Origin: Phycisphaerales bacterium
GTDB taxonomy: Bacteria; Planctomycetota; Phycisphaerae; Phycisphaerales; UBA1924
Reading direction: 5' to 3'
Assembly (NCBI GenBank): GCA_040221175.1
Contig: JAVJVK010000004.1
Coordinates: forward strand, 976,268 to 1,040,267
DNA length: 64,000 nucleotides
Shown: piece by piece, positions 1-64,000 of the stretch
Numbering within the stretch: position 1 is the first letter of the stretch
How the letters are laid out: the number at the start of each line of letters is the position of its first letter
The notes under the pieces: generated by a model
The model's input: the letters and a program-made list of their open reading frames with translations, nothing else
The model's database searches: none
Told to the model about the DNA's origin: nothing
Made by a program: the position numbers and the translations under genes

Positions 1-778
1 CGCCCTGACCGATGACCCGCACGCGATGGTCGAACTCGCCGCGCGCGAATCGTTCGGCTGCCTTGCGCAGCTCCGCCACGGGTGCCAGCACCCATCGCCG
101 GACCAGTTCGATCGCCAGGGTACCCGCCAGGAGCGCTATTGCCAGGCTTGCCGCCAGAGACGCGAAGACACGGCTCCGCATGTCGTCGGCGTGCGAACTG
201 GCAAGCATGGCGTTCTCGATCACGCGAGACTCGATGGCCTCGATCCGTTCATGAATATCAAAGAGGGCGGCCAGAGCATCGGCACGCTCGGCCTCGCCCT
301 GGGTCTCAAGCCAGCGCCCGACGCCTTGCTCGGCCATGGCGATGCGATTGGCAAGGTACTGCGGCACGCCATCGCCCAGCACGATCTCCAGCCGCTCGGC
401 CGCTTGAAGCTCGGCGGCCGCCGCTTGCGCCCGCCCGCTCAAGTCCTGGATCGACGCACGGTCTAGGCCTTGAGGCCCCTCGGGCGCATCCGGGGGCGCG
501 GGGCCGATCGCCGCGTGCTGGGTGCCGCGGGCGATCTGGTTGTGCTGCGTCCCCGCCGCTCGCTTGACGGTGCTCAAGAGCATCAGGGCCTGCTCGGTCG
601 CGCGCATCGGTTGATCGAGCTGCCGCTCGAGGAACAGCACGCCCCACAGCATCGTGCCCGCGTTGATCAACACCACCACGCCGAACGTCAGCAGCAGAAA
701 GGCGAACCTGCCGCGGAGCGATTGCATCCTTGCAAGCGGCGCCCAGGAAATATCCCATCGCTTCATGGCGCCCCACAT
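1..778 (-). CDS. HAMP-domain sensor protein, probable histidine kinase (N-terminal part)
   Basis: The reading frame runs leftwards out of the window, so only about 259 N-terminal residues are visible. Read from the ATG at 766 it has a short cytoplasmic stretch, a first membrane helix at about residues 21-45, a long helical extracytoplasmic region, a second membrane helix at about 195-217, and then a sequence of HAMP type (VLAPVAELRKAAERFARGEF). This is the standard layout of a membrane sensor kinase; the kinase core lies outside the window, so a chemoreceptor or cyclase cannot be excluded. Two in-frame ATGs are possible, at 778 and 766, and neither has a clear Shine-Dalgarno sequence. It starts just downstream of the prepilin-like gene on the same strand (gap about 35-46 bp), so the two may be co-transcribed. 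Confidence 0.75.
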   Translation of the reverse strand, partial: MWGAMKRWDISWAPLARMQSLRGRFAFLLLTFGVVVLINAGTMLWGVLFLERQLDQPMRATEQALMLLSTVKRAAGTQHNQIARGTQHAAIGPAPPDAPEGPQGLDRASIQDLSGRAQAAAAELQAAERLEIVLGDGVPQYLANRIAMAEQGVGRWLETQGEAERADALAALFDIHERIEAIESRVIENAMLASSHADDMRSRVFASLAASLAIALLAGTLAIELVRRWVLAPVAELRKAAERFARGEFDHRVRVIGQG

Positions 779-812
779 TCGATGCTCAGTCGGCGGCGTG
801 CGGCGGCCAGCT

Positions 813-1619
813 TCACCGGTGAGGGTGGTCATAGTCCCATCGCCAACTCGACTCTTCGAGCGGTCGATTGGAGGACTCCACGTGCCCGTCGACGAACGCG
901 ACGTTCAGGCCCGAACCGTGTCGGGACGCGGGCATCCACGTCCGGCCGTCGTCGTACAGGCCATCATCGCCGATCGGCGGCGCGGAATACACGGGCGTCA
1001 CGCCCCGGGCGGTTGCTTCAACGCCGTCCACGTCCCATGCCAGCGGCACCATTGCCTCGCTGAGCACGCGTTCGGTCAGGCACGTCTGCATGCTCCGGCC
1101 ACCCGGTCCTTCGACCCGATGCAGGCGTGCATTGAAGCCATACGACACGGTGTTCCAACTGGCGACGCCGCCGCCCGAGCAGGGGGCATCGCGCCGCAGC
1201 ACGAGATCACCACGAACCGAAGCGCACCGGAGGGGCACGTCCTGGCCATCGTTCAACGCCACACGAGAGCGGCCGTCACCGTACTTCCAGTATTCGTCGA
1301 TCCCGTAGAGGCTTTCCTGGAACGTCTCCAACGCGACGTGGCCGTGCCTGCCGCACGGATCGTGGGTGCGACCGCTGTCCAGTTGCGGATCGAGGAACAT
1401 CTGCAGGTCGAATGCCACGTTGCGAAGCGACATCTGGCATCGGAAGCTGCGCGAGGCGTCCATGGCGCCAAACAGCACCGGCAGAAGAATGCCGAGCAAG
1501 ACGCCCAGCAGCGCCAACACCAGCAGCAACTCAACGAGCGTTACGCCCCGGCGAACCCGGTGCGGCAGGCCAAGTGGCCTGATTCGAATGTTGGCTGGCG
1601 GTCGACCCATCAAGAACAT
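813..1619 (-). CDS. Prepilin-type N-terminal methylation domain protein (H-X9-DG type)
   Basis: A short basic leader is followed by a prepilin cleavage-like motif (RRGVTLVELLLVLALLG) and one hydrophobic helix, as in type II secretion pseudopilins and the large planctomycete family of prepilin-like proteins. The C-terminus has the sequence NVAFVDGHVE, the H-X9-DG style signature of that family. Such proteins are processed by a prepilin peptidase and anchored in the inner membrane or assembled into pseudopili; their role in planctomycetes is mostly unknown. The frame is open to 1760, but the extra 47 residues do not look like a leader. The start is therefore placed at ATG 1619, with ATG 1610 as an alternative that has GTGGGG 9 nt upstream. 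Confidence 0.82.
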   Translation of the reverse strand: MFLMGRPPANIRIRPLGLPHRVRRGVTLVELLLVLALLGVLLGILLPVLFGAMDASRSFRCQMSLRNVAFDLQMFLDPQLDSGRTHDPCGRHGHVALETFQESLYGIDEYWKYGDGRSRVALNDGQDVPLRCASVRGDLVLRRDAPCSGGGVASWNTVSYGFNARLHRVEGPGGRSMQTCLTERVLSEAMVPLAWDVDGVEATARGVTPVYSAPPIGDDGLYDDGRTWMPASRHGSGLNVAFVDGHVESSNRPLEESSWRWDYDHPHR

Positions 1620-1918
1620 CCCCACGATTGTCAGGCATTGTACACGAAACCGCCCGGGCCAGCGCACGAAAGTCGAACGAATCAAGATCCTGTCAGGACT
1701 CGAATCGCAAAATCCTTTTGAGAGGCCAGCACTGGCCCTTGATTGACGCGTCCGAGCCAAGTCTCGGCGACATCTCGGCTTACAGGGCCCCGATCCAAGT
1801 CGTTATCGGAATCAGATCGATTCGTCGATGGACGGCCGAAGCGAGGCCACCCCGACCGGGCACCCCGGATCAGCCGTCGATCCGGATGGGCGTCAGGCGT
1901 CGGCCGGGCCGTCGGTGC
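1620..1918. other. Intergenic region upstream of the prepilin-like gene
   Basis: About 300 bp between the adaptor gene and the prepilin-like gene, both on the minus strand. I see no convincing coding sequence. It should hold the promoter of the prepilin-like gene and possibly the terminator of the efflux operon, but no hairpin with a T-tract was recognised. Confidence 0.4.
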
Positions 1919-3145
1919 TTAATAGGTCCGCTGGCGGACACGCACCCCGTCCGTCAATCCATCGCCGGGATACCGCACGATCTGCTGCCCCTCGCTCAAG
2001 CCATCGAGCACCTGCATGGACTCGGCATTGCGCTGGCCGAGCGTGACGGACGTGAGCCGAGCCGTTCCCTCCGTTCCCCTCCCTTCGATGACGTACACGG
2101 CCCAGCCATCTTCACGCCGGAACGCCGAAGTGGCCGGGATGACCAATGCGTCGTCAACTTCCCACACGACGATGCTCGCTTCGACACGAAAGTGATCACC
2201 CAATGTCAGACGATCCTGGCGTGGCGTGATGAAGTCGGCGATGACGTTGACGCGCTGCTCCTCGATGCCCAGCGCGGAAACATGGGTGAATCCGCTCGGT
2301 TCGACCAGTCTCACGATCGCTTCGAGCGTTCCTGCACCCCCCCAATCAGTGATGGCAACACGAGCGCCGGGCTCGATAGCCACGGCATCGCTCGAGAGCA
2401 CGTCGATAACGACCTCCAGATCGGAAAGATCACCCACCTCGACCAGTGCATCGCCAGCAGCAACGACACGAACACTTTCTTCTTCGACACGCAGCACGAC
2501 GCCGTCGATCGGGCTGGTCAGCGTCAGGCTTCCGACCCGGGGCGTGTCGCCCTCGATGGGCTCGCCGCGAGACAGCAGCAACGCGGCGCGGGCAACCTCC
2601 AGTTCGTACACGGCGATGTCAGCCTCGAAGCTGGCCGCCCGCAATGCATCGGCGGCGCTGCGTTCAGCAGCCTCGGCTCGCACGAGCTCCTGCTCGTTGG
2701 CCGCGCCGTCCTCGCGAGCGTTTGCCAGCCTGCCCAGCTCGGTTTCGGCCAGGTTGTACGCCGTCTGGGCTCGCTCGCGCATGGCACGAGCTCGCTCCAG
2801 GGCTGCTTCGGCCGCACGCACCCGCGCCTCGGCCTGCGCAATCGCCCGTGGATCGAGCAATTCCGGATCGGCCGGATCGATCACGGCGATGACGGTCTCG
2901 CCCGCCCGTACGGAATCGCCTGGATCGAGCGTGAGCCGCCGAAGTCGGCCCGCGAGCGGGCTCGAAACGACGTATCGCTCGGAGATCCTGGTGACGCCCT
3001 CTTCCTCGACCGTGATCGCCATCGAACCCCGCTTCACCATCGCGATGTCGACATCAACCGGCCTGGGCCGCAACGCCCATGCGATGGCCAACACGATTGC
3101 CACGGCCAGGGCAACGAGCGTGATTCGTCGAAACGTGGCGGCCAT
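1919..3145 (-). CDS. HlyD/MacA-type efflux periplasmic adaptor subunit
   Basis: A 408-residue protein with one N-terminal membrane helix (about residues 8-26), then the first half of a lipoyl/barrel-sandwich domain (YVVSSPLAGRLRRLTLDPGD), a long alpha-helical hairpin rich in Ala, Glu and Arg (about 95-195), and the second half (LTSPIDGVVLRVEEESVRV), followed by beta-barrel domains. This is the membrane-fusion-protein layout that links an inner-membrane transporter to the outer membrane. It is the last gene of a minus-strand operon behind an ABC ATPase and a double-FtsX permease, so it probably works with them in a MacAB-like exporter. The ATG at 3145 has GGAGAG upstream and lies 38 bp after the permease stop. 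Substrate unknown. Confidence 0.88.
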   Translation of the reverse strand: MAATFRRITLVALAVAIVLAIAWALRPRPVDVDIAMVKRGSMAITVEEEGVTRISERYVVSSPLAGRLRRLTLDPGDSVRAGETVIAVIDPADPELLDPRAIAQAEARVRAAEAALERARAMRERAQTAYNLAETELGRLANAREDGAANEQELVRAEAAERSAADALRAASFEADIAVYELEVARAALLLSRGEPIEGDTPRVGSLTLTSPIDGVVLRVEEESVRVVAAGDALVEVGDLSDLEVVIDVLSSDAVAIEPGARVAITDWGGAGTLEAIVRLVEPSGFTHVSALGIEEQRVNVIADFITPRQDRLTLGDHFRVEASIVVWEVDDALVIPATSAFRREDGWAVYVIEGRGTEGTARLTSVTLGQRNAESMQVLDGLSEGQQIVRYPGDGLTDGVRVRQRTY

Positions 3146-3183
3146 GGCGCTCTCCGGGGTCGCGTTTGCAGTTCTGGGATAGG

Positions 3184-5547
3184 CTACTCGCGTGCTTTCA
3201 GGGCGGCCAGCAAGTCAAGCCGCCGGACGCGCCGCGCGATGGTCAGCGCGGTCACCATGGAAGCCAGGAGGACAACGATCGCCGAGATGGAAAACGTGGC
3301 CGGCTCGACAACGAATGGCATCCGGAACAATTCCGACGCGCTGGCCCACGCCGTCAGCCGCGCCAGAGCGTAGCCCAGCACGAGACCGACGGGCACGCCC
3401 GCAAGCGTCACGATCGCGAGCTCGCCGATCTGGAGCCACACCACTTCGGCCTTCGTGAATCCCAACACGCGGAGCGTCGCCAGATCGCGGCTGCGTTCGG
3501 ACAGCGACGTTCGAGCTGCGTTGTATACCACCCCGATCGCTATGACGACGCTGAATCCGATCAGGAATGTGCGCATCATGCCCAGGTTCTGGTCCAGGAT
3601 ATCCTCGAACGCCTGCCTCGTGGCAGCCGTGGAACCCACTGCAACGATGCGGGGAGTCTGCTCGACGCGTGCATAGAACGCATCAAGCTGGTTCGGATCG
3701 ACGCGTGCGTACACGCCATCGACGACGCTCGGTTCTCGAAGCTGCCGATTGAGTTCCTCGATGCTGGCGTACACAGCGAGCCCCGAGAAATCGTCCACCG
3801 TGGCCGCCACGATCGGCTCCAGCACCGGGCGCCGGCCGTGCAAGACTTCGGCGCGCACGCGTTCGCCCGGCACGATATCCAGCGCTCTGGCGAGTTGGCT
3901 CGACACGACGATGCCCCGGTCCGGCAGCGGGACGGGCCGGCCGTCCATGTCAAGCAAGTGATGCATGCCGTCCCGACGCGAGAGGCCGACAATGCCCGTT
4001 CTCCGTTCGTAGGGCCCATTTCGCAGGCGTACCGCCACGGCTCGATAGGGCTCGACCGCACGCACGCCGGGCAACGCCCGTATGGCCCGGACCGCATCGG
4101 CGTCCGTGTCGGCGGCAAGCACGATGTCAAGGTCGCGCTGCTGGACGCGTTCGAACTGGAAACGCATCACGTAGTCCATGGCGTCTTCGGTGAATCGGCC
4201 GACCACGAGGATCGCCGTTGCCATGGCCACGCCAAGCGTTGACAACACCGTCTTGATCGGCCGTCTCTCGAGGTAGCGAAGCACCATGCGCAGGGAGGTA
4301 GGCAAGATGGTGGTGATGCCAAGCCGCTCTCCGATCATGCGGTGGTAGGACATCGGGGCGGGGGGCTTGAGTGCCTCGGCCGGCGGAATCAGCATCACGC
4401 GGCGCAGCGTAAGAAGTACCGCAACCATGCCCGAGGCAAGGCCAACCGCCACGCCGAGCGCCGCAAGCGATGGGCTGAGCACGTAAGCGAATGAGGGAAA
4501 GTCGAAGAAAGCGGCGTACATCGCGGTCAGTCCACGCCCCATCAGCGCGCCGCCGAGCAGCCCCAGGGCCGCGGACATGATCGCAATCGCGAGCGCGAAT
4601 CCCAGATAGTGTCGCGCAATTTCCCACGCGGTATAGCCAAGGGCTCGCAGCGCCGCAATCTGCTCGCGCTGAAGGGCCATCAATCGGCCCAGGATCAGGT
4701 TCAGCAGGAACGCCGATACGGCTAGAAAGATCAAGGGTGCAATCAGGGCGGTACCGCGAAGTTCCTCGAACTCGTTCTCCAGGATCTGGTGCGAAGGCTG
4801 GTCCGAGCGACCGTACGCGCCGGTTCCTCCAAAGGGCGCGAGCATCTGATCGACACTCGCGATGACGGCGCGCTCATCGGCGGTGGCGGTCAGCAGGAAC
4901 GTCACGTCGTTGAAGGCGCCATCCATATCGAACGCCGCTTCCATCTCGGTCCGGCCCATCCAGAAGACCGCGTATCGGTCGTATTCGGGCAGGATACCGC
5001 CGGGGGGAATGAGGAACACGAACTCCGGCGAGATACCCACGCCCACGATGCGCAGCATCTGCGACCGCCCGCCCATGATCGCACGGATGGTTGAACCGGG
5101 CCTCAGGCCATGGGCGGTGGCGAAACGACTGTTCACGATGACCTCGCGGCCACGCTCACCCTCGGGCATTCGCCCTTCCAGCAGGTGCACCTCGTTCAAG
5201 CCACCCCGACCGCGCTCAGGGAGCGACACGATGGCGGCCGATGCGGGCTCGCGCATCGACGGGACGTCGAGCAACACGCGATCGACGATGCGCGTATCGA
5301 CCGATGACACGCCCGCGATGGTTGCGAACCTCTGGGTCAATGACTCGGGAGCACGCCTGGCATGGGCGAAGACGTCGGCAAACCGGTTCCGCTCGTAGTA
5401 GGCTTGCGATGCCGCATGCAAGCTGTCGAGCATGCTCAGGGCCATGACAAACGTCGCGATGCCACACGCCATGACCAGCGACACCGCGATGGCCTGTTCC
5501 TTCATCCGCCAAAGGTCGCGCAGCAATTTTTGATGAATCGTCTTCAT
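3184..5547 (-). CDS. ABC transporter permease with two FtsX domains
   Basis: About 787 residues. An N-terminal membrane helix is followed by a large extracytoplasmic domain (about 45-265) and then an FtsX-type block of three helices near residues 265-390. A second extracytoplasmic domain and a second FtsX block follow at the C-terminus (about 670-780), ending RRVRRLDLLAALKARE. Duplicated FtsX blocks on one chain are typical of the MacB/LolC-like permeases of lipoprotein- or drug-exporting systems. The ATP-binding partner is encoded immediately upstream and the adaptor downstream. ATG 5547 lies 5 bp after the ATPase stop; GTG codons at 5559 and 5556 would overlap the ATPase gene and are alternatives. 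Confidence 0.88.
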   Translation of the reverse strand: MKTIHQKLLRDLWRMKEQAIAVSLVMACGIATFVMALSMLDSLHAASQAYYERNRFADVFAHARRAPESLTQRFATIAGVSSVDTRIVDRVLLDVPSMREPASAAIVSLPERGRGGLNEVHLLEGRMPEGERGREVIVNSRFATAHGLRPGSTIRAIMGGRSQMLRIVGVGISPEFVFLIPPGGILPEYDRYAVFWMGRTEMEAAFDMDGAFNDVTFLLTATADERAVIASVDQMLAPFGGTGAYGRSDQPSHQILENEFEELRGTALIAPLIFLAVSAFLLNLILGRLMALQREQIAALRALGYTAWEIARHYLGFALAIAIMSAALGLLGGALMGRGLTAMYAAFFDFPSFAYVLSPSLAALGVAVGLASGMVAVLLTLRRVMLIPPAEALKPPAPMSYHRMIGERLGITTILPTSLRMVLRYLERRPIKTVLSTLGVAMATAILVVGRFTEDAMDYVMRFQFERVQQRDLDIVLAADTDADAVRAIRALPGVRAVEPYRAVAVRLRNGPYERRTGIVGLSRRDGMHHLLDMDGRPVPLPDRGIVVSSQLARALDIVPGERVRAEVLHGRRPVLEPIVAATVDDFSGLAVYASIEELNRQLREPSVVDGVYARVDPNQLDAFYARVEQTPRIVAVGSTAATRQAFEDILDQNLGMMRTFLIGFSVVIAIGVVYNAARTSLSERSRDLATLRVLGFTKAEVVWLQIGELAIVTLAGVPVGLVLGYALARLTAWASASELFRMPFVVEPATFSISAIVVLLASMVTALTIARRVRRLDLLAALKARE

Positions 5548-5552
5548 CCCGT

Positions 5553-6308
<756 letters not shown>

Positions 6309-6643
6309 TCGCAACTATACCTTCGATGACCAGCGACGATCCCAGCGAAAGTCTGGCGTCGCCGGGGGGAAAGGCCCCGCCCCAGCGAGTACCTCGTGCA
6401 CGCGAGCGTACGTGCATCGATCGGGAGCATTGACGGAGGCATCAAGGCTGCACGACCAAACTACCAATGCCCGCTTCGTGAGATCATGAGCCACCACGAC
6501 ACCGAATGCGCCGAGCGAGCCCGGAGGCGACCAGCCCCAGGGCCATCAGAAGCGGCGCGTCGCTCTCGCACGTCGACCGGCGGGCATGCCAGCGACGCCC
6601 GACTCGTACGCCTCACTTCGAACTATTCTGGAAGGGCATTGGG
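6309..6643. other. Non-coding stretch left of the integrated element
   Basis: About 335 bp between the efflux operon start and the left att repeat. Before integration this DNA lay just downstream of tRNA-Val. No gene is supported; it should contain the efflux-operon promoter on the minus strand, but no clear -35/-10 pair was recognised. Confidence 0.35.
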
Positions 6644-6700
6644 GCAGGGCATTGCAGAATCCTGCAACACCCCGCACAATCACCGAATGAGCGCAACAGG
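6644..6700 (+). repeat. Left attachment repeat (attL) of the tRNA-Val element
   Basis: This 57-bp segment matches 12532-12588 at 52 of 57 positions without gaps. The last 19 bp (6682-6700, ACCGAATGAGCGCAACAGG) are identical and include the last 13 bases of tRNA-Val as read on the opposite strand, so this is the likely crossover core. The five mismatches all lie to the left of it. The left part contains the inverted repeat TTGCAG/CTGCAA. Confidence 0.85.
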
Positions 6701-6750
6701 CTCCGAACTACCCGTCGAATCCCCGAGAGAAACGGCCGATTCCGAGCAAG

Positions 6751-6770
6751 GCGGCGCAGAATGCGGCGCA
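6751..6770 (+). repeat. Arm-type-like direct repeats, left end (2 x GCGGCGCA)
   Basis: GCGGCGCA occurs at 6751-6758 and 6763-6770, 12 bp apart, about 50 bp inside the left core. The same octamer, in the same orientation and with 11-12 bp spacing, recurs near the right end. Tyrosine integrases of the lambda type use such direct repeats as arm-binding sites; here this is inference. Confidence 0.45.
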
Positions 6771-6792
6771 CTGAGCCCCGCAGAGCACACGG

Positions 6793-7149
6793 TCATTGGC
6801 TGGATGCTGGCGCGTCCCTGTCCAAAGCCTGTCGGGTTGCGACCTGCGACTTGAGAAGCCCCAGGACCTCGCCCACGGGCATCGACGAGAGCAACCACGG
6901 CTCGACGATGAAAGCGCCGCCCCCGTCGATCGGCTGGACCTCCCACAACCACACGTGTCGTCCATCCAGCCACGAGGCCGTCGTGCGGACCTGGCGGACC
7001 ACGCGGACGCGGGTAGCCGGGTGGACCATCCTGGCCCTGCAATGGAACATCTGGCCCGGTATGAGCGCCACGCCATCGAGGGAAACATCGGGCCGGTACT
7101 CGATACCGCCCTGGTGGATCGACGCGGGGTTGTGGATGATCGGGGCCAT
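6793..7149 (-). CDS. Hypothetical protein of the integrated element (118 aa)
   Basis: Not recognised. The product is a soluble protein with several Val/Arg-rich beta-like segments, no membrane helix and no cysteine pairs. The frame is open to 7227, but ATG 7149 (start MAPIIHNPASIHQGG) gives the more protein-like N-terminus and has TTTGGA just upstream. It is the first gene inside the left end of the element, transcribed towards the att site and divergently from the small membrane protein at 7357. Its 3' end overlaps the frame into which the integrase would read on the excised circle. Confidence 0.5.
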   Translation of the reverse strand: MAPIIHNPASIHQGGIEYRPDVSLDGVALIPGQMFHCRARMVHPATRVRVVRQVRTTASWLDGRHVWLWEVQPIDGGGAFIVEPWLLSSMPVGEVLGLLKSQVATRQALDRDAPASSQ

Positions 7150-7268
7150 TCCAAACAATACCCGATCATCGTGCCGTGGTCCATTGCTCGTCGGACAGGC
7201 GCATCGCCCCTGACCCCACGCGGGCACACGCCCCCCTACCCCCTGGCTACACCCCGAGGCCTGCTCAC

Positions 7269-7309
7269 TATTGTATGCGCATTGTTCGCTAAAGTGTAGC
7301 CACGGCTAC
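7269..7309. promoter_or_regulatory. AT-rich regulatory region with a 14-bp palindrome inside the element
   Basis: A locally AT-rich patch lies between the divergent genes at 7149 (minus) and 7357 (plus) and ends in the palindrome GTAGCC-AC-GGCTAC at 7296-7309. TTGTAT is followed by a 17-bp spacer, but the -10 candidate is poor. An operator or promoter serving the divergent genes is plausible, not shown. Confidence 0.3.
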
Positions 7310-7356
7310 GGATTGTGGACCGGGACCGCCCTAACGCTCGCCCATATCCTCGACGC

Positions 7357-7509
7357 ATGGCCGACCACGACCTCGAACGCGCCGTAGAACGGGCACTAAA
7401 ACGCCGGGACCGCGCCCGATCCCGTAACGCCATCATCATCGTCGTGCTGCTGCTCGTGGTCCTTCCGGCCATCCTGCTCGTCGTGCGCTATCTCATGCTG
7501 GCGGAGTGA
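7357..7509 (+). CDS. Small single-pass membrane protein (50 aa)
   Basis: Starts MADHDLERAVERALKRRD, a charged amphipathic stretch of about 22 residues with many Arg, followed by one strongly hydrophobic helix (AIIIVVLLLVVLPAILLVV) and a short tail. The positive-inside rule puts the N-terminus in the cytoplasm. The frame is open from 7315 but ATG 7357 fits the composition better. It is followed after 5 bp by another tiny ORF. Function unknown; small membrane proteins of this kind are common in integrative elements. Confidence 0.5.
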   Translation: MADHDLERAVERALKRRDRARSRNAIIIVVLLLVVLPAILLVVRYLMLAE

Positions 7510-7514
7510 CCGCG

Positions 7515-7625
7515 ATGGACCGACGAGCCCGAGAGCGAGAACTCGACCGCATCGAGTGGGAGCAAGACCGACTCAATCGTGGACTGCCCGAAGATGGCGG
7601 CGGGCTAGGCCCGGAGAACAGCTAA
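7515..7625 (+). CDS. Possible 36-aa charged peptide
   Basis: Begins ATG at 7515, five bases after the stop of the membrane mini-protein, and encodes a highly charged peptide (MDRRARERELDRIEWEQDRL...) ending in a Gly-rich tail. The close spacing suggests translational coupling. It overlaps the end of the convergent gene by about 20 bp. It is too short to judge by composition alone, so this is a weak call. Confidence 0.25.
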   Translation: MDRRARERELDRIEWEQDRLNRGLPEDGGGLGPENS

Positions 7626-8114
7626 CTGCGCTTGCCAGTCTGAAAGAATCCTGCGATACTCGGTAGCGGCATTGTCTGGCAGGTAGTCATCCTGTAGCCG
7701 GAGAAGATCGTCCACGGTCTTGGCGGCAGTCTTTTCCTGAGATTTGCGGGACTTATGGCGAAACAGAGCTTGGCGTCGAACCTCGTTGTAATCCCGCAGC
7801 ACGACCGCAACTTGCTCATCTACCTGGGCGTAGACGCTCCAAAACACCTCGACGACGCTGTCGTACATCTCGGGCGTTAGACGGCTTGCGTGAGCCACAG
7901 CTAATCCGTAGTACCGAAGTGTGTCACATGCCCGCTCGCACTGGACCAATTGGTCCTTCGTATCGCGGATGCTGGCCATCACGGCGGATGCCCGCTGGAC
8001 GCTGTGGTCGAACTCCGCGACAAGGAACTGATCGGTCCCGCCTCGACGGAGCTTTCTTGGCTTTGGCTTGGGCGGCAGTTGAGGCGGCATAGCGACAGCG
8101 TATGACCCTTGCAC
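7605..8114 (-). CDS. Hypothetical protein of the integrated element (169 aa)
   Basis: Not recognised. A basic, Pro/Lys/Arg-rich N-terminus (PPKPKPRKLRRGG) is followed by an all-alpha soluble protein with possible coiled-coil segments and a Lys/Arg/Ser-rich patch (HKSRKSQEKTAAK). No catalytic motif or membrane helix is visible. A GTG at 8114 opens the frame; ATG 8090 (MPPQLPPKP) is an equally likely start. It is transcribed towards the left end, downstream of the membrane protein at 8143 with about 30-50 bp between them. Confidence 0.55.
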   Translation of the reverse strand: MQGSYAVAMPPQLPPKPKPRKLRRGGTDQFLVAEFDHSVQRASAVMASIRDTKDQLVQCERACDTLRYYGLAVAHASRLTPEMYDSVVEVFWSVYAQVDEQVAVVLRDYNEVRRQALFRHKSRKSQEKTAAKTVDDLLRLQDDYLPDNAATEYRRILSDWQAQLAVLRA

Positions 8115-8142
8115 CCTGACAGAGATAAGCGACTGCCACGTG

Positions 8143-8565
8143 CTACGGCGTCATTCCCCGACCGATCGCCGCCAAGATCAGCATGAGCCCGAAGCCGATC
8201 AGGAACACGAGCACGCTCGACAGGATGATGCCGAGGGCCACGGCCCATACGACCTTGTGGTAGAGGGCATCGAAGTACGCGCTCTTGCGGCTGGTGAGCG
8301 CCCGCCGAATCTCGGCGGCATCGAGGGCGACCGCCCGCGCCAGCTTGCTATTGACCTCGATGGCATCCTCGATGCGCCGGAGCCGATCATCGAGGCCCGC
8401 GTCGGCACCGGGCTGGCGCTCGTCGGCCACGGGCTCAACCGCCTCGACCGCCATGCCCATGTTGTTGGCGACGACCTGCGCCTCGTCCCGGTCGGCCGCC
8501 TCGATGCGGTGCTCGACCTCTCGCCCCGTCAGTTTGTCTACGCCCCGCACGACGAACTCGCTCAT
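8143..8565 (-). CDS. Membrane protein of the integrated element (140 aa)
   Basis: A cytoplasmic N-terminal half begins MSEFVVRGVDKLTGREVE and includes a small alpha/beta-like segment and a charged helical region. One or two hydrophobic helices follow near the C-terminus (about residues 108-133, VVWAVALGIILSSVLVFLIG). The ORF is open to 8838, but the upstream translation is not protein-like and ATG 8565 is the sensible start. I do not recognise a named family; similar short proteins with a VRGVDKxTGREV-like start are, to my recollection, frequent in planctomycete elements. Role unknown. Confidence 0.6.
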   Translation of the reverse strand: MSEFVVRGVDKLTGREVEHRIEAADRDEAQVVANNMGMAVEAVEPVADERQPGADAGLDDRLRRIEDAIEVNSKLARAVALDAAEIRRALTSRKSAYFDALYHKVVWAVALGIILSSVLVFLIGFGLMLILAAIGRGMTP

Positions 8566-8610
8566 CGACGATTCTAGTGGGGCTGGCCAAGCTGGATGTA
8601 CGGGTTGGGT

Positions 8611-8639
8611 TTGACTTCCGTTTGGTCGGGCCCTACCAT
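8611..8639 (+). promoter_or_regulatory. Predicted sigma70-type promoter of the element's plus-strand operon
   Basis: TTGACT at 8611-8616 and TACCAT at 8634-8639 are separated by exactly 17 bp, in the gap between the divergent genes at 8565 (minus) and 8837 (plus). It would start a transcript with a leader of about 190 nt in front of the first HTH gene. Confidence 0.45.
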
Positions 8640-8836
8640 TGTGCATCGATCTGCATGGTCGGCACGGGGCATGTGCGGGCAGTGGCCAGCCGCCCCAACC
8701 ATCTCGGCCTGAGCCGCTACCGCGACGCCCCTCACGCCCGGTCTGTTCCACGACCGCCCAGTGAGGCCCAGCCGCAAGCCCAATCACGGCGAGATGATTT
8801 TTCGAGTAGATGGGGGCATCTCTCGGAGGATCATCC

Positions 8837-9097
8837 ATGATCCAGTTTGCTCAGGGCCATAAGGCCCAAGTGGACGTGCGCCTGCTCGACGCTGGCGAAA
8901 CGTCCGAGTTGCTGTCCATCTCTCGTAGAACCCTGGCGAGACTCACCGCGTCCGGGGCCATCCCGTCCGTGCTCTTGAACACGTGCCGCCGGTACCGATC
9001 CGATGCGTTGCGGGCGTGGATCGCCAAAGGTGCGCCAACCGAGCCGGGCGCGGGCGAGGCCATCATGGCCGAGTTGGGCGAGGGGGTGCAGGCATGA
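8837..9097 (+). CDS. Helix-turn-helix protein, excisionase-like (86 aa)
   Basis: A short protein whose middle reads as a MerR/Xis-type winged helix (ETSELLSISRRTLARL, then a basic wing ending in YRSDALRAWIAKG). Such HTH_17-class proteins act as excisionases or small regulators in integrative elements. The start ATG 8837 is fixed by a good Shine-Dalgarno sequence, GGAGGA at 8825-8830. The stop overlaps the next start by ATGA, so the two HTH genes are translationally coupled. It could control excision with the integrase four genes downstream, or the copy number of the element. Confidence 0.75.
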   Translation: MIQFAQGHKAQVDVRLLDAGETSELLSISRRTLARLTASGAIPSVLLNTCRRYRSDALRAWIAKGAPTEPGAGEAIMAELGEGVQA

Positions 9098-9327
9098 CCG
9101 AGCACCACAACGACCTCGACTATCAACCCGACTGCGAACTCGTCGAACTGCGGCCGATCATGCTGCGCCACCGCGAAGTTGCCGACGTGTTGGGCGTGAG
9201 CGAACGCACCGTCTACGAGTGGCGCGAGAATCGGGGACTTCCGTTCGTGCGCATCGGCACCACCGTCCGCTACCCCGTGGCCGGGCTCGAACGCTGGGCC
9301 GCCGACCTTTCGGAAGGGGGCGCATGA
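9094..9327 (+). CDS. Helix-turn-helix DNA-binding protein (77 aa)
   Basis: The sequence LRHREVADVLGVSERTVYEW, then the basic wing FVRIGTTVRYPVAGLERW, is the classic HTH_17/AlpA-type excisionase-regulator fold. It overlaps the preceding HTH gene by 4 bp (ATGA) and the next gene in the same way, placing it firmly in one operon. Two related but non-identical HTH proteins in a row suggest a division between excisionase and transcription control; which does which cannot be told from sequence. Confidence 0.75.
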   Translation: MTEHHNDLDYQPDCELVELRPIMLRHREVADVLGVSERTVYEWRENRGLPFVRIGTTVRYPVAGLERWAADLSEGGA

Positions 9328-9743
9328 TGCTGGCAGAGAACCAAAGCCGCCCCGGAGTTTGGCGACAGACGGGGCAGTGTAAGACTACATGCAATTATAG
9401 GGCCGATGACCTCGAAGCGCAACTCGAACGGGCCTGTGCGTTTCTGTTCCACTGGGACGGAACCACGACGTTACCTGGCCACGGCCTTCGGCAGTGGGAA
9501 CGCGATCGGGACAATCGCGCGTGGATTACCGGCTTCCCAGACTTGGCCGTCGAAGTCTACGAGCGGCTGCACATCTGGACGCGCGATGCAGACGTGCGCG
9601 TTGCGTGGCGTCGGTGTCAACGCTGGACGAGCCGCACTGTGCTGGGCCTTGACGAACCACGCCGGGCGACTCCTGTGCCGCTGTCCGCCGTTGTGCTGCG
9701 AGACCTCACCGCAGCCGCCATCCGTCAGGCGGTGGGCGCATGA
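9324..9743 (+). CDS. Hypothetical protein in the element operon (139 aa)
   Basis: Not recognised. The N-terminus has a CKTTC pair, then a Trp-rich helical protein (LFHWDG, RQWERDRDNRAW, WRRCQRWTSR). The start overlaps the second HTH stop by ATGA (ATG 9324, or the adjacent ATG 9327), and the stop overlaps the start of the DUF3987 gene by ATGA. Its place between regulators and the P-loop protein suggests a role in replication or its control, for example an accessory DNA-binding factor. This is inference from position only. Confidence 0.6.
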   Translation: MMLAENQSRPGVWRQTGQCKTTCNYRADDLEAQLERACAFLFHWDGTTTLPGHGLRQWERDRDNRAWITGFPDLAVEVYERLHIWTRDADVRVAWRRCQRWTSRTVLGLDEPRRATPVPLSAVVLRDLTAAAIRQAVGA

Positions 9744-11272
9744 GAGTACAAGAACAACATCCACCGACGTTCCATCTCGACGACTTCACGCCCAGCGCCG
9801 AGATTCAACTGCCCGAGGCGTTTAAGCCCTTTCCCATGGAGGCGTTGCCCGGGGCCGTGGGTGCGTTCGCGGTCGAGGGCGCAGCATCCATCGGCTGTGA
9901 CACGTCCTACATCGTGCTGCCCATGCTGAGCGCCCTGGCGTCCGCCATCGGGAACACGCGGCGTGTCGCGCTCAAGCGGGCATGGGAAGAACCGCCGATC
10001 ATCTGGACGGCCATCGTGGGCGAGAGTGGCACGGCCAAGAGCCCAGCGCTCGACCTAGCTCTAGGGCCCGTACGCGAGCGTCAGCATCGGGCGATGAGGG
10101 AGCACGCCGAAGCCCAGGAACTCCACGAGGCCGCGATGGCCGAGTGGAAGGCTCAACATGGGCGCAAGGACGCCGACGCATCATCGGCCCCGGTACCGCC
10201 AGTGTGCCGCCGTACGCTGACCGACGACACCACCACCGAGGCGATAGCCCACCTGTTGGGTGAGAACCCGAGGGGGCTGCTCGTGGCCCGCGACGAGTTG
10301 GCCGGATGGTTTGGGGGATTCGATCGCTACACGGGCGGCAAGGGGGGCGACGCACCCAAGTGGCTCGAAGTGTTCGGGGGCCGAGCACTGATAACCGATC
10401 GTCGGGGCAGTGGCACAACGTACGTCCCCCGCGCCAGCGTCTGTATCTGCGGGGGCATCCAGCCGGGCATCCTGCGGCGCGCGCTCGGAGCGTCCAACAT
10501 CGAGAACGGCCTAGCTGCGCGTCTGCTGTTCGCCATGCCACCGCGCACCCCGAAGCGGTGGACCGACGACGACGTAACCGAGGCCACCGAGCGGGCGCTC
10601 GACCGCGTGTTCGATCGGCTGTACGCCCTCGAACCCGACTACACGGATGGCGAGGATGAGCCCCGGCTGGTGCATCTGAGCCCGGAGGCGAAGCGCGAGT
10701 TTCGGTCGTTCGTCAATCGGCACGGCGAGCAACAGATGCAGCACGATGGCGCACAGGCTGCCGCGTGGTCGAAGCTAGAGGGCTATGGGGCACGATTCGC
10801 CCTCGTGGTCCACCTGACGCGGTGGGCGGCGGGAGAAGCCGTTGAGGCTGACACCATCGACGTGCAGAGCGTGCGGTCCGCTATCGCGATGGTCGAGTGG
10901 TTCGGCCGAGAGACCGGCCGGGTCTACGCCCTGCTCGAAGGCGACGACGTGGACGATGCACGCGGCAAGCTGGTCGAACTCATCCAGCGCAAGGGGGGCG
11001 ATGTCAGCGCCCGCGAACTCGTCCAAGCATGCTGGAGCATCCGCAAAGCGCCGGAAGCCGAGGCCGCGCTAAACGATCTCGAAACGGTCGGTGCGGGCCA
11101 GTGGTACAGGGTGCCGAGCACATCGAGGGGCGGGAGACCATCTCGCCGATTCCGGCTAGCACCACCTCTACAACCTCAACATCTACGAAACCGCCCGCCA
11201 GAGCGCGCGAATGGGGGTTTCGTGGATGTAGAGGCCCAGCACCCCGACACGCACGCCCCGTTTCGCCAATAA
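9740..11272 (+). CDS. DUF3987 family P-loop protein (510 aa)
   Basis: The protein has a Walker A-like GESGTAKS at residues 94-101, preceded by a segment of DUF3987/YfjI type (LPMLSALASAIGNTRRVALK). Further conserved-looking blocks follow (LTDDTTTEAIAHLL, VARDELAGWFGGFDRY, WLEVFGGRALITDRRGSG). DUF3987 proteins are common in plasmids, phages and satellites and are thought to act as replicative helicase- or primase-like ATPases, so this is the best candidate for the element's replication protein. It is coupled to the upstream gene by ATGA. The last 50 residues are Pro/Arg-rich and could reflect a frameshift near 11150. Confidence 0.82.
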   Translation: MRVQEQHPPTFHLDDFTPSAEIQLPEAFKPFPMEALPGAVGAFAVEGAASIGCDTSYIVLPMLSALASAIGNTRRVALKRAWEEPPIIWTAIVGESGTAKSPALDLALGPVRERQHRAMREHAEAQELHEAAMAEWKAQHGRKDADASSAPVPPVCRRTLTDDTTTEAIAHLLGENPRGLLVARDELAGWFGGFDRYTGGKGGDAPKWLEVFGGRALITDRRGSGTTYVPRASVCICGGIQPGILRRALGASNIENGLAARLLFAMPPRTPKRWTDDDVTEATERALDRVFDRLYALEPDYTDGEDEPRLVHLSPEAKREFRSFVNRHGEQQMQHDGAQAAAWSKLEGYGARFALVVHLTRWAAGEAVEADTIDVQSVRSAIAMVEWFGRETGRVYALLEGDDVDDARGKLVELIQRKGGDVSARELVQACWSIRKAPEAEAALNDLETVGAGQWYRVPSTSRGGRPSRRFRLAPPLQPQHLRNRPPERANGGFVDVEAQHPDTHAPFRQ

Positions 11273-11293
11273 CCTCGTAGGGAGTCTCATCGC

Positions 11294-12616
11294 ATGGCAA
11301 GTATCGCACACGACCGAAAGAACAACACCCGGCGCATTCTGTTCGTGGATGGGAACCGCAAGCGCAAGACCATCCGGCTGGGCAAGATGAGCGCCAAGGA
11401 CGCCGCCACCGTCTGCCACCACGTCGAGGCGTTGCTAGCCGCGAAGCTGGCGGGCTCGTCGGTGGCCCGTACGTCGGCCCTGTGGCTCGCCGACCTTGGG
11501 GACGTGCTCCACGACCGAATCGCCCGCGCCGGGCTGTGCGAGCCGCGTACGGCCCCGGAAACGCGCACTCTTGGCGGCCTGCTCGATTCATATTTCGACG
11601 TGCTTGACGTGAAGGACAGCACACGCGGGCGCTACGAGCAAACCGAGCGGCTGCTGGTGGAACACTTCGGGAGTGAGATGCCTCTCGCGAAGATCACCAT
11701 TCGAGAGGCAGAGGGCTGGCGCGCCGCGCTGGTCGAGCGTGGGCTGGCCCCGGCCACCGTGTCAAAGAACATCGGTATCGCCCGGCAGATATTCCGCAAG
11801 GCCCACCAGTGGTCGCTCATCGCATCCAATCCCTTCGAGGGAGTGAAGGCGGGAAGCCAGCACAACCGGGAGCGCCTGCACTACGTCCCCCGTGCTGACG
11901 TGGAGCGCCTGCTCGATGCGGCCCCGTCGATCGACTGGAAGGCCATCATCGCCCTTGCCCGCTGGGGTGGGCTCCGCACACCGTCCGAAACCCTGAGCGT
12001 CCGCTGGGTGGACGTGGATTGGGACCGCGGCCGTCTGCGGGTGCGTTCGCCCAAGACCGAAGGCCACGAAGGGAAGGGCGAGCGGATCATCCCCCTGTTC
12101 CCCGAGTTGCGGGCGGTGCTGGTCGAGGCGTTCGAGGCGGCCCCGGATGGTGCTGTCTATATCGTCAACGGCTACCGGGACGCCACGGCCGCCAACCTTC
12201 GGACGCAACTGGGGCGGATCATCGAGCGGGCTGGGCTCCAAGCGTGGCCCCGGCTGTTCAACGCCCTAAGAGCGTCGAGGGCCACCGAGTTGGCCGCCGA
12301 CTACCCAATCGCGGTCTGCACGTCCTGGCTTGGACACACGGCCGCCGTGGCCCAGGCCCACTACCACATGGTTCGGGAGAGCGACTTCGCCCACGCGGCC
12401 GGGAAGAGCACCGAATTGGCCGGCGCACGAAGCGGCGCACAGGCGGCGCAGATTGCGGCGCAGCACACGCCCGCGAACAACCGCGATGTTCGGAAGGCGA
12501 GCCCACAAAACGTGTCTGGGGGGGCGTTTGTGCAGGGCATTGCAGAAACCTGCAACCTCCCGCACAACTACCGAATGAGCGCAACAGGACTCGAACCTGT
12601 GACCTCTGCCATGTGA
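11294..12616 (+). CDS. Tyrosine recombinase / site-specific integrase
   Basis: A 440-residue tyrosine integrase. An N-terminal arm region and a core-binding SAM-like domain (about 90-190) precede the catalytic domain, with R228 in GGLRTPSE, K254, R326 in NALRASR, H348 in WLGH and the nucleophile Y357 in QAHYHMV. The usual HxxR is NxxR here (N323), a variant I recall from other planctomycete integrases. The tail from about residue 370 carries the GCGGCGCA repeats. From residue 426 it is encoded by the att core and then antisense to the tRNA (ending MSATGLEPVTSAM), so the last 15 residues are set by the host site. On the excised circle the frame would continue to the stop at 6852-6854. It is the last gene of the element operon and presumably integrates the element at tRNA-Val. 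Confidence 0.9.
   Translation: MASIAHDRKNNTRRILFVDGNRKRKTIRLGKMSAKDAATVCHHVEALLAAKLAGSSVARTSALWLADLGDVLHDRIARAGLCEPRTAPETRTLGGLLDSYFDVLDVKDSTRGRYEQTERLLVEHFGSEMPLAKITIREAEGWRAALVERGLAPATVSKNIGIARQIFRKAHQWSLIASNPFEGVKAGSQHNRERLHYVPRADVERLLDAAPSIDWKAIIALARWGGLRTPSETLSVRWVDVDWDRGRLRVRSPKTEGHEGKGERIIPLFPELRAVLVEAFEAAPDGAVYIVNGYRDATAANLRTQLGRIIERAGLQAWPRLFNALRASRATELAADYPIAVCTSWLGHTAAVAQAHYHMVRESDFAHAAGKSTELAGARSGAQAAQIAAQHTPANNRDVRKASPQNVSGGAFVQGIAETCNLPHNYRMSATGLEPVTSAM
12420..12462 (+). repeat. Arm-type-like direct repeats, right end (GCGGCGCA array)
   Basis: Exact GCGGCGCA at 12432, 12443 and 12455 plus one near-copy (CCGGCGCA) at 12420, spaced 12, 11 and 12 bp, about 108 bp inside the right core. 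Orientation matches the two copies at the left end. The array lies within the 3' part of the integrase gene. Confidence 0.45.
12532..12588 (+). repeat. Right attachment repeat (attR) overlapping tRNA-Val
   Basis: Direct copy of 6644-6700 (52/57 identical). The exact core is 12570-12588; its right 13 bp are the 3' end of tRNA-Val, so integration rebuilds an intact tRNA. The part left of the core lies inside the element and encodes the integrase tail. Confidence 0.85.
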
Positions 12617-12649
12617 CGGCAGCGCTCTAGCCAACTGAGCTATGCGCCC
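12576..12649 (-). tRNA. tRNA-Val(CAC)
   Basis: A complete 74-nt cloverleaf on the minus strand. The acceptor GGGCGCA pairs with TGCGCTC, and the D arm has GCTC/GAGC. The anticodon arm is CTGCC-GTCACAT-GGCAG, giving anticodon CAC for the valine codon GUG. A TTCGA T-loop is present; the discriminator is A and CCA is not encoded. Its 3' end is the attachment site of the element, and the integrase reading frame runs antisense through half of it. Confidence 0.93.
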
Positions 12650-12671
12650 GAATCGTCCCCGAGGGGCCGTG

Positions 12672-12677
12672 AGTATA
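12672..12677 (-). promoter_or_regulatory. Probable -10 element of tRNA-Val
   Basis: TATACT on the minus strand, 22 bp upstream of the mature 5' end. The same hexamer stands upstream of tRNA-Ala (57444-57449), which supports it as a tRNA promoter element. No good -35 was found. Confidence 0.35.
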
Positions 12678-12683
12678 CGCCGG

Positions 12684-13409
12684 CTATCGCGACCCGTCGC
12701 CCGCGTCGTTCAGGTCGATGTGCTTGGCGTGGCGGAGGTTCTCCCCCGTCTCCCGGTAGATCAGGTCCCGGCAGATGCCCGCCATGACGTCGGCGGTCCG
12801 CTCTAATTCCCGACCCACCCGGTAGATGTACAGGCCCGCGAGGTCGCCCTGCGGTTCGTTGTTGATGATGTCGATGGTCTCGGAGAACAGGGTCTTCTCC
12901 AAGTCATCGATCAGCTCATCCTCGGCGATGATCTCACGGGCGGCGTCCAGGTCCTCGTCCAGCACGGCCCGAAGCGTCTTGTGGCAGCAAGCTGGCACGC
13001 GGTGAGCCATCTCGATAAGCGACGTCGGCCAGCGGGGCTCGAGCCCGGCCTTGACCATCCGAGACGCACACTTGGCGATGCTGGTGGCGTGGTCACCCAC
13101 CCGCTCAACCTGCGTATTCACACGCAGGACGAACAGCACCTCGCGAAAGTCACTGGCAACCGGGTGCTGCATCAGCAGCAGGTCGAGGCAGGCATTCTCG
13201 ATCTCGAGTTCCTGCCGATCGATGACATCATCCTGCTTGCGGACCGCCTTTGCCTGCGGCCGATCCAGACGCAGCAACGCATCCAGGGCCTGCTCGATCA
13301 TGGCCGTGGCGTACGAAGCTTCCTTGATGAGCTGGCGCTTCAGGCCGATGATCTGCCGCGGCAGGCCTTGCCCGCCGATCTGTCTCTGGTATCCCTGCTG
13401 TGGTTCCAT
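12684..13409 (-). CDS. phoU: Phosphate transport/signalling regulator PhoU
   Basis: About 241 residues, all alpha, with two PhoU repeats. Recognisable metal-binding style motifs are VNTQVERVGDHATSIAK and YRVGRELERTADVMAGIC, the paired E-R-x-x-D motifs of the family. PhoU links the Pst phosphate transporter to the PhoR/PhoB two-component system and restrains the response when phosphate is plentiful. The frame is open to 13487, but ATG 13409 has GGAGGGG 10 nt upstream and gives the family's usual length. No pst or pho genes lie beside it in this window, so it is either at the end of a dispersed regulon or stands alone. Confidence 0.9.
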   Translation of the reverse strand: MEPQQGYQRQIGGQGLPRQIIGLKRQLIKEASYATAMIEQALDALLRLDRPQAKAVRKQDDVIDRQELEIENACLDLLLMQHPVASDFREVLFVLRVNTQVERVGDHATSIAKCASRMVKAGLEPRWPTSLIEMAHRVPACCHKTLRAVLDEDLDAAREIIAEDELIDDLEKTLFSETIDIINNEPQGDLAGLYIYRVGRELERTADVMAGICRDLIYRETGENLRHAKHIDLNDAGDGSR

Positions 13410-13516
13410 GAACGCGCCACCCCTCCGTGAGCAGTCGGTCTTGTCGGTGCGAGGGTTGCCCAGAAGACCATCGGTGATTCTAGGCATGTCGCTTCATCAT
13501 GCGTACGCTCTAACAG

Positions 13517-14524
13517 ATGTCCCCACCGCCGCCAAGCAGCGCCGCGACCGCACGTCCGCACGCCATTCGGACCGATCCGGCAAGCTCACATTGCCCCTCA
13601 ACGGACCGGCAGGAAGACGCACTCGTTGCGTCTCCGGCACCGGCCGGCCTTGTTCGCCCGGCTGCGCCCATCGCCCTTGCAACGCCACCCAGACGCGGCC
13701 GGGTCACGGCGACGCTGGTGTCGCTCTGGAAGCGATCGGTTCGCCGACTCCTGCGTCCGGCGCTGGTGCCGCTCGAAGACGCCATTGCCGGTGCGGGTGG
13801 ATGGCACGCCTGGCGCGGCGGGCTCGATGGCTGCCTCACCAGTGCCATCGGCGACGTGCACATCGAGCGCCGCCTCCGCGACGAGCTCGCCTACTGGGTT
13901 CGGGCCGTCCACGTCCCAGGCGCCCACGAGGCCATCGACCCAGCTTATGGCGACTTCCACGCCGTGTTCGCGCGCTGGCAGACCGACCGCTGCAAGGAGC
14001 TGGCCGAGTGGCTCGGCGCGCCCGACGCCGTCGCGTGGCAGACCCAGACGTCAGTCCTGGAAATCGGAGGTGGTCCACACCCGATGGTGGCCCAAGGGAC
14101 GTGGCGATACGCCGCGGCCGTCGATCCGTTGAACGACGGGTATGCATCATGCGGGCTCTTCCCGCCCGGCCCGCTCGGGTTCACGCCCATTGCCGCCTCG
14201 GGCGAGCAGATTCCCGTTGCCGGCAGCACGTTCGATGTCGTGGTGTGCGACAACTGCCTCGACCACGTTGCCGATCCCGGCCGCGTCGTGGCCGAGATCG
14301 GGCGCGTGCTGAAGCCAGGCGGACACGCCTGGATCCTCGTCGACCTGCGAAGCACGGTCGACGACATGCATCCGCATGCCTTCACGCCCGAGTTACTTTC
14401 GGCCATGCTGATCAGCCAGGGCCTGGACATCGTGCGTGACCGCATGGGCGAGCACGCCAGCCACCCGCTGGCCTATGGCGAGATCCGGGTGCTGGCTCGC
14501 AAGCGAACCGACCGACCGGGCTGA
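13517..14524 (+). CDS. Class I SAM-dependent methyltransferase
   Basis: The C-terminal half carries a Rossmann methyltransferase core. Motif I is VLEIGGGPHP (about 180-189), the acidic loop is AAVDPLND, and motif IV-like is FDVVVCDNCLDHVADP, followed by VLKPGGHAWILVDL. This is the UbiE/MT11 type. The first 60 residues are Pro/Ala-rich and may be disordered or the real start may lie further in; ATG 13517 is the first of the frame. It is divergent from phoU and ends shortly before the terminator of the convergent PEP-CTERM gene. The substrate is unknown; small-molecule, lipid or glycan methylation are all possible. Confidence 0.82.
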   Translation: MSPPPPSSAATARPHAIRTDPASSHCPSTDRQEDALVASPAPAGLVRPAAPIALATPPRRGRVTATLVSLWKRSVRRLLRPALVPLEDAIAGAGGWHAWRGGLDGCLTSAIGDVHIERRLRDELAYWVRAVHVPGAHEAIDPAYGDFHAVFARWQTDRCKELAEWLGAPDAVAWQTQTSVLEIGGGPHPMVAQGTWRYAAAVDPLNDGYASCGLFPPGPLGFTPIAASGEQIPVAGSTFDVVVCDNCLDHVADPGRVVAEIGRVLKPGGHAWILVDLRSTVDDMHPHAFTPELLSAMLISQGLDIVRDRMGEHASHPLAYGEIRVLARKRTDRPG

Positions 14525-14533
14525 TCTGCCCAT

Positions 14534-14560
14534 AAGAAAACCGCCGGTTGTCCCGGCGGT
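14534..14560 (-). terminator. Rho-independent terminator of the PEP-CTERM-like gene
   Basis: An 8-bp GC-rich stem (ACCGCCGG/CCGGCGGT, 5-nt loop) followed on the minus strand by a TTTTCTT tract, 30 bp after the stop of the minus-strand gene. It also separates that gene from the convergent methyltransferase gene. Confidence 0.75.
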
Positions 14561-14590
14561 CCTGGGTGATTTCGATCGCATCGATCCGGA

Positions 14591-15442
14591 TCAGCGACGG
14601 CGACGCATGCTTGCCAGGCCGGCCATTCCGGCGAAGGCCAGGAGCGAAGCGGGCGCGGGAACGACGTAGAGGTTGTCCCAGCCCATGATGTTGCCGTCCG
14701 AACCGCCCACGAAGAACCGCATGGCGGTGGGCTGATCCAGCAAAGAGCCCGAGCCGCCGGTCATGAACCAGCCGTCGGGGTTGGCGGTGCTCGACATGCC
14801 GGTCGTCAGATCGACGATGGTGACCGACAGGATCTGGTTGCTGGTGAAGTCGACGTTGATGATCTGGCGATACCAGTGGTTGGTGTCCAGGTTCTGCCAC
14901 GCCGGGCCGGGCGACAGGTTGTTCGTCGCGGTGCCGGCGGAATCAAAGACGTTGAACTCGGCCTTGAATCCGGCCGACGGATCGGTCAGGTCGATGAAAT
15001 TGTTCAGCGCGATGAAGGACTTGTAAGTCCCCGCGGCCGCGCCATCGCTCTGGAGCGAGAAGCTCGAAAGGTTCAGGGCCGAGTCGCCCGCGCCGTCGAA
15101 GTTCGCCGCCATGTCGTAGGCGATGGTGTACGTGCCGCCACCGAAGTCGAAGTCCTTCTGGGCCCGGGCGAACGACGTGCCGCCGCTGCTGCGGCCGCCG
15201 ATGAACTGGTTGCCACCGACCGGGTTCTGAGACAGGCCCAGGGTGTTGCCGGCGTAGGTGTACACGCCGTGCTCGATGCCCGTGGCCACCGGCTGATACC
15301 AGCCCTCGACCCCGACGAACGAAGAACCGGCGGCCGAACCCGTGAAGTTCGGCTGCTCGAACCCGCTGATCAACTGGGCATGCGCGGCGCTGGCGACGCA
15401 CAGCCCGACGGACGCAATCGCGATTCTGGTCATGATCTGCAT
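14591..15442 (-). CDS. Secreted PEP-CTERM-like sorting domain protein (283 aa)
   Basis: The protein has an N-terminal signal peptide ending AAHAQ at about residue 23. A Gly/Ser/Asn-rich beta body follows with few Lys. The C-terminus is a tripartite sorting signal: VVPAPAS, a short hydrophobic helix, and a basic end SMRRRR. PEP-CTERM proteins are processed by an exosortase and exported to the surface or extracellular matrix. The motif here is V-P-A-P rather than V-P-E-P, a variant seen in planctomycetes. The start ATG 15442 has GAGGAG 7 nt upstream; the ORF is open to 15592 but that extension is not signal-peptide-like. A terminator follows. The ligand or role is unknown. Confidence 0.85.
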   Translation of the reverse strand: MQIMTRIAIASVGLCVASAAHAQLISGFEQPNFTGSAAGSSFVGVEGWYQPVATGIEHGVYTYAGNTLGLSQNPVGGNQFIGGRSSGGTSFARAQKDFDFGGGTYTIAYDMAANFDGAGDSALNLSSFSLQSDGAAAGTYKSFIALNNFIDLTDPSAGFKAEFNVFDSAGTATNNLSPGPAWQNLDTNHWYRQIINVDFTSNQILSVTIVDLTTGMSSTANPDGWFMTGGSGSLLDQPTAMRFFVGGSDGNIMGWDNLYVVPAPASLLAFAGMAGLASMRRRR

Positions 15443-15505
15443 GTCTCGCTCCTCAACAAGCAAGCGGCTACCGCGCCCCCTCCTAAAGGGCTGCGGGCCA
15501 ACATG

Positions 15506-15534
15506 ATCATGACAGGAATCGCTCGTATTGACAA
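15506..15534 (-). promoter_or_regulatory. Predicted promoter of the PEP-CTERM-like gene
   Basis: On the minus strand, TTGTCA (15529-15534), a 17-bp spacer and CATGAT (15506-15511), giving a leader of about 55-60 nt to ATG 15442. Confidence 0.4.
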
Positions 15535-15726
15535 GACCATTTTCCAGCACTTTCCTTGCATTCTCGAAAAGTAGGATTCTGAAAGGTCTCAATAACGGGT
15601 TTCGCGGGCCGCCAGACGCCCTATTTCCCCCGCCTTAACAAATTCCTCAATCAGATGACTTGAGTTATTGGACAATGCAGTCCCGACGAGATCTCTATCC
15701 TGGGGCCTTCTACCCAGGCGCAACAT

Positions 15727-15761
15727 GAAAAGACCCCCGGGCCTGGTGGCGGGCCCGGGGG
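15727..15761 (-). terminator. Rho-independent terminator of nrdJ
   Basis: A 10-bp stem CCCCCGGGCC/GGCCCGGGGG with an 8-nt loop, followed on the minus strand by TCTTTTC, about 130 bp after the nrdJ stop. Confidence 0.75.
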
Positions 15762-15889
15762 CGGGTGGCGATCATCGGGACCGGGTGGTGGCGAGCCCGC
15801 CGGAAAGAAGGGGGCGGGCGTGATCCCGACGATCTGTGGGAGAGAAGGAGGCCTTCAGGCCGGCGCTGTCGTGCGCCGGCATCCGGTCA

Positions 15890-18800
15890 TTAGCTGCATC
15901 CCATGCTGTTGCCGCAGTTCAGGCACTTGTAGCAGGTGCCGTTGCGGACGGTGATGGTGCCGCACACGTCGCAGGCGGGCGCGTCGGCCATGCTCTCGAG
16001 CATCGAGGACAGCTGGGCCGCCTCGCCGGTCTTGGCTTGGGCCTGCGTACCAGATTCCACCGGCTTCTGGCGGCTGGGCACCACGACCTCGGCCGACGTG
16101 CGTGCACGCACCGAACCCGTTGCGTCCTCGCCGGGGCCGGTATTGGCCTCACGCGTTGCGCGGGCGGCGGTCTCGACCCGCCCACCGGACCCCTCCGTGG
16201 GTCCGGCGAGCGAACGAATGCGGTCACCCGTCCCTGAGTTCGTGTCGGTCTTCGATGCCTCGCCCGAGCCGGTGCGCTTGGGCGTGTTGGCCTCGCGATA
16301 GCCGGGGATGAACTGGATGCCAAGCCAACGGAAGATGTAATCGACCAGGCTCTTGGCAAGCGGAATGTCGCGGTTGGTCGTCATGCCCGCCGGTTCGAAG
16401 CGCTGGTGCGTGAACTTGCGGACCAGGCTCTCCAGCGGCACGCCGTACTGCAACGACACGCTCACTGCCGTGCCCAGGCTGTCCATCAGGCCGCCGATGG
16501 TCGAACCTTCCTTGGCCATCGTGATGAACAACTCGCCGGGCAAGCCGTCCTCATACAGGCCCACCGTCAGGTAGCCCTCGTGGCCGGCGATGTTGAACTT
16601 GTGCGTGATCGATCCACGCGTGTCGGGCAACCGGCGCCGCATGGGCCGGTGCACGATCCGCTCCACGGTCTTCACCGTTGCCGCCTCGTCGGCCTTGCTG
16701 GCCTGCTCGACCGCCGTCACCGTGAGTTCCTCGACTTCTTCCAGCGCCTCGGCCTCGCCTTGCTCATCAACGTCAAGCTCGTCCTCGAGATCAACGGCCA
16801 CGACCACGGGCGCCTCGGCCTTCTTCTCGTCGACTTCTTCGTCCTTCGCGTCGCTCTTGGTGCTCAGCGGCTGACTGAGCTTGCACCCGTCGCGATAGAG
16901 CGCGTTGGCCTTCAGCCCCAGCTCCCAGCTCAGGCGGTAGCAGTCCTTGATGTCTTCCACGCCTGCGTCATTGGGCAGGTTGATGGTCTTGCTGATCGCA
17001 CCGCTGATGAACGGCTGGGCCGCCGCCATCATGCGGATGTGCCCCTGCGGCTCGATGTACCGCGTGCTCAAGGGGCCGCACGTGTTGGCGCAATCGAACA
17101 CCGGCAGGTGCTCGTCCTTCAGATGCGGCGCGCCCTCGAGCGTTTGCGTGCCGCACACCAGCAGGTTCAGGGCGCCGACCTGCTCGCGCGACAGCCCCAG
17201 CTCTCGCAGCAGGTTGAACGACGGATTGGCCTTGGCTGCCTGGGCGTCCACGCCCGCTCGCTCGAGCGTCTCGTCGCCCAGCGCCCATGCGCTGAACGCG
17301 AAGCCAAGCTCGAACACGCCCGGCAGCGCGTCGGTGATGGTCTTGAGGTCCTGCTCGGTCAGCCCCTTGCTGCGCAGCCACTGCGCCAGCGTCTGGCCAA
17401 TCTGCGCCCCCGGCACGCCTTCGGGCAACTCGACCTCAAGGTGCAGCGCGCCAAGCAGGTACCGCAGCATGTCCTGCCGCTGGCCCTCGTCGTAGCCCAT
17501 GGCCTCCAGCGCGGGCTTCACGCTCGCGTTGGCGATCTTGAAGTACCCGCCGCCCGCCAGCTTCTTGAACTTCACGAGCGCGAAGTCCGGCTCCACGCCC
17601 GTCGTATCGCAGTCCATCAGCAGGCCAATGGTGCCCGTCGGGGCGATCACCGTGGTCTGAGCGTTGCGATAGCCGTGCTTCTCGCCGAGCTGGATCGCCT
17701 GGTCCCACGCCATCTTCGCGCGATCCAGCAGCTCGGGCGTGTTCGCGACGGGAATCTCGCCGCCGCGGCAGCGCGCCTGATCGATCGGCACCGGACGCGT
17801 CCTGGCGTTCAGCCCCTCCCACTCGGCCGCCTCGCGCTTCACGCCGTGGGCGGCGCGGCGGTGATTGCGCATCACCCGCAGCATGTGCTCTTCGTCGGCC
17901 TTATACCCGGCGAACGGCCCGTGCTCCTTGGCCATCTTGGCAGACATGCGGTACGACCCGCCGGTCAGGATCGCCGTCAGGCAGCCGCAGATCGCACGCC
18001 CGTCCTCGCTGTCATACGGAATGCCCGCCTGCATGAGCATGGCACCCAGGTTGGCGTAGCCAAGCCCCAGCGTGCGGTACTTCCAGCTCAGCTCGGCCAC
18101 TTCCTTGCTGGGATAGGCCGCCATCAACACGCTGATCTCGAGCACCATGGTCCACAAATCGATCGCGTGCTCGTACGCACGCACGTCGAAGTGACGCGTC
18201 GGAGCGTCATAGAACTTCATCAGATTCAGCGACGCCAGGTTGCACGCCGTGTTGTCCAGGAACATGTACTCGCTGCACGGGTTGCTGGCATTAATACGGC
18301 CGCCCTCGGGGCACGTGTGCCACGCGTTGATCGTGCTGTCGAACTGCACGCCCGGGTCGGCGCACCGCCACGCGGCGTACGCGATGTCGTCCCACAGCTT
18401 CCGCGCATCCAGCGTGCGCGCCACGCCCTCGGCCGTCCGCCAGCGCGTCTCCCACGCGCCGCCCGCATCGACGGCCTCGAAGAACTTATCGGGCACGCGC
18501 ACCGAGTTGTTGCTGTTCTGCCCGCTGACGCTGGCGTAGGCCTCGCCGTTGAAGTCAAAATCCAGCTTCAGCCCCAGCCGCCTGGCCGTCTCGCCCACCG
18601 TCTCGGGGTCGTGGATGCTGGCGCGCTCGCCGGCGATCTTCGTCAGCCCCTCGACCATCGCCGCCACCTTGATCTCCTCGCGAACCTTCCAGTTCACGAA
18701 GCTCTCAATGTCGGGGTGGTCCATGTCCAGGCACACCATCTTCGCAGCTCGCCGGGTGGTCCCGCCGCTCTTGATGGCGCTCGCGGCCCGGTCGCCGATC

Positions 18801-19588
18801 TTCAGCCAGCTCATCAGCCCGCTGCTCTTGCCGCCGCCGCTCAGCGGCTCGCCCTCGCCGCGCAGGCGGCTGAAGTTGGTGCCCGTGCCGCTGCCATACT
18901 TGAACAGCCGCGCCTCACGCACCCACAGGTCCATGATGCCGCCGTCGTTCACCAGGTCGTCGCTCACGCTCTGGATGAAGCACGCGTGCGGCTGTGGGTG
19001 CTCGTACGCCCCGCCGGCCAGGCTCACCTCGCCCGACTTGGGGTCGGGCACCCAGTGGCCCTGGGCCGGCCCGTCAATGCCGTACGCCCAGTTCAGCCCG
19101 GTGTTGAACCACTGCGGGCTGTTGGGCGCCGCCATCTGGTGGATCAGCATGTACACCAGCTCGTCGTAGAACGCCTGCGCGTCCTCCGAGCTATCGAAGT
19201 ACTTGTGCTGCTCGCCCCAGTGGCGCCAGCAACCGGCCAAGCGGTGCGCGAGCTGGCGCACGCTGCGCTCAGGCCCAAAGACCACCTTGCCGTCGGCGTC
19301 CTTCTGCACGCCGGAGGGGAGGCCATCCTTGGCCCGCTTGGCGGCGGCCTGCCACCCCCCGGCGATGATCGAACCCGCCTTCTCCATCTGCGGCACGCCC
19401 GCCTTGCGGAAGTACTTGCTCACGGCGATGTCCGTCGCAAGCTGGCTCCACGTCGCCGGCACCTCGGCGTCGTTCATCTCGAAGACGATCGACCCATCAG
19501 GATTGCTGATCTTGCTCGACCGCGTCGTCCACTTGACGGTGTCGAAGGGGTCCTGGCCGGCGGTGGTGAATTTGCGGGTGATTTTCAT
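15890..19588 (-). CDS. nrdJ: Adenosylcobalamin-dependent (class II) ribonucleotide reductase
   Basis: A 1232-residue enzyme that reduces ribonucleotides to deoxyribonucleotides using a B12-derived radical and so works without oxygen or a separate radical subunit. Visible family signatures are the first active-site Cys region NPCSEYMFLDNTACNLASLN (about 435), PTGTIGLLMDCDTTGVEPDF, LPNDAGVEDIKDCYRLSWEL, and the C-terminal domain with FEPAGMTTNRDIPLAKSLVDY. The chain ends in a Cys-rich zinc-ribbon-like tail (ACDVCGTI...CYKCLNCGNSMGCS), which in class II enzymes shuttles reducing equivalents. An acidic linker sits near 930-1000. No intein is seen. A terminator follows, and dCTP deaminase lies just upstream on the same strand (about 115 bp apart), so both serve dNTP supply. 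Confidence 0.95.
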   Translation of the reverse strand: MKITRKFTTAGQDPFDTVKWTTRSSKISNPDGSIVFEMNDAEVPATWSQLATDIAVSKYFRKAGVPQMEKAGSIIAGGWQAAAKRAKDGLPSGVQKDADGKVVFGPERSVRQLAHRLAGCWRHWGEQHKYFDSSEDAQAFYDELVYMLIHQMAAPNSPQWFNTGLNWAYGIDGPAQGHWVPDPKSGEVSLAGGAYEHPQPHACFIQSVSDDLVNDGGIMDLWVREARLFKYGSGTGTNFSRLRGEGEPLSGGGKSSGLMSWLKIGDRAASAIKSGGTTRRAAKMVCLDMDHPDIESFVNWKVREEIKVAAMVEGLTKIAGERASIHDPETVGETARRLGLKLDFDFNGEAYASVSGQNSNNSVRVPDKFFEAVDAGGAWETRWRTAEGVARTLDARKLWDDIAYAAWRCADPGVQFDSTINAWHTCPEGGRINASNPCSEYMFLDNTACNLASLNLMKFYDAPTRHFDVRAYEHAIDLWTMVLEISVLMAAYPSKEVAELSWKYRTLGLGYANLGAMLMQAGIPYDSEDGRAICGCLTAILTGGSYRMSAKMAKEHGPFAGYKADEEHMLRVMRNHRRAAHGVKREAAEWEGLNARTRPVPIDQARCRGGEIPVANTPELLDRAKMAWDQAIQLGEKHGYRNAQTTVIAPTGTIGLLMDCDTTGVEPDFALVKFKKLAGGGYFKIANASVKPALEAMGYDEGQRQDMLRYLLGALHLEVELPEGVPGAQIGQTLAQWLRSKGLTEQDLKTITDALPGVFELGFAFSAWALGDETLERAGVDAQAAKANPSFNLLRELGLSREQVGALNLLVCGTQTLEGAPHLKDEHLPVFDCANTCGPLSTRYIEPQGHIRMMAAAQPFISGAISKTINLPNDAGVEDIKDCYRLSWELGLKANALYRDGCKLSQPLSTKSDAKDEEVDEKKAEAPVVVAVDLEDELDVDEQGEAEALEEVEELTVTAVEQASKADEAATVKTVERIVHRPMRRRLPDTRGSITHKFNIAGHEGYLTVGLYEDGLPGELFITMAKEGSTIGGLMDSLGTAVSVSLQYGVPLESLVRKFTHQRFEPAGMTTNRDIPLAKSLVDYIFRWLGIQFIPGYREANTPKRTGSGEASKTDTNSGTGDRIRSLAGPTEGSGGRVETAARATREANTGPGEDATGSVRARTSAEVVVPSRQKPVESGTQAQAKTGEAAQLSSMLESMADAPACDVCGTITVRNGTCYKCLNCGNSMGCS

Positions 19589-19703
19589 CGCGTACGTACC
19601 TTCGCGTTTTGTCGATGCGTGATGGAATGCTGGTTCTCGGTTCGTCCATGACCCGAGACTTCCTTGCCTGATTCGTCTTCTGATTCCCCCCGAGAGGTAT
19701 CCG

Positions 19704-20276
19704 CTAGTCCACCTTCGGCAGCGTCAACCCACCCTGATCCTGATACTTCCCAGCCTTATCCGCATAGCTCGTGGCGCACACCTGGTCGGCCTTCAAGAAC
19801 ACGAGCTGCGCGATGCCCTCGTTCGCGTACACGCGCGCCGGCAGCGGCGTCGTGTTGCTGATCTCCAGCGTGATCTTGCCGCGCCACTCGGGCTCGAGGG
19901 GCGTCACGTTCACGATCAGGCCGCAGCGGGCGTAGGTGCTCTTGCCGACGCAGATGACCAGGCAGTCACGCGGGATCTCGAAGAACTCGACCGTCTCGCA
20001 CAGCGCAAAGCTGTTGGGCGGGATGATGACGTGGTCGGTCTTGTGGTCGTCGCAGTTCACCTCGACGAACAGGTCGTCGGTGAAGTTCTTGGGGTCCACC
20101 ACCGTGATGCCGCCGCTCCTGGGCGTGGGCGTGAAGATCTTGAAGGTCGGCCCGACCCGCACGTCGTAGCCGTAGCTCGATACACCGTACGAAATCTTAC
20201 CAGGCCGCCGTTCGCCCTTCTCGAATGGTTCGATGCGAACCAACTCCCTGATCTGTTCGTCGCACAGCACGGGCAT
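19704..20276 (-). CDS. dcd: dCTP deaminase
   Basis: A 190-residue enzyme of the dUTPase-fold trimer family that converts dCTP to dUTP, the route to dTTP. The catalytic features match the family: [10 protein letters not shown] with S113 and R117, and the catalytic glutamate E138 in [13 protein letters not shown] closes the chain. ATG 20276 is chosen over the longer frame to 20387 because GGAAGGA stands 8 nt upstream and the N-terminus [13 protein letters not shown] matches the fold. It lies upstream of nrdJ on the same strand, a functional pairing in dNTP synthesis. Confidence 0.95.
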
Positions 20277-20737
20277 CGCGGTTTCCTTCCCTGTTTGAGG
20301 CCCACCACCGCCGCGTGAGGTCCGAGCCACCCAGCCGGACGCGTTCATCGGCGTCTCCACTCTACCCACTACAACGTGTAGACGCAAGACTTTTTGACCA
20401 CAAGATACAGTATGGATATCCTGTCGGTCGACCCATCTTCACCCTAAGCTTCGCTCTCCAACACACTTGCGCGCCCAGGGCACACCCAACCGACAGCGCA
20501 AGCGCCAGATATCAACAGGTAGTGGCTCTGGAAAACACATATACATCATGCTGTGTTTTACATGAAATTGCCCGCCCTCGGCCGACCTCAATCCAACGGG
20601 CAACGCCAAGCATGGCCAAAAACCCTGTTGAAACCCAAACACAGAGAGCCTATCCTCTGAGAAGTGCACGGGCCAGGTGCAGCAATCCCCCACGGCGCTC
20701 GTAGAGTCTGGCTCTACCCACCGCTGGAGACCGCCGA
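20277..20737. other. Divergent intergenic region with inverted repeats
   Basis: About 460 bp between dcd (minus) and the FlgI-like gene (plus), less GC-rich than its surroundings. It contains CTACA-ACG-TGTAG at 20369-20381 enclosed by GCGTCT (20351-20356) and AGACGC (20380-20385), and the inverted repeat AAAACACA/TGTGTTTT at 20532-20559. No gene is supported. These are candidate operators or RNA stems for either flanking gene. Confidence 0.4.
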
Positions 20738-22774
20738 ATGCCCATTCGCATGCCCTCGATTCGCCTTGCCAGCCTCCTGACCGTGCTGGCGCTGCTCGGC
20801 ATCGTGCTGGCGAGCGTGGCCGGCTGCAAGAGCAAGGGACGCGTGGTCGATCCCGGCGGCGGCGTGGTCGTGCCCTTCGAGGGCCCAAGCGTGCTCCGCG
20901 GCACGGTGGGCGCGTCGGCCACGATCATCGGCGTCGAGCCCACGCTCGTCTCGGGCCTGGGCATCGTCGTGGGCACCAAGGGCCAGGGCGGCCCGCTGCC
21001 CCAGGCCGTCGAGGCCACCGTCATCCGCCAGCTCTCGCTGCGCGAGGGCGCCCGCGGTATGGACATGTTCGAGGGCACCCCCTTCGAGGGCGAGAGCCCC
21101 GAGAGCTTCATCCGCCGGCCCGACGTCAGCGTCGTGGCGGTGCTGGGCCTGGTGGCCCCGGGCGCCCCGCAGGGCTCCACCTTCGACGTCCTGGTCTACG
21201 CCCTGAACAACGAGGAACTCACCGGCGGGCACCTGTGGCGCACCGATCTGCGCCTGGGCCGCCCCACCGTCCAGGGCGGCCCGGCCACCCGGCTGGTGGG
21301 CTTTGCGCAGGGCCCGGTCTACGTCAATCCCTTCGCCGCCGGCCCGCGCTCGAACCCCACGCAGGGCCGCATCATCGGCGGGGGCACCATGACCAACCCG
21401 CTGGAGCTGGCCATCCGGCTGAACGTGCCCAGCCCCCGTCGCACGCGGGCCATCGCCTCGCTGATCAACAGCCGGTTCGGCAACAGCCCGGTCGACCGCG
21501 GCGACATCGCCAGCGGCCGCCTGACCGGCCAGTCCGACGCGACCACCTCGCTGGTCACCGTGAGCATTCCCTGGAGCTACAAGGACCGGCCCGAGGAATT
21601 CCTGCGGCTGGTGGCGCACATCAACCCCGATGCTCAAGGCCGCGAAGAGCGATACGTCGGCCGCTACGTGCGAGCACTGCAGGAAGAGCCCGGCTACGCC
21701 GACCGGCTCGCCTGGGCCCTCGAGGCGCTGGGCCCGGTGGCCGTCCGCGGGTCTACGTCGGTGTCGACCCTGTACGACTGGCCCGAGATTGCCCCCCGCA
21801 TGGCGGCGTTGCGGGTGGGCGCCCGGCTGGGCGACCCCAACGCGGAACGACCCCTGATTGCCATCGCCCGCGGCGACAACGAGGCCCTGCAGATCGAGGC
21901 CCTGAGGCTGCTGGGCGAACTGGGCACGGGCGCCATGATCGACGCCACGCTGCAGGACATGGCCGCGGCCTCGAGCGTCTCGGTGCGCGTCGCGGCCTAC
22001 GAGGCCCTGGCCAAGCGCGCCGGCATGCGTGAGCTCCGCGACGTGCTCGAGCGAACGAGCGTGCCCCCGGGCGTCGACCCCGTGGGCGTGCTGCGGGACT
22101 GGAGCGAATACGCCCGCACGAACTTCCGGGGCAGCCTGATCCAGGGCCTCCGTCGAGACGTCATGCCCGGCGGATTCGTGGTCGATCGCGTGCCGCTGGG
22201 AGAGCCCCTGATCTTCTTGCGTCAGCAGGGTCGGGCGGGCTTGGTGCTGTTCGGGCCCGAGCTTGAGATCCAGCCCGGTTCGGTGCTTCGGATCAGCGAC
22301 GACCTGATCCTCGCACGACCCGAGGTCGGTGAATCCGACTACGACCCAGACGGCTACGACGTGCGGGTTCGCTATCGCCACATGCCCGCCGACTGGCTGG
22401 TGACCGTGCCCGATGCGCCGGCGACCCTGCACGAGTTCATCGAGTTCCTGGCGACCAAGCCCACCATCGAAAGGCCGATGGCCGGGCTGGGCATGAGCTT
22501 TGGCAGCATCGTCTCGGTGGTTTCCAAGCTCCAGGAGGTCGGCGCGGTCAAAGCCCAATGGCAGGTCGAGCGCAACCTGCTGCGCGAAAGCGTCGATCGA
22601 TCCACGCGCGGCGCGATTGCCGATCGGCCCGAGTTGGAAGGCCAGGCGCCGCAAGAGGGCGACCCGCTCCAGCGGTTCATCCAGCGGTCCCTGGGCGGTC
22701 AGGAAATCGACGACCAGACGCTGGAAGAGGCCGGGGAGGCGATGGGTGAGACGCCGGTCGAACCCCAGGGCTGA
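20738..22774 (+). CDS. Lipoprotein with FlgI (P-ring)-like domain and HEAT-like repeats
   Basis: A 678-residue protein with a lipoprotein signal peptide (lipobox SVAGC, Cys30). Residues about 55-290 resemble the flagellar P-ring protein FlgI: LVSGLGIVVGTKGQG, RRPDVSVVAVLGLVAPGAPQGSTFDV and LVGFAQGPVYV occur in the FlgI order. A HEAT-like alpha-repeat region (about 365-460) and a C-terminal domain of unknown type follow. No other flagellar gene is near, and FlgI itself is not normally a lipoprotein, so this may be a repurposed ring-forming envelope protein. It is divergent from dcd, and the SMC gene follows about 130 bp downstream. Confidence 0.72.
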   Translation: MPIRMPSIRLASLLTVLALLGIVLASVAGCKSKGRVVDPGGGVVVPFEGPSVLRGTVGASATIIGVEPTLVSGLGIVVGTKGQGGPLPQAVEATVIRQLSLREGARGMDMFEGTPFEGESPESFIRRPDVSVVAVLGLVAPGAPQGSTFDVLVYALNNEELTGGHLWRTDLRLGRPTVQGGPATRLVGFAQGPVYVNPFAAGPRSNPTQGRIIGGGTMTNPLELAIRLNVPSPRRTRAIASLINSRFGNSPVDRGDIASGRLTGQSDATTSLVTVSIPWSYKDRPEEFLRLVAHINPDAQGREERYVGRYVRALQEEPGYADRLAWALEALGPVAVRGSTSVSTLYDWPEIAPRMAALRVGARLGDPNAERPLIAIARGDNEALQIEALRLLGELGTGAMIDATLQDMAAASSVSVRVAAYEALAKRAGMRELRDVLERTSVPPGVDPVGVLRDWSEYARTNFRGSLIQGLRRDVMPGGFVVDRVPLGEPLIFLRQQGRAGLVLFGPELEIQPGSVLRISDDLILARPEVGESDYDPDGYDVRVRYRHMPADWLVTVPDAPATLHEFIEFLATKPTIERPMAGLGMSFGSIVSVVSKLQEVGAVKAQWQVERNLLRESVDRSTRGAIADRPELEGQAPQEGDPLQRFIQRSLGGQEIDDQTLEEAGEAMGETPVEPQG

Positions 22775-22908
22775 TAACCCCCGCGCACGGGGCAATTTGG
22801 GCCGAAGAATCCCACGTCTCTGGTGGCCGGGGGCCGATACTGTGGGCTCGGGCGGCAGGACGCCAGCCCGGTCCGCGGCGACGCGGGCCAATGGTGACAG
22901 GAGGTCCG

Positions 22909-25900
22909 ATGCGGCTTGCCAAGCTAACGCTCAATGGGTTCAAATCGTTCGACGATCGGACGGAATTCCACTTCGATGACCCGGTGACGGGCATCGTGGG
23001 CCCCAATGGGTGTGGCAAGAGCAACGTCGTCGACGCCCTCAAGTGGGTGCTGGGCGAGCGCAGCAGCAAGAGCCTTCGCGGCAAGGAGATGCTCGACGTG
23101 ATCTTCGCCGGGTCGGCCGCGCGCAAGCCCGCTGGGATGGCCAGCGTCACGCTGACCTTCGAGAACCCCCTGCTTGACGAGGCGCCTAAGGCCGACGTGC
23201 CCGAAGCCGAGCCGCTGGCGATCGACGCCACCGAGGACGAACTCAGCGAGATCGATGAAGAGCCCGACGCCAACAGCGTGCTGGCCGACCGCCGGACGGT
23301 CCGCCGCGGGCTGCCGGTCGATTCGGACGTCGTGGAGGTGGAGCGCCGTCTGTATCGCGACGGGGGCAGCCAGTACCTGATCAATGGCAAGCGTCGCCGG
23401 CTGAAGGACATCCGCGACCTGTTCCTTGACACGGGCGTGGGCGCCGACGCGTATTCGATCATCGAGCAGGGCCGCGTCGACGCCATGCTGCTGGCCAACC
23501 CGCAGGAGCGGCGGACGATCTTCGAAGAAGCCGCGGGCATCGCGCGCTACCGCCAGCGGCGCGTCGAGTCGATCCGCAAGTTGGATCGGGCCGAGCGCAA
23601 TCTGGCGGTCACGCGTGAGCAACTCGCCAATACCGAGCGTCGGCTGAAGATCGTGCGCGGTCAGGCCGCCAGGGCCCGGCAGTTCGTGGAACTGGATGCC
23701 GAGCTCAAGGCATGGCGCGCGTCCCGTGCCTTGGCACAGCACGATGCGCTTACGACCGCGGTCGAGCGCATCCATGCAGACATGGAAGTCGCCCGCGAAC
23801 AACGCGACAAGGCCGAAGCGGAATTGAGCGCCCTCGAGAAGGAGCGTCAGGAAGCCGACCTCAAACGACATGAAGCGGCCAAGACGTTGCGAATGGCCGA
23901 AGAAGAACTGGCCGAAGCGAACCAGGCCGTCGAGCGCACCCGGCACAGGAAGGAGCTGGCCGAGCGTTCGGCGGGCGAAGCGCTCTCGCGTCTGGACGCC
24001 GATGGCCAGCGCCTGGCCGAGGTCGAACAAGCGGCCGAACTTGCAGAGGCGCAGGCGGAGAAGGCTGCCGAGAACGTGGCCGCGGTGGCCGAGCAATTGG
24101 CCGACGCCGAGCGCGTACTGGAGCAGGCCTCGCAAGCGCGGCAGGAGGCACAACAAGCCGTGGCGCACAAGCGTCAGGCGCATGCCGAGAAGCGCCGCGA
24201 GGTCGAGCGCATCGAGCGCGACCAGCTCTCGGCCCAGGGCCGCATCGCCGAGGAGAAGCGCCGGGCCGAGCAACTGGCCGAGAAGGCCCGGCAGGCGGCG
24301 ACCGAACTCGCCACGCTGGATGAGGAGGCGCAGCGGCTGGCCGAGCAGCGTGACGCGGCAATGCAGCAAGCCGATACCTTGCGCCAGGACCACGACGAAC
24401 AAACCCGCGAAGCTTCGAAGCTGGAAGACCAGGCCGCGTCGCTTGGTGAGGGGCGTGCAAAGCAGTCCAGCGAGGTCAAGGCTCTCGAGGAGCGTCGCTT
24501 GCGGCTGGAGACGCGACACCACGCCGTGGAAGAAGTCCTTGCGTCGCGCGAGGGTCTGGGTCAGCCGGCGCGCGAAGTGCTGGATCGAGCGGCAGCGGGC
24601 GATGGATTTTCGTCGGTGATCGCGCCGCTGGCCGAACTCATCCGCGTCCCGATCGAGCACGCGCCGCAGGTTGAAGCATCCCTGGGCTCGCTGTTGTCGG
24701 CGCTCGTGGTTCCGTCGATGAACGCCATGCCCGGGCAAGAAGAGCTGGCAACGCTCACGGGCCGCGTGAGCTTCGTGCCGCTGGGCATGGGCGTGCCGGC
24801 GGTTGAAACGCGGCCCGATCACGCCGCGTTTGCCGCGATGCGTTCGGCGGGACGCTTACTGCCGTTGCGAGAGGTCGCCGGCGTCGACGAGCGAGCGTGC
24901 CGGGATGCGGGCGTTGATCCGACGTCGGTGTCGGGGTTGCTGGACGTGCTGCTGCACGATTGCTGGCGCACCACCGACCTCGAGTCGGCGGCACTGCTTG
25001 CGGCCGGCCCCATGCGCAGCGCGACCATTACCGATAGCGCCGCCAGCGTGCTAAAGCACCCCGGCATCATCAGTGCAGGACCGCTGACGGCGGGCGACGG
25101 TGAGGGCCAGGCCGTCGGCGTGCTTCAACGGCGAGCCGAGCTCGAGCAATTGACCACCGATCTGTCGCAGGCCACCGCCGAGTTGGAGCGCGCACAGGCG
25201 GCGTTACGGACGCTCGACGCCAAGGCCGGCGACCTGGCCGAACGGCAGACCGCGTTGCAGCGCACGTTGAACGACCTGGTGCAGGCCCGGCTTAAGGCCG
25301 AAGGCGAGGCCGAGCGTGCCGGTGATGCGCTGGCTCGGCTGGAACGCCAGCAGCAGCGCGCCCGAGACGAGTCGCAGGCAGCGGCGGCCAACGGCGAACA
25401 GACTCGCCAGCGGGTCGAAGAACTGGAGCACAAGCTGAGCTCGCTTGCGAGCATCCTCGAAGACGAACGATCGGCCATGGAGACGCTGGCGAGGGAAGTC
25501 GATCAGGCTGAGAAGGATGCCGATTCGCTGGCCGAGGCCCTGACGGTGGCACGCGTGTCCGCCAGCCGGCTGGGCGAGCAGATCGGCGCGGCGCGGCGTG
25601 AGGCATCCGGCTTGCGCGACGCGGCGGCGAAGCACCGTGCGAGCCAGCGAGACCTGGCCCAGCACGTGCAACGGGCCAGCGAGCAGGCCCAGGCCCACCA
25701 GAAGACGGCGCGTGAGGCAGCTGAAGAGATCGAGTCACTCCAGGCCCAAGCCGAGGCGGTGCGGGGCGGCATCGATGGCAAGCGGTCGGCCCTGCACGCG
25801 GCGCAGGAAGCGGCGCTGGGGCTGGAGCGCAAGTTTGACGCGGCGCGGCGGTCGGCCGGGGACATCGATAAGGCCTGGCACGATCTGGAACTGCGTGGCC

Positions 25901-26913
25901 GCGAAGCCGATATCCGGCTTGAGAACCTCGTCCAGCGCACGATGGACGAGGACGGGCTGGACCTGCCCGCCGAATTGCCGGGTTATCGCGAGGCGCTGGG
26001 CGAGGACGAGCACGGCGTCATGCGCGCCATGGGCGACGACGAATCGGCCCAGGCCATCGCCACGCTGAAGAAGTCGATCGACAAGCTGGGAAGCGTGAAC
26101 CTGTCGGCCATGGATGAAGAGGGCCAACTGGCGGGTAAGAACGAGCAACTGGCCGCCCAGGTCGAGGACATCGACAACGCGCGCATTCGCCTGGAGACGC
26201 TGATCGACCAATTGAACGAGGCCAGCCGGCACCGCTTTGGCGACATGCTGGAGCGCGTGCGGGAGAGCTTCGCGGGCGACGATGGGCTGTTTCGGCAGCT
26301 TTTTGGCGGCGGACGGGCCGAAATCAAGCTGATGCCGCTGGTGCGCGAGGTGGACGGGCAAAAGGTCGTGACCGACGAGATCGACCTGCTCGAAAGCGGC
26401 ATCGAGATCGTCGCGCGTCCTCCGGGCAAGCAACCCCGGTCGATCAGCCAGCTCTCGGGTGGCGAGAAGGCGATGACGGCGGTGGCGCTCCTGCTTGCGA
26501 TCTTCCAGAGCAAGCCCAGTTGCTTCTGCGTGCTCGACGAGGTGGACGCGGCGCTCGACGACGCCAACGTCGACCGCTTCAGCCGCGTGGTGAAGCAGTT
26601 CAGCGTCAAGAGCAATTTCATCGTCATTACCCACCACAAGAAGACGATGGCCATGTGCGACCGCCTCCACGGCGTCACCATGCAGGAGCGCGGTGTCTCG
26701 ACGCGCGTGGGCGTGCGGTTCGATCAGGTGGGCGCCGATGGCCGGCTGAGCGCCGCCGCGGTGGATTCGTCGGCGCGATCTGCGAGCGACAAGCCCAAGC
26801 TGCGGGACGCACTGGCCAACATGAAGCGCGGCGAGCCGACTCGTGTCGAAGCAAATGAAGCAACCGAGACCAGCGGGGCCGACGAAGCCGAGATGGCCGA
26901 GGCAAACGCGTGA
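22909..26913 (+). CDS. smc: Chromosome segregation ATPase SMC
   Basis: About 1334 residues with the full SMC layout. The N-terminal ATPase half has Walker A GPNGCGKSN (31-39), then a coiled coil, a hinge (about 560-740), a second coiled coil, and a C-terminal half with signature SQLSGGEKAMTAVALL (about 1180) and Walker B CVLDEVDAALDDAN. SMC with ScpA/ScpB organises and resolves the chromosome. An acidic insertion (about 88-125, many Asp/Glu) interrupts the N-terminal ATPase lobe and lengthens the protein beyond the usual 1150-1200 residues. ATG 22909 is chosen over 22891 for its AGGAGG 4 nt upstream. The stop overlaps the gmhA start (GTGA). Confidence 0.95.
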   Translation: MRLAKLTLNGFKSFDDRTEFHFDDPVTGIVGPNGCGKSNVVDALKWVLGERSSKSLRGKEMLDVIFAGSAARKPAGMASVTLTFENPLLDEAPKADVPEAEPLAIDATEDELSEIDEEPDANSVLADRRTVRRGLPVDSDVVEVERRLYRDGGSQYLINGKRRRLKDIRDLFLDTGVGADAYSIIEQGRVDAMLLANPQERRTIFEEAAGIARYRQRRVESIRKLDRAERNLAVTREQLANTERRLKIVRGQAARARQFVELDAELKAWRASRALAQHDALTTAVERIHADMEVAREQRDKAEAELSALEKERQEADLKRHEAAKTLRMAEEELAEANQAVERTRHRKELAERSAGEALSRLDADGQRLAEVEQAAELAEAQAEKAAENVAAVAEQLADAERVLEQASQARQEAQQAVAHKRQAHAEKRREVERIERDQLSAQGRIAEEKRRAEQLAEKARQAATELATLDEEAQRLAEQRDAAMQQADTLRQDHDEQTREASKLEDQAASLGEGRAKQSSEVKALEERRLRLETRHHAVEEVLASREGLGQPAREVLDRAAAGDGFSSVIAPLAELIRVPIEHAPQVEASLGSLLSALVVPSMNAMPGQEELATLTGRVSFVPLGMGVPAVETRPDHAAFAAMRSAGRLLPLREVAGVDERACRDAGVDPTSVSGLLDVLLHDCWRTTDLESAALLAAGPMRSATITDSAASVLKHPGIISAGPLTAGDGEGQAVGVLQRRAELEQLTTDLSQATAELERAQAALRTLDAKAGDLAERQTALQRTLNDLVQARLKAEGEAERAGDALARLERQQQRARDESQAAAANGEQTRQRVEELEHKLSSLASILEDERSAMETLAREVDQAEKDADSLAEALTVARVSASRLGEQIGAARREASGLRDAAAKHRASQRDLAQHVQRASEQAQAHQKTAREAAEEIESLQAQAEAVRGGIDGKRSALHAAQEAALGLERKFDAARRSAGDIDKAWHDLELRGREADIRLENLVQRTMDEDGLDLPAELPGYREALGEDEHGVMRAMGDDESAQAIATLKKSIDKLGSVNLSAMDEEGQLAGKNEQLAAQVEDIDNARIRLETLIDQLNEASRHRFGDMLERVRESFAGDDGLFRQLFGGGRAEIKLMPLVREVDGQKVVTDEIDLLESGIEIVARPPGKQPRSISQLSGGEKAMTAVALLLAIFQSKPSCFCVLDEVDAALDDANVDRFSRVVKQFSVKSNFIVITHHKKTMAMCDRLHGVTMQERGVSTRVGVRFDQVGADGRLSAAAVDSSARSASDKPKLRDALANMKRGEPTRVEANEATETSGADEAEMAEANA

Positions 26914-27491
26914 TCGAGGCATTCGAGAACGCGAAGCGGGTGCTGGAGGCGTTCCTGGCCGACGGACGCAACTTCACGACCCTCGATTTGGCCGCCGACA
27001 TGCTGGCCGAAGCGTTTGCCGAGGGCAAGAAGGTGCTCGCGTGCGGCAACGGCGGTTCCGCCTGCGACGCCATGCACTTCTGCGAGGAACTGACCGGCCG
27101 GTTTCGCAAGGACCGCACGCCGCTGGCGGCCGTCAGCCTGACCGACGCGGGGCACATCACGTGCGTCGCGAACGACTACGGGTATGACGAGGTCTTCGCT
27201 CGCGGCGTGCAGGCGCTGGGGCAGAAGGGCGACGTGCTGGTGGCGTTAAGCACCAGCGGCAACTCGCCGAACATCGTGCGGGCCGTCGAAGCCGCCCGTG
27301 CGGCGGGCATGCGGACCATCGCACTGCTGGGCCGCGACGGCGGCCGGCTGGCCGGCGCGTGCGACCTCGAGTGGATCGTGCCCGGCGTACCCACAGCCCA
27401 ACCGACCGCCGATCGGATCCAGGAGATCCACATGCTCATCCTGCACGCGCTGGTCGAGGGCGTGGAGCGGCGGATGTTCGGGGACTCCTGA
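26910..27491 (+). CDS. gmhA: Sedoheptulose 7-phosphate isomerase (SIS domain)
   Basis: A 193-residue single SIS-domain protein. Phosphosugar-binding and catalytic features of GmhA are visible: CGNGGSACDAMHFCEELTGR (GNGGS 46-50, H56, E60), STSGNSPNIV (114-123) and PTADRIQEIHMLILHALVE (Q171, E172, H174, H179). GmhA makes D-glycero-D-manno-heptose 7-phosphate, the first step towards ADP-heptose or GDP-heptose for lipopolysaccharide or other glycans. The GTG start overlaps the smc stop by 4 bp, so its translation is coupled to smc. A GT9-family glycosyltransferase at 50282 could be a downstream user of heptose. Confidence 0.9.
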   Translation: MIEAFENAKRVLEAFLADGRNFTTLDLAADMLAEAFAEGKKVLACGNGGSACDAMHFCEELTGRFRKDRTPLAAVSLTDAGHITCVANDYGYDEVFARGVQALGQKGDVLVALSTSGNSPNIVRAVEAARAAGMRTIALLGRDGGRLAGACDLEWIVPGVPTAQPTADRIQEIHMLILHALVEGVERRMFGDS

Positions 27492-27580
27492 GCCCGACCG
27501 TTTTCGTTCACTCAACCGAGTTGCGCTTGCGTCATGTGGCTCACGCACTCCCTTGCGAAGTACCGTCAAGGAGGTTTCGC

Positions 27581-28375
27581 ATGCGCAGGATCTTGGCAGG
27601 GATCGGAGTATGTTTGGCTGTCGTCGTTATTGGTGGGTGCCACGCGACCCATCAACTGGAGAGCCACAGCATCGCACAGACCACGACCGGGGACACCGTC
27701 CAGGGGCGTCCGGCGCTCGAACGGCCCATCGGCCTTCCGGGCCACGAGGTGGTGCTCGTGCCCTTCGTCATGGAGGACGACAAGGGGTGGTTCCAGGCCG
27801 ACGATCCGTTTCAGCGACGCGGCACGTATGCGGCCGCACGCACGCGCGTCGGCGGTGAAGGCTGGTTGGAGAATGCCTCGTACGGCTCGGCCAGCGGCGC
27901 GAGCTATGCGGCCAGCCGAGTTCGATGGCACAACGCATTCGGACGAGACCTGTCTAGCGATGAACGGTGGATGCTGCTCGATCGCCGCGGTGTCATCAGT
28001 TCGGTCGCCTTCCTGACCCGGCCTCGCTCCAGCGACCAGAGCGTCTGGGCCGTGCTCTACCTGGCAACAACCGAAGACACCAACGGCGACGGCCTGCTGG
28101 ACAGCCTGGATGCGAGGCGGGCGTGGGTTGCCGACGGCGATGCCCGCAATCCGCGCGTGGTAACGCCCGAGGGCATGCGGGTGGTTCGCGCCTGGATAGA
28201 CTGGGATCGCGAGTACCTGTACTTCCAATTGCTCGGCGATACCGACGGCGATGGTCGCTTCAGCGACGCGGACGAGTCGGCGCCCTGGCTCCTGAAATTG
28301 GGCGAGCGCGGTTCAGCCAGACCGCTGATCGACGACACAACGATGGGCCGGGCCCGAGGCCTGCTGACGAACTAA
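27581..28375 (+). CDS. Lipoprotein of unknown function (264 aa)
   Basis: The signal peptide has lipobox VIGGC (Cys20). The mature part is rich in Trp, Tyr and Asp. It contains two acidic loops of the EF-hand/dockerin type, EDTNGDGLLDSLDA and LGDTDGDGRFSDADES, which suggest calcium binding. No family was recognised. The start ATG 27581 is fixed by a perfect AAGGAGG 5-6 nt upstream. It is followed by a 135-bp gap and the PLDc_N-like mini-protein on the same strand. Confidence 0.75.
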   Translation: MRRILAGIGVCLAVVVIGGCHATHQLESHSIAQTTTGDTVQGRPALERPIGLPGHEVVLVPFVMEDDKGWFQADDPFQRRGTYAAARTRVGGEGWLENASYGSASGASYAASRVRWHNAFGRDLSSDERWMLLDRRGVISSVAFLTRPRSSDQSVWAVLYLATTEDTNGDGLLDSLDARRAWVADGDARNPRVVTPEGMRVVRAWIDWDREYLYFQLLGDTDGDGRFSDADESAPWLLKLGERGSARPLIDDTTMGRARGLLTN

Positions 28376-28510
28376 CGTCGTGCATGGCAAACATGAGCGG
28401 GCATTCACTCGATGTGGCCGGGTGCTTTCACGTATGGCCACTAGCTTTGGTTAGCTGCGGGATCGACGGGAACCCGCGCCTTCCCGGGCAACGGTCTACG
28501 GAGCATCACC

Positions 28511-28681
28511 ATGGAATATGGCATCATCGGCCTCATCATCCTGATCCTGGACATCATCGCGATCATCAGCATCCTGGGCGCGAACAAGAGCGTCGGCTGG
28601 AAGGTGGTCTGGACGCTGGTCGTGCTCCTGCTGCCGGTGATCGGCATGATCATCTACTTCCTGGTCGGCAAGAGCACGTGA
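28511..28681 (+). CDS. Small membrane protein, PLDc_N-like (56 aa)
   Basis: Two hydrophobic helices, IIGLIILILDIIAIISIL and VVWTLVVLLLPVIGMIIYFL, joined by a short basic loop (GANKSVGWK). The order and the closing LPVIGMIIYFLVGK are characteristic of the PLDc_N domain, found alone as mini-proteins or at the N-terminus of cardiolipin synthases. ATG 28511 has GGAG upstream. Its stop overlaps the GTG start of the mechanosensitive channel (GTGA), so the two are coupled and probably act in the same membrane-stress response. Confidence 0.82.
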   Translation: MEYGIIGLIILILDIIAIISILGANKSVGWKVVWTLVVLLLPVIGMIIYFLVGKST

Positions 28682-30111
28682 GATCCCGGCATCCGTCCGC
28701 GGCCCTGCTGGCCCGACTCGTGGCGGTGGCGTGCATCCTCGTTGCCGCGTCGATATCGGGAGCCTGGCAGGACGAGGCTCCCGGCTCGCCGCCCCTGGAG
28801 CCCGATCGCGAGGTCTCGGCCAGCGAACAGGCCGTCGGAGTCGAGGACCAGGTCGACGATGAGCGGATTGCGCGTCGCCTGGGTGAAGTCCTTCGCGCGA
28901 CCGAACGCTTCTCGCAGATCGACGTGGAAGTTCGCGAGGGCGTGGCCTTCCTGCGTGGTTCGACCGAAAAGGAAGAGTCCCGAACGCTCGCGGGCGATCT
29001 TGCGCGCCGCACGGAGGGCGTGGTGGCGGTGGTGAACAACATCACCATCGAGCAGGGGCCGATCTGGACCATCGAACCGGCAAAGCGGGAACTGGTGGCC
29101 CTATGGCGACAGGCGATCGCGTCGGCCCCGCTGCTGGGCGGCGGTATCCTCGTTTTACTGATCACGTTCGTGACGGCAACCCTTGCCCAGCGGCTCGCGG
29201 GCCCGGCCATCGGACGCGGCACCGACAGCGACCTGCTGCGCGCCGTTCTGCGCAAGCTCGTGTACATCGTGGTGCTGCTGGTGGGCGTGTACATCGCGTT
29301 GCGCGTCAGCGGCATGACCCGCATCGCTCTCACCGTCGTCAGCGGCACGGGCATCATCGGATTGATCCTGGGCTTTGCGTTCCGGGACATTGCCGAGAAC
29401 TTCCTGGCCAGCCTGCTGCTGAGCGTGCAGCGCCCGTTCCGCCTGGGCGACGTCATCGAGGTCGACGGCAAGCTCGGCGTGGTGCGCAAGGTCACCAGCC
29501 GGGGGACGCTGCTCATCGACTTCGATGGCAACCACATCCAGATCTCCAACGCCACGGTCTATAAGAGCACCATCAAGAACTACACGGCGAACCCAAAGGT
29601 TCGGCTGAGCTTCACCGTCGGCATCGGCTACGACGACGACATCTCGCACGCTCAGGAAGTCTTGCGATCGATGCTGCAAGACCATCGGGCCGTGCTGGAC
29701 GACCCCGAGCCGCTGGTGCTGGTCGAGCAGTTGGGCGCCTCGACGGTGAACCTCCGCGCATATTACTGGATCGACGGATCGGAGCACAGCATGCTGAAGG
29801 TCGGCAGTTCGGCGATGCGGCTGGCCAAGACGGCGTTGACGCGTGAGGGTATCTCCATGCCCGATGAATCGCGCGAGGTCATCTTCCCGAAGGGCGTGCC
29901 GGTGCGGATGCTCGACGAACACGACGCACCGCGCGGTGCGAAGCCGTCGGCACCGGCCGAACGTCGCGAGCGCATCGAGGCCGTGACCGAAGCCGAAGGC
30001 GACCTGGCCAGCGAGACGGCCGACCTGGAGAAGCAGGCCGACGAGGCCCGCGACCCGGAAGAGGGCTCGAACGTGCTGGGCCAATCCGCTCAGCGGGAGG
30101 GCGGCTCATAG
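28678..30111 (+). CDS. MscS-type mechanosensitive channel with BON domain
   Basis: About 477 residues. A signal peptide (LLARLVAVACILVAAS) leads into a BON-type domain (about 60-125, RIARRLGEVLRATERFSQID), then three membrane helices (about 150-250). TM3 is VSGTGIIGLILGFAFRDIAENFLASLLL, and the MscS beta domain follows (RPFRLGDVIEVDGKLGVVRKV) before an alpha/beta cytoplasmic domain and an acidic helical tail. MscS channels open under membrane tension to relieve hypo-osmotic shock. BON domains bind lipid or periplasmic surfaces, so the extracytoplasmic BON may sense the envelope. The GTG start at 28678 overlaps the PLDc_N-like gene; no ATG lies nearby in frame. The 3' end overlaps the convergent peptidase gene by 22 bp. 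Confidence 0.88.
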   Translation: MRSRHPSAALLARLVAVACILVAASISGAWQDEAPGSPPLEPDREVSASEQAVGVEDQVDDERIARRLGEVLRATERFSQIDVEVREGVAFLRGSTEKEESRTLAGDLARRTEGVVAVVNNITIEQGPIWTIEPAKRELVALWRQAIASAPLLGGGILVLLITFVTATLAQRLAGPAIGRGTDSDLLRAVLRKLVYIVVLLVGVYIALRVSGMTRIALTVVSGTGIIGLILGFAFRDIAENFLASLLLSVQRPFRLGDVIEVDGKLGVVRKVTSRGTLLIDFDGNHIQISNATVYKSTIKNYTANPKVRLSFTVGIGYDDDISHAQEVLRSMLQDHRAVLDDPEPLVLVEQLGASTVNLRAYYWIDGSEHSMLKVGSSAMRLAKTALTREGISMPDESREVIFPKGVPVRMLDEHDAPRGAKPSAPAERRERIEAVTEAEGDLASETADLEKQADEARDPEEGSNVLGQSAQREGGS

Positions 30112-32279
30112 CCCTCGGGCATCCAGGCTTCCAGGTCGACGAGTTCGCTCGCCGGCTCTTCGCTCAGCGGCACGCCCCACGCCCTGAAGTACGGTTCGAG
30201 GTTCCGCTCCACCGCCCGGCTCATCTGGACGACGAAGCGGTCGCGCTTCTCGTCGTCGCTCTTTGGCAACTCGTCGGCGGATAGCGATTCGTACGAACGG
30301 AACGCGCGGTCGAAGGCCTCGAAGCCGAATTCGTGCCAGAGCAGGGCATAGGTCTGCAAGGCCAGGAACGGGTCGCTCTTCCAGCGGTGGAAGGGCGCGC
30401 CCTTTTCGATGTGGGCGTACATGGCGCTCAGGGCACGTTCGGGGTCGCTGCGCATCATCTCGCCGTCGAGCGGGTAGCCGTTGACGCGGTGCAGCGCGAG
30501 CACGGTGAAGATGTTGACCGTTACCTCGCCCGTGCCGGCGAAGGTCCACATGGGGTTCTGGTGGGCGTGGCCCATCTCGTGGTAGTGGCCCCAGAGCTTG
30601 TTCTCGCCGTCGGCGTCAAAGTTCGCGAGGTCGACCATGTCACGCGCGGCGGTCGTGGGGATGACGATCGGCGCGTCGCTGGGGCAGTACATGTAGCCCC
30701 AGCTCAGGCGCTTCTCGGCAACGTAGCGGTACTGCCGATCGGGCCAGTGGCGCGACGAGCGCGGCTCGAGGCCCTGCATCGCGCTATGGACCTTGTCCCA
30801 GTGTTGCATCACAAGGTCGGGCCGCTCGAGGTCGCGCACGGCCGCGGCGGGCAGCGAGAAGGCCAGTTCGTCGGATTCGAGCTCGGCCCAGGGCGCGGGC
30901 AGGTGGCGCAGGTGCTGTTGCCACTCGGCCACGTCGGTGTGGCCCAGGCGGAAGCGTGGCATCTCGACGGCGCCGGCGACCTCGATGGTCACGTCCGCCG
31001 GCGCATCGCCCAGGTCGAGGTAGATCGGCCCGCCGATGGGCGAGGCGAGCGTGGCGGCGACGTTCTGCAGGGGCGCGCGGAAGGTGGCCCGGGGCATGCG
31101 CACGCGGTCGTCGAAGTCCTGGGGGTCGAGCCAGCAGCCGATCTGTAAGGCCGCGCCGCTTGATTCGCCTTCGATGACTCGGAGCGTGATGGCCTCGCCG
31201 GCCGGGGCATACAGGCCCGTGGTGCGCCATCCGGGGATGCCGTCGTTGAGCGTGATCTGTCGGGTCAACCGCGGGGCGCTCTCGGGCACGGCGCCGGGGA
31301 AGGCGGCGTGGCTGGGGTGGGCCGCGACCTTGCCGGTGGACGCGGCGATGGTCGCGCGGCGGGCTTCCAGGTCGAGCAGCGCACACGCCAGCGGCTGGTC
31401 CTTCAGCCGCAGCGGCGTGGTGGCCATGGCGGCGTAGGCGGCGTTGAGCTCTTCGCGATGGCGCTCGGCGAGCGCATCGGCGGCGGCGATCAGCGGGCCG
31501 TCGAGGGGCGCGATGGCCAGGGCCTGGCGCGCGACGCGGGCGGCGCGGACGACGTCGCCTTCGGTGTCACCGGCCAGGACCGCCAGCGCGGCGCTCGCGT
31601 TGGCGGCGGCGTTCGCGTCGGCATCGAGCGCGTACAGCCCGTCGCGACCGGGCGAGATGGCGCGCTCGGTGTAGAGGATGCCGTGCTCGCCGAGCAACTC
31701 GTTGGCCGCCAGGTCGTCGGCGCCGGTGGCGTGGCCGAGTTGGATCTGGCCCCAGGCCGTCTCGGCGCTCAGCAGTGCGCCGCCGCCCAGCAGCCAGGCG
31801 CGCAGGTCGCCGAGCCGGCCGGCGCGGGCGAAGGCCTGTGGCGAGGCGATCATCAAGTCAACGCCGGCCAGGTCGAGTTGGTCGATGTTGCCACCGACGG
31901 CCTCGAGCGTCACGCCCGCTTCGGCCAGGCGCTCGCGCATGTTGTCGGGCACGCCCCAGGCGCGCGTGCTGGCCCTGCCATCGAGCAGCCAGCGCATGAT
32001 CTCGTCGAGGAACGCCTCGGTCTGGCCGCGGTCATCGCGCAGGAACCCGCCGTGGCCGATCGCGGCGACGCGCCCCTCGCCCGCCACCGTTCGAGCGGCG
32101 AGCACGGTGCCATCGGCCAGCGTGGCGAGCGGTTCGCCCTGGGCATAGACCACCAGCGAGGCGGGGTTGCCGCCCGTGGCGATGGCGTCGGGCTGGGGGC
32201 GGGCCGGGAGGGCGGCCAGAGCTGAGATGGTGGCCAGCGCGATGGCGGCGGCCGCGATGGTGCGCAAGGGGCTGATCAT
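30090..32279 (-). CDS. Secreted M60-family metallopeptidase
   Basis: A 729-residue protein with a signal peptide (ending about residue 30). The C-terminal third has the zinc motif HEMGH in GHYHEMGHAHQNPMW (about residue 567), with E in GTGEVTVN nearby, the arrangement of M60/enhancin-like gluzincins that cut mucin-type glycoproteins. The N-terminal third resembles a glutamine-amidotransferase-like fold (GGFLRDDRGQTEAFLDEIM, LLGGGALLSAETAWG), and a beta-rich domain lies between. It is probably exported to the periplasm or outside, where it may degrade host or algal glycoproteins. ATG 32279 starts a good signal peptide. It is convergent and overlapping with the channel gene. Confidence 0.85.
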   Translation of the reverse strand: MISPLRTIAAAAIALATISALAALPARPQPDAIATGGNPASLVVYAQGEPLATLADGTVLAARTVAGEGRVAAIGHGGFLRDDRGQTEAFLDEIMRWLLDGRASTRAWGVPDNMRERLAEAGVTLEAVGGNIDQLDLAGVDLMIASPQAFARAGRLGDLRAWLLGGGALLSAETAWGQIQLGHATGADDLAANELLGEHGILYTERAISPGRDGLYALDADANAAANASAALAVLAGDTEGDVVRAARVARQALAIAPLDGPLIAAADALAERHREELNAAYAAMATTPLRLKDQPLACALLDLEARRATIAASTGKVAAHPSHAAFPGAVPESAPRLTRQITLNDGIPGWRTTGLYAPAGEAITLRVIEGESSGAALQIGCWLDPQDFDDRVRMPRATFRAPLQNVAATLASPIGGPIYLDLGDAPADVTIEVAGAVEMPRFRLGHTDVAEWQQHLRHLPAPWAELESDELAFSLPAAAVRDLERPDLVMQHWDKVHSAMQGLEPRSSRHWPDRQYRYVAEKRLSWGYMYCPSDAPIVIPTTAARDMVDLANFDADGENKLWGHYHEMGHAHQNPMWTFAGTGEVTVNIFTVLALHRVNGYPLDGEMMRSDPERALSAMYAHIEKGAPFHRWKSDPFLALQTYALLWHEFGFEAFDRAFRSYESLSADELPKSDDEKRDRFVVQMSRAVERNLEPYFRAWGVPLSEEPASELVDLEAWMPEGYEPPSR

Positions 32280-32303
32280 GGGCTCAGGGTAGAGAGCCCA
32301 CCG

Positions 32304-32612
32304 CTAGGGCAGGCCCGAGCCCGTGTCGCCAGCCCGCAGGGGTACCAGCCGGCCGCACTCAGGGCACCGCGCCAGTGTCGTCGTCGCGGGGCAGGCCGCG
32401 AGTCTCGTAGCCGCAGCCGGGGCAGGGCTGGCGGGCGGGGTGGCCCGTGACGGCCTAGAGGATGAAGGCGGCCGTGGAGATTGTCAGCAGCAGCCACGCC
32501 GTGGAGTTACCCACCAACAGCCCGGCGACCAGCCCCACAACCAAGCCCCCCCGAGCCCCAGACCGGCTCCCCAGACGAGCGCGGTGATCGGGGTAGTCGG
32601 CTGCACGCGCAT
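32304..32612 (-). pseudogene. Broken small gene: membrane segment plus CGYDLRG/CPECG zinc ribbon
   Basis: From ATG 32612 the frame reads MRVQPTTPITALVWGAGLGL. It then breaks at a run of seven G on this strand (32546-32552 on the plus strand). The neighbouring frame continues as a hydrophobic helix (LVVGLVAGLLVGNSTAWLLL) to a TAG. Further on, CPGCGYETRGLP in one frame and RCPECGRLVPLRAG in another together form the zinc ribbon common in planctomycetes, ending at 32304. At least two frame breaks separate the parts, so it is a decayed gene, or possibly sequencing slips in homopolymers. Confidence 0.4.
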
Positions 32613-33173
32613 GGGCGAGGCCACTGGTATGCCACCCGCACACCCGTGCACGGACCGAGCAAGCACTTACGACTTCTCACCGCACAATCGGACAGCGCCC
32701 CCTCGTGCGGAGCAAAGCCGCGCCCGCTGACCCGTCGTGCCCAGAGCCCGCAAGTGCCACAAGCACAACTTAATGATGCCAGTACGGGTGCATCCGTCGT
32801 CAGAACCTCGTTCGCCTCGCAAAGCAAGCGACGTATGCCGCCGCAAGGCAGTGGTTGGATATCGATCTGCGGGCCCGCACCATCGGCCGCTCCGCACCCA
32901 TCTTCTCTGGTACCTCGCCATAGCGCATCTACCAAGACGTGCGCAAAACTACACAGATTCTGGTCGACTTGGTTGAGATCTTACGAAGATACCCGAACCC
33001 CAAGGGTGGAAGCCCGTGTCGAGCAGGTGAGCTTGGGTATCGCCCGTCAAATGGACTAGCATCGCTCGCAGAGGAACGACAACATCACGACCGCAGACGG
33101 CGATTCCAACCATGGAACGCAATCGCGAGCCGACCGTGGTTCCTGGTACCAAGAAACTCGAAAGGGGAAAGCG
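32613..33173. other. Gene-free stretch with a structured leader upstream of the 33174 gene
   Basis: About 560 bp with no supported gene on either strand. Its right part contains a possible three-way-junction RNA. The outer stem is GATACCC (32988-32994) with GGGTATC (33035-33041). Inside it are a small hairpin ACCC/GGGT (32997-33007) and a stem AAGC (33010-33013) with GCTT (33031-33034) stacked on the outer one. It lies about 130 nt before the lipoprotein start. I did not match it to a known riboswitch. Confidence 0.35.
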
Positions 33174-34502
33174 ATGAATCGTCAACTTGGTTGGATCACC
33201 GTGAGTTCGCTCGTTTGTTCGCTCGGGCTTGCCGGTTGTTCGTCGGGGCCAGATCTTGGCGTTCGCTCGAGCTTCTACGAGGACTGGAACGAAGACATCG
33301 GGCGCAGCGGATATGTGCCCGTGCTTCCCTTCCAGGAGGATGTGCGCGTTGGCGACATGTACCTGTACCAGAATGACCCGGAAGTGAGTAATTTCTTTGG
33401 CAGTTCGGCGCCGAGCCTGAACTCGGGCGGCGGCACGATGCGTTGGGGCTCTATTGATGTCGCGGATATGCTTAGCGATGAGTACGGCCGGCGCCAGCGT
33501 TTCACCGAGACGCCCGCGCGCGATGACGCGTGGATGGGTGAGGCCGACTCGAACCTGCGCGACGTTGCCGTCAGCGCGGCCTCGGCGATCACCGTTAGCG
33601 GCGTCGAGGCGGGCGGACTTATTCCCACCGAGGCCGCCGATCTGGCCCCGGGTACGAACTGGGAGGACGCCGAAGCGATCACGGTGCGCCTTAGCGAGAC
33701 CGAGAGCTACGGGCTGCCGCTCAGCCGCCTGCTGGGTGAGATCATCGAAAGCAGGGACGACGGACCGTACCTCCGCGCTCCGTACGGCGAAGACATCGGC
33801 TTGCTTGCCACTGGCACGCGTGACCGAGTGTTCCTGCGGGTGGTGGGCGAGGTGGCCTACGTCCGGGCAGCCGATATCGCGATCAAGCTCGACTCCGAGG
33901 CCGTACGCAAGCGTGCCGAGCGGATGTACGAGCGTGACCTGTACGAACGCCAGCAGGCCCAGGCGCTGGCCGAGCAGCAGCGGGCCGAGCAGCGTGAGCG
34001 GGCCCGCGAGGTCATCGAAGCCCGCCGGCAGGCCCGCGAGCGGGCCGAGCGTGAGGCCGCCGAGCGTGGAGAGACGATCCCGCCCGAGGACATGGATACC
34101 ACCGGCGTGCTGATGGACGAGACGCCCCCGCCCCCCGTTCGACTGACGGCTGAGGAAATGGCCGCGGCCCGCGAAGAGGAGATTGCCGCTTCGGTGCGCC
34201 CGTTCGCCCGCGCCGAGCGCATCAACACCGAACTGCGCGAGAACGACGTCGCTCGACCGATCAATAACACGGTACAGTTCCTGAGCATGTCCGACGACTC
34301 CGTCGCGATGCGTAAGTACTTCCGCCACGGCTTGGCCTTCGCCGTACGCGGCATCACGCTGGAGGTCGAGGCGTCGACGGGCAAGGTTCTCCGCCTGACG
34401 CCTATGGGCGAGGACTTTCGCCAGCGTCCCGTGACCGGCGAGGATGAGGAAGACGCCGACGCATCGGGTGGAGGCACCACGTCCGAGCGTGCGGACTCGT
34501 AA
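33174..34502 (+). CDS. Lipoprotein with charged coiled-coil region (442 aa)
   Basis: The signal peptide has lipobox GLAGC (Cys22). The mature part has a beta-rich N-terminal domain, then a long Arg/Glu/Gln-rich coiled coil (about 240-300, AERMYERDLYERQQAQALAE), a Pro linker (ETPPPPVRLT) and a C-terminal domain followed by an acidic tail. No family recognised. The layout suggests an envelope-anchored structural or linker protein. ATG 33174 has AGGGGAAAG upstream. A strong hairpin follows 40 bp after the stop. Confidence 0.75.
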   Translation: MNRQLGWITVSSLVCSLGLAGCSSGPDLGVRSSFYEDWNEDIGRSGYVPVLPFQEDVRVGDMYLYQNDPEVSNFFGSSAPSLNSGGGTMRWGSIDVADMLSDEYGRRQRFTETPARDDAWMGEADSNLRDVAVSAASAITVSGVEAGGLIPTEAADLAPGTNWEDAEAITVRLSETESYGLPLSRLLGEIIESRDDGPYLRAPYGEDIGLLATGTRDRVFLRVVGEVAYVRAADIAIKLDSEAVRKRAERMYERDLYERQQAQALAEQQRAEQRERAREVIEARRQARERAEREAAERGETIPPEDMDTTGVLMDETPPPPVRLTAEEMAAAREEEIAASVRPFARAERINTELRENDVARPINNTVQFLSMSDDSVAMRKYFRHGLAFAVRGITLEVEASTGKVLRLTPMGEDFRQRPVTGEDEEDADASGGGTTSERADS

Positions 34503-34959
34503 GAAGCTCGTCGATCATCAGATTCGTGGCGAGGAATTGCAGCCACCGCCCGCGAGAAGCGTTCCTGGGAATGCTCTTCGCGGGCGGTGGTGTATCCGCT
34601 TCGACTTCGACGCGCCCCCACGGCTCGTGCTCGATGGCGCCAACCCGCAGCGCACTTCGCGCATCGGCACGGTCGTCCTCAAAGCCGACCAGCCAGTTCG
34701 CCAGCAACGCCATGGCCAGCAGCGCGCTTGCGCGCGCCCCCGAACTTGGGCTGGTGCTCAAGGATCGTCCTGGCGAGGCGTAGTTGGCGCTGATGGCAGA
34801 GTTGGGACCAGCCGGGTGGGCGACGACCTCAGTCGAGACCCGGCAATGGCAGAAACACAACCGCCCGCCACGACCACGTCTCCGACGAAGGCCCGTGGAC
34901 TCATCGGCTAGGATGATTGCGGCCAGCCTTGAAAGAGGCTGCACTCGAAGGGGGGCATC
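34503..34959. other. Intergenic region with a long hairpin
   Basis: About 460 bp between the lipoprotein gene and the kinase gene. The only clear structure is the hairpin at 34544-34591. The rest shows no gene; minus-strand frames here are continuations of the kinase antisense frame. Confidence 0.4.
34544..34591 (+). terminator. Long GC hairpin after the lipoprotein gene
   Basis: CCACCGCCCGCGA (34544-34556) pairs perfectly with TCGCGGGCGGTGG (34579-34591), and the inner bases also pair to a tight loop (GTTCC-TG-GGAAT), giving a near-complete 23-bp stem. No T-tract follows, so it may be a processing/stability element or a factor-assisted terminator. Confidence 0.45.
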
Positions 34960-37464
34960 ATGGCGGAGCGTGACGACGCGACGATTGTCGACGGAGATCG
35001 GGCCGAGCCGGGTCAGCACATTGATCGCTACAAGCTGCTCCAACGCCTGGGCGAGGGTGGCTTCGGCACGGTCTGGCTCGCCGAGCAATCCGAGCCGGTC
35101 CGGCGTCAGGTTGCGCTGAAGATCATCAAGTTGGGCATGGACACCAAGCAGGTGATCGCACGCTTCGAGGCCGAGCGCCAGGCGCTGGCGATGATGGACC
35201 ACCCGGGAATCGCCAAGGTATTCGATGCCGGCTCGACTGAGACCGGTCGGCCGTACTTCGTAATGGAGCACATCAAGGGCGTGCCCATCCTGGAATACTG
35301 CGACACGCACAAGCTGGACACCCGTGCGCGTCTGAGCCTGTTCATCCAGGTGTGCGAAGCGATCCAGCACGCCCACCAGAAGGGCATCATCCATCGCGAC
35401 ATCAAGCCAAGCAACGTGCTGGTAACGCTGGAAGGCGACAGGCCCACGCCCAAGGTGATCGACTTCGGCATCGCCAAGGCAACCAACACCGAGCTTACGC
35501 AAAAGACGGTGTTTACCGAGCAGCGGCAGGTCATCGGCACGCCCGAATACATGAGCCCCGAGCAGGCCGAGATGTCGGCGCTGGACATCGATACGCGGAG
35601 CGACGTCTATTCGCTGGGCGTGCTGCTGTACGAACTTCTTACGGGCACGACGCCCTTTGACGGCCGCGACCTGATGAGCAAGGGCTTCGGCGAGATGATG
35701 CGGATCATCCGCGAGGTCGAGCCGGCCAAGCCCAGCACCCGCCTGTCCACGCTGGGCGAGAGCGCCAGCCTGACCGCCCAGCGCCGGCGCGCCGATGTCC
35801 GCAAGCTCGGCCTGATCCTCCGAGGCGATCTCGACTGGATCGTCATGTGCTGCCTGGAGAAGGACCGCACGCGCCGGTACGAGACGGCCAACGCGCTGGC
35901 CAAGGACGTCGAGCGACACCTGCACGACGAGCCGGTCGTCGCCGGTCCCCCCAGCACGAGCTACCGGCTGCGGAAGTTCGTTCGACGCAATCGTGCACAG
36001 GTCGCCGCCGGCGCGCTCGTCGCCGTCGCGCTGGTGCTGGGCATCATCGGCACGAGCGTGGGCCTGGCATGGGCGGTCGAAGCGCGTCGAGCCGCTGACG
36101 CGGCGCGCGTCGATGCCGAACTGGCCGCGGCGGAAGCCAGCGCCGAGGCGCAGCGCGCCGAGCGAGCCGAGGCCCAGGCGGTGCGGCGTGCCGAGCAGCT
36201 CGAGGTGGTCACGTCGTTCCAGGCGGCGCAGCTCTCGGGGCTCGACCCCGAACGCGCGGGGACGAAGCTCTTCGAGCACCTCGCCCAGCGCGTGCGGAGC
36301 GTGGGCGAGACGGGGGCCGACCCGCAGGCCGCCGACGCGGCACTCACGCTGCTGGGCCAACTGAACTTCACCGATGTGGCGCTGTGGCTGTTCCAGGCCG
36401 AGCTCTTCGATCCGTCGATCGACGCCGTCAATGCGCAGTTCGGCACGCAGCCGGCCCTGCGGGCCCGGCTCCTGGGCACGCTGGGCGAGACGATCATGGA
36501 GGTCGGCCTGCTGGAGCGCGCCATCGCCGTGCTCGAATCGGCCCTGGCCCTGCGAGAAGCCGAGTCGCCAGGGGCGCCGGACGACCACGCCGACCTGCGC
36601 AAGCTCCTGGGCCTGGCGTACCTTCGCGCGGGCATGATGGAGCCGGCCGAGATCGAACTCCGCCGCGCCTCGGCGGGCTTCGAGGCGACGCTGGGCGAGC
36701 GCGACCAGCGCACGCTCGACGCGGCGGACTTCCATTCCGACACGCTGCGCGTCATGGGCCGGCTCGACGAGGCGCGGGCGATTGGCGAGCGCACGCTGGA
36801 GCTGCGCCTGGCGACGCTGGGCCCCAACCACACCGACACGCTCAATTCGTACCTCAACCTGGCGCACCTGGCCATCACGCGCAGCGCCGACGAGGACGCC
36901 GAGCGGTACTTCCGCCTGGCCGCCGAGGGATTCGAGCGCGCCCTGGGCGAGGACAATCCGTCCACGCAGAACGCGCGCTCGGGGTGGGCCGAGGCCCTGG
37001 TGCGGATGGACCGGGCCGCCGACGCCGAACCGATCTACCGCCAGGTTCTTGCCTTCTACCGCGCGCGCCTGGGCGAGGACCACCCCAACACGATCACGAC
37101 CACGATGCGACTGGTGGACTGCCTGCAGGTGCAGGAGAAGTGGGACGACGCCCGGGCCCAGGGCGCCGCCGCGCTCGCCGCGGCGCGGGCCCAGCTGCCC
37201 CCCGGGCACTGGATGCTGGGCTCCTTCGCCTGGACGCACGCCAAGACCCTGCTGGCCCTGGAGCGGTTCGCCCAGGCCGAAGCGCTGATGCTCGAGGCGT
37301 GGGGCGCCATCGAGGCCACGCTGGGGCCCACGCACGTCCGGGCCATCGCCGTGGCGCGATCGCTCGACACGCTGTATACCACGTGGCACGCGGCCGAGCC
37401 GCAGGCCGGCCACGACGCGCACATCGAGACCTGGCGGGAGCGTGGAAGGCTGCCGGGGGGATGA
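34960..37464 (+). CDS. Serine/threonine protein kinase with TPR domain
   Basis: An 834-residue membrane kinase. Hanks-type catalytic domain at about 24-330: glycine loop [14 protein letters not shown]54 in VALKII, catalytic loop [11 protein letters not shown] (about 147), DFGIA and [12 protein letters not shown] single membrane helix follows (about 345-367), then Ala/Glu coiled coil and an extracytoplasmic TPR array (about 480-800) with the ALA..LG..H...T pattern of bacterial kinase-TPR fusions. The family is hugely expanded in planctomycetes. The start ATG 34960 has GGGGGG upstream. An FHA-domain protein, a phosphothreonine reader, lies immediately downstream on the opposite strand and could be a partner. 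Confidence 0.95.
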
Positions 37465-37504
37465 ACAAGAGAACGGGCGCCATCGCCCGTGCGATAGGGT
37501 GCGG

Positions 37505-37870
37505 CTAGTCCTGGATGGTCGGCCGGGTGCGGTGGCCGCGCTCGTGCCAGTGGTCCATGGCGCTCTCGCGATCGTCGAATTCCCGGGCCCAGAAGGCGAT
37601 CTTGGAGCGGCCGATCTCGATCACGTCGCCGTCCTCCAACTCGCACTCGCCCTGGACGTCGCGGCCGTTGATCCGCAGGCCGTTAGCGCTCTTCAGGTCG
37701 GTGGCCAGATAGCGGCCCTGGTCGCAACGAATCTGCAGGTGCTTGCGGCTGACGCGGTCGTCGGTGATCTGGACGGGGCAGGCCTCGTCCCGGCCCACGA
37801 CCATGGTGCGCGAGCCCAGCGGGTAGTAGTCGCCCTCGTTGGGGCCCGAAACGATCGACAGCGACGGCAT
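37505..37870 (-). CDS. FHA domain protein (121 aa)
   Basis: Almost the whole protein is one forkhead-associated domain: GSRTMVVGRDEACPVQI, then DDRVSRKHLQIRC (the S-R-K-H phosphothreonine-binding stretch), SANGLRINGRDVQ and LEDGDVIEIGRSKIAF. A short charged C-terminus follows. FHA domains read phosphothreonine, so it is a plausible adaptor for the neighbouring kinase. ATG 37870 has GGAGGAGG 5 nt upstream; the longer frame is an artefact. Confidence 0.92.
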   Translation of the reverse strand: MPSLSIVSGPNEGDYYPLGSRTMVVGRDEACPVQITDDRVSRKHLQIRCDQGRYLATDLKSANGLRINGRDVQGECELEDGDVIEIGRSKIAFWAREFDDRESAMDHWHERGHRTRPTIQD

Positions 37871-37956
37871 GGCGGCCTCCTCCACGTAGAGTGGCAGTAT
37901 ATCGGCCGGCCGGGCCGCGGGCAGGGCCGCTCGCCGGGCGCCCGGCGCACCCCCAT

Positions 37957-38244
37957 TCACCCCGGCATTGCATCCCACCGCTCGCGCACCCACTTGAGGG
38001 CGCCCTTCTGGACCCCCTTGAACTTGGGCTGGTGCTCCAATATCGCCACCACCACGCCGCACCCGTCGGGCAGCGACCACTTGGCGTCGTGGTACACCCG
38101 GCTCTGGCTGGCCTCGGCCTGCACCAGCGCGAGGCCGGGCCAGAGGTGGGTGCAGTCGTCGAACAGGCCGTCCAGGCGCGACAAGTCCGCCGGCGGGGCG
38201 TCCTGGGCGTTGCTGGCGCGGGCGGCGACGAGGAAGACGGGCAT
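37957..38244 (-). CDS. Hypothetical protein (95 aa)
   Basis: Starts MPVFLVAARASNAQDAPPAD, then a mostly helical body ending with a basic stretch (EHQPKFKGVQKGALKWVRER). No recognised domain and no convincing cleavable signal. It lies between the FHA gene and the YncE-like gene, all on the minus strand, with 47 bp to the upstream gene's stop, so it may share their transcript. Confidence 0.55.
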   Translation of the reverse strand: MPVFLVAARASNAQDAPPADLSRLDGLFDDCTHLWPGLALVQAEASQSRVYHDAKWSLPDGCGVVVAILEHQPKFKGVQKGALKWVRERWDAMPG

Positions 38245-38291
38245 GACGCAGGGTATCGGCCTGGTCGCGGCGGCCGGATATCGGCGCCCCC

Positions 38292-39318
38292 TCAGGGCAC
38301 GTACGCCAGGCCGAAGGGATTGCGCCCCACGGTCACCTCGCCGATCAGGCGGGGCTGGCCGCGCCGGCCGGCCGCGCGATAGATGCTGACCCGGTCGGCC
38401 ATCATGCCCGAGTGGGTGACGTAGAGCTTGTTGCCGCTGGGCGTCAGGGCGATGTTGTGCGGCGTGGGGAAGGGCGTATCGGTGGGCTCGGCGACGACCT
38501 CCATCGTTCTCGTGTCGATCTTCACCAGCCCCCCATCGCCCCCGCCGGCGATGTTGGTCGTAAAGAACGTGCGGCCGTCCAGGTCCATGCCAGCGCCGTG
38601 CGCGTTGTCGACGGCGATGACCGCCTTCTCGTCGAGCGTCAGGCGGTCGAGCACGTGCACGGCGTCGCCACCCTGGGCGGGCACGTACAGGTCGCGCGTG
38701 CCGTAGGCGATGGACAGGTGCGGGTCGTCGCCCACCTCGGCCCGGCCGATCTCTTCGCCGCTGAGCGTGTCGTACTGCACGACCCAGTCGGTGTCGCCGT
38801 CGACGCCGATGACCGTCACGTAGGCGAGCAGCCCCAGCGGCGAGACGATCACGTCGTGGGGCTTGCCGCCCATGGCCACCAGGTCGGCGGGCGTGTCGAC
38901 GGCGCCCACCGTCTCGAGCGTGCGCATGTCGATGATCGAGGTGGTGTTGTCGACGTCGTTGTTGACCCACAGCTGGGCCGTGGCCGGGCTGCCCCACATG
39001 TGGAAGACGCCCTCACCGGCGCTCGCCTCGCCGACGATCTCGCGCGTCGTGGCGTCGAAGGCGACCACCCGGTCGTTGCCCCGGTCGCCCACGAACACGC
39101 GGTCGGTGCGCTGCGAGTAGAACACGTACATCGGCTCGGGGCGCTCGGCCCCGGGCAGCTCGAGCGTCTGGACGACCTCGTCGCGGCGCACGTCGATCAC
39201 CGAGACGGTGCCCGAGACGCGGTTGGCGATCCAGACGGTGCCCTGCGGGCTCTTGTCCAGGTCCGGGCCGGCCGAGAGCATGGTGGTCAGGGCGATGGTC
39301 AGGCTTGAAACGAACATG
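38292..39318 (-). CDS. YncE-like beta-propeller protein (342 aa)
   Basis: A secreted seven-bladed propeller candidate. A short hydrophobic N-terminus is followed by about seven repeats of the YncE/lactonase type, for example GTVWIANRVSGTVSVIDVR, RVFVGDRGNDRVVAFD, QLWVNNDVDNTTSIID, GDAVHVLDRLT, KLYVTHSGMMADRVSIY. These proteins are envelope or secreted scaffolds; no catalytic residues can be assigned. ATG 39318 has GAGAGG upstream. The palindrome at 39361-39376 stands 43 bp before the start and may be an operator. Confidence 0.85.
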
Positions 39319-39360
39319 GGGTTCCTCTCTCTCTGGCGATTGGTGTTGCACGCGTGCCGA

Positions 39361-39376
39361 CGCGCACCGGTGCGCG
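39361..39376. promoter_or_regulatory. 16-bp perfect palindrome upstream of the YncE-like gene
   Basis: CGCGCACCGGTGCGCG reads the same on both strands and lies 43 bp upstream of ATG 39318. It is a candidate operator for a dimeric regulator, in a GC-rich 298-bp intergenic stretch (39319-39616) that otherwise shows no gene. Confidence 0.3.
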
Positions 39377-39616
39377 CCCGCGCACTGGGTCGCCGCCGCG
39401 CAGCGCGCCTGGCGCGCGGCGCCGCCGATGAGCCAATTCCTGGAACTATGAATGCGCCTTCACGGGCTATTCGGTCGCCGGCCGGGGTCGGGCGTCCGCG
39501 GCGGCGGGCGTGGCGACGGCGCGCGGCCGATGACGCGGGGACGAACCCGCGCCATCGGCCGCGTGCGTGGCAAGAACGAAGCGTTCGAAGCGTTCGAAGC
39601 GACAGGATCTCGAGGC

Positions 39617-40264
39617 CTACGCCGCCGCCTCGCCCTGCTGGCCGTTGCCCGAGCCGAGCTTGACCGGCACGACCGGGCCCTGGACGACCTTGTCGGTCTG
39701 CTGGGCCAGGATCTGGTACTGCACGCTGTCGGTCCCAAAGGGAATCGCGTTGTCGGTGAAGCTCTTGTCGGTGGTGGTGGCGATCATGGTGAAGGCGCTC
39801 TCGCCGGCGAGCTTGCGCTTGACGACGTAGAACGTGCCCTGGGGCCCCTTGCCCTTCCACCGCAGTTGCAGCGACCCGTCGAACTGCAGCGCGTAGAGCA
39901 CGTCGCTGGGCGCCTCGGGCGGCGGCGTCTCGCTGGGGTTGGCCTTGGGGCTCAGGTCGGCCAGAACATACACTCGCGGATCGTCGGTGCTGGCGGCGAA
40001 CGCCTTCACCTCCAAGATCAGGTCGCGCACCATGTCCAGGGCCTCGTCGGCCGCGTTGTGGTACGACGCGGTCGCGCTCTTGCTGTTGGCGCGTGCCGCG
40101 CCGGCGGCGGTCCTGAGGTTGGTCGCCGTCGCGATGGCCGAGGACACGGCCGAGACGGTCGTCGGATCGACCCCGATCGCCGCGGCGTTGGCCGTCCACG
40201 TCGCCAGGCGTTCGGTGGTCCAGTCGAGGGCCGCGCTTCGTTGTGATGGCAGATTCCTGCCCAT
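39617..40264 (-). CDS. Hypothetical protein with C-terminal Fn3-like region (215 aa)
   Basis: The N-terminal half is helical and Ala/Thr-rich (LDWTTERLATWTANAAAIG, SAIATATNLRTAAGAARA), the C-terminal half beta-rich (LQLRWKGKGPQGTFYVVKRK, FTMIATTTDKSFTDNAIP) like a fibronectin type III repeat. It resembles, from memory, a planctomycete family of small helical-plus-Fn3 proteins of unknown role. There is no clear signal peptide. The start ATG 40264 is the first of the frame. Upstream on its strand lie the A-tract hairpin (40391-40411) and the 21-bp repeat array. Confidence 0.65.
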   Translation of the reverse strand: MGRNLPSQRSAALDWTTERLATWTANAAAIGVDPTTVSAVSSAIATATNLRTAAGAARANSKSATASYHNAADEALDMVRDLILEVKAFAASTDDPRVYVLADLSPKANPSETPPPEAPSDVLYALQFDGSLQLRWKGKGPQGTFYVVKRKLAGESAFTMIATTTDKSFTDNAIPFGTDSVQYQILAQQTDKVVQGPVVPVKLGSGNGQQGEAAA

Positions 40265-40390
40265 GAGAAAGACTCCGAATCAGGGTGGAGCGGGGCGCCG
40301 TCGCCACGACCCACGGTTCATGTATGGCCGACCCCTTGCCGGCCTGCACCATGGATCGACGGTCTGGGAGGGCGACTTTGGTCCGAGTTG

Positions 40391-40436
40391 AAAAAACCGC
40401 GAAAGTTTTTTGCAAGTTCCGCTCTTGCAAGAACTT
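40391..40436. promoter_or_regulatory. Two adjacent inverted repeats, A/T-rich
   Basis: AAAAAAC (40391-40397) and GTTTTTT (40405-40411) form a 7-bp A/T stem. Next to it AAGTTC (40414-40419) and GAACTT (40431-40436) form a second stem, and TTGCAAG is repeated at 40410 and 40425. The cluster is about 130-170 bp upstream of ATG 40264 on the minus strand. It could be a regulatory site or a transcription boundary. Confidence 0.35.
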
Positions 40437-40533
40437 ACGAAACAGGCCCCGCAGCCGGATCCCGGCCCCGGCGTCGGCGGGAGGGCCCAAAGAAGGCCCG
40501 AGCGAAGGCCCGAGAACACGATTTCTCCCCTCC

Positions 40534-40690
40534 GCGCAACGCGTTGCGCGCTCGGCGCAACAGTGAGCGCGGCCCGCGCAACGCGATCCCGGCCCCGCGC
40601 AACGCGATGCGCGAGGGGCGCAACGCGTCCTGGAGCCCGCGCAACGCGATGCGCGGGGGGCGCAACGCGTTCTGGGAGCCGCGCAACGCG
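40534..40690. repeat. Tandem array of 21-bp repeats with core GCGCAACGCG
   Basis: The core GCGCAACGCG starts at 40534, 40576, 40597, 40618, 40639, 40660 and 40681, with a degenerate copy (GCGCAACAGT) at 40555: eight units spaced exactly 21 bp. Between cores the sequence is variable but alternates, and several units continue as ATGCGCG, making imperfect palindromes. The first unit is the perfect palindrome GCGCAACGCGTTGCGC. There is no unique spacer of CRISPR type. Equal phasing of two helical turns resembles iterons or cooperative protein-binding arrays. Confidence 0.85.
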
Positions 40691-40755
40691 ATGCCGGGGC
40701 CCGGTGGCGTGATCGGCGGGCATGCACGCCGCGATGGGCCGCTGGCGGTTTGTGC

Positions 40756-40784
40756 TTGCGTGTTCGGCTGGGTTCTGGTATGCT
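40756..40784 (+). promoter_or_regulatory. Predicted promoter of the first FG-GAP gene
   Basis: TTGCGT (40756-40761), 17-bp spacer, TATGCT (40779-40784), 21 bp before ATG 40806. The paralogous gene has the same -10 and spacing (42476-42504), which supports both. Confidence 0.55.
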
Positions 40785-40805
40785 GTGGGCGAGAGGAGAC
40801 CAGAG

Positions 40806-42095
40806 ATGCCCGAGAGCCGTGTCGTTCTGACCGTGCTGGCCGCCGCCACGCTGCCGCTCACCGCGTTGGCCCAGGACTGCGACCCTATCGAGATCTTCGC
40901 GCCACAGATGGCGTATGACGCGGGCGCAACGCCACTCTCCATCGACCTGGCCGATCTGGACGGCGATGGCGACGCCGACATGGCCGTGGCAAACTACATC
41001 AGTAACGACGTGAGCGTGTTGCTCAACAATGGTGATGGCACGTTTGCGTCTCAAGTGCGATACGAAGTAGGCGAACTTCCATGGTCCGTGGCGATTGGCG
41101 ATCTGGACAGTGACGGTGACGGTGACCTGGCCGTCTCCAGCCGCGACAGCGACAGCGTGAGCGTGCTGCGCAATCACGGTGATGGCACATACGCGCCAGA
41201 GGTGCGCTATCGGGTCGTCGGCGGCCCCGTATCCCTGGTGATGGGAGACCTGGACAGCGATGGCCACGCAGATCTGGCGGTGGCGTGCCCCCTCACGAAC
41301 GGCGTCAGCGTGCTGCTGAACAACGGCGACGGCACCTTTGCGCGGGAAGTTCAGTATCGCGCGGGCGTTCGAGCCTTCGGCGTGGCGATCGGCGACCTCG
41401 ATGGCGATGGCGACGCCGACCTGGCCGTGGCGAACAGCAGCAGCGCCGATGTGAGCCTGCTCTTGAACGCCGGGGACGGCACCTTCCCGACCCAACTGCG
41501 GCATGACGCGGGCGATCAGCCCAACAACGTCGCGGTGGGCGACTTGGACGGTGATGGTGACGCGGACCTCGTCGTGGCCAACGGGGATAGCCTTGGCATC
41601 GGCGTGCTCCTGAACGACGGCAACGCCGTCTTTGCCCCCGCCGTGTTCTATGACGCGGTGTACGGCTACGGAAGCCTGGTCATCGATGACGTGGACGGCG
41701 ATGGCGACGCGGACCTGGTCTTGGGCAACGCGTCTGCTCTGGATGTCAGCGTCTTCTTGAACAAAGGAGATGGAACATTCGCGCCCCGCGTGCCTTTGTC
41801 TGCCGGCCTGGAGCCCATCGGGCTGCAACTCGGCGACCTGGACGGCGACGGCGACCCGGACCTGGCCGTTACCGATGCGAGCAACGACAACGTCACCGTG
41901 CTCTTGAATCGGTGCGGGCCGTTTCCCTGCCCCGCCGATCTCGACGGCGACGGCGTGCTCACGATCTTCGACTTCCTGGCCTTCGGCAACCTCTTCGATC
42001 TGATGGACCCCATCGCCGATTTCGACGGCGACGGCGACTTCACGATCTTCGATTTTCTCTCGTTCCAGAGTGCCTTCGCTGCTGGCTGCCCGTAG
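40806..42095 (+). CDS. Secreted FG-GAP/VCBS propeller protein with dockerin-like C-terminus
   Basis: A 429-residue exported protein: signal peptide (ending LALAQ), then seven FG-GAP/VCBS repeats of about 49 residues (pattern DLDGDGDADLAVAN...VSVLLNNGDGTFA), enough for one seven-bladed propeller with calcium-binding DxDGDGxxD loops. The linker NRCGPFPCPADLDGDG follows, then two dockerin-like EF-hand segments (FDFLAFGNLFD, FDFLSFQSAFA) ending GCP. This tail is the 'GC-type dockerin' anchor known from Phycisphaerales, probably a surface-attachment or sorting signal. ATG 40806 has GGAG upstream and fits the signal peptide; the longer frame to 40722 does not. A larger paralogue follows at 42525. 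Confidence 0.9.
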   Translation: MPESRVVLTVLAAATLPLTALAQDCDPIEIFAPQMAYDAGATPLSIDLADLDGDGDADMAVANYISNDVSVLLNNGDGTFASQVRYEVGELPWSVAIGDLDSDGDGDLAVSSRDSDSVSVLRNHGDGTYAPEVRYRVVGGPVSLVMGDLDSDGHADLAVACPLTNGVSVLLNNGDGTFAREVQYRAGVRAFGVAIGDLDGDGDADLAVANSSSADVSLLLNAGDGTFPTQLRHDAGDQPNNVAVGDLDGDGDADLVVANGDSLGIGVLLNDGNAVFAPAVFYDAVYGYGSLVIDDVDGDGDADLVLGNASALDVSVFLNKGDGTFAPRVPLSAGLEPIGLQLGDLDGDGDPDLAVTDASNDNVTVLLNRCGPFPCPADLDGDGVLTIFDFLAFGNLFDLMDPIADFDGDGDFTIFDFLSFQSAFAAGCP

Positions 42096-42143
42096 CCGTT
42101 GGGCCGGGGTAGGCACGGGGCATCGCTCCTACCCTCCCCTCCC

Positions 42144-42320
42144 ATGACCCCCACCGCCCAGACCACCGCCCAGACCTCCCAACCCGGCGAAGCCGGAGTC
42201 CTCCACACCGCCCGCCAGGGCGATATCCACCTGTGGACGCGCACCCTCATCCCCACGACGAGGGAGGCCCCCGCCGACGCGACGACGCCCGGCCGCGTGT
42301 TCCCGGTCCGCGCGGGCTGA
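42144..42320 (+). pseudogene. Truncated duplicate of the proS 5' end
   Basis: This 58-codon frame is clearly a copy of the start of proS at 44898. Shared stretches are MTP.AQT, RQGD(I/V)HLW, RTLIPTTREAPADATTP and VF.VRAG, after which it ends in TGA where proS continues. The upstream 15-20 bp, including TACCCT 8 bp before the ATG, is also duplicated. It follows the first FG-GAP gene exactly as real proS follows the second, so it marks a tandem duplication whose breakpoint lay inside proS. A short peptide could still be made from the copied promoter. Confidence 0.85.
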
Positions 42321-42475
42321 TCGGCGGGCTCGACGCGGGGGTGGGCGGCGGGCCGCGCACGCCCGAGCATCGCCCCGGGCCGCGGCGCGCGTGAGTTTCG
42401 CGGCCATCGGCCGGACTCTGGGGAACATGGGCCGCATGGGGTAGGCGAATCGACGGACCTGGTCCGAATTTGCCC

Positions 42476-42504
42476 TTGTGCCGTGTCGTGATTTCCGGTA
42501 TGCT
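42476..42504 (+). promoter_or_regulatory. Predicted promoter of the second FG-GAP gene
   Basis: TTGTGC (42476-42481), 17-bp spacer, TATGCT (42499-42504), 20 bp before ATG 42525. The context GGTATGCTG is shared with the promoter of the first FG-GAP gene. Confidence 0.55.
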
Positions 42505-42524
42505 GGCGCGCCGAAGGAGCCACC

Positions 42525-44861
42525 ATGCCCAACCGCACCCCCACCGTCCTCGTGCTGGCCGCCGGCCTGGCCGCCTCGACCGCACTTGCCACCCGTGCGC
42601 ACGCACAGGCGTGCGACCCCGCCACGCAGTTCGAGCCCGAGCAACGCTTCGACGCGGGCGATGGGGCGTGGAGCGTGTCGCTGGGCGACCTCAACGGCGA
42701 CGGCTTCCAGGACATGGCCGTGGCCAATCAGGTTTCCGACGATGTGAGCGTGCTGCTGGGCCGGGGCGACGGCACGTTCCAGCCCGAGCAACGCTTCGAA
42801 GTTGGTCAGAGGCCAGAGGGCGTGGCCATTGGTGACATCAACGGCGACGGCTTCCAGGACATGGCCGTGGCCAATCAGAGCGACTACGACGTGAGCGTGC
42901 TGCTGGGACGCGGCGACGGGACGTTCCAGCCCCAGCAACGCTTCGATGTGGGCGACCGCCCCCGGCACGTGGCGCTGGGCGACCTCAACGGCGACGGCGC
43001 CCCGGATATGGCCGTGGCGGACTTCGACGGCGACGTCAAGGTGCTGCTGGGACGCGGCGATGGCACCTTCCAGCCCGAGCAACGCTTCGACGCGGGCGCG
43101 TACTCGGTGCACGTGGCGCTGGGCGATATCAACGGCGACGGCTTCCAGGACATGGCCGTGGCGAACTCCGAGAGCGACGACGTGAGCGTGCTGCTGGGAC
43201 GCGGCGATGGGACCTTCGAGACCCAGCGACGCTTCGATGCGGGCGAACGGCCCTGGAGCGTGGCGCTCAGCGACCTCGACGGCGATGGCAACCTCGACGT
43301 GGCCGTGGCGAACCTGGATGGCGACGCCGTGAGCGTGCTGATGGGACGCGGCGACGGCGGCTTGCGGCCCGCGCAACGCTTCGACGCGGGCTCGAGTCCA
43401 CGGAGCGTGGCCCTCGCCGACCTGAACGGCGACGGCGCCCCGGACGTGGCCGTGCCAAGCCTGCTGAGCGACGAAGTGAGCGTGCTGCTCGGTCGCGGCG
43501 ACGGGACCTTCGAGCCCCAGCAACGCTTCGGCGTGGGCGACGCGCCATGGAGCGTGGCGCTGGGCGACCTCAACGGCGACGGCGCGACGGATGTTGCGCT
43601 CGCAAGCCTGGGCAGCGCTGACGTGAGCGTGCTGATCAACCGCTGCAATCCGCCCGCCTTCTGTCCGCTCGAGCCCGAGCAACGCGTCACCGCGGGCGAC
43701 AGACCACTGAGCGTGGCGCTGGGCGACCTCAACGGCGATGGCTTCCAGGACATGGCCGTGGCCAACGGCTTCAGCAACGACGTGAGCGTCCTGCCGGGCC
43801 GCGGCGACGGGACCTTCGAGCCCCAGCAACGCGTCAACGCGGGCGGAAGCCCATCGAGCGTCTCGCTGAGCGACTTCAACGGCGACGGCTTCCAGGACAT
43901 GGCCGTGGCGAATCAATCCGACAGCGACGTGAGCGTGCTGCTCGGCCGTGGCGACGGCACCTTCCAGCCCCAGCAACGCTTCGACGCGGGCTCCGGACCG
44001 CGCAGCACGGCCGTGGCGGACATCAACGGTGATGGCTTTGAGGACATGGCCGTGGCGAATCGATACGACAACGACGTGAGCGTGCTGCTCGGCCGCGGCG
44101 ACGGGACCTTCGAGCCCCAGCAACGCTTCGGAGCTGGCGATGGGCCGTTCGGCGTGGCGCTCGGTGACCTCGACGGCGATGGCGTCCCGGATCTGGTCGT
44201 GGCGAACGTAAGCAGCGAAGACGTGAGCGTGCTGCTCGGCCGCGGCGACGGCACCTTCGAGCCCCAGCAACGCTTCGGCGCAGGCCGTGGGCCGTTCAGC
44301 GTGGCGCTGGGCGACTTCGACGGCGATGGCGTCCATGACGTGGCCGTGGCGAACAACTTCAGCAGCGACGTAAGCGTGCTGCTCGGCCGCGGCGACGGCA
44401 CCTTCGAGCCCGAGCAACGCCTCCAAGCGGGAGATGGTCCCTATAGCGTGGCGCTCGATGACATCAATGGCGACGGTTTCCTGGACATGGCCGTCGCGAA
44501 TGGCTTCTTCGACTTGAGGGTGCTGCTGGGTTTGGGTGACGGGACCTTCGGGCCCCAGCAACGCGTCGGCGCGGGCAGCGGAGTGAGCGTGGCGCTCGGC
44601 GACCTCAACGGCGACCGAGTCCTGGATCTAGCCGTGACAAATGAGTCAGGCGACTACGTGGGCGTGCTGCTCAACCGCTGCGCCCCTCCGTCCTGCCCGG
44701 CCGACCTGGACGGCGACGGCGAGCTCTCGATCTTCGATTTCCTGGCCTTCCAGAACCTCTTCGACGCCAGCGACCCGCGGGCCGACTTCGACGGCGACGG
44801 CTCGCTGACGATCTTCGACTTCCTGGCCTTCCAGAACGAGTTCGACCTGGGCTGCCCGTAG
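42525..44861 (+). CDS. Secreted double-propeller FG-GAP protein with dockerin-like C-terminus
   Basis: A 778-residue paralogue of the 40806 product: signal peptide (ending ATRAHAQA), then 14 FG-GAP/VCBS repeats of about 49 residues with near-identical wording (LLGRGDGTFEPQQRF.AG...VALGDLNGDG). After repeat 7 stands NRCNPPAFCPLEPEQR (about 43639-43684), a remnant of the linker that precedes the dockerin in both proteins. Repeats 8-14 then run to the true linker NRCAPPSCPADLDGDG and the GC-type dockerin (FDFLAFQNLFD, FDFLAFQNEFD, GCP). It therefore looks like two seven-blade propellers fused after loss of one dockerin. ATG 42525 has AAGGAG upstream. The proS gene follows after 36 bp. Confidence 0.9.
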   Translation: MPNRTPTVLVLAAGLAASTALATRAHAQACDPATQFEPEQRFDAGDGAWSVSLGDLNGDGFQDMAVANQVSDDVSVLLGRGDGTFQPEQRFEVGQRPEGVAIGDINGDGFQDMAVANQSDYDVSVLLGRGDGTFQPQQRFDVGDRPRHVALGDLNGDGAPDMAVADFDGDVKVLLGRGDGTFQPEQRFDAGAYSVHVALGDINGDGFQDMAVANSESDDVSVLLGRGDGTFETQRRFDAGERPWSVALSDLDGDGNLDVAVANLDGDAVSVLMGRGDGGLRPAQRFDAGSSPRSVALADLNGDGAPDVAVPSLLSDEVSVLLGRGDGTFEPQQRFGVGDAPWSVALGDLNGDGATDVALASLGSADVSVLINRCNPPAFCPLEPEQRVTAGDRPLSVALGDLNGDGFQDMAVANGFSNDVSVLPGRGDGTFEPQQRVNAGGSPSSVSLSDFNGDGFQDMAVANQSDSDVSVLLGRGDGTFQPQQRFDAGSGPRSTAVADINGDGFEDMAVANRYDNDVSVLLGRGDGTFEPQQRFGAGDGPFGVALGDLDGDGVPDLVVANVSSEDVSVLLGRGDGTFEPQQRFGAGRGPFSVALGDFDGDGVHDVAVANNFSSDVSVLLGRGDGTFEPEQRLQAGDGPYSVALDDINGDGFLDMAVANGFFDLRVLLGLGDGTFGPQQRVGAGSGVSVALGDLNGDRVLDLAVTNESGDYVGVLLNRCAPPSCPADLDGDGELSIFDFLAFQNLFDASDPRADFDGDGSLTIFDFLAFQNEFDLGCP

Positions 44862-44883
44862 TTTTGGGGCGGGGCGCGGCTCC

Positions 44884-44889
44884 TACCCT
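44884..44889 (+). promoter_or_regulatory. Possible -10 of proS, implying a leaderless mRNA
   Basis: TACCCT ends 8 bp before ATG 44898, and no Shine-Dalgarno sequence precedes the start (only CTCCC). The same TACCCT-8-ATG arrangement is preserved in the duplicated fragment at 42130-42144. Transcription would then begin at or next to the start codon. No -35 was identified. Confidence 0.3.
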
Positions 44890-44897
44890 GCCCTCCC

Positions 44898-46724
44898 ATG
44901 ACCCCCAACGCCCAGACCGCCACCGAAGCCGCCTCCCCCCTCTCCACCCTCCGCCAGGGCGACGTCCACCTGTGGAGCCGCACCCTCATCCCCACCACCC
45001 GCGAGGCCCCCGCCGACGCGACGACGCCCAGCCACGTGTTCCTGGTGCGGGCGGGGTTCATCCGGCAGCTGGCCGCGGGGGTGTACGACTACCTGCCGCT
45101 GGCCTGGCGGAGCCTCCGCAAGATCCAGGAAATCGTCCGGCAGGAGCACGAGCGGATCGGGGCGATGGAGATGCTCTTCCCCGCGTTCGAGCCGATGAGC
45201 CTGCTGAAGGAGACCGGCCGCGACGAGGCGTACGGCGACGACCTGTTCACGCTCGAGGATCGGCACGGGCGGGCGCTGGCGCTCGCCCCGACGCACGAAG
45301 AACCCATCGTCGAGATGATGAAGGGCGCGGTGACCAGCTACAAGCAGCTGCCGCTGAGCCTGTACCAGATCCAGACCAAGTTCCGCGACGAGCCGCGGCC
45401 GCGCTCGGGCCTGCTGCGCTGCCGCGAGTTCATCATGAAGGACGCGTACAGCTTCCACCTCAATCAGCAGGGCGAGGGCGGGCTGGACGTGGCCTACGAC
45501 CACTTCTACGACGCGTACACGCGGATCTTCACCAGGTGCGGCTTGACGTTCACGGCCGTCGAGGCCGAGAGCGGGCCCATCGGCGGCTCGGCCAGCCACG
45601 AATTCATGGTGCACGCCGAGAGCGGCGAGGACAAGGTCTTGGTGTGCCCGGTGAGCGGGTACGCGGCGAACGTCGAGAAGGCGGAGATCGGCGAGCGCGT
45701 GTGGTCGTTCGATGGTGATGCGGGTGAAGAACTCAAGAAGCACCACACGCCGAACATGCCTGGGATCGAGCTGGTCGCCGGGCACCTGGGGGCGACGGCG
45801 GCGGGCATGCTCAAGACGATCGTCTTCGAGCGCGTGCTCAAGGACCCGGACACCACCAAGTACGTGCTGGCCGTCGTCCGCGGCGACCACGACGTGAACG
45901 AGGGCAAGGTGCGCGACGCGGTGGGCTCGGGCGTGAGGCTGGCCGACGAGGCGAAGGCGAAGGCCGACGGGCTGGCGATCGGCTACGTGAGCCCGAGCGC
46001 GTTCGCCAAGTTGACGGGGGCGACGATCGTGGTCGATCCCGACGCCGCGCAGCCGAACGCCTGGGCGACGGGCGCCGACGAGGTGGACCACCACGTGACG
46101 GGGTGGCACTGGCATCGCGATCTCGGCTACGAGACGGGCAAGCTCAAGGTCGCCGACATCCGCAACGCCGAGGCGGGCGACCCCAGCCCGCGTGCCGAGG
46201 GCTCGACGCTCGAGGTCCAGCGGGGCATCGAGGTCGGCCACATCTTCAAGCTGGGCACGAAGTACTCCGACGCGATGGACTTCAAGGTCCTCGCCGAGGA
46301 CCAGAAGCCGCGGTCGGTGACCATGGGCTGCTACGGCATCGGCGTGAGCCGGACCATGGCCGCGTGCGTCGAGATGAGCCACGACGAGAACGGCATCATC
46401 TGGCCGGCGGCCGTCGCGCCCTATCACGTCGAGATCATCCTCATGAAGCCCGAGGACGAGAAGCAGCGGTCGGTCGCCGGCGAGCTGGCCGAGAAGCTGG
46501 CGGCCAGGGGCGCCGACGTCCTGATCGACGATCGCAAGGAGCGCCCGGGCCCCAAGTTCAAGGACGCCGACCTGATCGGCATCCCGGTGCGCCTGACGCT
46601 GGGCGACAAGGCGCTGGACGCCGGCGGCGTGGAGTTCAAGCTGCGCAAGGACACCGGGAAGGGCGAGGTGGTGGCGTTCGACTCGGTGATCGACCGCTGC
46701 ATCTCGGCGCTGGAGAGCGCGTGA
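44898..46724 (+). CDS. proS: Prolyl-tRNA synthetase (bacterial type)
   Basis: A 608-residue class II aminoacyl-tRNA synthetase. Motif 1 region LVRAGFIRQLAAGVYDYLPL, the TXE-like loop ALAPTHEEPIVEMM, and motif 2 KFRDEPRPRSGLLRCREFIMKDAYSF are visible. A central editing (INS/YbaK-like) domain lies at about 230-400, motif 3 is GCYGIGVSRTMAACVE, and the anticodon-binding domain ends the chain. The length and INS domain mark the bacterial (ProS type 1) form. Its first 17 codons are Pro/Thr/Ala-rich. The stop overlaps the GTG start of the ABC ATPase gene (GTGA). A fragment of its 5' end is duplicated at 42144. Confidence 0.96.
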   Translation: MTPNAQTATEAASPLSTLRQGDVHLWSRTLIPTTREAPADATTPSHVFLVRAGFIRQLAAGVYDYLPLAWRSLRKIQEIVRQEHERIGAMEMLFPAFEPMSLLKETGRDEAYGDDLFTLEDRHGRALALAPTHEEPIVEMMKGAVTSYKQLPLSLYQIQTKFRDEPRPRSGLLRCREFIMKDAYSFHLNQQGEGGLDVAYDHFYDAYTRIFTRCGLTFTAVEAESGPIGGSASHEFMVHAESGEDKVLVCPVSGYAANVEKAEIGERVWSFDGDAGEELKKHHTPNMPGIELVAGHLGATAAGMLKTIVFERVLKDPDTTKYVLAVVRGDHDVNEGKVRDAVGSGVRLADEAKAKADGLAIGYVSPSAFAKLTGATIVVDPDAAQPNAWATGADEVDHHVTGWHWHRDLGYETGKLKVADIRNAEAGDPSPRAEGSTLEVQRGIEVGHIFKLGTKYSDAMDFKVLAEDQKPRSVTMGCYGIGVSRTMAACVEMSHDENGIIWPAAVAPYHVEIILMKPEDEKQRSVAGELAEKLAARGADVLIDDRKERPGPKFKDADLIGIPVRLTLGDKALDAGGVEFKLRKDTGKGEVVAFDSVIDRCISALESA

Positions 46725-47440
46725 GTTTGCTCCTCGACGCCAAGAACGTCCACAAGACCTACAAGCTGGGCCGCGTCCCGGTGCCGGTGCTGCGTGGGGC
46801 GTCGCTCAGCCTTAAAGAAAGCGAGTGGGTGGCGATCCTGGGGGCCTCGGGCAGCGGCAAGAGCACGCTGCTGCACTTAATAGGCGGCCTGGACAAGCCA
46901 CAGGACGGCACGATCACCTTCCAGGGGCGCGACATCTCTCGCCTCGGGCCGGGCGGGCTGAACCGCTACCGGGCCCGCGACGTGGGTGTCGTCTTCCAGT
47001 TCTACCACCTGCTGCCCGAACTGGACGTGATGGGCAACGTGCTGCTGGGGGCGATGACCCAGGGCGTGCTGGGTCGGAAGGTCCCCGCCGAGCGGCGCGA
47101 GCGGGCGAAGGAGCTGCTGACCACCTTCGGCCTGGGCGAGCGACTCCGCCACAAGCCCGCCCAGCTCAGCGGCGGCGAGCGCCAGCGGGTGGCGATCGCA
47201 CGGGCACTGATCGCCGATCCGCCTCTTCTTTTGGCCGACGAGCCCACCGGCAACCTCGACCAGCACACGGGCGAGGGCATCCTGGACGCCTTGGAGAAGG
47301 TCGTGCGGCCCGATGACCCCGAGGCCCCCAAGCGGGCGATGCTGATGGTGACCCACGACCAGCAGGTGGCCGAGCGTGCCGACCGGGTGGTGCACATGGT
47401 GGACGGGGTGATCGTGGAGGCCACCGCCTCGGCCACATAG
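46721..47440 (+). CDS. LolD-like ABC transporter ATP-binding protein
   Basis: A 239-residue ATPase: Walker [33 protein letters not shown] (LolD/FtsE-type Q-loop region), signature [16 protein letters not shown], Walker B LLLADEPTGNLD, switch His in MLMVTHDQQ. LolD with LolC/E releases lipoproteins from the inner membrane; the family also includes MacB-type exporters. No permease gene adjoins in this window, so the partner is elsewhere. The GTG start overlaps the proS stop by 4 bp, so expression is tied to proS. Confidence 0.88.
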   Translation: MSLLLDAKNVHKTYKLGRVPVPVLRGASLSLKESEWVAILGASGSGKSTLLHLIGGLDKPQDGTITFQGRDISRLGPGGLNRYRARDVGVVFQFYHLLPELDVMGNVLLGAMTQGVLGRKVPAERRERAKELLTTFGLGERLRHKPAQLSGGERQRVAIARALIADPPLLLADEPTGNLDQHTGEGILDALEKVVRPDDPEAPKRAMLMVTHDQQVAERADRVVHMVDGVIVEATASAT

Positions 47441-47540
47441 GGATACCTTGTATGCCTATTGGGTGACCTTCTCCGCTTCCGGTTGGTCCTCACTAGGTTC
47501 TGGCCCGCGCGAAGGGGCAACAGCGCGTAGTATCGTCACG

Positions 47541-48506
47541 ATGGATCCGCCCGGGGGGCAGGAGATGTTCGGTCGCCGGACGCCTCGGCCTGCCCGACGT
47601 GGCGGGATACAGGGCAGGGAACCCAGCACCTTGACACCCACGGGCGCCACCGGACAGCACGCTTCGGCCGATTCGGCCTCCACGGCCTCCCCGCCGTCGA
47701 GCGGGCGACCGATCGAGCTGCGCGGCCTGAGCGGCACGGTGCCCGCCACCGTCGAAGAGGTCGGCGCGGGGGCGGCGGTGGTGTTCCTGCACGGGCTGGT
47801 GGGCCTGAACGAGCACTGGGAAGAGGTCGTCCGCCTGGCAGAGCCGAGCGTTCGGTGCGTGCTGCTGCAGGTTCCCCTGCTGGACCTGCGCGGAGACGAC
47901 TGCTCGATCGACGGCGTGACCGCCCTGACGATCGATTTCCTCCAGAAGCACTTCGATCATCCGGTCGTGCTCGTGGGCAACAGCTTCGGCGGCCACGTCG
48001 CGCTGCGGGTGGCGTTGCAGCGGCCCGACCTGGTGCGCGGGCTGGTGCTGGCGGGAAGCAGCGGACTCATCGAGAAGTCGATGGTCAGCGACATCCAGCT
48101 GCGCCCCAGCCGAGGCTGGCTCGAACGCAAGATCGGCGAGCTGTTCTACGACCCGGCGACGCACATGCGGGCCAGCGACATCGAGCGCGCCCACCAGCAA
48201 CTGAGCGAACGCGGTGGCGCGCGGGCCATGGTGCGCCTCAGCCGCAGCGCACGGCGAAACCATCTGGGCTCGCGCATGAGCGGCATCAAGGCGCCCACGC
48301 TGCTCATCTGGGGCAAGCAGGACATCGTCACCCCGCCCGAGGCAGCCGAGCAGTTCGCCTCGATGCTGGGCCGCTCGCGGCTGGTCTGGTTCGACCGGTG
48401 CGGACACGTGCCCATGATGGAGCACCCCGAGCCGTTTGCCTCCAGGCTGGTCGAATTCGTCGAGTCGCTCGACCCCGAGCAAGCTCCAGAAAAGGCCGAA
48501 GGCTGA
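47541..48506 (+). CDS. Alpha/beta hydrolase
   Basis: A 321-residue alpha/beta-hydrolase fold. The oxyanion motif is VVFLHGLVGLNEHWEE, the nucleophile elbow is GNSFGGH (Ser), the acid loop is LLIWGKQDIVTPP (Asp), and the catalytic His is in RCGHVPMMEHPE. The N-terminal 70 residues are Pro/Ser/Thr-rich and look disordered. The start is uncertain: ATG 47541 is taken; ATG 47565 has a G-run upstream. It is followed after 14 bp by the GH3-family gene, so the two probably form an operon acting on an acyl or ester substrate. Confidence 0.85.
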   Translation: MDPPGGQEMFGRRTPRPARRGGIQGREPSTLTPTGATGQHASADSASTASPPSSGRPIELRGLSGTVPATVEEVGAGAAVVFLHGLVGLNEHWEEVVRLAEPSVRCVLLQVPLLDLRGDDCSIDGVTALTIDFLQKHFDHPVVLVGNSFGGHVALRVALQRPDLVRGLVLAGSSGLIEKSMVSDIQLRPSRGWLERKIGELFYDPATHMRASDIERAHQQLSERGGARAMVRLSRSARRNHLGSRMSGIKAPTLLIWGKQDIVTPPEAAEQFASMLGRSRLVWFDRCGHVPMMEHPEPFASRLVEFVESLDPEQAPEKAEG

Positions 48507-48520
48507 CGGACCCGGGGCCG

Positions 48521-50170
48521 ATGACCGCGCCGTTCCACCAACCCGGTTCGCTGCGATGGACCTCGCTCATCGGCGCGGGCCTGCACGCGCGCGTCGCCGG
48601 CCGGGCGCGCACGCTCCGCAACCACGCGTATTGGACGGCCAACACGGCCTTTATCCAGCGCGCACAGCTCCGGTCGTTGCTCGAGCAGGCCAGGGACACC
48701 GCATTTGGCCGCGAGTACGGCTTCGCGTCGGTGCTGAAAGCCGGCGATGCGGACATAGCCGCCGAGTATCGCAAGGCCGTGCCCGCGCGCGATTATGTGG
48801 CGTTCCTGCCATACGTGAAGCGGATGGTGGAAGACGCCGAGCCCGACGTGCTGTGGCCGGGACTGGTGAAGCAGTTCTGCCAGACCAGCGGCACGACGGC
48901 CGGCGACAAGCGCATTCCGATCAGCGACGCCATGATGAAGAGCAACTTCAAGGCGTCGCTGGATATCTTCTCACACGCCGTAAACTGGGGCGTATCGCTG
49001 CCGAAGCTGTTCGGCGGGCGGGCACTGTTCCTGGGCGGTTCGAGCGCACTCGATCGGCAGGAGAACGGCATCCTCGTTGGCGACCTCTCGGGCATTGCCA
49101 CGCAGCAGATCCGCTGGCCGCTGAGCGCCATCTATTCACCCGGGCGAGAGATCGCCCTGATGGATCACTGGCCCAGCAAGCTCGACGCGATGGCAGAGCT
49201 GACCAGCACACAGGACATCCGCATGATCAGCGGCATGCCCAGTTGGACCGTGGCGCTCATGGAGAAGGTGCTGGCCAAGACCGGCAAGGCCCGCATCGAC
49301 CAGGTGTGGCCCAACCTCACGCTGTTCACCCATGGTGGCGTGCGGTATGACCCCTTCGAGCCCACCGTTCGTCGGCTGTTCACCGGCGGCGAGCGCGATA
49401 TCCCCGTGCGGCTGGAGCTGTACCCCGCCAGCGAAGGGTTCATCGCCGTCCAGGACGAATACCAGCAGCCGGGGATGCGGCTGAACGCGGATCACGGGAT
49501 CTTCTACGAATTCGTCCCGCTGGAGGAAATCGACAAGGAAGACGCGCCGGCCTTCTGCGCCGATGAAGCCGAGCCCGGGCAGCGGTACGTGGTGGTGATG
49601 AGCACGTGCGCCGGGCTGTGGCGGTACGTCATCGGCGACGTGGTGGTGTTCGAGAGCGTGCCCAATCGCATCGGTTGGGGCGGGGGCACTGGGCCGGCCC
49701 GGCTGCGGATCGTCGGCCGCCACAAGCTGTTCATCAATGCCTTTGGCGAGAACATCATCGTCGAAAACATCGAGACGGCGGTCGCACGGGCGGCCCGCGA
49801 ATCGGGCGTGGAGGTAGGCGAGTTCACCGCCTCTCCGGTGTATCCGGGCGAGGGCGTGCGATCGGGGCTGCAACTGGCCGTCGAGGTCGTGGGGCAACGC
49901 GACCCGAGCGCGATGGGCCGGTTTGCCGAGGTCTTCGACGCCACACTCCAGAGCGAAGTGGTGGACTATCGCGTGAAGCGGACCGACAGCCTGGGCATGG
50001 CCCCGCCCGTCGTGACGCCACTGGAACCCGGGGCGATCCACGATTGGATGCAGAGCCGCGGCAAGCTGGGAGGCCAGCACAAGGTGCCGCGTTGCGCCAA
50101 CCACCGCGAGTTCATGGATGCCCTCGCGGGCCCCGTGCGCCCGGGCGAACCCGCCCAGAACCGCCCATAA
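48521..50170 (+). CDS. GH3-family acyl-acid-amido synthetase-like protein
   Basis: A 549-residue adenylate-forming enzyme of the GH3 family, known from plant hormone-amino acid conjugation and widespread but unassigned in bacteria. Landmarks: the N-terminal helical start with FGREYGF, the nucleotide loop CQTSGTTAGDKRIPIS (about 127-142), LYPASEGFIAVQ, LWRYVIGDVVVF and RLRIVGRHKLFINAFGENI, in the GH3 order. It should activate a carboxylate with ATP and join it to an amine. ATG 48521 lies 14 bp after the hydrolase stop. Two glycosyltransferase genes follow, so a surface-glycan or lipid modification role is possible, but the substrate is unknown. Confidence 0.85.
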   Translation: MTAPFHQPGSLRWTSLIGAGLHARVAGRARTLRNHAYWTANTAFIQRAQLRSLLEQARDTAFGREYGFASVLKAGDADIAAEYRKAVPARDYVAFLPYVKRMVEDAEPDVLWPGLVKQFCQTSGTTAGDKRIPISDAMMKSNFKASLDIFSHAVNWGVSLPKLFGGRALFLGGSSALDRQENGILVGDLSGIATQQIRWPLSAIYSPGREIALMDHWPSKLDAMAELTSTQDIRMISGMPSWTVALMEKVLAKTGKARIDQVWPNLTLFTHGGVRYDPFEPTVRRLFTGGERDIPVRLELYPASEGFIAVQDEYQQPGMRLNADHGIFYEFVPLEEIDKEDAPAFCADEAEPGQRYVVVMSTCAGLWRYVIGDVVVFESVPNRIGWGGGTGPARLRIVGRHKLFINAFGENIIVENIETAVARAARESGVEVGEFTASPVYPGEGVRSGLQLAVEVVGQRDPSAMGRFAEVFDATLQSEVVDYRVKRTDSLGMAPPVVTPLEPGAIHDWMQSRGKLGGQHKVPRCANHREFMDALAGPVRPGEPAQNRP

Positions 50171-50183
50171 GTCGGCCAGATCC

Positions 50184-50210
50184 GGCCGAGAGGGCGGACG
50201 CGTCTCGGCC
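50184..50210 (+). terminator. Hairpin between the GH3-like and GT9 genes
   Basis: GGCCGAGA (50184-50191) and TCTCGGCC (50203-50210) form a perfect 8-bp stem with an 11-nt loop, 14 bp after the GH3-like stop. There is no T-tract, so it is a weak terminator or attenuator candidate. Confidence 0.3.
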
Positions 50211-50281
50211 AGCGCTCTATCGTTGATTTGCTCGCCAGCCCTGTCGGTGACGGGGGCGAGCCCGTACCGCCCGGACCCCGA

Positions 50282-52201
50282 ATGCGAATCCTGATCTCCA
50301 ACCCGGACACCATCGGCGACGTCGTGCTGCGCGAGCCGCTGTTCCGCGCCCTGACCGAGGCCGGGCACGAACTGGGACTGGTCGTCAGCCCGCTGGTGCA
50401 GCCCATGGCCCGGGCGGTCGCGCCCTCGGCGCGGCTCTTCGAACTGCCGCTCAACGTCTATGACGGCAAACTGGACGCTCAGGACGAGCGGCTGGACTCG
50501 CTGGCGGACGCCGCGACGGAATTCGGCCCCGACGTCTTCGTGGGCGCTCCGTATACCTGGACGCTGCTGGAAGAGCGACTGTGCGAGGCCCTGCCCGACG
50601 CACGAACCATCGGCCAGGCCGGAGGCAAGTTTGTCGACCCGGCCTACGGCCGCGATGAGGCCACCAAATCGCCGTTCGACGAAGTCGTTCGCGTGAACGA
50701 AGATCTTCACGAGCTGCGCAAGAGCGAGGCCCTGGCTCGCGCCGTGCTCGGCACCGAGGTCCATCTCGACGACCCGACACTCAAGCTCGAGCCCGAATTG
50801 GAGCGTTCCGCCGACGCGGTGCTGGGCAGGCTTGGCCTGGAACGGGGTTCGTTCCTGGCGGCCTGCGTGGGGCACCACGAGTTCACGGCCATTCGCAATT
50901 GGCGGCCCGAGCGATGGGCCGACGCGTTGGCGTACTGGATGGAGCGATACGAGCGACCCGTGCTGCTGCTGGGCGCCCAGAGCGAAGCAGAGGTCTCCCG
51001 ATCGATCGGCGACGCGCTGGAAGCCAGGGGGCTAGAGCCCCGGCACTGGTTCGGCGGCCCCGAGGGGGACACCATGCTGATGGCCGCGTTGCTGGCCGCC
51101 AGCCGGGGCTATGTGGGGCGCGACACTGGACCCATGCACATCGCCGCGGCGCTGGGCAAGCCAGTCTTCGCGGTGTTCGGCGGTGGGACGTGGCCGAGGT
51201 TCCGCCCATTGACGCGCCCGAGCGTTTCGATCACCCTGGCGGTGCCGTGCTCGCCGTGCGACTGGCGTTGCGAGCAGCGCCGCTCGCATTGCGTGAAGGA
51301 CATTCCGCTGAGCGCGGTGACGACCCAGATCGATCGTCTGGAATCTGGCGCGGTCGAAGGGGCCGACGTCATCCAGATCGAGCCCAGCCGGGCGATGCTG
51401 GTGAGCATCGCCGGCGATGCCGCAAGGGCTGCCCATCGGTACCGCGCCGAACTCTCGGTTGCTCGACGCACGCTCGACAAGAAAGACCAGGAAGCCCGGA
51501 GGAACACGATGAGCGAGAATGCGGTCATGCAACGGCTCGATCGGCTCGAACAGGCATTGCGCGAGTCGAAGTCGAGAGAGGCCGAACAGCGGGCCAGCGA
51601 AGTGACGCAGAAGCTCACGCAGAACACCCAGGCCCTGGAGCAGGCGCGGCGGGAACTCGCGCGGGCGGTCGAGCGAGCCGAGACGGCCGACCAGACCACC
51701 TCGAACCTGCAAGCCGAAGTGGCCAGGCTGCGAGCCGAGTTAGAGAAATCGCGGGCCGAGAGCGCGGAGCGCACGAAGAAGCTCGACGCCAGCGAGCAGC
51801 GTGCTCGCGATCTGGAGCAGGCCCGGGATCGCCTGACCACCCAGCGGGATGCAGCCGAGCGCGAAGCCGCCGACCTCCGCGAGAAGTACACCGGCGTTGA
51901 TATCCCCAAGCTCCGGGCGGACCTTTCCAACGCCCGGCGGGTGATTGGCAGCTTGCAAGGCGAAAAGAACGAGCTGCGCCTGCGTGCCGATCAGTTGCTG
52001 GAGGAACGCCGGGCCATGGAGAAGTTGGCCGACCAATGGCTGGTAGAGATCCACGCCCTTGAGCACAAGCTTGGCGAACTGCTTGCCAGCCGCTGGCGTC
52101 AGATGGGCCAGCGATTGCACGTGGCGATGGTGTTGCCATGGGAAGACGCCGAGCGGCGCCGCCTGCTGGGTTCGAGCGCCAACGGACAGCACACGGGCTG
52201 A
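50282..52201 (+). CDS. GT9 (heptosyltransferase-like) glycosyltransferase with coiled-coil tail
   Basis: A 639-residue protein. Residues 1-about 370 form a GT-B glycosyltransferase of the heptosyltransferase family: MRILISNPDTIGDVVL start, NWRPERWADALAYW, LLLGAQSEAEV, and YVGRDTGPMHIAAALGKPV, the nucleotide-sugar site. A cysteine cluster (CSPCDWRCEQRRSHC) follows near 325-340. The C-terminal 200 residues are a long coiled coil (about 400-600). ATG 50282 is preferred over 50228 because the Rossmann strand starts there. It probably adds heptose or a similar sugar to a surface glycan; gmhA at 26910 makes a heptose precursor. The neighbouring gene encodes a second glycosyltransferase. Confidence 0.87.
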   Translation: MRILISNPDTIGDVVLREPLFRALTEAGHELGLVVSPLVQPMARAVAPSARLFELPLNVYDGKLDAQDERLDSLADAATEFGPDVFVGAPYTWTLLEERLCEALPDARTIGQAGGKFVDPAYGRDEATKSPFDEVVRVNEDLHELRKSEALARAVLGTEVHLDDPTLKLEPELERSADAVLGRLGLERGSFLAACVGHHEFTAIRNWRPERWADALAYWMERYERPVLLLGAQSEAEVSRSIGDALEARGLEPRHWFGGPEGDTMLMAALLAASRGYVGRDTGPMHIAAALGKPVFAVFGGGTWPRFRPLTRPSVSITLAVPCSPCDWRCEQRRSHCVKDIPLSAVTTQIDRLESGAVEGADVIQIEPSRAMLVSIAGDAARAAHRYRAELSVARRTLDKKDQEARRNTMSENAVMQRLDRLEQALRESKSREAEQRASEVTQKLTQNTQALEQARRELARAVERAETADQTTSNLQAEVARLRAELEKSRAESAERTKKLDASEQRARDLEQARDRLTTQRDAAEREAADLREKYTGVDIPKLRADLSNARRVIGSLQGEKNELRLRADQLLEERRAMEKLADQWLVEIHALEHKLGELLASRWRQMGQRLHVAMVLPWEDAERRRLLGSSANGQHTG

Positions 52202-52239
52202 GGCTCGACCGGAGCGAGCATCCTGAAGGGGAGCGATTG

Positions 52240-55200
52240 ATGACGACGACCCGCACGCAGAGCACGGGGCCCTTGCGCCACGCCCGCCAGTTGGCCGATC
52301 TCGCGCGTTCGCTTGGCTCCAAGGCTTCTGCCTCGCAGGCCCTGCACGCCGCGCTCGAGGGCGAGCATGGCGTCGTGCTGGTCGCCGGCTCACCGACCAA
52401 GGATGCCATCGAGGCGCTGGCCGCCGCGTGCAACGAACGAGGATGGCAGGCCTACGTGGCCACCGGCGATCCGGCAGCCGCACGAGGTCTCGTGGAGAAA
52501 CTCCGCCGAGCCGTCATCGTCGAGCACAACGCGGCGGAGTTTCTTCGCACGCTGCCGGTCAAGCCAACCGTCGCGTTGCTGTTTGACGCCGCCACGATTC
52601 CGTCGGTGGCTGCTTCGATGTGCGATGGCGGGCTCGCGGTCGCGTTTGCGAACGGCGTCGACCATGGCAACACGTGGGACGTGGTGGGTCGTTCGGACGA
52701 GGTCATTCTGCTCACGCGTTGCAGCGAGTCTTCGGGCATCGTTCCGGTGCGACTGGACGACGAGGTGTTTGGTCGTCTTGGGGATTTGACGCGTCGTGCA
52801 CTCGCCGAAGGACCCACGCCCGCGCCGCAGAGCACCATGCGCACGCCCGCGGTGGTGTCGCCTACCGGCTTTGGCAGCTTCGAGACGCGACGAAAGCTGG
52901 TGGAGACCGTGATGCTCGCGCGCCAAACGCTTTCGCCACGTCGCGAACGCCGGTTGCTCGAGGGACTGAGCCGGTGGCCCTGGGTCGTGCCCCAGGGCGC
53001 GCCGCTGCCGCCGACGATGCCCGATGGCTCGCCGTGGCCGAAGATCACGATCGTCACGCCCACGTACAACCAGGGGCACTTCATCGAGGAGACGATCCTC
53101 TCGGTCATCCACCAGGGCTACCCGAACCTCGAACACATCCTGATGGACGGCAAGTCGACCGACGACACCATGGAGGTCGTCGATCGGTATCGCGATCATT
53201 TCTCGGTTGTCGTCTCGGAGAAGGACAAGGGCCAGAGCGATGCGATCAACAAGGGCTTCGAGCGGGCCACTGGCGACATCCTCACGTGGCTGAATAGCGA
53301 CGACATGCTGGCCCCCGGCACGCTGGCGGCGGCCGCGATCGCCTTCAAGACCAGCGGCGCCGACTTCATCAACGGCATGGCCCAGGTCTTTCGAGAGGGC
53401 AAGCTCGTGCACCAGTGCATCACGAGCTGCGGCGACGGACCCATGCCGCTGATGGACATGCTCGACCTCGAGAACTGCTGGCTGACCGGGCAGTTCTGGT
53501 GGCAGCCAGACTGTTTCTTTACGCGCGATCTGTGGGAGCGAGCCGGAAGCCACGTCCGCGTCGACTGGTACTATTCGATGGACTACGAGCTGTGGCTGCG
53601 CATGGCCCAGGCCGGTGCGAAGGTGCACAGCATCGGGCGGCCGATCGTCTGGTTCCGCACCCACGACGATCAGAAGACCAGCGAGGGCGAGGGCAGCGGC
53701 TTCAAGGGCGAACTGCCCAAGGTCGTCGCCGATCACTGCGAGAAGCATGGCATCCAGCGCCCCGATCGCCCGCGCGAAGCGGTCAAGCAGCGGCTGAGGG
53801 TGGCGTTCTTCAACGACGTGGGCTTCGAATACGGCGCGGGCATTGCCCACCGCAGGCTGGCGCAGGCGTTCGCGTCGGCTGGCCACGAGGTGCACGCATT
53901 TGCCGCTACGAATCCCGAGCCGATCCGTGAACATGCGTCGGTGAGCGCTCATGACGTGCTCGCGGCGCTGAAGAACGTGCGGCCCGATCTCGTCATCATC
54001 GGCAATGTCCATGGCGCCGACATCTCCCCCGAGGTGCTCAGCGCCGTTGCGGCCGAGTACGAGACGGTGTTCCTGATGCACGACATGTGGCTGCTCACCG
54101 GGAAGCAGACCTACACGGCCGACAGCACCGACCACCTCGAGGGCGTGGTTTCCGAGGCGGCCATTCGCGCGGGCTATCCGAAGGTGCCCGCCGATCGCAT
54201 TCGCTGGTCGTGGGAAGCCAACCGCCGATTCCTCACCGGCTCGGAGCGGTTGACCGTACTGACCAACAGCCGCTGGCTTGCGCGGTGTGCGCAAGAGGCG
54301 CTGGATCACCCGAGCACCGTGGAAGAAGGCCAGCAACCCTTCGATCTCGGAGGACGCCCGGAGATCCGGCCCATCGCGCTGGGCCTGGACACCAACGTGT
54401 TCCGGCCACGCGACAAGGCAACCTGCCGAGACGCGCTGGGTCTGCCACAGGACGACTTCCTGATCATGGCCTCGGCGTGTTCGCTCGACGACGAGCGCAA
54501 GGGCATCGGGCACCTTGCCGAAGCCCTCAAGCAACTCGAACTGTCCGACGCCACGGTGGTGGGCGTGGGCTATGTTCCGCCAAACGCGACGCCGCCGATC
54601 CCTGGCATGCGAGCGATGGGATACATGCGTGATCCTCAACAACTCGCCATGCTCTACTCGGCGTGCGATCTGTTCGTGGCGCCCAGCACCGACGAAGCCT
54701 TCGGCCAGGTGTTCATCGAAGCGGCCGCATGCGGCACGCCGTCGATCGGCTTCCCCGTTGGCGGCGTGCCCGAGGCCATCACGCATGGGGTGACCGGCCT
54801 GGTGGCCCGTGAGGTCTCGTCCGACGCCCTGGCCGAAGCGATCGACACGCTGTATCGAGACGATGCCTATCGGCAGAACATGGGCCAATGGGGCCGAATC
54901 CACGCGCAGAACGAGTGGAGCCTGTGGACCAGCTACCAGCGCCTGCACACGGCGCTCGCCGCGAGTGGCGCCGGCGCGCGGATCGGCCTGAGCCGAAAGA
55001 TCGATTTTACCCGGCCGGCCCCGGTGCCGCAGAGCGCGACGCTCATCCGGACGACCAGCCCGGGCTACGAGCCTCGCTTCGGGTTTGATTACTGGGAAGG
55101 CCCGATCGCCGACCAGAATCTCGGTCGGTTCCGCTGGTTGCGTGGCGGGACGGCCGCCGCCGTGCTGCACGCCCGAACAGGTGGACGAGCACAACTGGCG

Positions 55201-55434
55201 ATCACCTGCCGGAACATCTTCCAGGATCAGCGACTGCGGGTCGTGCTCAACGGCAACGTGGTGCACGAAGACGCGGTCCCGGTCACGGCTCCCAGAACGG
55301 ACCACGCCATCACCCTGCCCGTGCAGGTCAAGGCGGGCGCGAACCAACTCCAACTGCACACGTGGAAGTGGAACCAGGGCGAGGAGCGACCGATTTCGCT
55401 CTTGCTGACCGACCTGCGATTGATTGAGCAGTAA
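52240..55434 (+). CDS. Bifunctional GT2-GT4 glycosyltransferase
   Basis: About 1064 residues. The N-terminal 200 residues form an alpha/beta domain of unknown type (methyltransferase- or nucleotide-binding-like). The GT2 domain (about 265-480) reads ITIVTPTYNQGHFIEETILS, SEKDKGQSDAINKGF and TWLNSDDML. The GT4 domain (about 530-890) has the N-terminal GAGIAHRRLAQAFASAGHEV and the C-terminal E-x7-E region APSTDEAFGQVFIEAAACG. A beta-rich C-terminal domain (about 920-1064) follows, perhaps carbohydrate-binding. ATG 52240 has AAGGGGAG upstream. Two transferases on one chain suggest stepwise addition of two sugars. It directly follows the GT9 gene (38 bp). Confidence 0.87.
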   Translation: MTTTRTQSTGPLRHARQLADLARSLGSKASASQALHAALEGEHGVVLVAGSPTKDAIEALAAACNERGWQAYVATGDPAAARGLVEKLRRAVIVEHNAAEFLRTLPVKPTVALLFDAATIPSVAASMCDGGLAVAFANGVDHGNTWDVVGRSDEVILLTRCSESSGIVPVRLDDEVFGRLGDLTRRALAEGPTPAPQSTMRTPAVVSPTGFGSFETRRKLVETVMLARQTLSPRRERRLLEGLSRWPWVVPQGAPLPPTMPDGSPWPKITIVTPTYNQGHFIEETILSVIHQGYPNLEHILMDGKSTDDTMEVVDRYRDHFSVVVSEKDKGQSDAINKGFERATGDILTWLNSDDMLAPGTLAAAAIAFKTSGADFINGMAQVFREGKLVHQCITSCGDGPMPLMDMLDLENCWLTGQFWWQPDCFFTRDLWERAGSHVRVDWYYSMDYELWLRMAQAGAKVHSIGRPIVWFRTHDDQKTSEGEGSGFKGELPKVVADHCEKHGIQRPDRPREAVKQRLRVAFFNDVGFEYGAGIAHRRLAQAFASAGHEVHAFAATNPEPIREHASVSAHDVLAALKNVRPDLVIIGNVHGADISPEVLSAVAAEYETVFLMHDMWLLTGKQTYTADSTDHLEGVVSEAAIRAGYPKVPADRIRWSWEANRRFLTGSERLTVLTNSRWLARCAQEALDHPSTVEEGQQPFDLGGRPEIRPIALGLDTNVFRPRDKATCRDALGLPQDDFLIMASACSLDDERKGIGHLAEALKQLELSDATVVGVGYVPPNATPPIPGMRAMGYMRDPQQLAMLYSACDLFVAPSTDEAFGQVFIEAAACGTPSIGFPVGGVPEAITHGVTGLVAREVSSDALAEAIDTLYRDDAYRQNMGQWGRIHAQNEWSLWTSYQRLHTALAASGAGARIGLSRKIDFTRPAPVPQSATLIRTTSPGYEPRFGFDYWEGPIADQNLGRFRWLRGGTAAAVLHARTGGRAQLAITCRNIFQDQRLRVVLNGNVVHEDAVPVTAPRTDHAITLPVQVKAGANQLQLHTWKWNQGEERPISLLLTDLRLIEQ

Positions 55435-55448
55435 GGCTCAAGCATCGA

Positions 55449-56222
55449 TCAGATGACGTCGCGGATCTCGGCTCGGGCTGCGCGCAAGGCGAGCAGCCCC
55501 AAGGCGGTGAACAGCACGCCCCAGCCGAGCGCCGCGGGCAGTAGCCACAAGTCAGGCAGGCGGGCTTCGAGCATCATCTGCCGACCGGCTTCGAGCGCGG
55601 GATAGGTCGGGTTGTAGGGCAGGATCCTCTGGGCGGCCTCGGGCAGAATGTCGGGCTTGTAGACCATCGGGTAAGCCCAAAAGCCGATCATGAGTACGAT
55701 GCGGATGACTTCGGTCATGTCCTTGACGAAGGGCACCACCGCCGCGCCCAGCGCCCCCACGCCAAAGCCCAGCAGCAGCAACAGCAGGAACGGCACGGGG
55801 GCCAGCAGCCAATAGGCGTTGGGTATGAAGCCGAAGGGGATGGCCGCGACGGCGAGGATTGCGTAGCTGATCGTGAGGCTGATGGCGGCCGAAACGACCG
55901 TCTGGGCGACGAACGCGCTCTCTGGGATTGGCAGTTTGCGGAGGTATTGCGCGTTTGCGACCACCGCCTGGCTGCCGCGCGACACGGTCTCAGCAAAGGC
56001 CAGCCATGGCAGCATCGCGCTGCACAGATACACCACGTATGGCGCGTCGCCCGTGCCCTCGCGGCTCATGATGTTGGCGAACACAAGCGAGTAAATCAAG
56101 ATCATCGACAGCGGCTGGATGATGTTCCACAGCACGCCCGCACTCGCCCCGGCGTAGCGATGTCGCACGTCCGCGAGGGCCGTTCGCCAGATGTACGACG
56201 CGTGGGGCAGCAGTTCCAACAT
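55449..56222 (-). CDS. ABC-2 type transporter permease (polysaccharide export class)
   Basis: About 257 residues with six membrane helices and the ABC-2 signature: an N-terminal amphipathic helix (WRTALADVRHRYAGASAGVLWNI), then helices starting IIQPLSMILIYSLVFANIM, LLLLLLGFGVGALGAAVVPF, and a C-terminal one ending ALRAARAEIRDVI. It resembles Wzm/TagG-like permeases that export O-antigen, teichoic acid or other glycans with an ATPase such as Wzt, but no such ATPase is next to it. ATG 56222 lies 15 bp after the stop of the thioredoxin-like gene. It is convergent with the GT2-GT4 gene. Confidence 0.85.
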   Translation of the reverse strand: MLELLPHASYIWRTALADVRHRYAGASAGVLWNIIQPLSMILIYSLVFANIMSREGTGDAPYVVYLCSAMLPWLAFAETVSRGSQAVVANAQYLRKLPIPESAFVAQTVVSAAISLTISYAILAVAAIPFGFIPNAYWLLAPVPFLLLLLLGFGVGALGAAVVPFVKDMTEVIRIVLMIGFWAYPMVYKPDILPEAAQRILPYNPTYPALEAGRQMMLEARLPDLWLLPAALGWGVLFTALGLLALRAARAEIRDVI

Positions 56223-56236
56223 TGGCGTGGTTCCGG

Positions 56237-56809
56237 TCAGTCTCGGTGCTTGCTGCGCAGCTTCGTGCTCAGGCGGCACACGAGTTGGGCGCGTTCGGTT
56301 TCGTCGATCCAGTCCTGGAGCGTTGCGGCGATTTCATCCTCCGGCACCGGCGCGCCCGGCAACGGACACGAGGCGCCCAGTTGTCGATCCGCGATGGCCC
56401 GGTATCGCGTCAGGGTGCGGTCGCCGTACATCGATACGAAGTCGAACTCCTCGTTCAGGAACAGCACGACCGGTACGCGGTTGCCGTCATTGATGACCAG
56501 CCGCCGCGCAAGATCCATGTGCTCGTCGCGATCGAGCAGGCGGAGATGGATGAGGTCGGGCCGCAGGCCGGCGATCGCATCGAGCATGGGCACTTGCTGC
56601 ACGCAATCGCCGCACCAGGTTCCGCTGACGCCCAGGACGTGCATCGTGCGCTTGAACCCGTCGAACAGCGACCGGTGCTCGGCGGTCGGCTGGACACGGC
56701 CGCGAAAGTCGGTCCAAGCGCGTCGGTGGTTCTCGCTGCCGGTGGCCACGTAGTCGTCGTACGACAGACCCTGGTCGAATTTCGTCCGGAGGTATTCGGT
56801 CTCGATCAT
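56237..56809 (-). CDS. Thioredoxin-like protein with WCGDC active site (190 aa)
   Basis: The thioredoxin fold is shown by VSGTWCGDCVQQVPMLDAIA (W65-C66-G67-D68-C69) followed by a cis-proline strand (NRVPVVLFLNEEFDFV). The CGDC motif, rather than CGPC, is that of the TrxC-like/'thioredoxin family protein' group often fused or linked to bacillithiol or monothiol systems. The N-terminus is helical with no signal peptide, so it acts in the cytoplasm. Its start overlaps the stop of the upstream membrane protein gene (ATGA-type), and the permease follows 15 bp downstream. Confidence 0.88.
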   Translation of the reverse strand: MIETEYLRTKFDQGLSYDDYVATGSENHRRAWTDFRGRVQPTAEHRSLFDGFKRTMHVLGVSGTWCGDCVQQVPMLDAIAGLRPDLIHLRLLDRDEHMDLARRLVINDGNRVPVVLFLNEEFDFVSMYGDRTLTRYRAIADRQLGASCPLPGAPVPEDEIAATLQDWIDETERAQLVCRLSTKLRSKHRD

Positions 56810-57321
56810 GGCTGCACACTACGCGCTGCGAGCCTCGGACCACGACGCGTGCCACATTCGGGGCAGGTCTCCCCCACCGCCCCCGAGAGGTCGTACCCGC
56901 ACGCGAAGCAGGCCGGAAGGCGAACGCAACGCCTCGCCTCGCGACCGAGCACGCCATACTGAAACGCGAACGCCGACACGGTTCCAAGAAGCCACGCAAG
57001 CCCGTAGCCGAGGATCGCGGCAGCAAGCAGCGGATAGACCGAGATGCCGAACGGTCCGGTGGCTTCCGTGCGGGCGATCGAGCCGTCGGGGTGGAACGTG
57101 GTGACCTGCTCGTAGACCGTGGTGACCGCGGCCAGCAAGCCCAGCCAACCGCCTGCGCCGACAATGAAGGCCGCGGGAACACCCAGGTTCAGGGCCCACC
57201 GGCGGCGTGCGAGCAGCGGCCGAATCAGGGTTCGGGCCTCTTGAAGGGACAACCCGAGTTCGTGCGCGATGGCCGCTCGCGGCTGGATGGCCCACCGCAG
57301 CGTGGAAGCCGTGCGGCTCAT
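56806..57321 (-). CDS. Membrane protein with C-terminal CGYDL/CPECG zinc ribbon (171 aa)
   Basis: Two hydrophobic segments (about 48-68 and 95-122) are separated by a short loop, and the C-terminus carries CFACGYDLSGAVGETCPECG, a two-CxxC zinc ribbon typical of many planctomycete membrane proteins. The topology puts the ribbon in the cytoplasm, where it might recruit a partner. ATG 57321 is chosen; the frame extends to 57375 but that part is inside tRNA-Ala. It lies 18 bp downstream of the tRNA on the same strand and may be read from its promoter. Its 3' end overlaps the thioredoxin-like gene. Function unknown. Confidence 0.7.
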   Translation of the reverse strand: MSRTASTLRWAIQPRAAIAHELGLSLQEARTLIRPLLARRRWALNLGVPAAFIVGAGGWLGLLAAVTTVYEQVTTFHPDGSIARTEATGPFGISVYPLLAAAILGYGLAWLLGTVSAFAFQYGVLGREARRCVRLPACFACGYDLSGAVGETCPECGTRRGPRLAARSVQP

Positions 57322-57339
57322 TCGAGCGTGATTGGGAAG

Positions 57340-57412
57340 TGGAGCGGAAGAGATTCGAACTCTCGACCTCATCATTGCGAACGATGCGCTCTACCAACTG
57401 AGCTACCGCCCC
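57340..57412 (-). tRNA. tRNA-Ala(CGC)
   Basis: A complete 73-nt cloverleaf. The acceptor GGGGCGG pairs with CCGCTCC and includes the G3-U70 wobble pair that identifies alanine tRNAs. The anticodon loop TTCGCAA in the stem CATCG/TGATG gives anticodon CGC. T-loop TTCGAAT, discriminator A; CCA is not encoded. Confidence 0.93.
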
Positions 57413-57443
57413 GTATGCCTGCCCCAGCGGGCCGAGCGGCGGG

Positions 57444-57449
57444 AGTATA
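57444..57449 (-). promoter_or_regulatory. Probable -10 element of tRNA-Ala
   Basis: TATACT on the minus strand, 31 bp before the mature 5' end, the same hexamer as upstream of tRNA-Val. No convincing -35 was found. Confidence 0.35.
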
Positions 57450-57578
57450 GGACGCCCGCTGGAGAGCGTCTGGAAGACAAGTTCACGTCCTATAACTATA
57501 AAACCCCGCTGGCAGGCAGGTTTTCTGGCGCAGCGGGCGGCGATGTCCGTTATATTGGCTAGTGCTAACTAATGGCTT

Positions 57579-57614
57579 GGCTTCACGATCCGGGGAGGGG
57601 CGGATCGTGAAGCC
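57579..57614 (+). promoter_or_regulatory. 13-bp hairpin in the leader of the small lipoprotein gene
   Basis: GGCTTCACGATCC and GGATCGTGAAGCC form a perfect 13-bp stem around a purine-rich 10-nt loop (GGGGAGGGGC). It lies 52 bp before the start at 57666 and downstream of a TATATT -10-like sequence (57551-57556). A loop that resembles a Shine-Dalgarno sequence could be an RNA- or protein-binding site. Confidence 0.4.
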
Positions 57615-57665
57615 CGCCGCCATCCGAGGCGACGGACAACGCGGGTCGATCGTGGAGGAAACCGG

Positions 57666-57899
57666 ATGAACGAGAACTCGACACGCTCGGAGCGGCTTCG
57701 CTGCCGGGCCTTGGTGCTGGGCATGATCGTCCTGACGGCGCTGGCGGGCTGCTCATCGCACGGCCACTACGGCTACGGCTACCACGCCGGTTACGGTCAC
57801 CACGCCGGCTACTCACAGTGTACCGGCGGCGCCGAAGACGCGATCCTGGTGCTGCTGATCTACGGCGTAGCCAGCATGCTGCACTGGTGCTTCAGTTAA
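57666..57899 (+). CDS. Small His/Gly/Tyr-rich lipoprotein (77 aa)
   Basis: The lipoprotein signal has lipobox LAGC (Cys29). The short mature part reads SSHGHYGYGYHAGYGHHAG, a His/Gly/Tyr repeat that could bind metals, then a Cys (SQCTGG), a hydrophobic helix (AILVLLIYGVASMLHW) and a final Cys. ATG 57666 has GGAGGAAA 5 nt upstream. No family recognised. The gene is monocistronic with a structured leader. Confidence 0.72.
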   Translation: MNENSTRSERLRCRALVLGMIVLTALAGCSSHGHYGYGYHAGYGHHAGYSQCTGGAEDAILVLLIYGVASMLHWCFS

Positions 57900-57917
57900 G
57901 GCGGGCTCGCAGCACGC

Positions 57918-59189
57918 TCAATTGATGTAGAACAGAGATCGGAACAGATCGTCGCCGAACGTGTCCTGCATGTCGGCCCAGAGTTCGTCGCGCGTCACGG
58001 GTCGATCTTCCACGGGCACCAGATAGGGCTTGGCGGCCGATCCCTGCACCCAGTAGAGCACGTTGAACGCTCGCGGCTCTTCGAAGAACGCCCGCACGTC
58101 GATGCCCTGCGATCCATCGCCGCGCCAGAACCGCAGGAGCTTCTCGCCCTTCAGCAGCGCCTCGGCCTCGTCGAGCAGATCGAGCCACATGCGTACCTGC
58201 GGCTCGCCCAGTTCCACGCCGCGCATGGCCGGCGACTGATGCGGCGCGGGCAGCCACTCTCGATCGTCGTCGGTCTCGGCTCGGGCGCTCTTCCACATGT
58301 CGCGGCTGTGGCCGATGGCGTTCAGCAGGTGCTGGCGGGCGCGGGACATCCGCTCGGCCCCATCGTCGGCAAGCGGAAATTCGAGGCTTCCGACGAACGC
58401 GAGCACGTCGGAAACATCGATTTCCATGCCCGTCGGGTCGAACGGGCGACGCTGCTGCAGGAACGGATAGGGCGTTTGAGCCCTGGGGAAGAACAGGTGG
58501 GCGCAGCGGTTGAAGATCTCGCGATTGTCGTAGGCAAGCATGATCTCGCCCAGGGCCATCAGCACGTCGTTATATGCCCGAAGCCAGTGCAGATCGGTCG
58601 CATCAAGCCCGAGCACGAAGGAACGCTGATCGTCGGGCAGGTTCACGCCGTCGCGAAACACGATCGCGAATGCACGCGCGGCTTCTTCCTGCCGCGTGGC
58701 TTGGCCATCGCCGTTGAAGTCGATCTGGATCTCGGCCATGTCGAGGCGGAGCTTCCAGTCGCCATCGGCCGGGACCGCGGCCAGCAGTTCGTCCGCGTCG
58801 TGCAGATCTGCAAGCCAATCGCGCATGATGCGGCGCACGTCTTCCGGCGTGATCTCCTTCGGATCCTCGTTGCGGCCGGCCTGCATCATGCCACGGAACA
58901 TCATGATGCTGCCAGCGCGCACTGGCTGACCGGCGCCGTACTCGTACAACTGCTGCACGCCACGCTCGCCGCTTCGGAAGAACACGGCGAGCGCGTGAGC
59001 GAACCGCGTGCGGGCGTCGGCATCGCCGCGCTCGACCTGCGCGCCAAGGAACTCCACCGCCTTGCTGAGCGTTGCATCGGGAGCGGTAAATGCGTCGGTC
59101 ACCGGATCGGCCGCAGCGCCCGTGGCGAACGTGGCCCCGAACAAACTCATGAGAAGTGCGTCTCGGCAGCGCATCGCAAGTTCCCCCAT
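57918..59189 (-). CDS. Secreted protein of unknown function (423 aa)
   Basis: A signal peptide (cleavage near GAAADP, about residue 28) is followed by an all-alpha body with many Trp, Phe and Asp, including one EF-hand-like segment (IDFNGDGQATRQEEAARAF). No catalytic motif recognised. ATG 59189 is the first of the frame; ATG 59174 (MRCRDALLMSLF) is a good alternative that removes five residues. It is divergent from the gamma-glutamyltransferase gene, with about 50 bp between the starts. Confidence 0.72.
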   Translation of the reverse strand: MGELAMRCRDALLMSLFGATFATGAAADPVTDAFTAPDATLSKAVEFLGAQVERGDADARTRFAHALAVFFRSGERGVQQLYEYGAGQPVRAGSIMMFRGMMQAGRNEDPKEITPEDVRRIMRDWLADLHDADELLAAVPADGDWKLRLDMAEIQIDFNGDGQATRQEEAARAFAIVFRDGVNLPDDQRSFVLGLDATDLHWLRAYNDVLMALGEIMLAYDNREIFNRCAHLFFPRAQTPYPFLQQRRPFDPTGMEIDVSDVLAFVGSLEFPLADDGAERMSRARQHLLNAIGHSRDMWKSARAETDDDREWLPAPHQSPAMRGVELGEPQVRMWLDLLDEAEALLKGEKLLRFWRGDGSQGIDVRAFFEEPRAFNVLYWVQGSAAKPYLVPVEDRPVTRDELWADMQDTFGDDLFRSLFYIN

Positions 59190-59244
59190 GCAAGAGACCC
59201 AACTCCCGCGACGCCGCGCGCCATGGGCGGGTATGGTTCATGCT

Positions 59245-61065
59245 ATGGCACACCCACCAAGCGAGCGGCCCGACGACGCCGGCGGCCTGACCCGTCGGGA
59301 ATTCATGCGAACGACCTCGGCCGGCCTGGCCGCTGCCGCAGGCGGGGGTTACCTCGCCTCCCACGCGTCGGCCGCCTCCCGGCGGAATGATGCCGTCGTG
59401 GAAGAACTCGACGCATTGCCGCAGGACCGCTCGTGGGGCGAAGGCCCCTTCGGGTATGACCTTCCCTACACGAGCCAGCGCATGCCCGTGCTTGCTCGCA
59501 ACTGCGTCGCCACCAGCCAGCCGCTCGCCGCGCAGGCCGGGCTCGAGATGCTCCGCCTTGGGGGCAATGCAGCCGACGCCGCGGTCGCGACGGCCGCCGC
59601 ACTCACGGTCGTCGAACCGACGGCCAACGGAATCGGCGGCGACAACTTCGCGTTGCTCTGGATGAAGGACGATGCCGGCAATGCGAAGTTGCATGGCCTG
59701 AATGCCTCGGGCCGCTCGCCCAAGGGCCTGAAGCGCGAGGACTATGAAGGACTGGACCGCATGCCGCTGTACGACTGGCGCGCGGTCACCACGCCGGGTG
59801 CCGTGTCCGGATGGGTTGCCGTCAACGAAAAGTTCGGCGCGCTCCCGCTCGAGAAGGTGCTCGAACCCGCCATTCGGTATGCGCGGGACGGCTATCTGGT
59901 GAGCCCCGGGGTGTCATCGGGATGGACGGCCTCTTCGCGACGGTACCGCGGAGCCGATCGCTTCGAGGGATGGCAACAGACGTTTGCACCCAATGGTCGC
60001 GCGCCGGAGCCGGGCGAACTCTTTCAGAGCGAGGGGCATGCGCGCACGATCGAGGCAATTGCGCGGACCAAGGGACGCGCGTTCTACGAGGGCGAGATCG
60101 CTGCGGCCATCGAGGCCGAGAGCATCAAGTACGGCGGTTCGCTTCGAAGGGCGGATCTCGCGGCGCACGAGGCTCGCTGGGTCGAGCCGATTTCCATCGA
60201 TTACCGCGGCTGGCGGCTGCACGAGATTCCGCCGAACGGACAGGGCATTACCGCCCTCATCGCGCTTGGAATCCTGCGGCACATCGACCTCGCCGCCAAG
60301 GACATCGACTCGGCCGCCTGGATGCATCCACAGATCGAAGCGATGAAGCTGGCATTCGCCGATGCGCATCAGCACGTTGCCGACCCCGAGCACATGCGTG
60401 TGTCGGTCGATGAATTGCTCGACGATGGCTACCTGGAGTCTCGCGCCAAGCTCATCGATCCGAGCAAGGCCGGCAACTTCGAATACGGCGATCCGAAGGA
60501 GGGCGGCACCGTGCTGCTGACTGCCGCCGACGCCCAGGGCAACATGGTCAGCTTCATCCAGAGCAACTACACGGGCTTCGGCTCGGGCATGGTCGTGCCG
60601 GGGTATGGCGTCGCGATGCACAACCGCGGCGGCAACTTCTCGCTCGAGCCCGGCCATGCCAACGAGATCGCAGCGGGCAAGCTGCCCTACCACACGATCA
60701 TCCCCGCGTTCGTCACGCGCGACGGCCGGCCCGCCATGGCCTACGGCGTGATGGGCGGGTTCATGCAACCCCAGGGCCATGCCCAGGTGCTCGTACGCAT
60801 GGCCGACCACGGGCAGAACCCCCAGGCATGCCTGGACGCCCCCCGCTGGCAGATCGAGCGCGACGGCCGCGTCATGATCGAGCCAGGCTTCGAGACGATG
60901 GCCGGCCAAGCGGTCTACGACGAGCTCGAGAAGATGGGCCACCCGATGCGCCGCTATCGCACGCGGAATGCGACGTTCGGCCGCGGGCAGATCATCTACA
61001 AACTCGAGAACGGATACATCGCCGCCAGCGATCTCCGGGCCGACGGGCAGGCGGTGGGGTTCTAG
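59245..61065 (+). CDS. ggt: Gamma-glutamyltransferase with Tat signal
   Basis: About 606 residues. A twin-arginine signal (TRREFMRTTSAGLAAAAGGG) indicates folded export. The body is a gamma-glutamyltranspeptidase of the Ntn-hydrolase class: LRLGGNAADAAVATAAALTV, the autoprocessing Thr in GGTVLLTAADAQGNMVS, then SNYTGFGSGMVVPGYGV and a C-terminal small subunit with DAPRW. The enzyme cleaves glutathione and other gamma-glutamyl compounds after self-cleavage before the Thr. Start candidates are ATG 59245 and 59233 (MVHAMAHPP); neither has a clear ribosome binding site. It is convergent with the TPR-like gene, overlapping by 4 bp. Confidence 0.92.
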   Translation: MAHPPSERPDDAGGLTRREFMRTTSAGLAAAAGGGYLASHASAASRRNDAVVEELDALPQDRSWGEGPFGYDLPYTSQRMPVLARNCVATSQPLAAQAGLEMLRLGGNAADAAVATAAALTVVEPTANGIGGDNFALLWMKDDAGNAKLHGLNASGRSPKGLKREDYEGLDRMPLYDWRAVTTPGAVSGWVAVNEKFGALPLEKVLEPAIRYARDGYLVSPGVSSGWTASSRRYRGADRFEGWQQTFAPNGRAPEPGELFQSEGHARTIEAIARTKGRAFYEGEIAAAIEAESIKYGGSLRRADLAAHEARWVEPISIDYRGWRLHEIPPNGQGITALIALGILRHIDLAAKDIDSAAWMHPQIEAMKLAFADAHQHVADPEHMRVSVDELLDDGYLESRAKLIDPSKAGNFEYGDPKEGGTVLLTAADAQGNMVSFIQSNYTGFGSGMVVPGYGVAMHNRGGNFSLEPGHANEIAAGKLPYHTIIPAFVTRDGRPAMAYGVMGGFMQPQGHAQVLVRMADHGQNPQACLDAPRWQIERDGRVMIEPGFETMAGQAVYDELEKMGHPMRRYRTRNATFGRGQIIYKLENGYIAASDLRADGQAVGF

Positions 61066-61790
61066 AACGAACTGGCCTTCTTGTCGGCGGCTTCGATCCA
61101 CGCCTGCGCCTGCTGGGCCCACATGGTGCCGGGCACGGCGCCGATGACGCGGTTGAACCAATCACGCGCCTTGGTTGCCTCGCCCAACTTGTCATAGGCT
61201 TCGGCGACACCCAGCATGAGCTGCCCCTTCACTTCGACCGGCTGCTTGTCCCAGTTAGCCTGCAGCTTCGCTAACGCAACCTGAGCATCCTCGATGCCCT
61301 GCCTGGCGTAGCCGTTCGCCATGTTCTCGATCGGGTGGTGCTTTGCCAGGCTCAACAGCATGTTTGCCGCGACCATGCGCACGCCGGGGTTCTCGGGCTC
61401 GAGTTCGCGAGCCCGATTGAGATCGGCGAGCGAAGCGTTCGTGTGGTTCATCGCAGCGCGGAAGTCGCCGCTCGACGAGGCTTTGCCCGCCTCGAACATT
61501 CGGGCGGCGCCGCGCCAGGCGATGGCCTCGGCGTGTTCTGCATCGGCCTCGAGCGCGCGCTCGCACTCAGCGATCAGGCGCTGCCGGGCTTCCTCATCGC
61601 CCTGTGCCGCCTTAACGAAGTCGGCAAACACCTGTCGCTCGAACGCCCTGTAGCCGGTGTCACCGGGCTCGATCTGGATGAACTCGAACGCTCGCTCGTT
61701 CTCGACCGGGGCGCCCGACTCGGCGGACTGGCAAAGCGCGACGCTCGCAGCGGCGAGCAGCGCAACGACGGCGGGGCCAAGATGTTTCAT
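61062..61790 (-). CDS. Secreted TPR-like protein (242 aa)
   Basis: A signal peptide (PAVVALLAAASVALCQ, a Cys near the end that could be a lipobox, although -3/-1 are not ideal) is followed by three or more TPR-like helical pairs (AEHAEAIAWRGAARMFEAG, ADLNRARELEPENPGVRMVA, GQLMLGVAEAYDKLGEATKARDWF). ATG 61790 has AGGGAGA 8 nt upstream; the frame to 61823 is not needed. The sulfotransferase gene lies 39 bp upstream on the same strand, so the two may be co-transcribed. Role unknown. Confidence 0.75.
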   Translation of the reverse strand: MKHLGPAVVALLAAASVALCQSAESGAPVENERAFEFIQIEPGDTGYRAFERQVFADFVKAAQGDEEARQRLIAECERALEADAEHAEAIAWRGAARMFEAGKASSSGDFRAAMNHTNASLADLNRARELEPENPGVRMVAANMLLSLAKHHPIENMANGYARQGIEDAQVALAKLQANWDKQPVEVKGQLMLGVAEAYDKLGEATKARDWFNRVIGAVPGTMWAQQAQAWIEAADKKASSF

Positions 61791-61829
61791 TTGATATCTC
61801 CCTGGCACGGTGGCTTGCACCAACTTGTT

Positions 61830-63308
61830 CTAGGAATCCAAGCCATTCGCTTTCAATGCCGCGTGGAGCGGAGCAACCAGCTCGCCGTATTTTGCCGCCC
61901 GGCCCTTGGCAGACTTGTAGATGGGCCGGCGCACTTGCGTCACGCTCAGCGTGCGGTCGGCCCGATTGGCCTCGTGCGGTCGCAGGCAGCGGTCATCCCA
62001 TGGCAGGCCGACGAACTCGATGACTTTCCGGGCAGCCTTCGGCAGGTCGTTGACCAGGTCCTCGTATCGCACCGTGAGGAAGTCGTTCCCGCACGCCTGC
62101 TGCCAATGGGCCGCCAGACGCTCGTTCTCGGCGTACACGGCGGCAAGATCATCAAAGTCATCGGCATAGGGGATGGACGAAGGACGCAACCGCTCGAAGT
62201 AGCAGGACAGGCAATTGTCGGCCGGATCGCGACGCGTATGGATGAACTTGGCGCCCGGCAGGATGCGATCGGCGAAGCCCAGCCGGCGCATGTTGGCCAG
62301 ATCCTTGTTGGAGATGACCTTGACGGTCGGCGCCTTGGCGCGCATCGCTCGCTCGTATTCACTCGCACACGCGTCCATCTGCTCAACGGTCATCTCGCGG
62401 ACAAACTCCGGCCATTGCGTGGGCTCGAAGTTCGTCTGAGCACCGCGGAGGATGAGTTGGAGCGTGAAGTCTTCGTCGGCGCCGAAGGCGTCTGGATGCG
62501 CGTGGATGATGCGCTCGGTCAGCGTTGACCCGCTGCGGGGCATGCCCACGATGAACACCGCCCACGAGCCATCGCGGGTAGCACGGGGACCAGAGCGCAT
62601 CCAGTCCTGGCTGAACGTCTCGATAATCCGATCATTCTCGGCCCGGTAGTCATCGATGCTGAAGGGCATGCCCAGTATGGCATTTCCTCGCCGGGCGGCC
62701 TCGAGCGCTTCGGCAAACTGCTTGTTGCGTTCGTACACGCGGGCCATGGTGAGCAGCGTGCTGCGAAGCTGCGGCTCTTCGGGCAGATCGGCGGCCATCA
62801 CGCGCTCGCCCAGCGCGATCGCATCGTCCAGCCGCTTTAGCTCCATGAGCACACGCACGCCGACCGCCGACAGCGAAGGATTCGTCGGATTGCTTGCCAC
62901 GGCGGGCTCGAGCGTCTTCCACGCCCGCTTGAAGTTGCCCTGCATCTCGTACACTTCGGCTCGCCCGGCAATCGCGGGCGGAAAGCCCGGGTCGATCTTC
63001 AAAGCGTTGGTGTAGTGGGCCAGCGCGTCCCCGAGTCGGCCGGCATGTACGTAGGCCTCCGCAAGCTGAACCTCACGAAGCGGGGAGGGCGGCGCGTTGT
63101 CGACGACGAACTTGCGATGCTCGATGGCCTGGTCGATGTAGCCCGTTGCAAGGCAGACGTCGCCCATCAGCAGCCGGACCTCGGGGTCGCGCGGCAGGCT
63201 TTGAAGCAGGGTGAGCCCGAGGGCGTAGGCCTGCGGAAAGTCGCCCCGCGCGTTGGCCTCGCGGGCCATGTGGATCAGTTCTCGTGCTCGTTCGGGACTC
63301 AGGCTCAT
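61830..63308 (-). CDS. TPR-sulfotransferase (492 aa)
   Basis: The N-terminal half (about 1-210) consists of TPR repeats (YIDQAIEHRKFVV, HAGRLGDALAHYTNALKIDP). The C-terminal half is a PAPS-dependent sulfotransferase: the phosphosulfate loop FIVGMPRSGSTLTERII (about 255), the 3'-phosphate site around KFIHTRRDPADNCLSCYF, and VRYEDLVNDLPKAARKVIEF. This fusion is common in planctomycetes and probably sulfates glycans, lipids or tyrosines. ATG 63308 is the first of the frame. It is divergent from the polyprenyl synthetase gene. Confidence 0.9.
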   Translation of the reverse strand: MSLSPERARELIHMAREANARGDFPQAYALGLTLLQSLPRDPEVRLLMGDVCLATGYIDQAIEHRKFVVDNAPPSPLREVQLAEAYVHAGRLGDALAHYTNALKIDPGFPPAIAGRAEVYEMQGNFKRAWKTLEPAVASNPTNPSLSAVGVRVLMELKRLDDAIALGERVMAADLPEEPQLRSTLLTMARVYERNKQFAEALEAARRGNAILGMPFSIDDYRAENDRIIETFSQDWMRSGPRATRDGSWAVFIVGMPRSGSTLTERIIHAHPDAFGADEDFTLQLILRGAQTNFEPTQWPEFVREMTVEQMDACASEYERAMRAKAPTVKVISNKDLANMRRLGFADRILPGAKFIHTRRDPADNCLSCYFERLRPSSIPYADDFDDLAAVYAENERLAAHWQQACGNDFLTVRYEDLVNDLPKAARKVIEFVGLPWDDRCLRPHEANRADRTLSVTQVRRPIYKSAKGRAAKYGELVAPLHAALKANGLDS

Positions 63309-63410
63309 GGCCCATCATAAACCCGGATGCGGCCGCGTCTCGGGAACGCCCCAACGGGCCATGGCCTATCGTCGACGGCTTGGGGGACTCGTGCGGGAGG
63401 GAGGTCCTGC

Positions 63411-64000
63411 GTGCACAACCTGCTTGATCTCGACGCTTCGCTCGAACCCATCCAGGCGGAACTTGCCTCGTACCTGGGCCGAGTCGTCGACCGCTTTGAC
63501 GCCGCCCTGCACAGCGACATCCTCGCCGTCCAGCGGCTGACCCAGCACGTGGAACGCTACCGGGGCAAGATGCTCAGGCCCGCACTGGTCGCGTTGTCGG
63601 CCGGCGCCGCGCACGGCGATCTGGCCGAGGTTCTCCAAGGCCCCGGCGGCCCTGCCCTTGAGGTCATCGGCGCGGTGTGCGAGATGGTGCACATGGCCAC
63701 CCTCGTTCACGACGATGTGCTGGACGAGGCCGACACCCGACGCCGGGGCCGAACGGTCAACGCCATGAGCGGCAACGAGACGGCCGTGATTCTGGGCGAT
63801 TACCTCATCGCCGGGGCGTACCACCTGTGTTCAACGCTCGACGAGCAGGCCACAGCGCTTCGGATCGCGCGGGCCAGCATGGTGGTCTGCAGCGGAGAGC
63901 TGCTCCAACTCGATCGGCGCGACGATTTGAGCCTCGACCACGCAACCTACTTCGAGATCATCGACCGAAAGACCGCCGAACTCATCGCCGCCGCCTGCGA
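63411..64000 (+). CDS. Polyprenyl synthetase family protein (truncated at the window end)
   Basis: The first 196 residues of a trans-isoprenyl diphosphate synthase. RYRGKMLRPALVALSAGA matches the substrate region, and the first Asp-rich motif is LVHDDVLDEADTRRRGRTVN, followed by ILGDYLIAGAYHL and a helix ending AELIAAAC. The second DDxxD lies outside the window. It makes long-chain polyprenyl diphosphates for quinones or envelope carriers; the chain length cannot be predicted from this part. The GTG start at 63411 is supported by GGAGGGAGG about 8 nt upstream. Confidence 0.88.
   Translation, partial: MHNLLDLDASLEPIQAELASYLGRVVDRFDAALHSDILAVQRLTQHVERYRGKMLRPALVALSAGAAHGDLAEVLQGPGGPALEVIGAVCEMVHMATLVHDDVLDEADTRRRGRTVNAMSGNETAVILGDYLIAGAYHLCSTLDEQATALRIARASMVVCSGELLQLDRRDDLSLDHATYFEIIDRKTAELIAAAC

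Follow-up and report, generated by a model that had tools for sequence, protein, structure and literature searches.

The window, that is, the whole 64,000-nucleotide stretch of contig JAVJVK010000004.1 (assembly GCA_040221175.1, a Phycisphaerales bacterium; G000 among the genomes compared here), carries two genes for FG-GAP repeat proteins, hereafter G1 and G2, which lie upstream of proS. The features of the locus are as follows.

40703..40784, + strand: promoter flank of G1, predicted from sequence, its 3' end being the −10 box TATGCT (−35 box TTGCGT, 17-base spacing)
40806..42095, + strand: G1, with signal peptide (called by eye), 7 FG-GAP repeats and a GC-type dockerin
41928..42089, + strand: GC-type dockerin of G1 (NF041540, residues 375-428)
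42096..42143, + strand: spacer from G1 to the proS remnant, nearly identical to the dockerin-to-proS spacer of genome G005 (97.7% over 43 bases)
42144..42343, + strand: broken copy of the proS 5' end (frameshift, TGA), 72% over 54 residues against the intact proS
42476..42504, + strand: predicted G2 promoter, TTGTGC-17-TATGCT, of a type common to other FG-GAP genes of the genus
42525..44861, + strand: G2, with signal peptide (called by eye), 14 FG-GAP repeats in two blocks and a GC-type dockerin
42627..43637, + strand: propeller 1 of G2 (half 1), predicted seven-bladed from repeat comparison, AlphaFold2 model and integrin alpha match
43638..43667, + strand: putative fusion seam NRCNPPAFCP, a dockerin-lead remnant by sequence and motif scan
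43668..44672, + strand: second seven-repeat block of G2 (half 2), from motif scan, repeat comparison and tree
44694..44855, + strand: GC-type dockerin of G2 (NF041540, residues 724-777)
44898..46724, + strand: intact proS, proline–tRNA ligase (NCBIfam PRK09194, 698 bits, cut-off 558), its 5' end duplicated upstream

Pfam finds seven FG-GAP stretches in G1, whose ATG is at 40806 within a mechanical reading frame that opens further upstream at 40722, and fourteen in G2; together with the motif scan this bears out the repeat counts given by the sequence-only reading. The spacing from repeat to repeat is 47-49 amino acids, except between repeats 7 and 8 of G2 where it is 53, and in the DNA the G2 repeats form a tandem array of 147-base units (42630-44671, score 1509) which is more than chance would give. 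The blades of both proteins have putative calcium motifs of the DxDGDG type: the pattern D[LFIV][ND][GS]D[GR] is present in 7/7 repeats of G1 and 14/14 of G2, including the variants DSDG (G1 repeats 2 and 3) and NGDR (G2 repeat 14).

The C-terminal domains score 40.5 (G1) and 44.2 bits (G2) with NCBIfam dockerin_GC, the cut-off being 29, and at least 150 NF041540 domains occur in this genome. Dockerins of the GC type are indicative of planctomycetes akin to the Phycisphaerales. As in other proteins anchored by this domain, it stands at the C-terminus above the curated cut-off, the passenger in G1 and G2 being a propeller. The genome, rated 100% complete, gave 0 matches to the Pfam cohesin PF00963 at E 0.001, in a search whose control was positive in 1 of 14 genomes; the dockerin partner may come from a family other than PF00963. 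In this the genome differs from a cellulosome-like cohesin–dockerin system. Cohesin and dockerin modules are reported from other planctomycetes (PMC6461901). A literature search on 'GC-type dockerin' returned nothing. Both genes probably encode secreted integrin-alpha-type propellers with a GC-type dockerin end, in which each propeller may be a binding head, G2 being a two-headed binder, and the dockerin may tether the protein to a putative cell-surface partner.

For structure prediction, half 1 of G2 was the one unit folded alone. Its AlphaFold2 model (pLDDT 94.6, pTM 0.92) has 28 strands, equivalent to seven four-stranded blades, and its top match is integrin alpha-IIb (Z 35.6, 325 residues, rmsd 3.0, over residues 4-353); half 1 is therefore predicted to be a seven-bladed propeller of the integrin alpha type. 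The model of the whole of G2 is less sure (pLDDT 84.6, pTM 0.60), its match to integrin draws on blades from both termini, and Foldseek places SF3B-core and DDB1 chains on top with TM < 0.4; a PDB sequence search with G2 gave a single weak row (E 0.0078). The model of half 1 agrees with the expectation of seven-bladed units; the whole-protein match, in mixing blades of both ends, speaks against it.

The double build of G2 is in itself not new. FG-GAP proteins with seven-bladed units in tandem are known from several phyla. Those with 14 repeats in two sets, each unit having seven FG-GAP repeats and a calcium motif as here, were described by Chouhan et al. 2011 (PMC3192720), in whose main text the word 'dockerin' is absent; in G2, a seam resembling a dockerin lead is visible. 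The WRAP protein of Nostoc punctiforme, from the part of its description consulted (PMC6805158), likewise has 14 blades in two seven-bladed units, but these are WD40 blades and practically identical, whereas those of G2 are less alike.

The dockerin of G1 is led by NRCGPFPCP and that of G2 by NRCAPPSCP, each followed by ADLDGDG, and the NRCNPPAFCP found after repeat 7 parallels both. The earlier observation that this linker lies exactly where a dockerin would begin therefore holds, the more so as many relatives share the lead: in its strict form (NRC/NQC...C) it precedes the dockerin in 41 of 91 FG-GAP reading frames of the genus. A clearer seam, and one independent of that in G2, is present in L065 of genome G006, where LLNRCGPPPC-DPADLFGP joins the end-lead of copy 1 to a start-lead like the protein's own CDPAGLFGP, both leads surviving; in the G2 seam no start-lead of the second copy can be recognised. 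The L065 halves are weakly sister (94/57), and an AU test rejects a single clade of G2 and L065 halves (p 7.8e-7). Moreover, adjacent sister single genes, the stage expected before fusion, are found at L040 in the present genome (100*) and at L074 in G003 (97* and 100/99* in two trees).

The pairing of the repeats, by which the sequence-only reading proposed to refute itself, gives a mixed answer. Were G2 two joined blocks, repeats 1-7 should pair with 8-14. In the protein, the i/i+7 register does top the seven cyclic registers (0.654, with permutations averaging 0.622 and 1.2% of them as high), while in the DNA it comes second, at 0.744 to the leader's 0.745, and does not reach significance (9.3%). 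Mutual best pairs amount to 1/8 alone in DNA and to none in protein, the pair 6/13 ranks 12 or 13 among 13, and blades from opposite halves have a mean identity of 62% in amino acids. Since a comparison of G1 with either half of G2 gives this positional signal too (about 2%), register by itself proves nothing, and the i/i+7 pairing was dropped as proof of block duplication.

Trees of propeller units place the G2 halves as sisters at 94/87, which is unstarred, with the bootstrap unsettled and half 1 flagged for odd composition; another tree also has them as sisters (SH-aLRT 87). Homogenisation among repeats could mimic this sisterhood. G1 is split from G2 by a starred branch (97/90).

Taken together, the seam match, the sister halves, the fold of half 1 and the seam of L065 make fusion with dockerin loss the best reading, as the sequence-only reading had supposed, albeit with sisterhood below the starred level. 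We put at roughly 0.7 the probability that G2 consists of fused tandem duplicates of a single-propeller gene, one dockerin having been lost, that G1 lay outside this event and that G2 arrived later. In such a scheme two closely related single-propeller genes would have stood in tandem, and a deletion between them would have taken dockerin, stop codon, promoter and signal peptide, leaving in frame the dockerin lead NRC-PP--CP and then the first repeat of copy 2; the blades of G2 would later have been partly homogenised.

An unlikely alternative is that the blades were amplified internally to 14 by unequal crossing-over, the linker being an ordinary spacer with two chance cysteines. The blades of G2 are indeed alike, with best matches that cross the register, and many bacterial 14-repeat proteins are seamless, several having the 53-residue spacing at repeats 7-8 with no cysteine pair. 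Within the genus, 18 of 20 long FG-GAP reading frames (at least 13 repeat hits) lack a seam, the Cys-lead seam occurring in the other 2, so most doubles show no trace of a fusion route. Among 25 printed reading frames of at least 12 repeats from 40 loci of named genomes, in a scan that may omit records of the present genome, none shows the short lead NRC...C where repeat 7 meets repeat 8; a single cysteine stands there in one of them (L120), and three have long Cys-rich linkers. Against amplification, however, the G2 linker follows the dockerin-lead pattern, and the L065 seam holds an end-lead and a start-lead together. Far less probable still is that G1 and the two halves are three copies from one local tandem duplication. 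G1 adjoins G2 and shares its promoter and dockerin types, but AU tests, for groups chosen after a first tree had been seen, reject a grouping of G1 with half 1 (p 0.001) and likewise one of G1 with the two halves together (p 1.2e-55), dS is 0.93 and 1.09 between G1 and the halves as opposed to 0.50 between the halves, and a proS fragment sits between the genes. The likeness of the promoters, claimed earlier, is real as regards the TATGCT box and the 17-base spacing, yet the alignment is weak (it scores 24 where shuffled sequences average 18.2, and 4.2% of 500 shuffles reach that value), and a TATGCT-type box with ribosome site and start precedes 18 of 82 FG-GAP reading frames of the genus (reverse-complement control 0), which discounts it as a mark of local duplication. 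With G1 in a separate clade and its promoter type common in the family, the proposal that the locus once held at least three copies is unsupported.

The longer promoter flank of G1 matches not G2 but the proS-proximal dockerin gene of the same-genus genome G005, L031 (83% over 82 bases, 1e-18), all remaining matches being of 51 bases or fewer, and from sequence comparison the two flanks are taken as orthologous. As the flanks of G1 are those of the proS neighbour in G005, G2 looks like the later arrival. G1 would occupy an old slot upstream of proS, into which G2 would have come with or beside a further proS 5' end, and the broken remnant would be what is left of the original one. A mobile repeat was considered as carrier and set aside: the motif GCGCAACGCG, which stands as a pair before G1, recurs at a single other site of the genome, and, being palindromic (the same read backwards), it makes the control of its genome count uninformative.

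The proS remnant itself was overlooked at first reading. The proS 5' repeat flanks G2 on either side, and an order of gene, proS 5' end, gene and proS is compatible with a plain local tandem duplication of a dockerin gene plus the proS 5' end, with no outside arrival, an account which we hold to be somewhat doubtful. It agrees with the remnant in G004, which is 91.8% identical to its own proS and pairs with it in 6/6 quartets (14 to 24 sites against 0 to 5). In the present genome, however, the remnant is closest in DNA to G005 (86%, against 76% to its own proS), with 3/6 quartets undecided or for the opposite pairing; the remnants of both species have a GEAG-type N-terminus which the intact proS genes lack, and by the AU test G1 and G2 are not mutual duplicates. 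A second proS 5' match outside these two genomes was found in none of 120 family genomes (5 matchless) and 7 genus genomes.

More tentatively, and in our view rather improbably, the proS slot may be an exchange site, at which constant ends (promoter flank, dockerin, spacer and proS start) would be kept and the passenger swapped, this being a propeller in the present genome and a weakly CBM6/golvesin-like domain in G005. Entry by proS-anchored recombination would then leave broken proS 5' ends of the other N-terminal type in G000 and G004. Since the start-lead of the mature protein (C-D-P-A-D-L) resembles the dockerin start (C-P-A-D-L), tandem genes could repeatedly fuse in frame. In 55 stretches of this genome by dockerin or FG-GAP genes, some overlapping and together part of the at least 150 dockerin places, displaced neighbour fragments did not prove a general mark of dockerin genes. 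A survey of these for direct repeats, leaving aside dockerins and propellers, recovered both positive controls (the window and G004) and gave other hits in 8 stretches; the hits lay within one reading frame in 6 of these (L040, L043, L046, L049, L137 and L147) and in pairs of paralogue-like frames in 2 (L156 and L161). The type VI effector-immunity displacement arrays of Vibrio, in which a new gene lies beside a homologous anchor with the old piece left and for which, in the part of the report consulted, homology-facilitated illegitimate recombination is proposed (PMC5361080), offer an analogy only; in the present case proS would serve as the anchor for a dockerin gene as cargo, and no donor was found. 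Among the titles listed on pairings of proline-tRNA synthetase, dockerin and planctomycete, none is on this subject.

Of more interest than the double propeller is the slot before proS, where two species carry broken copies of that gene. Within one genus there are neighbouring single genes that are sisters, fused genes with a scar in each of two species, and seamless doubles, which makes the route from one propeller to two testable. The seam of G2 and the broken proS copy hint at how propeller genes join and move and, if the remnant is a true mark of gene arrival, it would show how dockerin genes for surface proteins, a large family, are shuffled between species.

The two FG-GAP (integrin-type propeller) genes, G1 and G2, lie ahead of proS, the gene for proline–tRNA ligase, with a broken copy of the proS 5' end between them:

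40806-42095: G1, in tandem with G2, ahead of proS
42144-42343: broken proS 5' end, between G1 and G2
42525-44861: G2, second of the tandem pair ahead of proS
44898-46724: proS, downstream of G1 and G2

G1 contains seven FG-GAP repeats and G2 fourteen, each of about 49 residues, and the sole long spacing in G2 (53 residues) separates repeats 7 and 8. Both proteins begin with what, by eye, resembles a signal peptide and end in a GC-type dockerin scoring above the NCBIfam cut-off. At 43638-43667 in G2 the Cys-bearing lead that precedes the dockerin is present a second time (NRCNPPAFCP), followed directly by the start of a repeat. Counts, spacing, dockerin scores and seam thus bear out the sequence-only reading's description of the two genes. 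Its proposal that G2 is two joined propeller genes, less one dockerin, is probably right, given this seam and the placement of the two halves (repeats 1-7 and 8-14) as sisters both in a quick tree of 81 propeller units (support 87) and in a careful tree of 35 units hand-picked from those 81 (94/87). Sisterhood of the halves is likely.

Seven genomes of the genus, namely the window's own (G000) and G001-G006, gave 91 FG-GAP ORFs, from loci sampled among the best matches to G2 (for G000 also from a single-genome search) rather than from all matches. Of these, 47 were assigned to a seven-repeat class and 17 to a fourteen-repeat class; the remaining 27 were set aside as having another period, being truncated or irregular, having seven repeats and a near dockerin match, or, in one ORF, having about 21 repeats. 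The last, L038_8 (G000:C13:39001-52000; 1129 residues), is a possible triple propeller. A strict NRC/NQC...C lead stands ahead of the dockerin in 41 of the 91, and a CDP-type start-lead opens the mature protein in 40. Among the 20 long ORFs (at least 13 repeat matches), the Cys-lead seam is absent from 18 and present in two, G2 and an independent double propeller, L065 (G006:C20:40001-47000), whose halves are weakly sisters in the careful tree (94/57). The L065 seam, LLNRCGPPPC-DPADLFGP, is the clearest of the fusion seams, keeping both the end-lead of the first copy and a start-lead resembling CDPAGLFGP. Records named Myxococcales, Verrucomicrobia, Nitrospirae, Hydrogenedentes and others contain double and triple propellers too, and a 2011 publication (PMC3192720) already described tandem FG-GAP forms.

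With G2 as query, its own genome returned 33 matches in one search and 165 in the single-genome search, where most rows among the matches listed span little beyond the dockerin end. At least 150 GC-type dockerins are encoded in G000, a lower bound since 150 of 224 candidates were scored, all 150 exceeding the cut-off; despite these, Pfam cohesin has no match in the genome.

The wider claim that the locus once held at least three copies is not supported, since G1 is separated from the G2 halves by a starred 97/90 branch and AU tests, with groups defined only once the first tree had been seen, reject the grouping of G1 with both halves (p 1.2e-55) and that with half 1 (p 0.001). Grouping all four halves of G2 and L065 was likewise rejected (p 7.8e-7). 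Between the G2 halves dS is 0.50, as against 0.93 and 1.09 from G1 to each, and 0.87 between those of L065; for proS, comparing G000 with G005, it is 0.29. The G2 duplication is therefore not very recent, with the proviso that homogenisation between blades may distort the dS figure. Pairing of repeat i with i+7, on which the sequence-only reading had staked the duplication, holds in part. In protein, permuted pairings average 0.622 and the true pairing 0.654, a value that 1.2% of permutations reach, and the register is the best of seven. In DNA the averages are 0.731 and 0.744 (reached by 9.3%), the register comes second, repeats 1 and 8 are the only mutual best pair, and pair 6/13 ranks 13th viewed from 6 and 12th from 13; its protein rank is 12th from either side. 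For a block duplication, the tree of whole units is a better test than repeat pairing.

Half 1 with its linker, predicted alone (12 rows), gives 28 strands (pLDDT 94.6, pTM 0.92), its best structural match being integrin alpha-IIb (Z 35.6, rmsd 3.0, 325 residues). The whole-G2 prediction (pLDDT 84.6, pTM 0.60) dips near residues 260-360 and 600-710, and its best integrin match, with just 321 residues aligned, stretches over residues 6-692, so that this model apparently assembles one propeller from the blades of both ends. Such a mixed-end propeller could possibly be real; we read it as the predictor swapping similar blades.

The proS remnant is 86% identical to the G005 spacer and proS start, against 76% for its own genome's intact proS. 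The G1 spacer matches that of G005 at 97.7% over 43 bases and the promoter flank at 83% over 82, and no match as long was found elsewhere among the fetched stretches searched. The G005 gene in this slot is a non-propeller (weak, below-cut-off matches to Golvesin_C, E 0.0019, and CBM_6, E 0.0047) ending in the same GC-type dockerin; G1 hence occupies an orthologous slot with a different passenger. A GC-dockerin gene lies directly upstream of proS in G000, G004, G005 and G001; G003 has there, close to a contig end, an FG-GAP-matching ORF with dockerin unflagged, and none was flagged near proS in G006 and G002. Upstream of G1, an array at 40532-40698 repeats a 42-base unit based on CCGCGCAACGCGAT about four times, and the paired motif has one further site in the genome (C13:234712); GCGCAACGC motifs also occur in G006, some 1.0-1.2 kb ahead of proS, and in G004, close to the proS-fragment edge.

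Of 120 family genomes, two contain a second proS 5' match (five lack any match); the same two, G000 and G004, are the ones with it among the seven of the genus. The G004 copy, likewise broken (L030, G004:C1:3596001-3616000; reversed stretch ~13690-14065), is longer, 91.8% identical to its own proS and separated from it by a reverse-strand dockerin gene. In both genomes the fragment has a GEAG-type N-terminus missing from the intact proS. Quartets on ungapped sites (own pair : remnant with first outsider : remnant with second) favour a foreign remnant in G000 with G005/G006 (1:7:3), G001/G006 (4:10:3) and G003/G006 (2:7:2), go against it with G005/G004 (1:3:7) and show no clear preference with G001/G004 (4:5:6) and G003/G004 (6:4:5). 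In G004 all six pair the remnant with its own proS (14 to 24 sites), leaving the gapped N-terminal stretch as that genome's sole sign of a foreign end.

To the established repeat numbers, seam, remnant and G005-like flanks may be fitted a history in which tandem duplication, then in-frame deletion, would have produced the fused G2; for the deletion in L065, a shared stretch could have been provided by the start-lead CDPADL and the dockerin start CPADL. Less surely, G2 would have arrived by recombination anchored in proS. Sister single-propeller genes adjoin one another at L040 (G000:C1:233001-243500) and L074 (G003:C17:1-4677), the state expected ahead of fusion. By analogy with the family, G1 and G2 would be calcium-dependent binders tethered through the dockerin, G2 being two-headed. 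The architecture is ordinary; its history is unusually legible.
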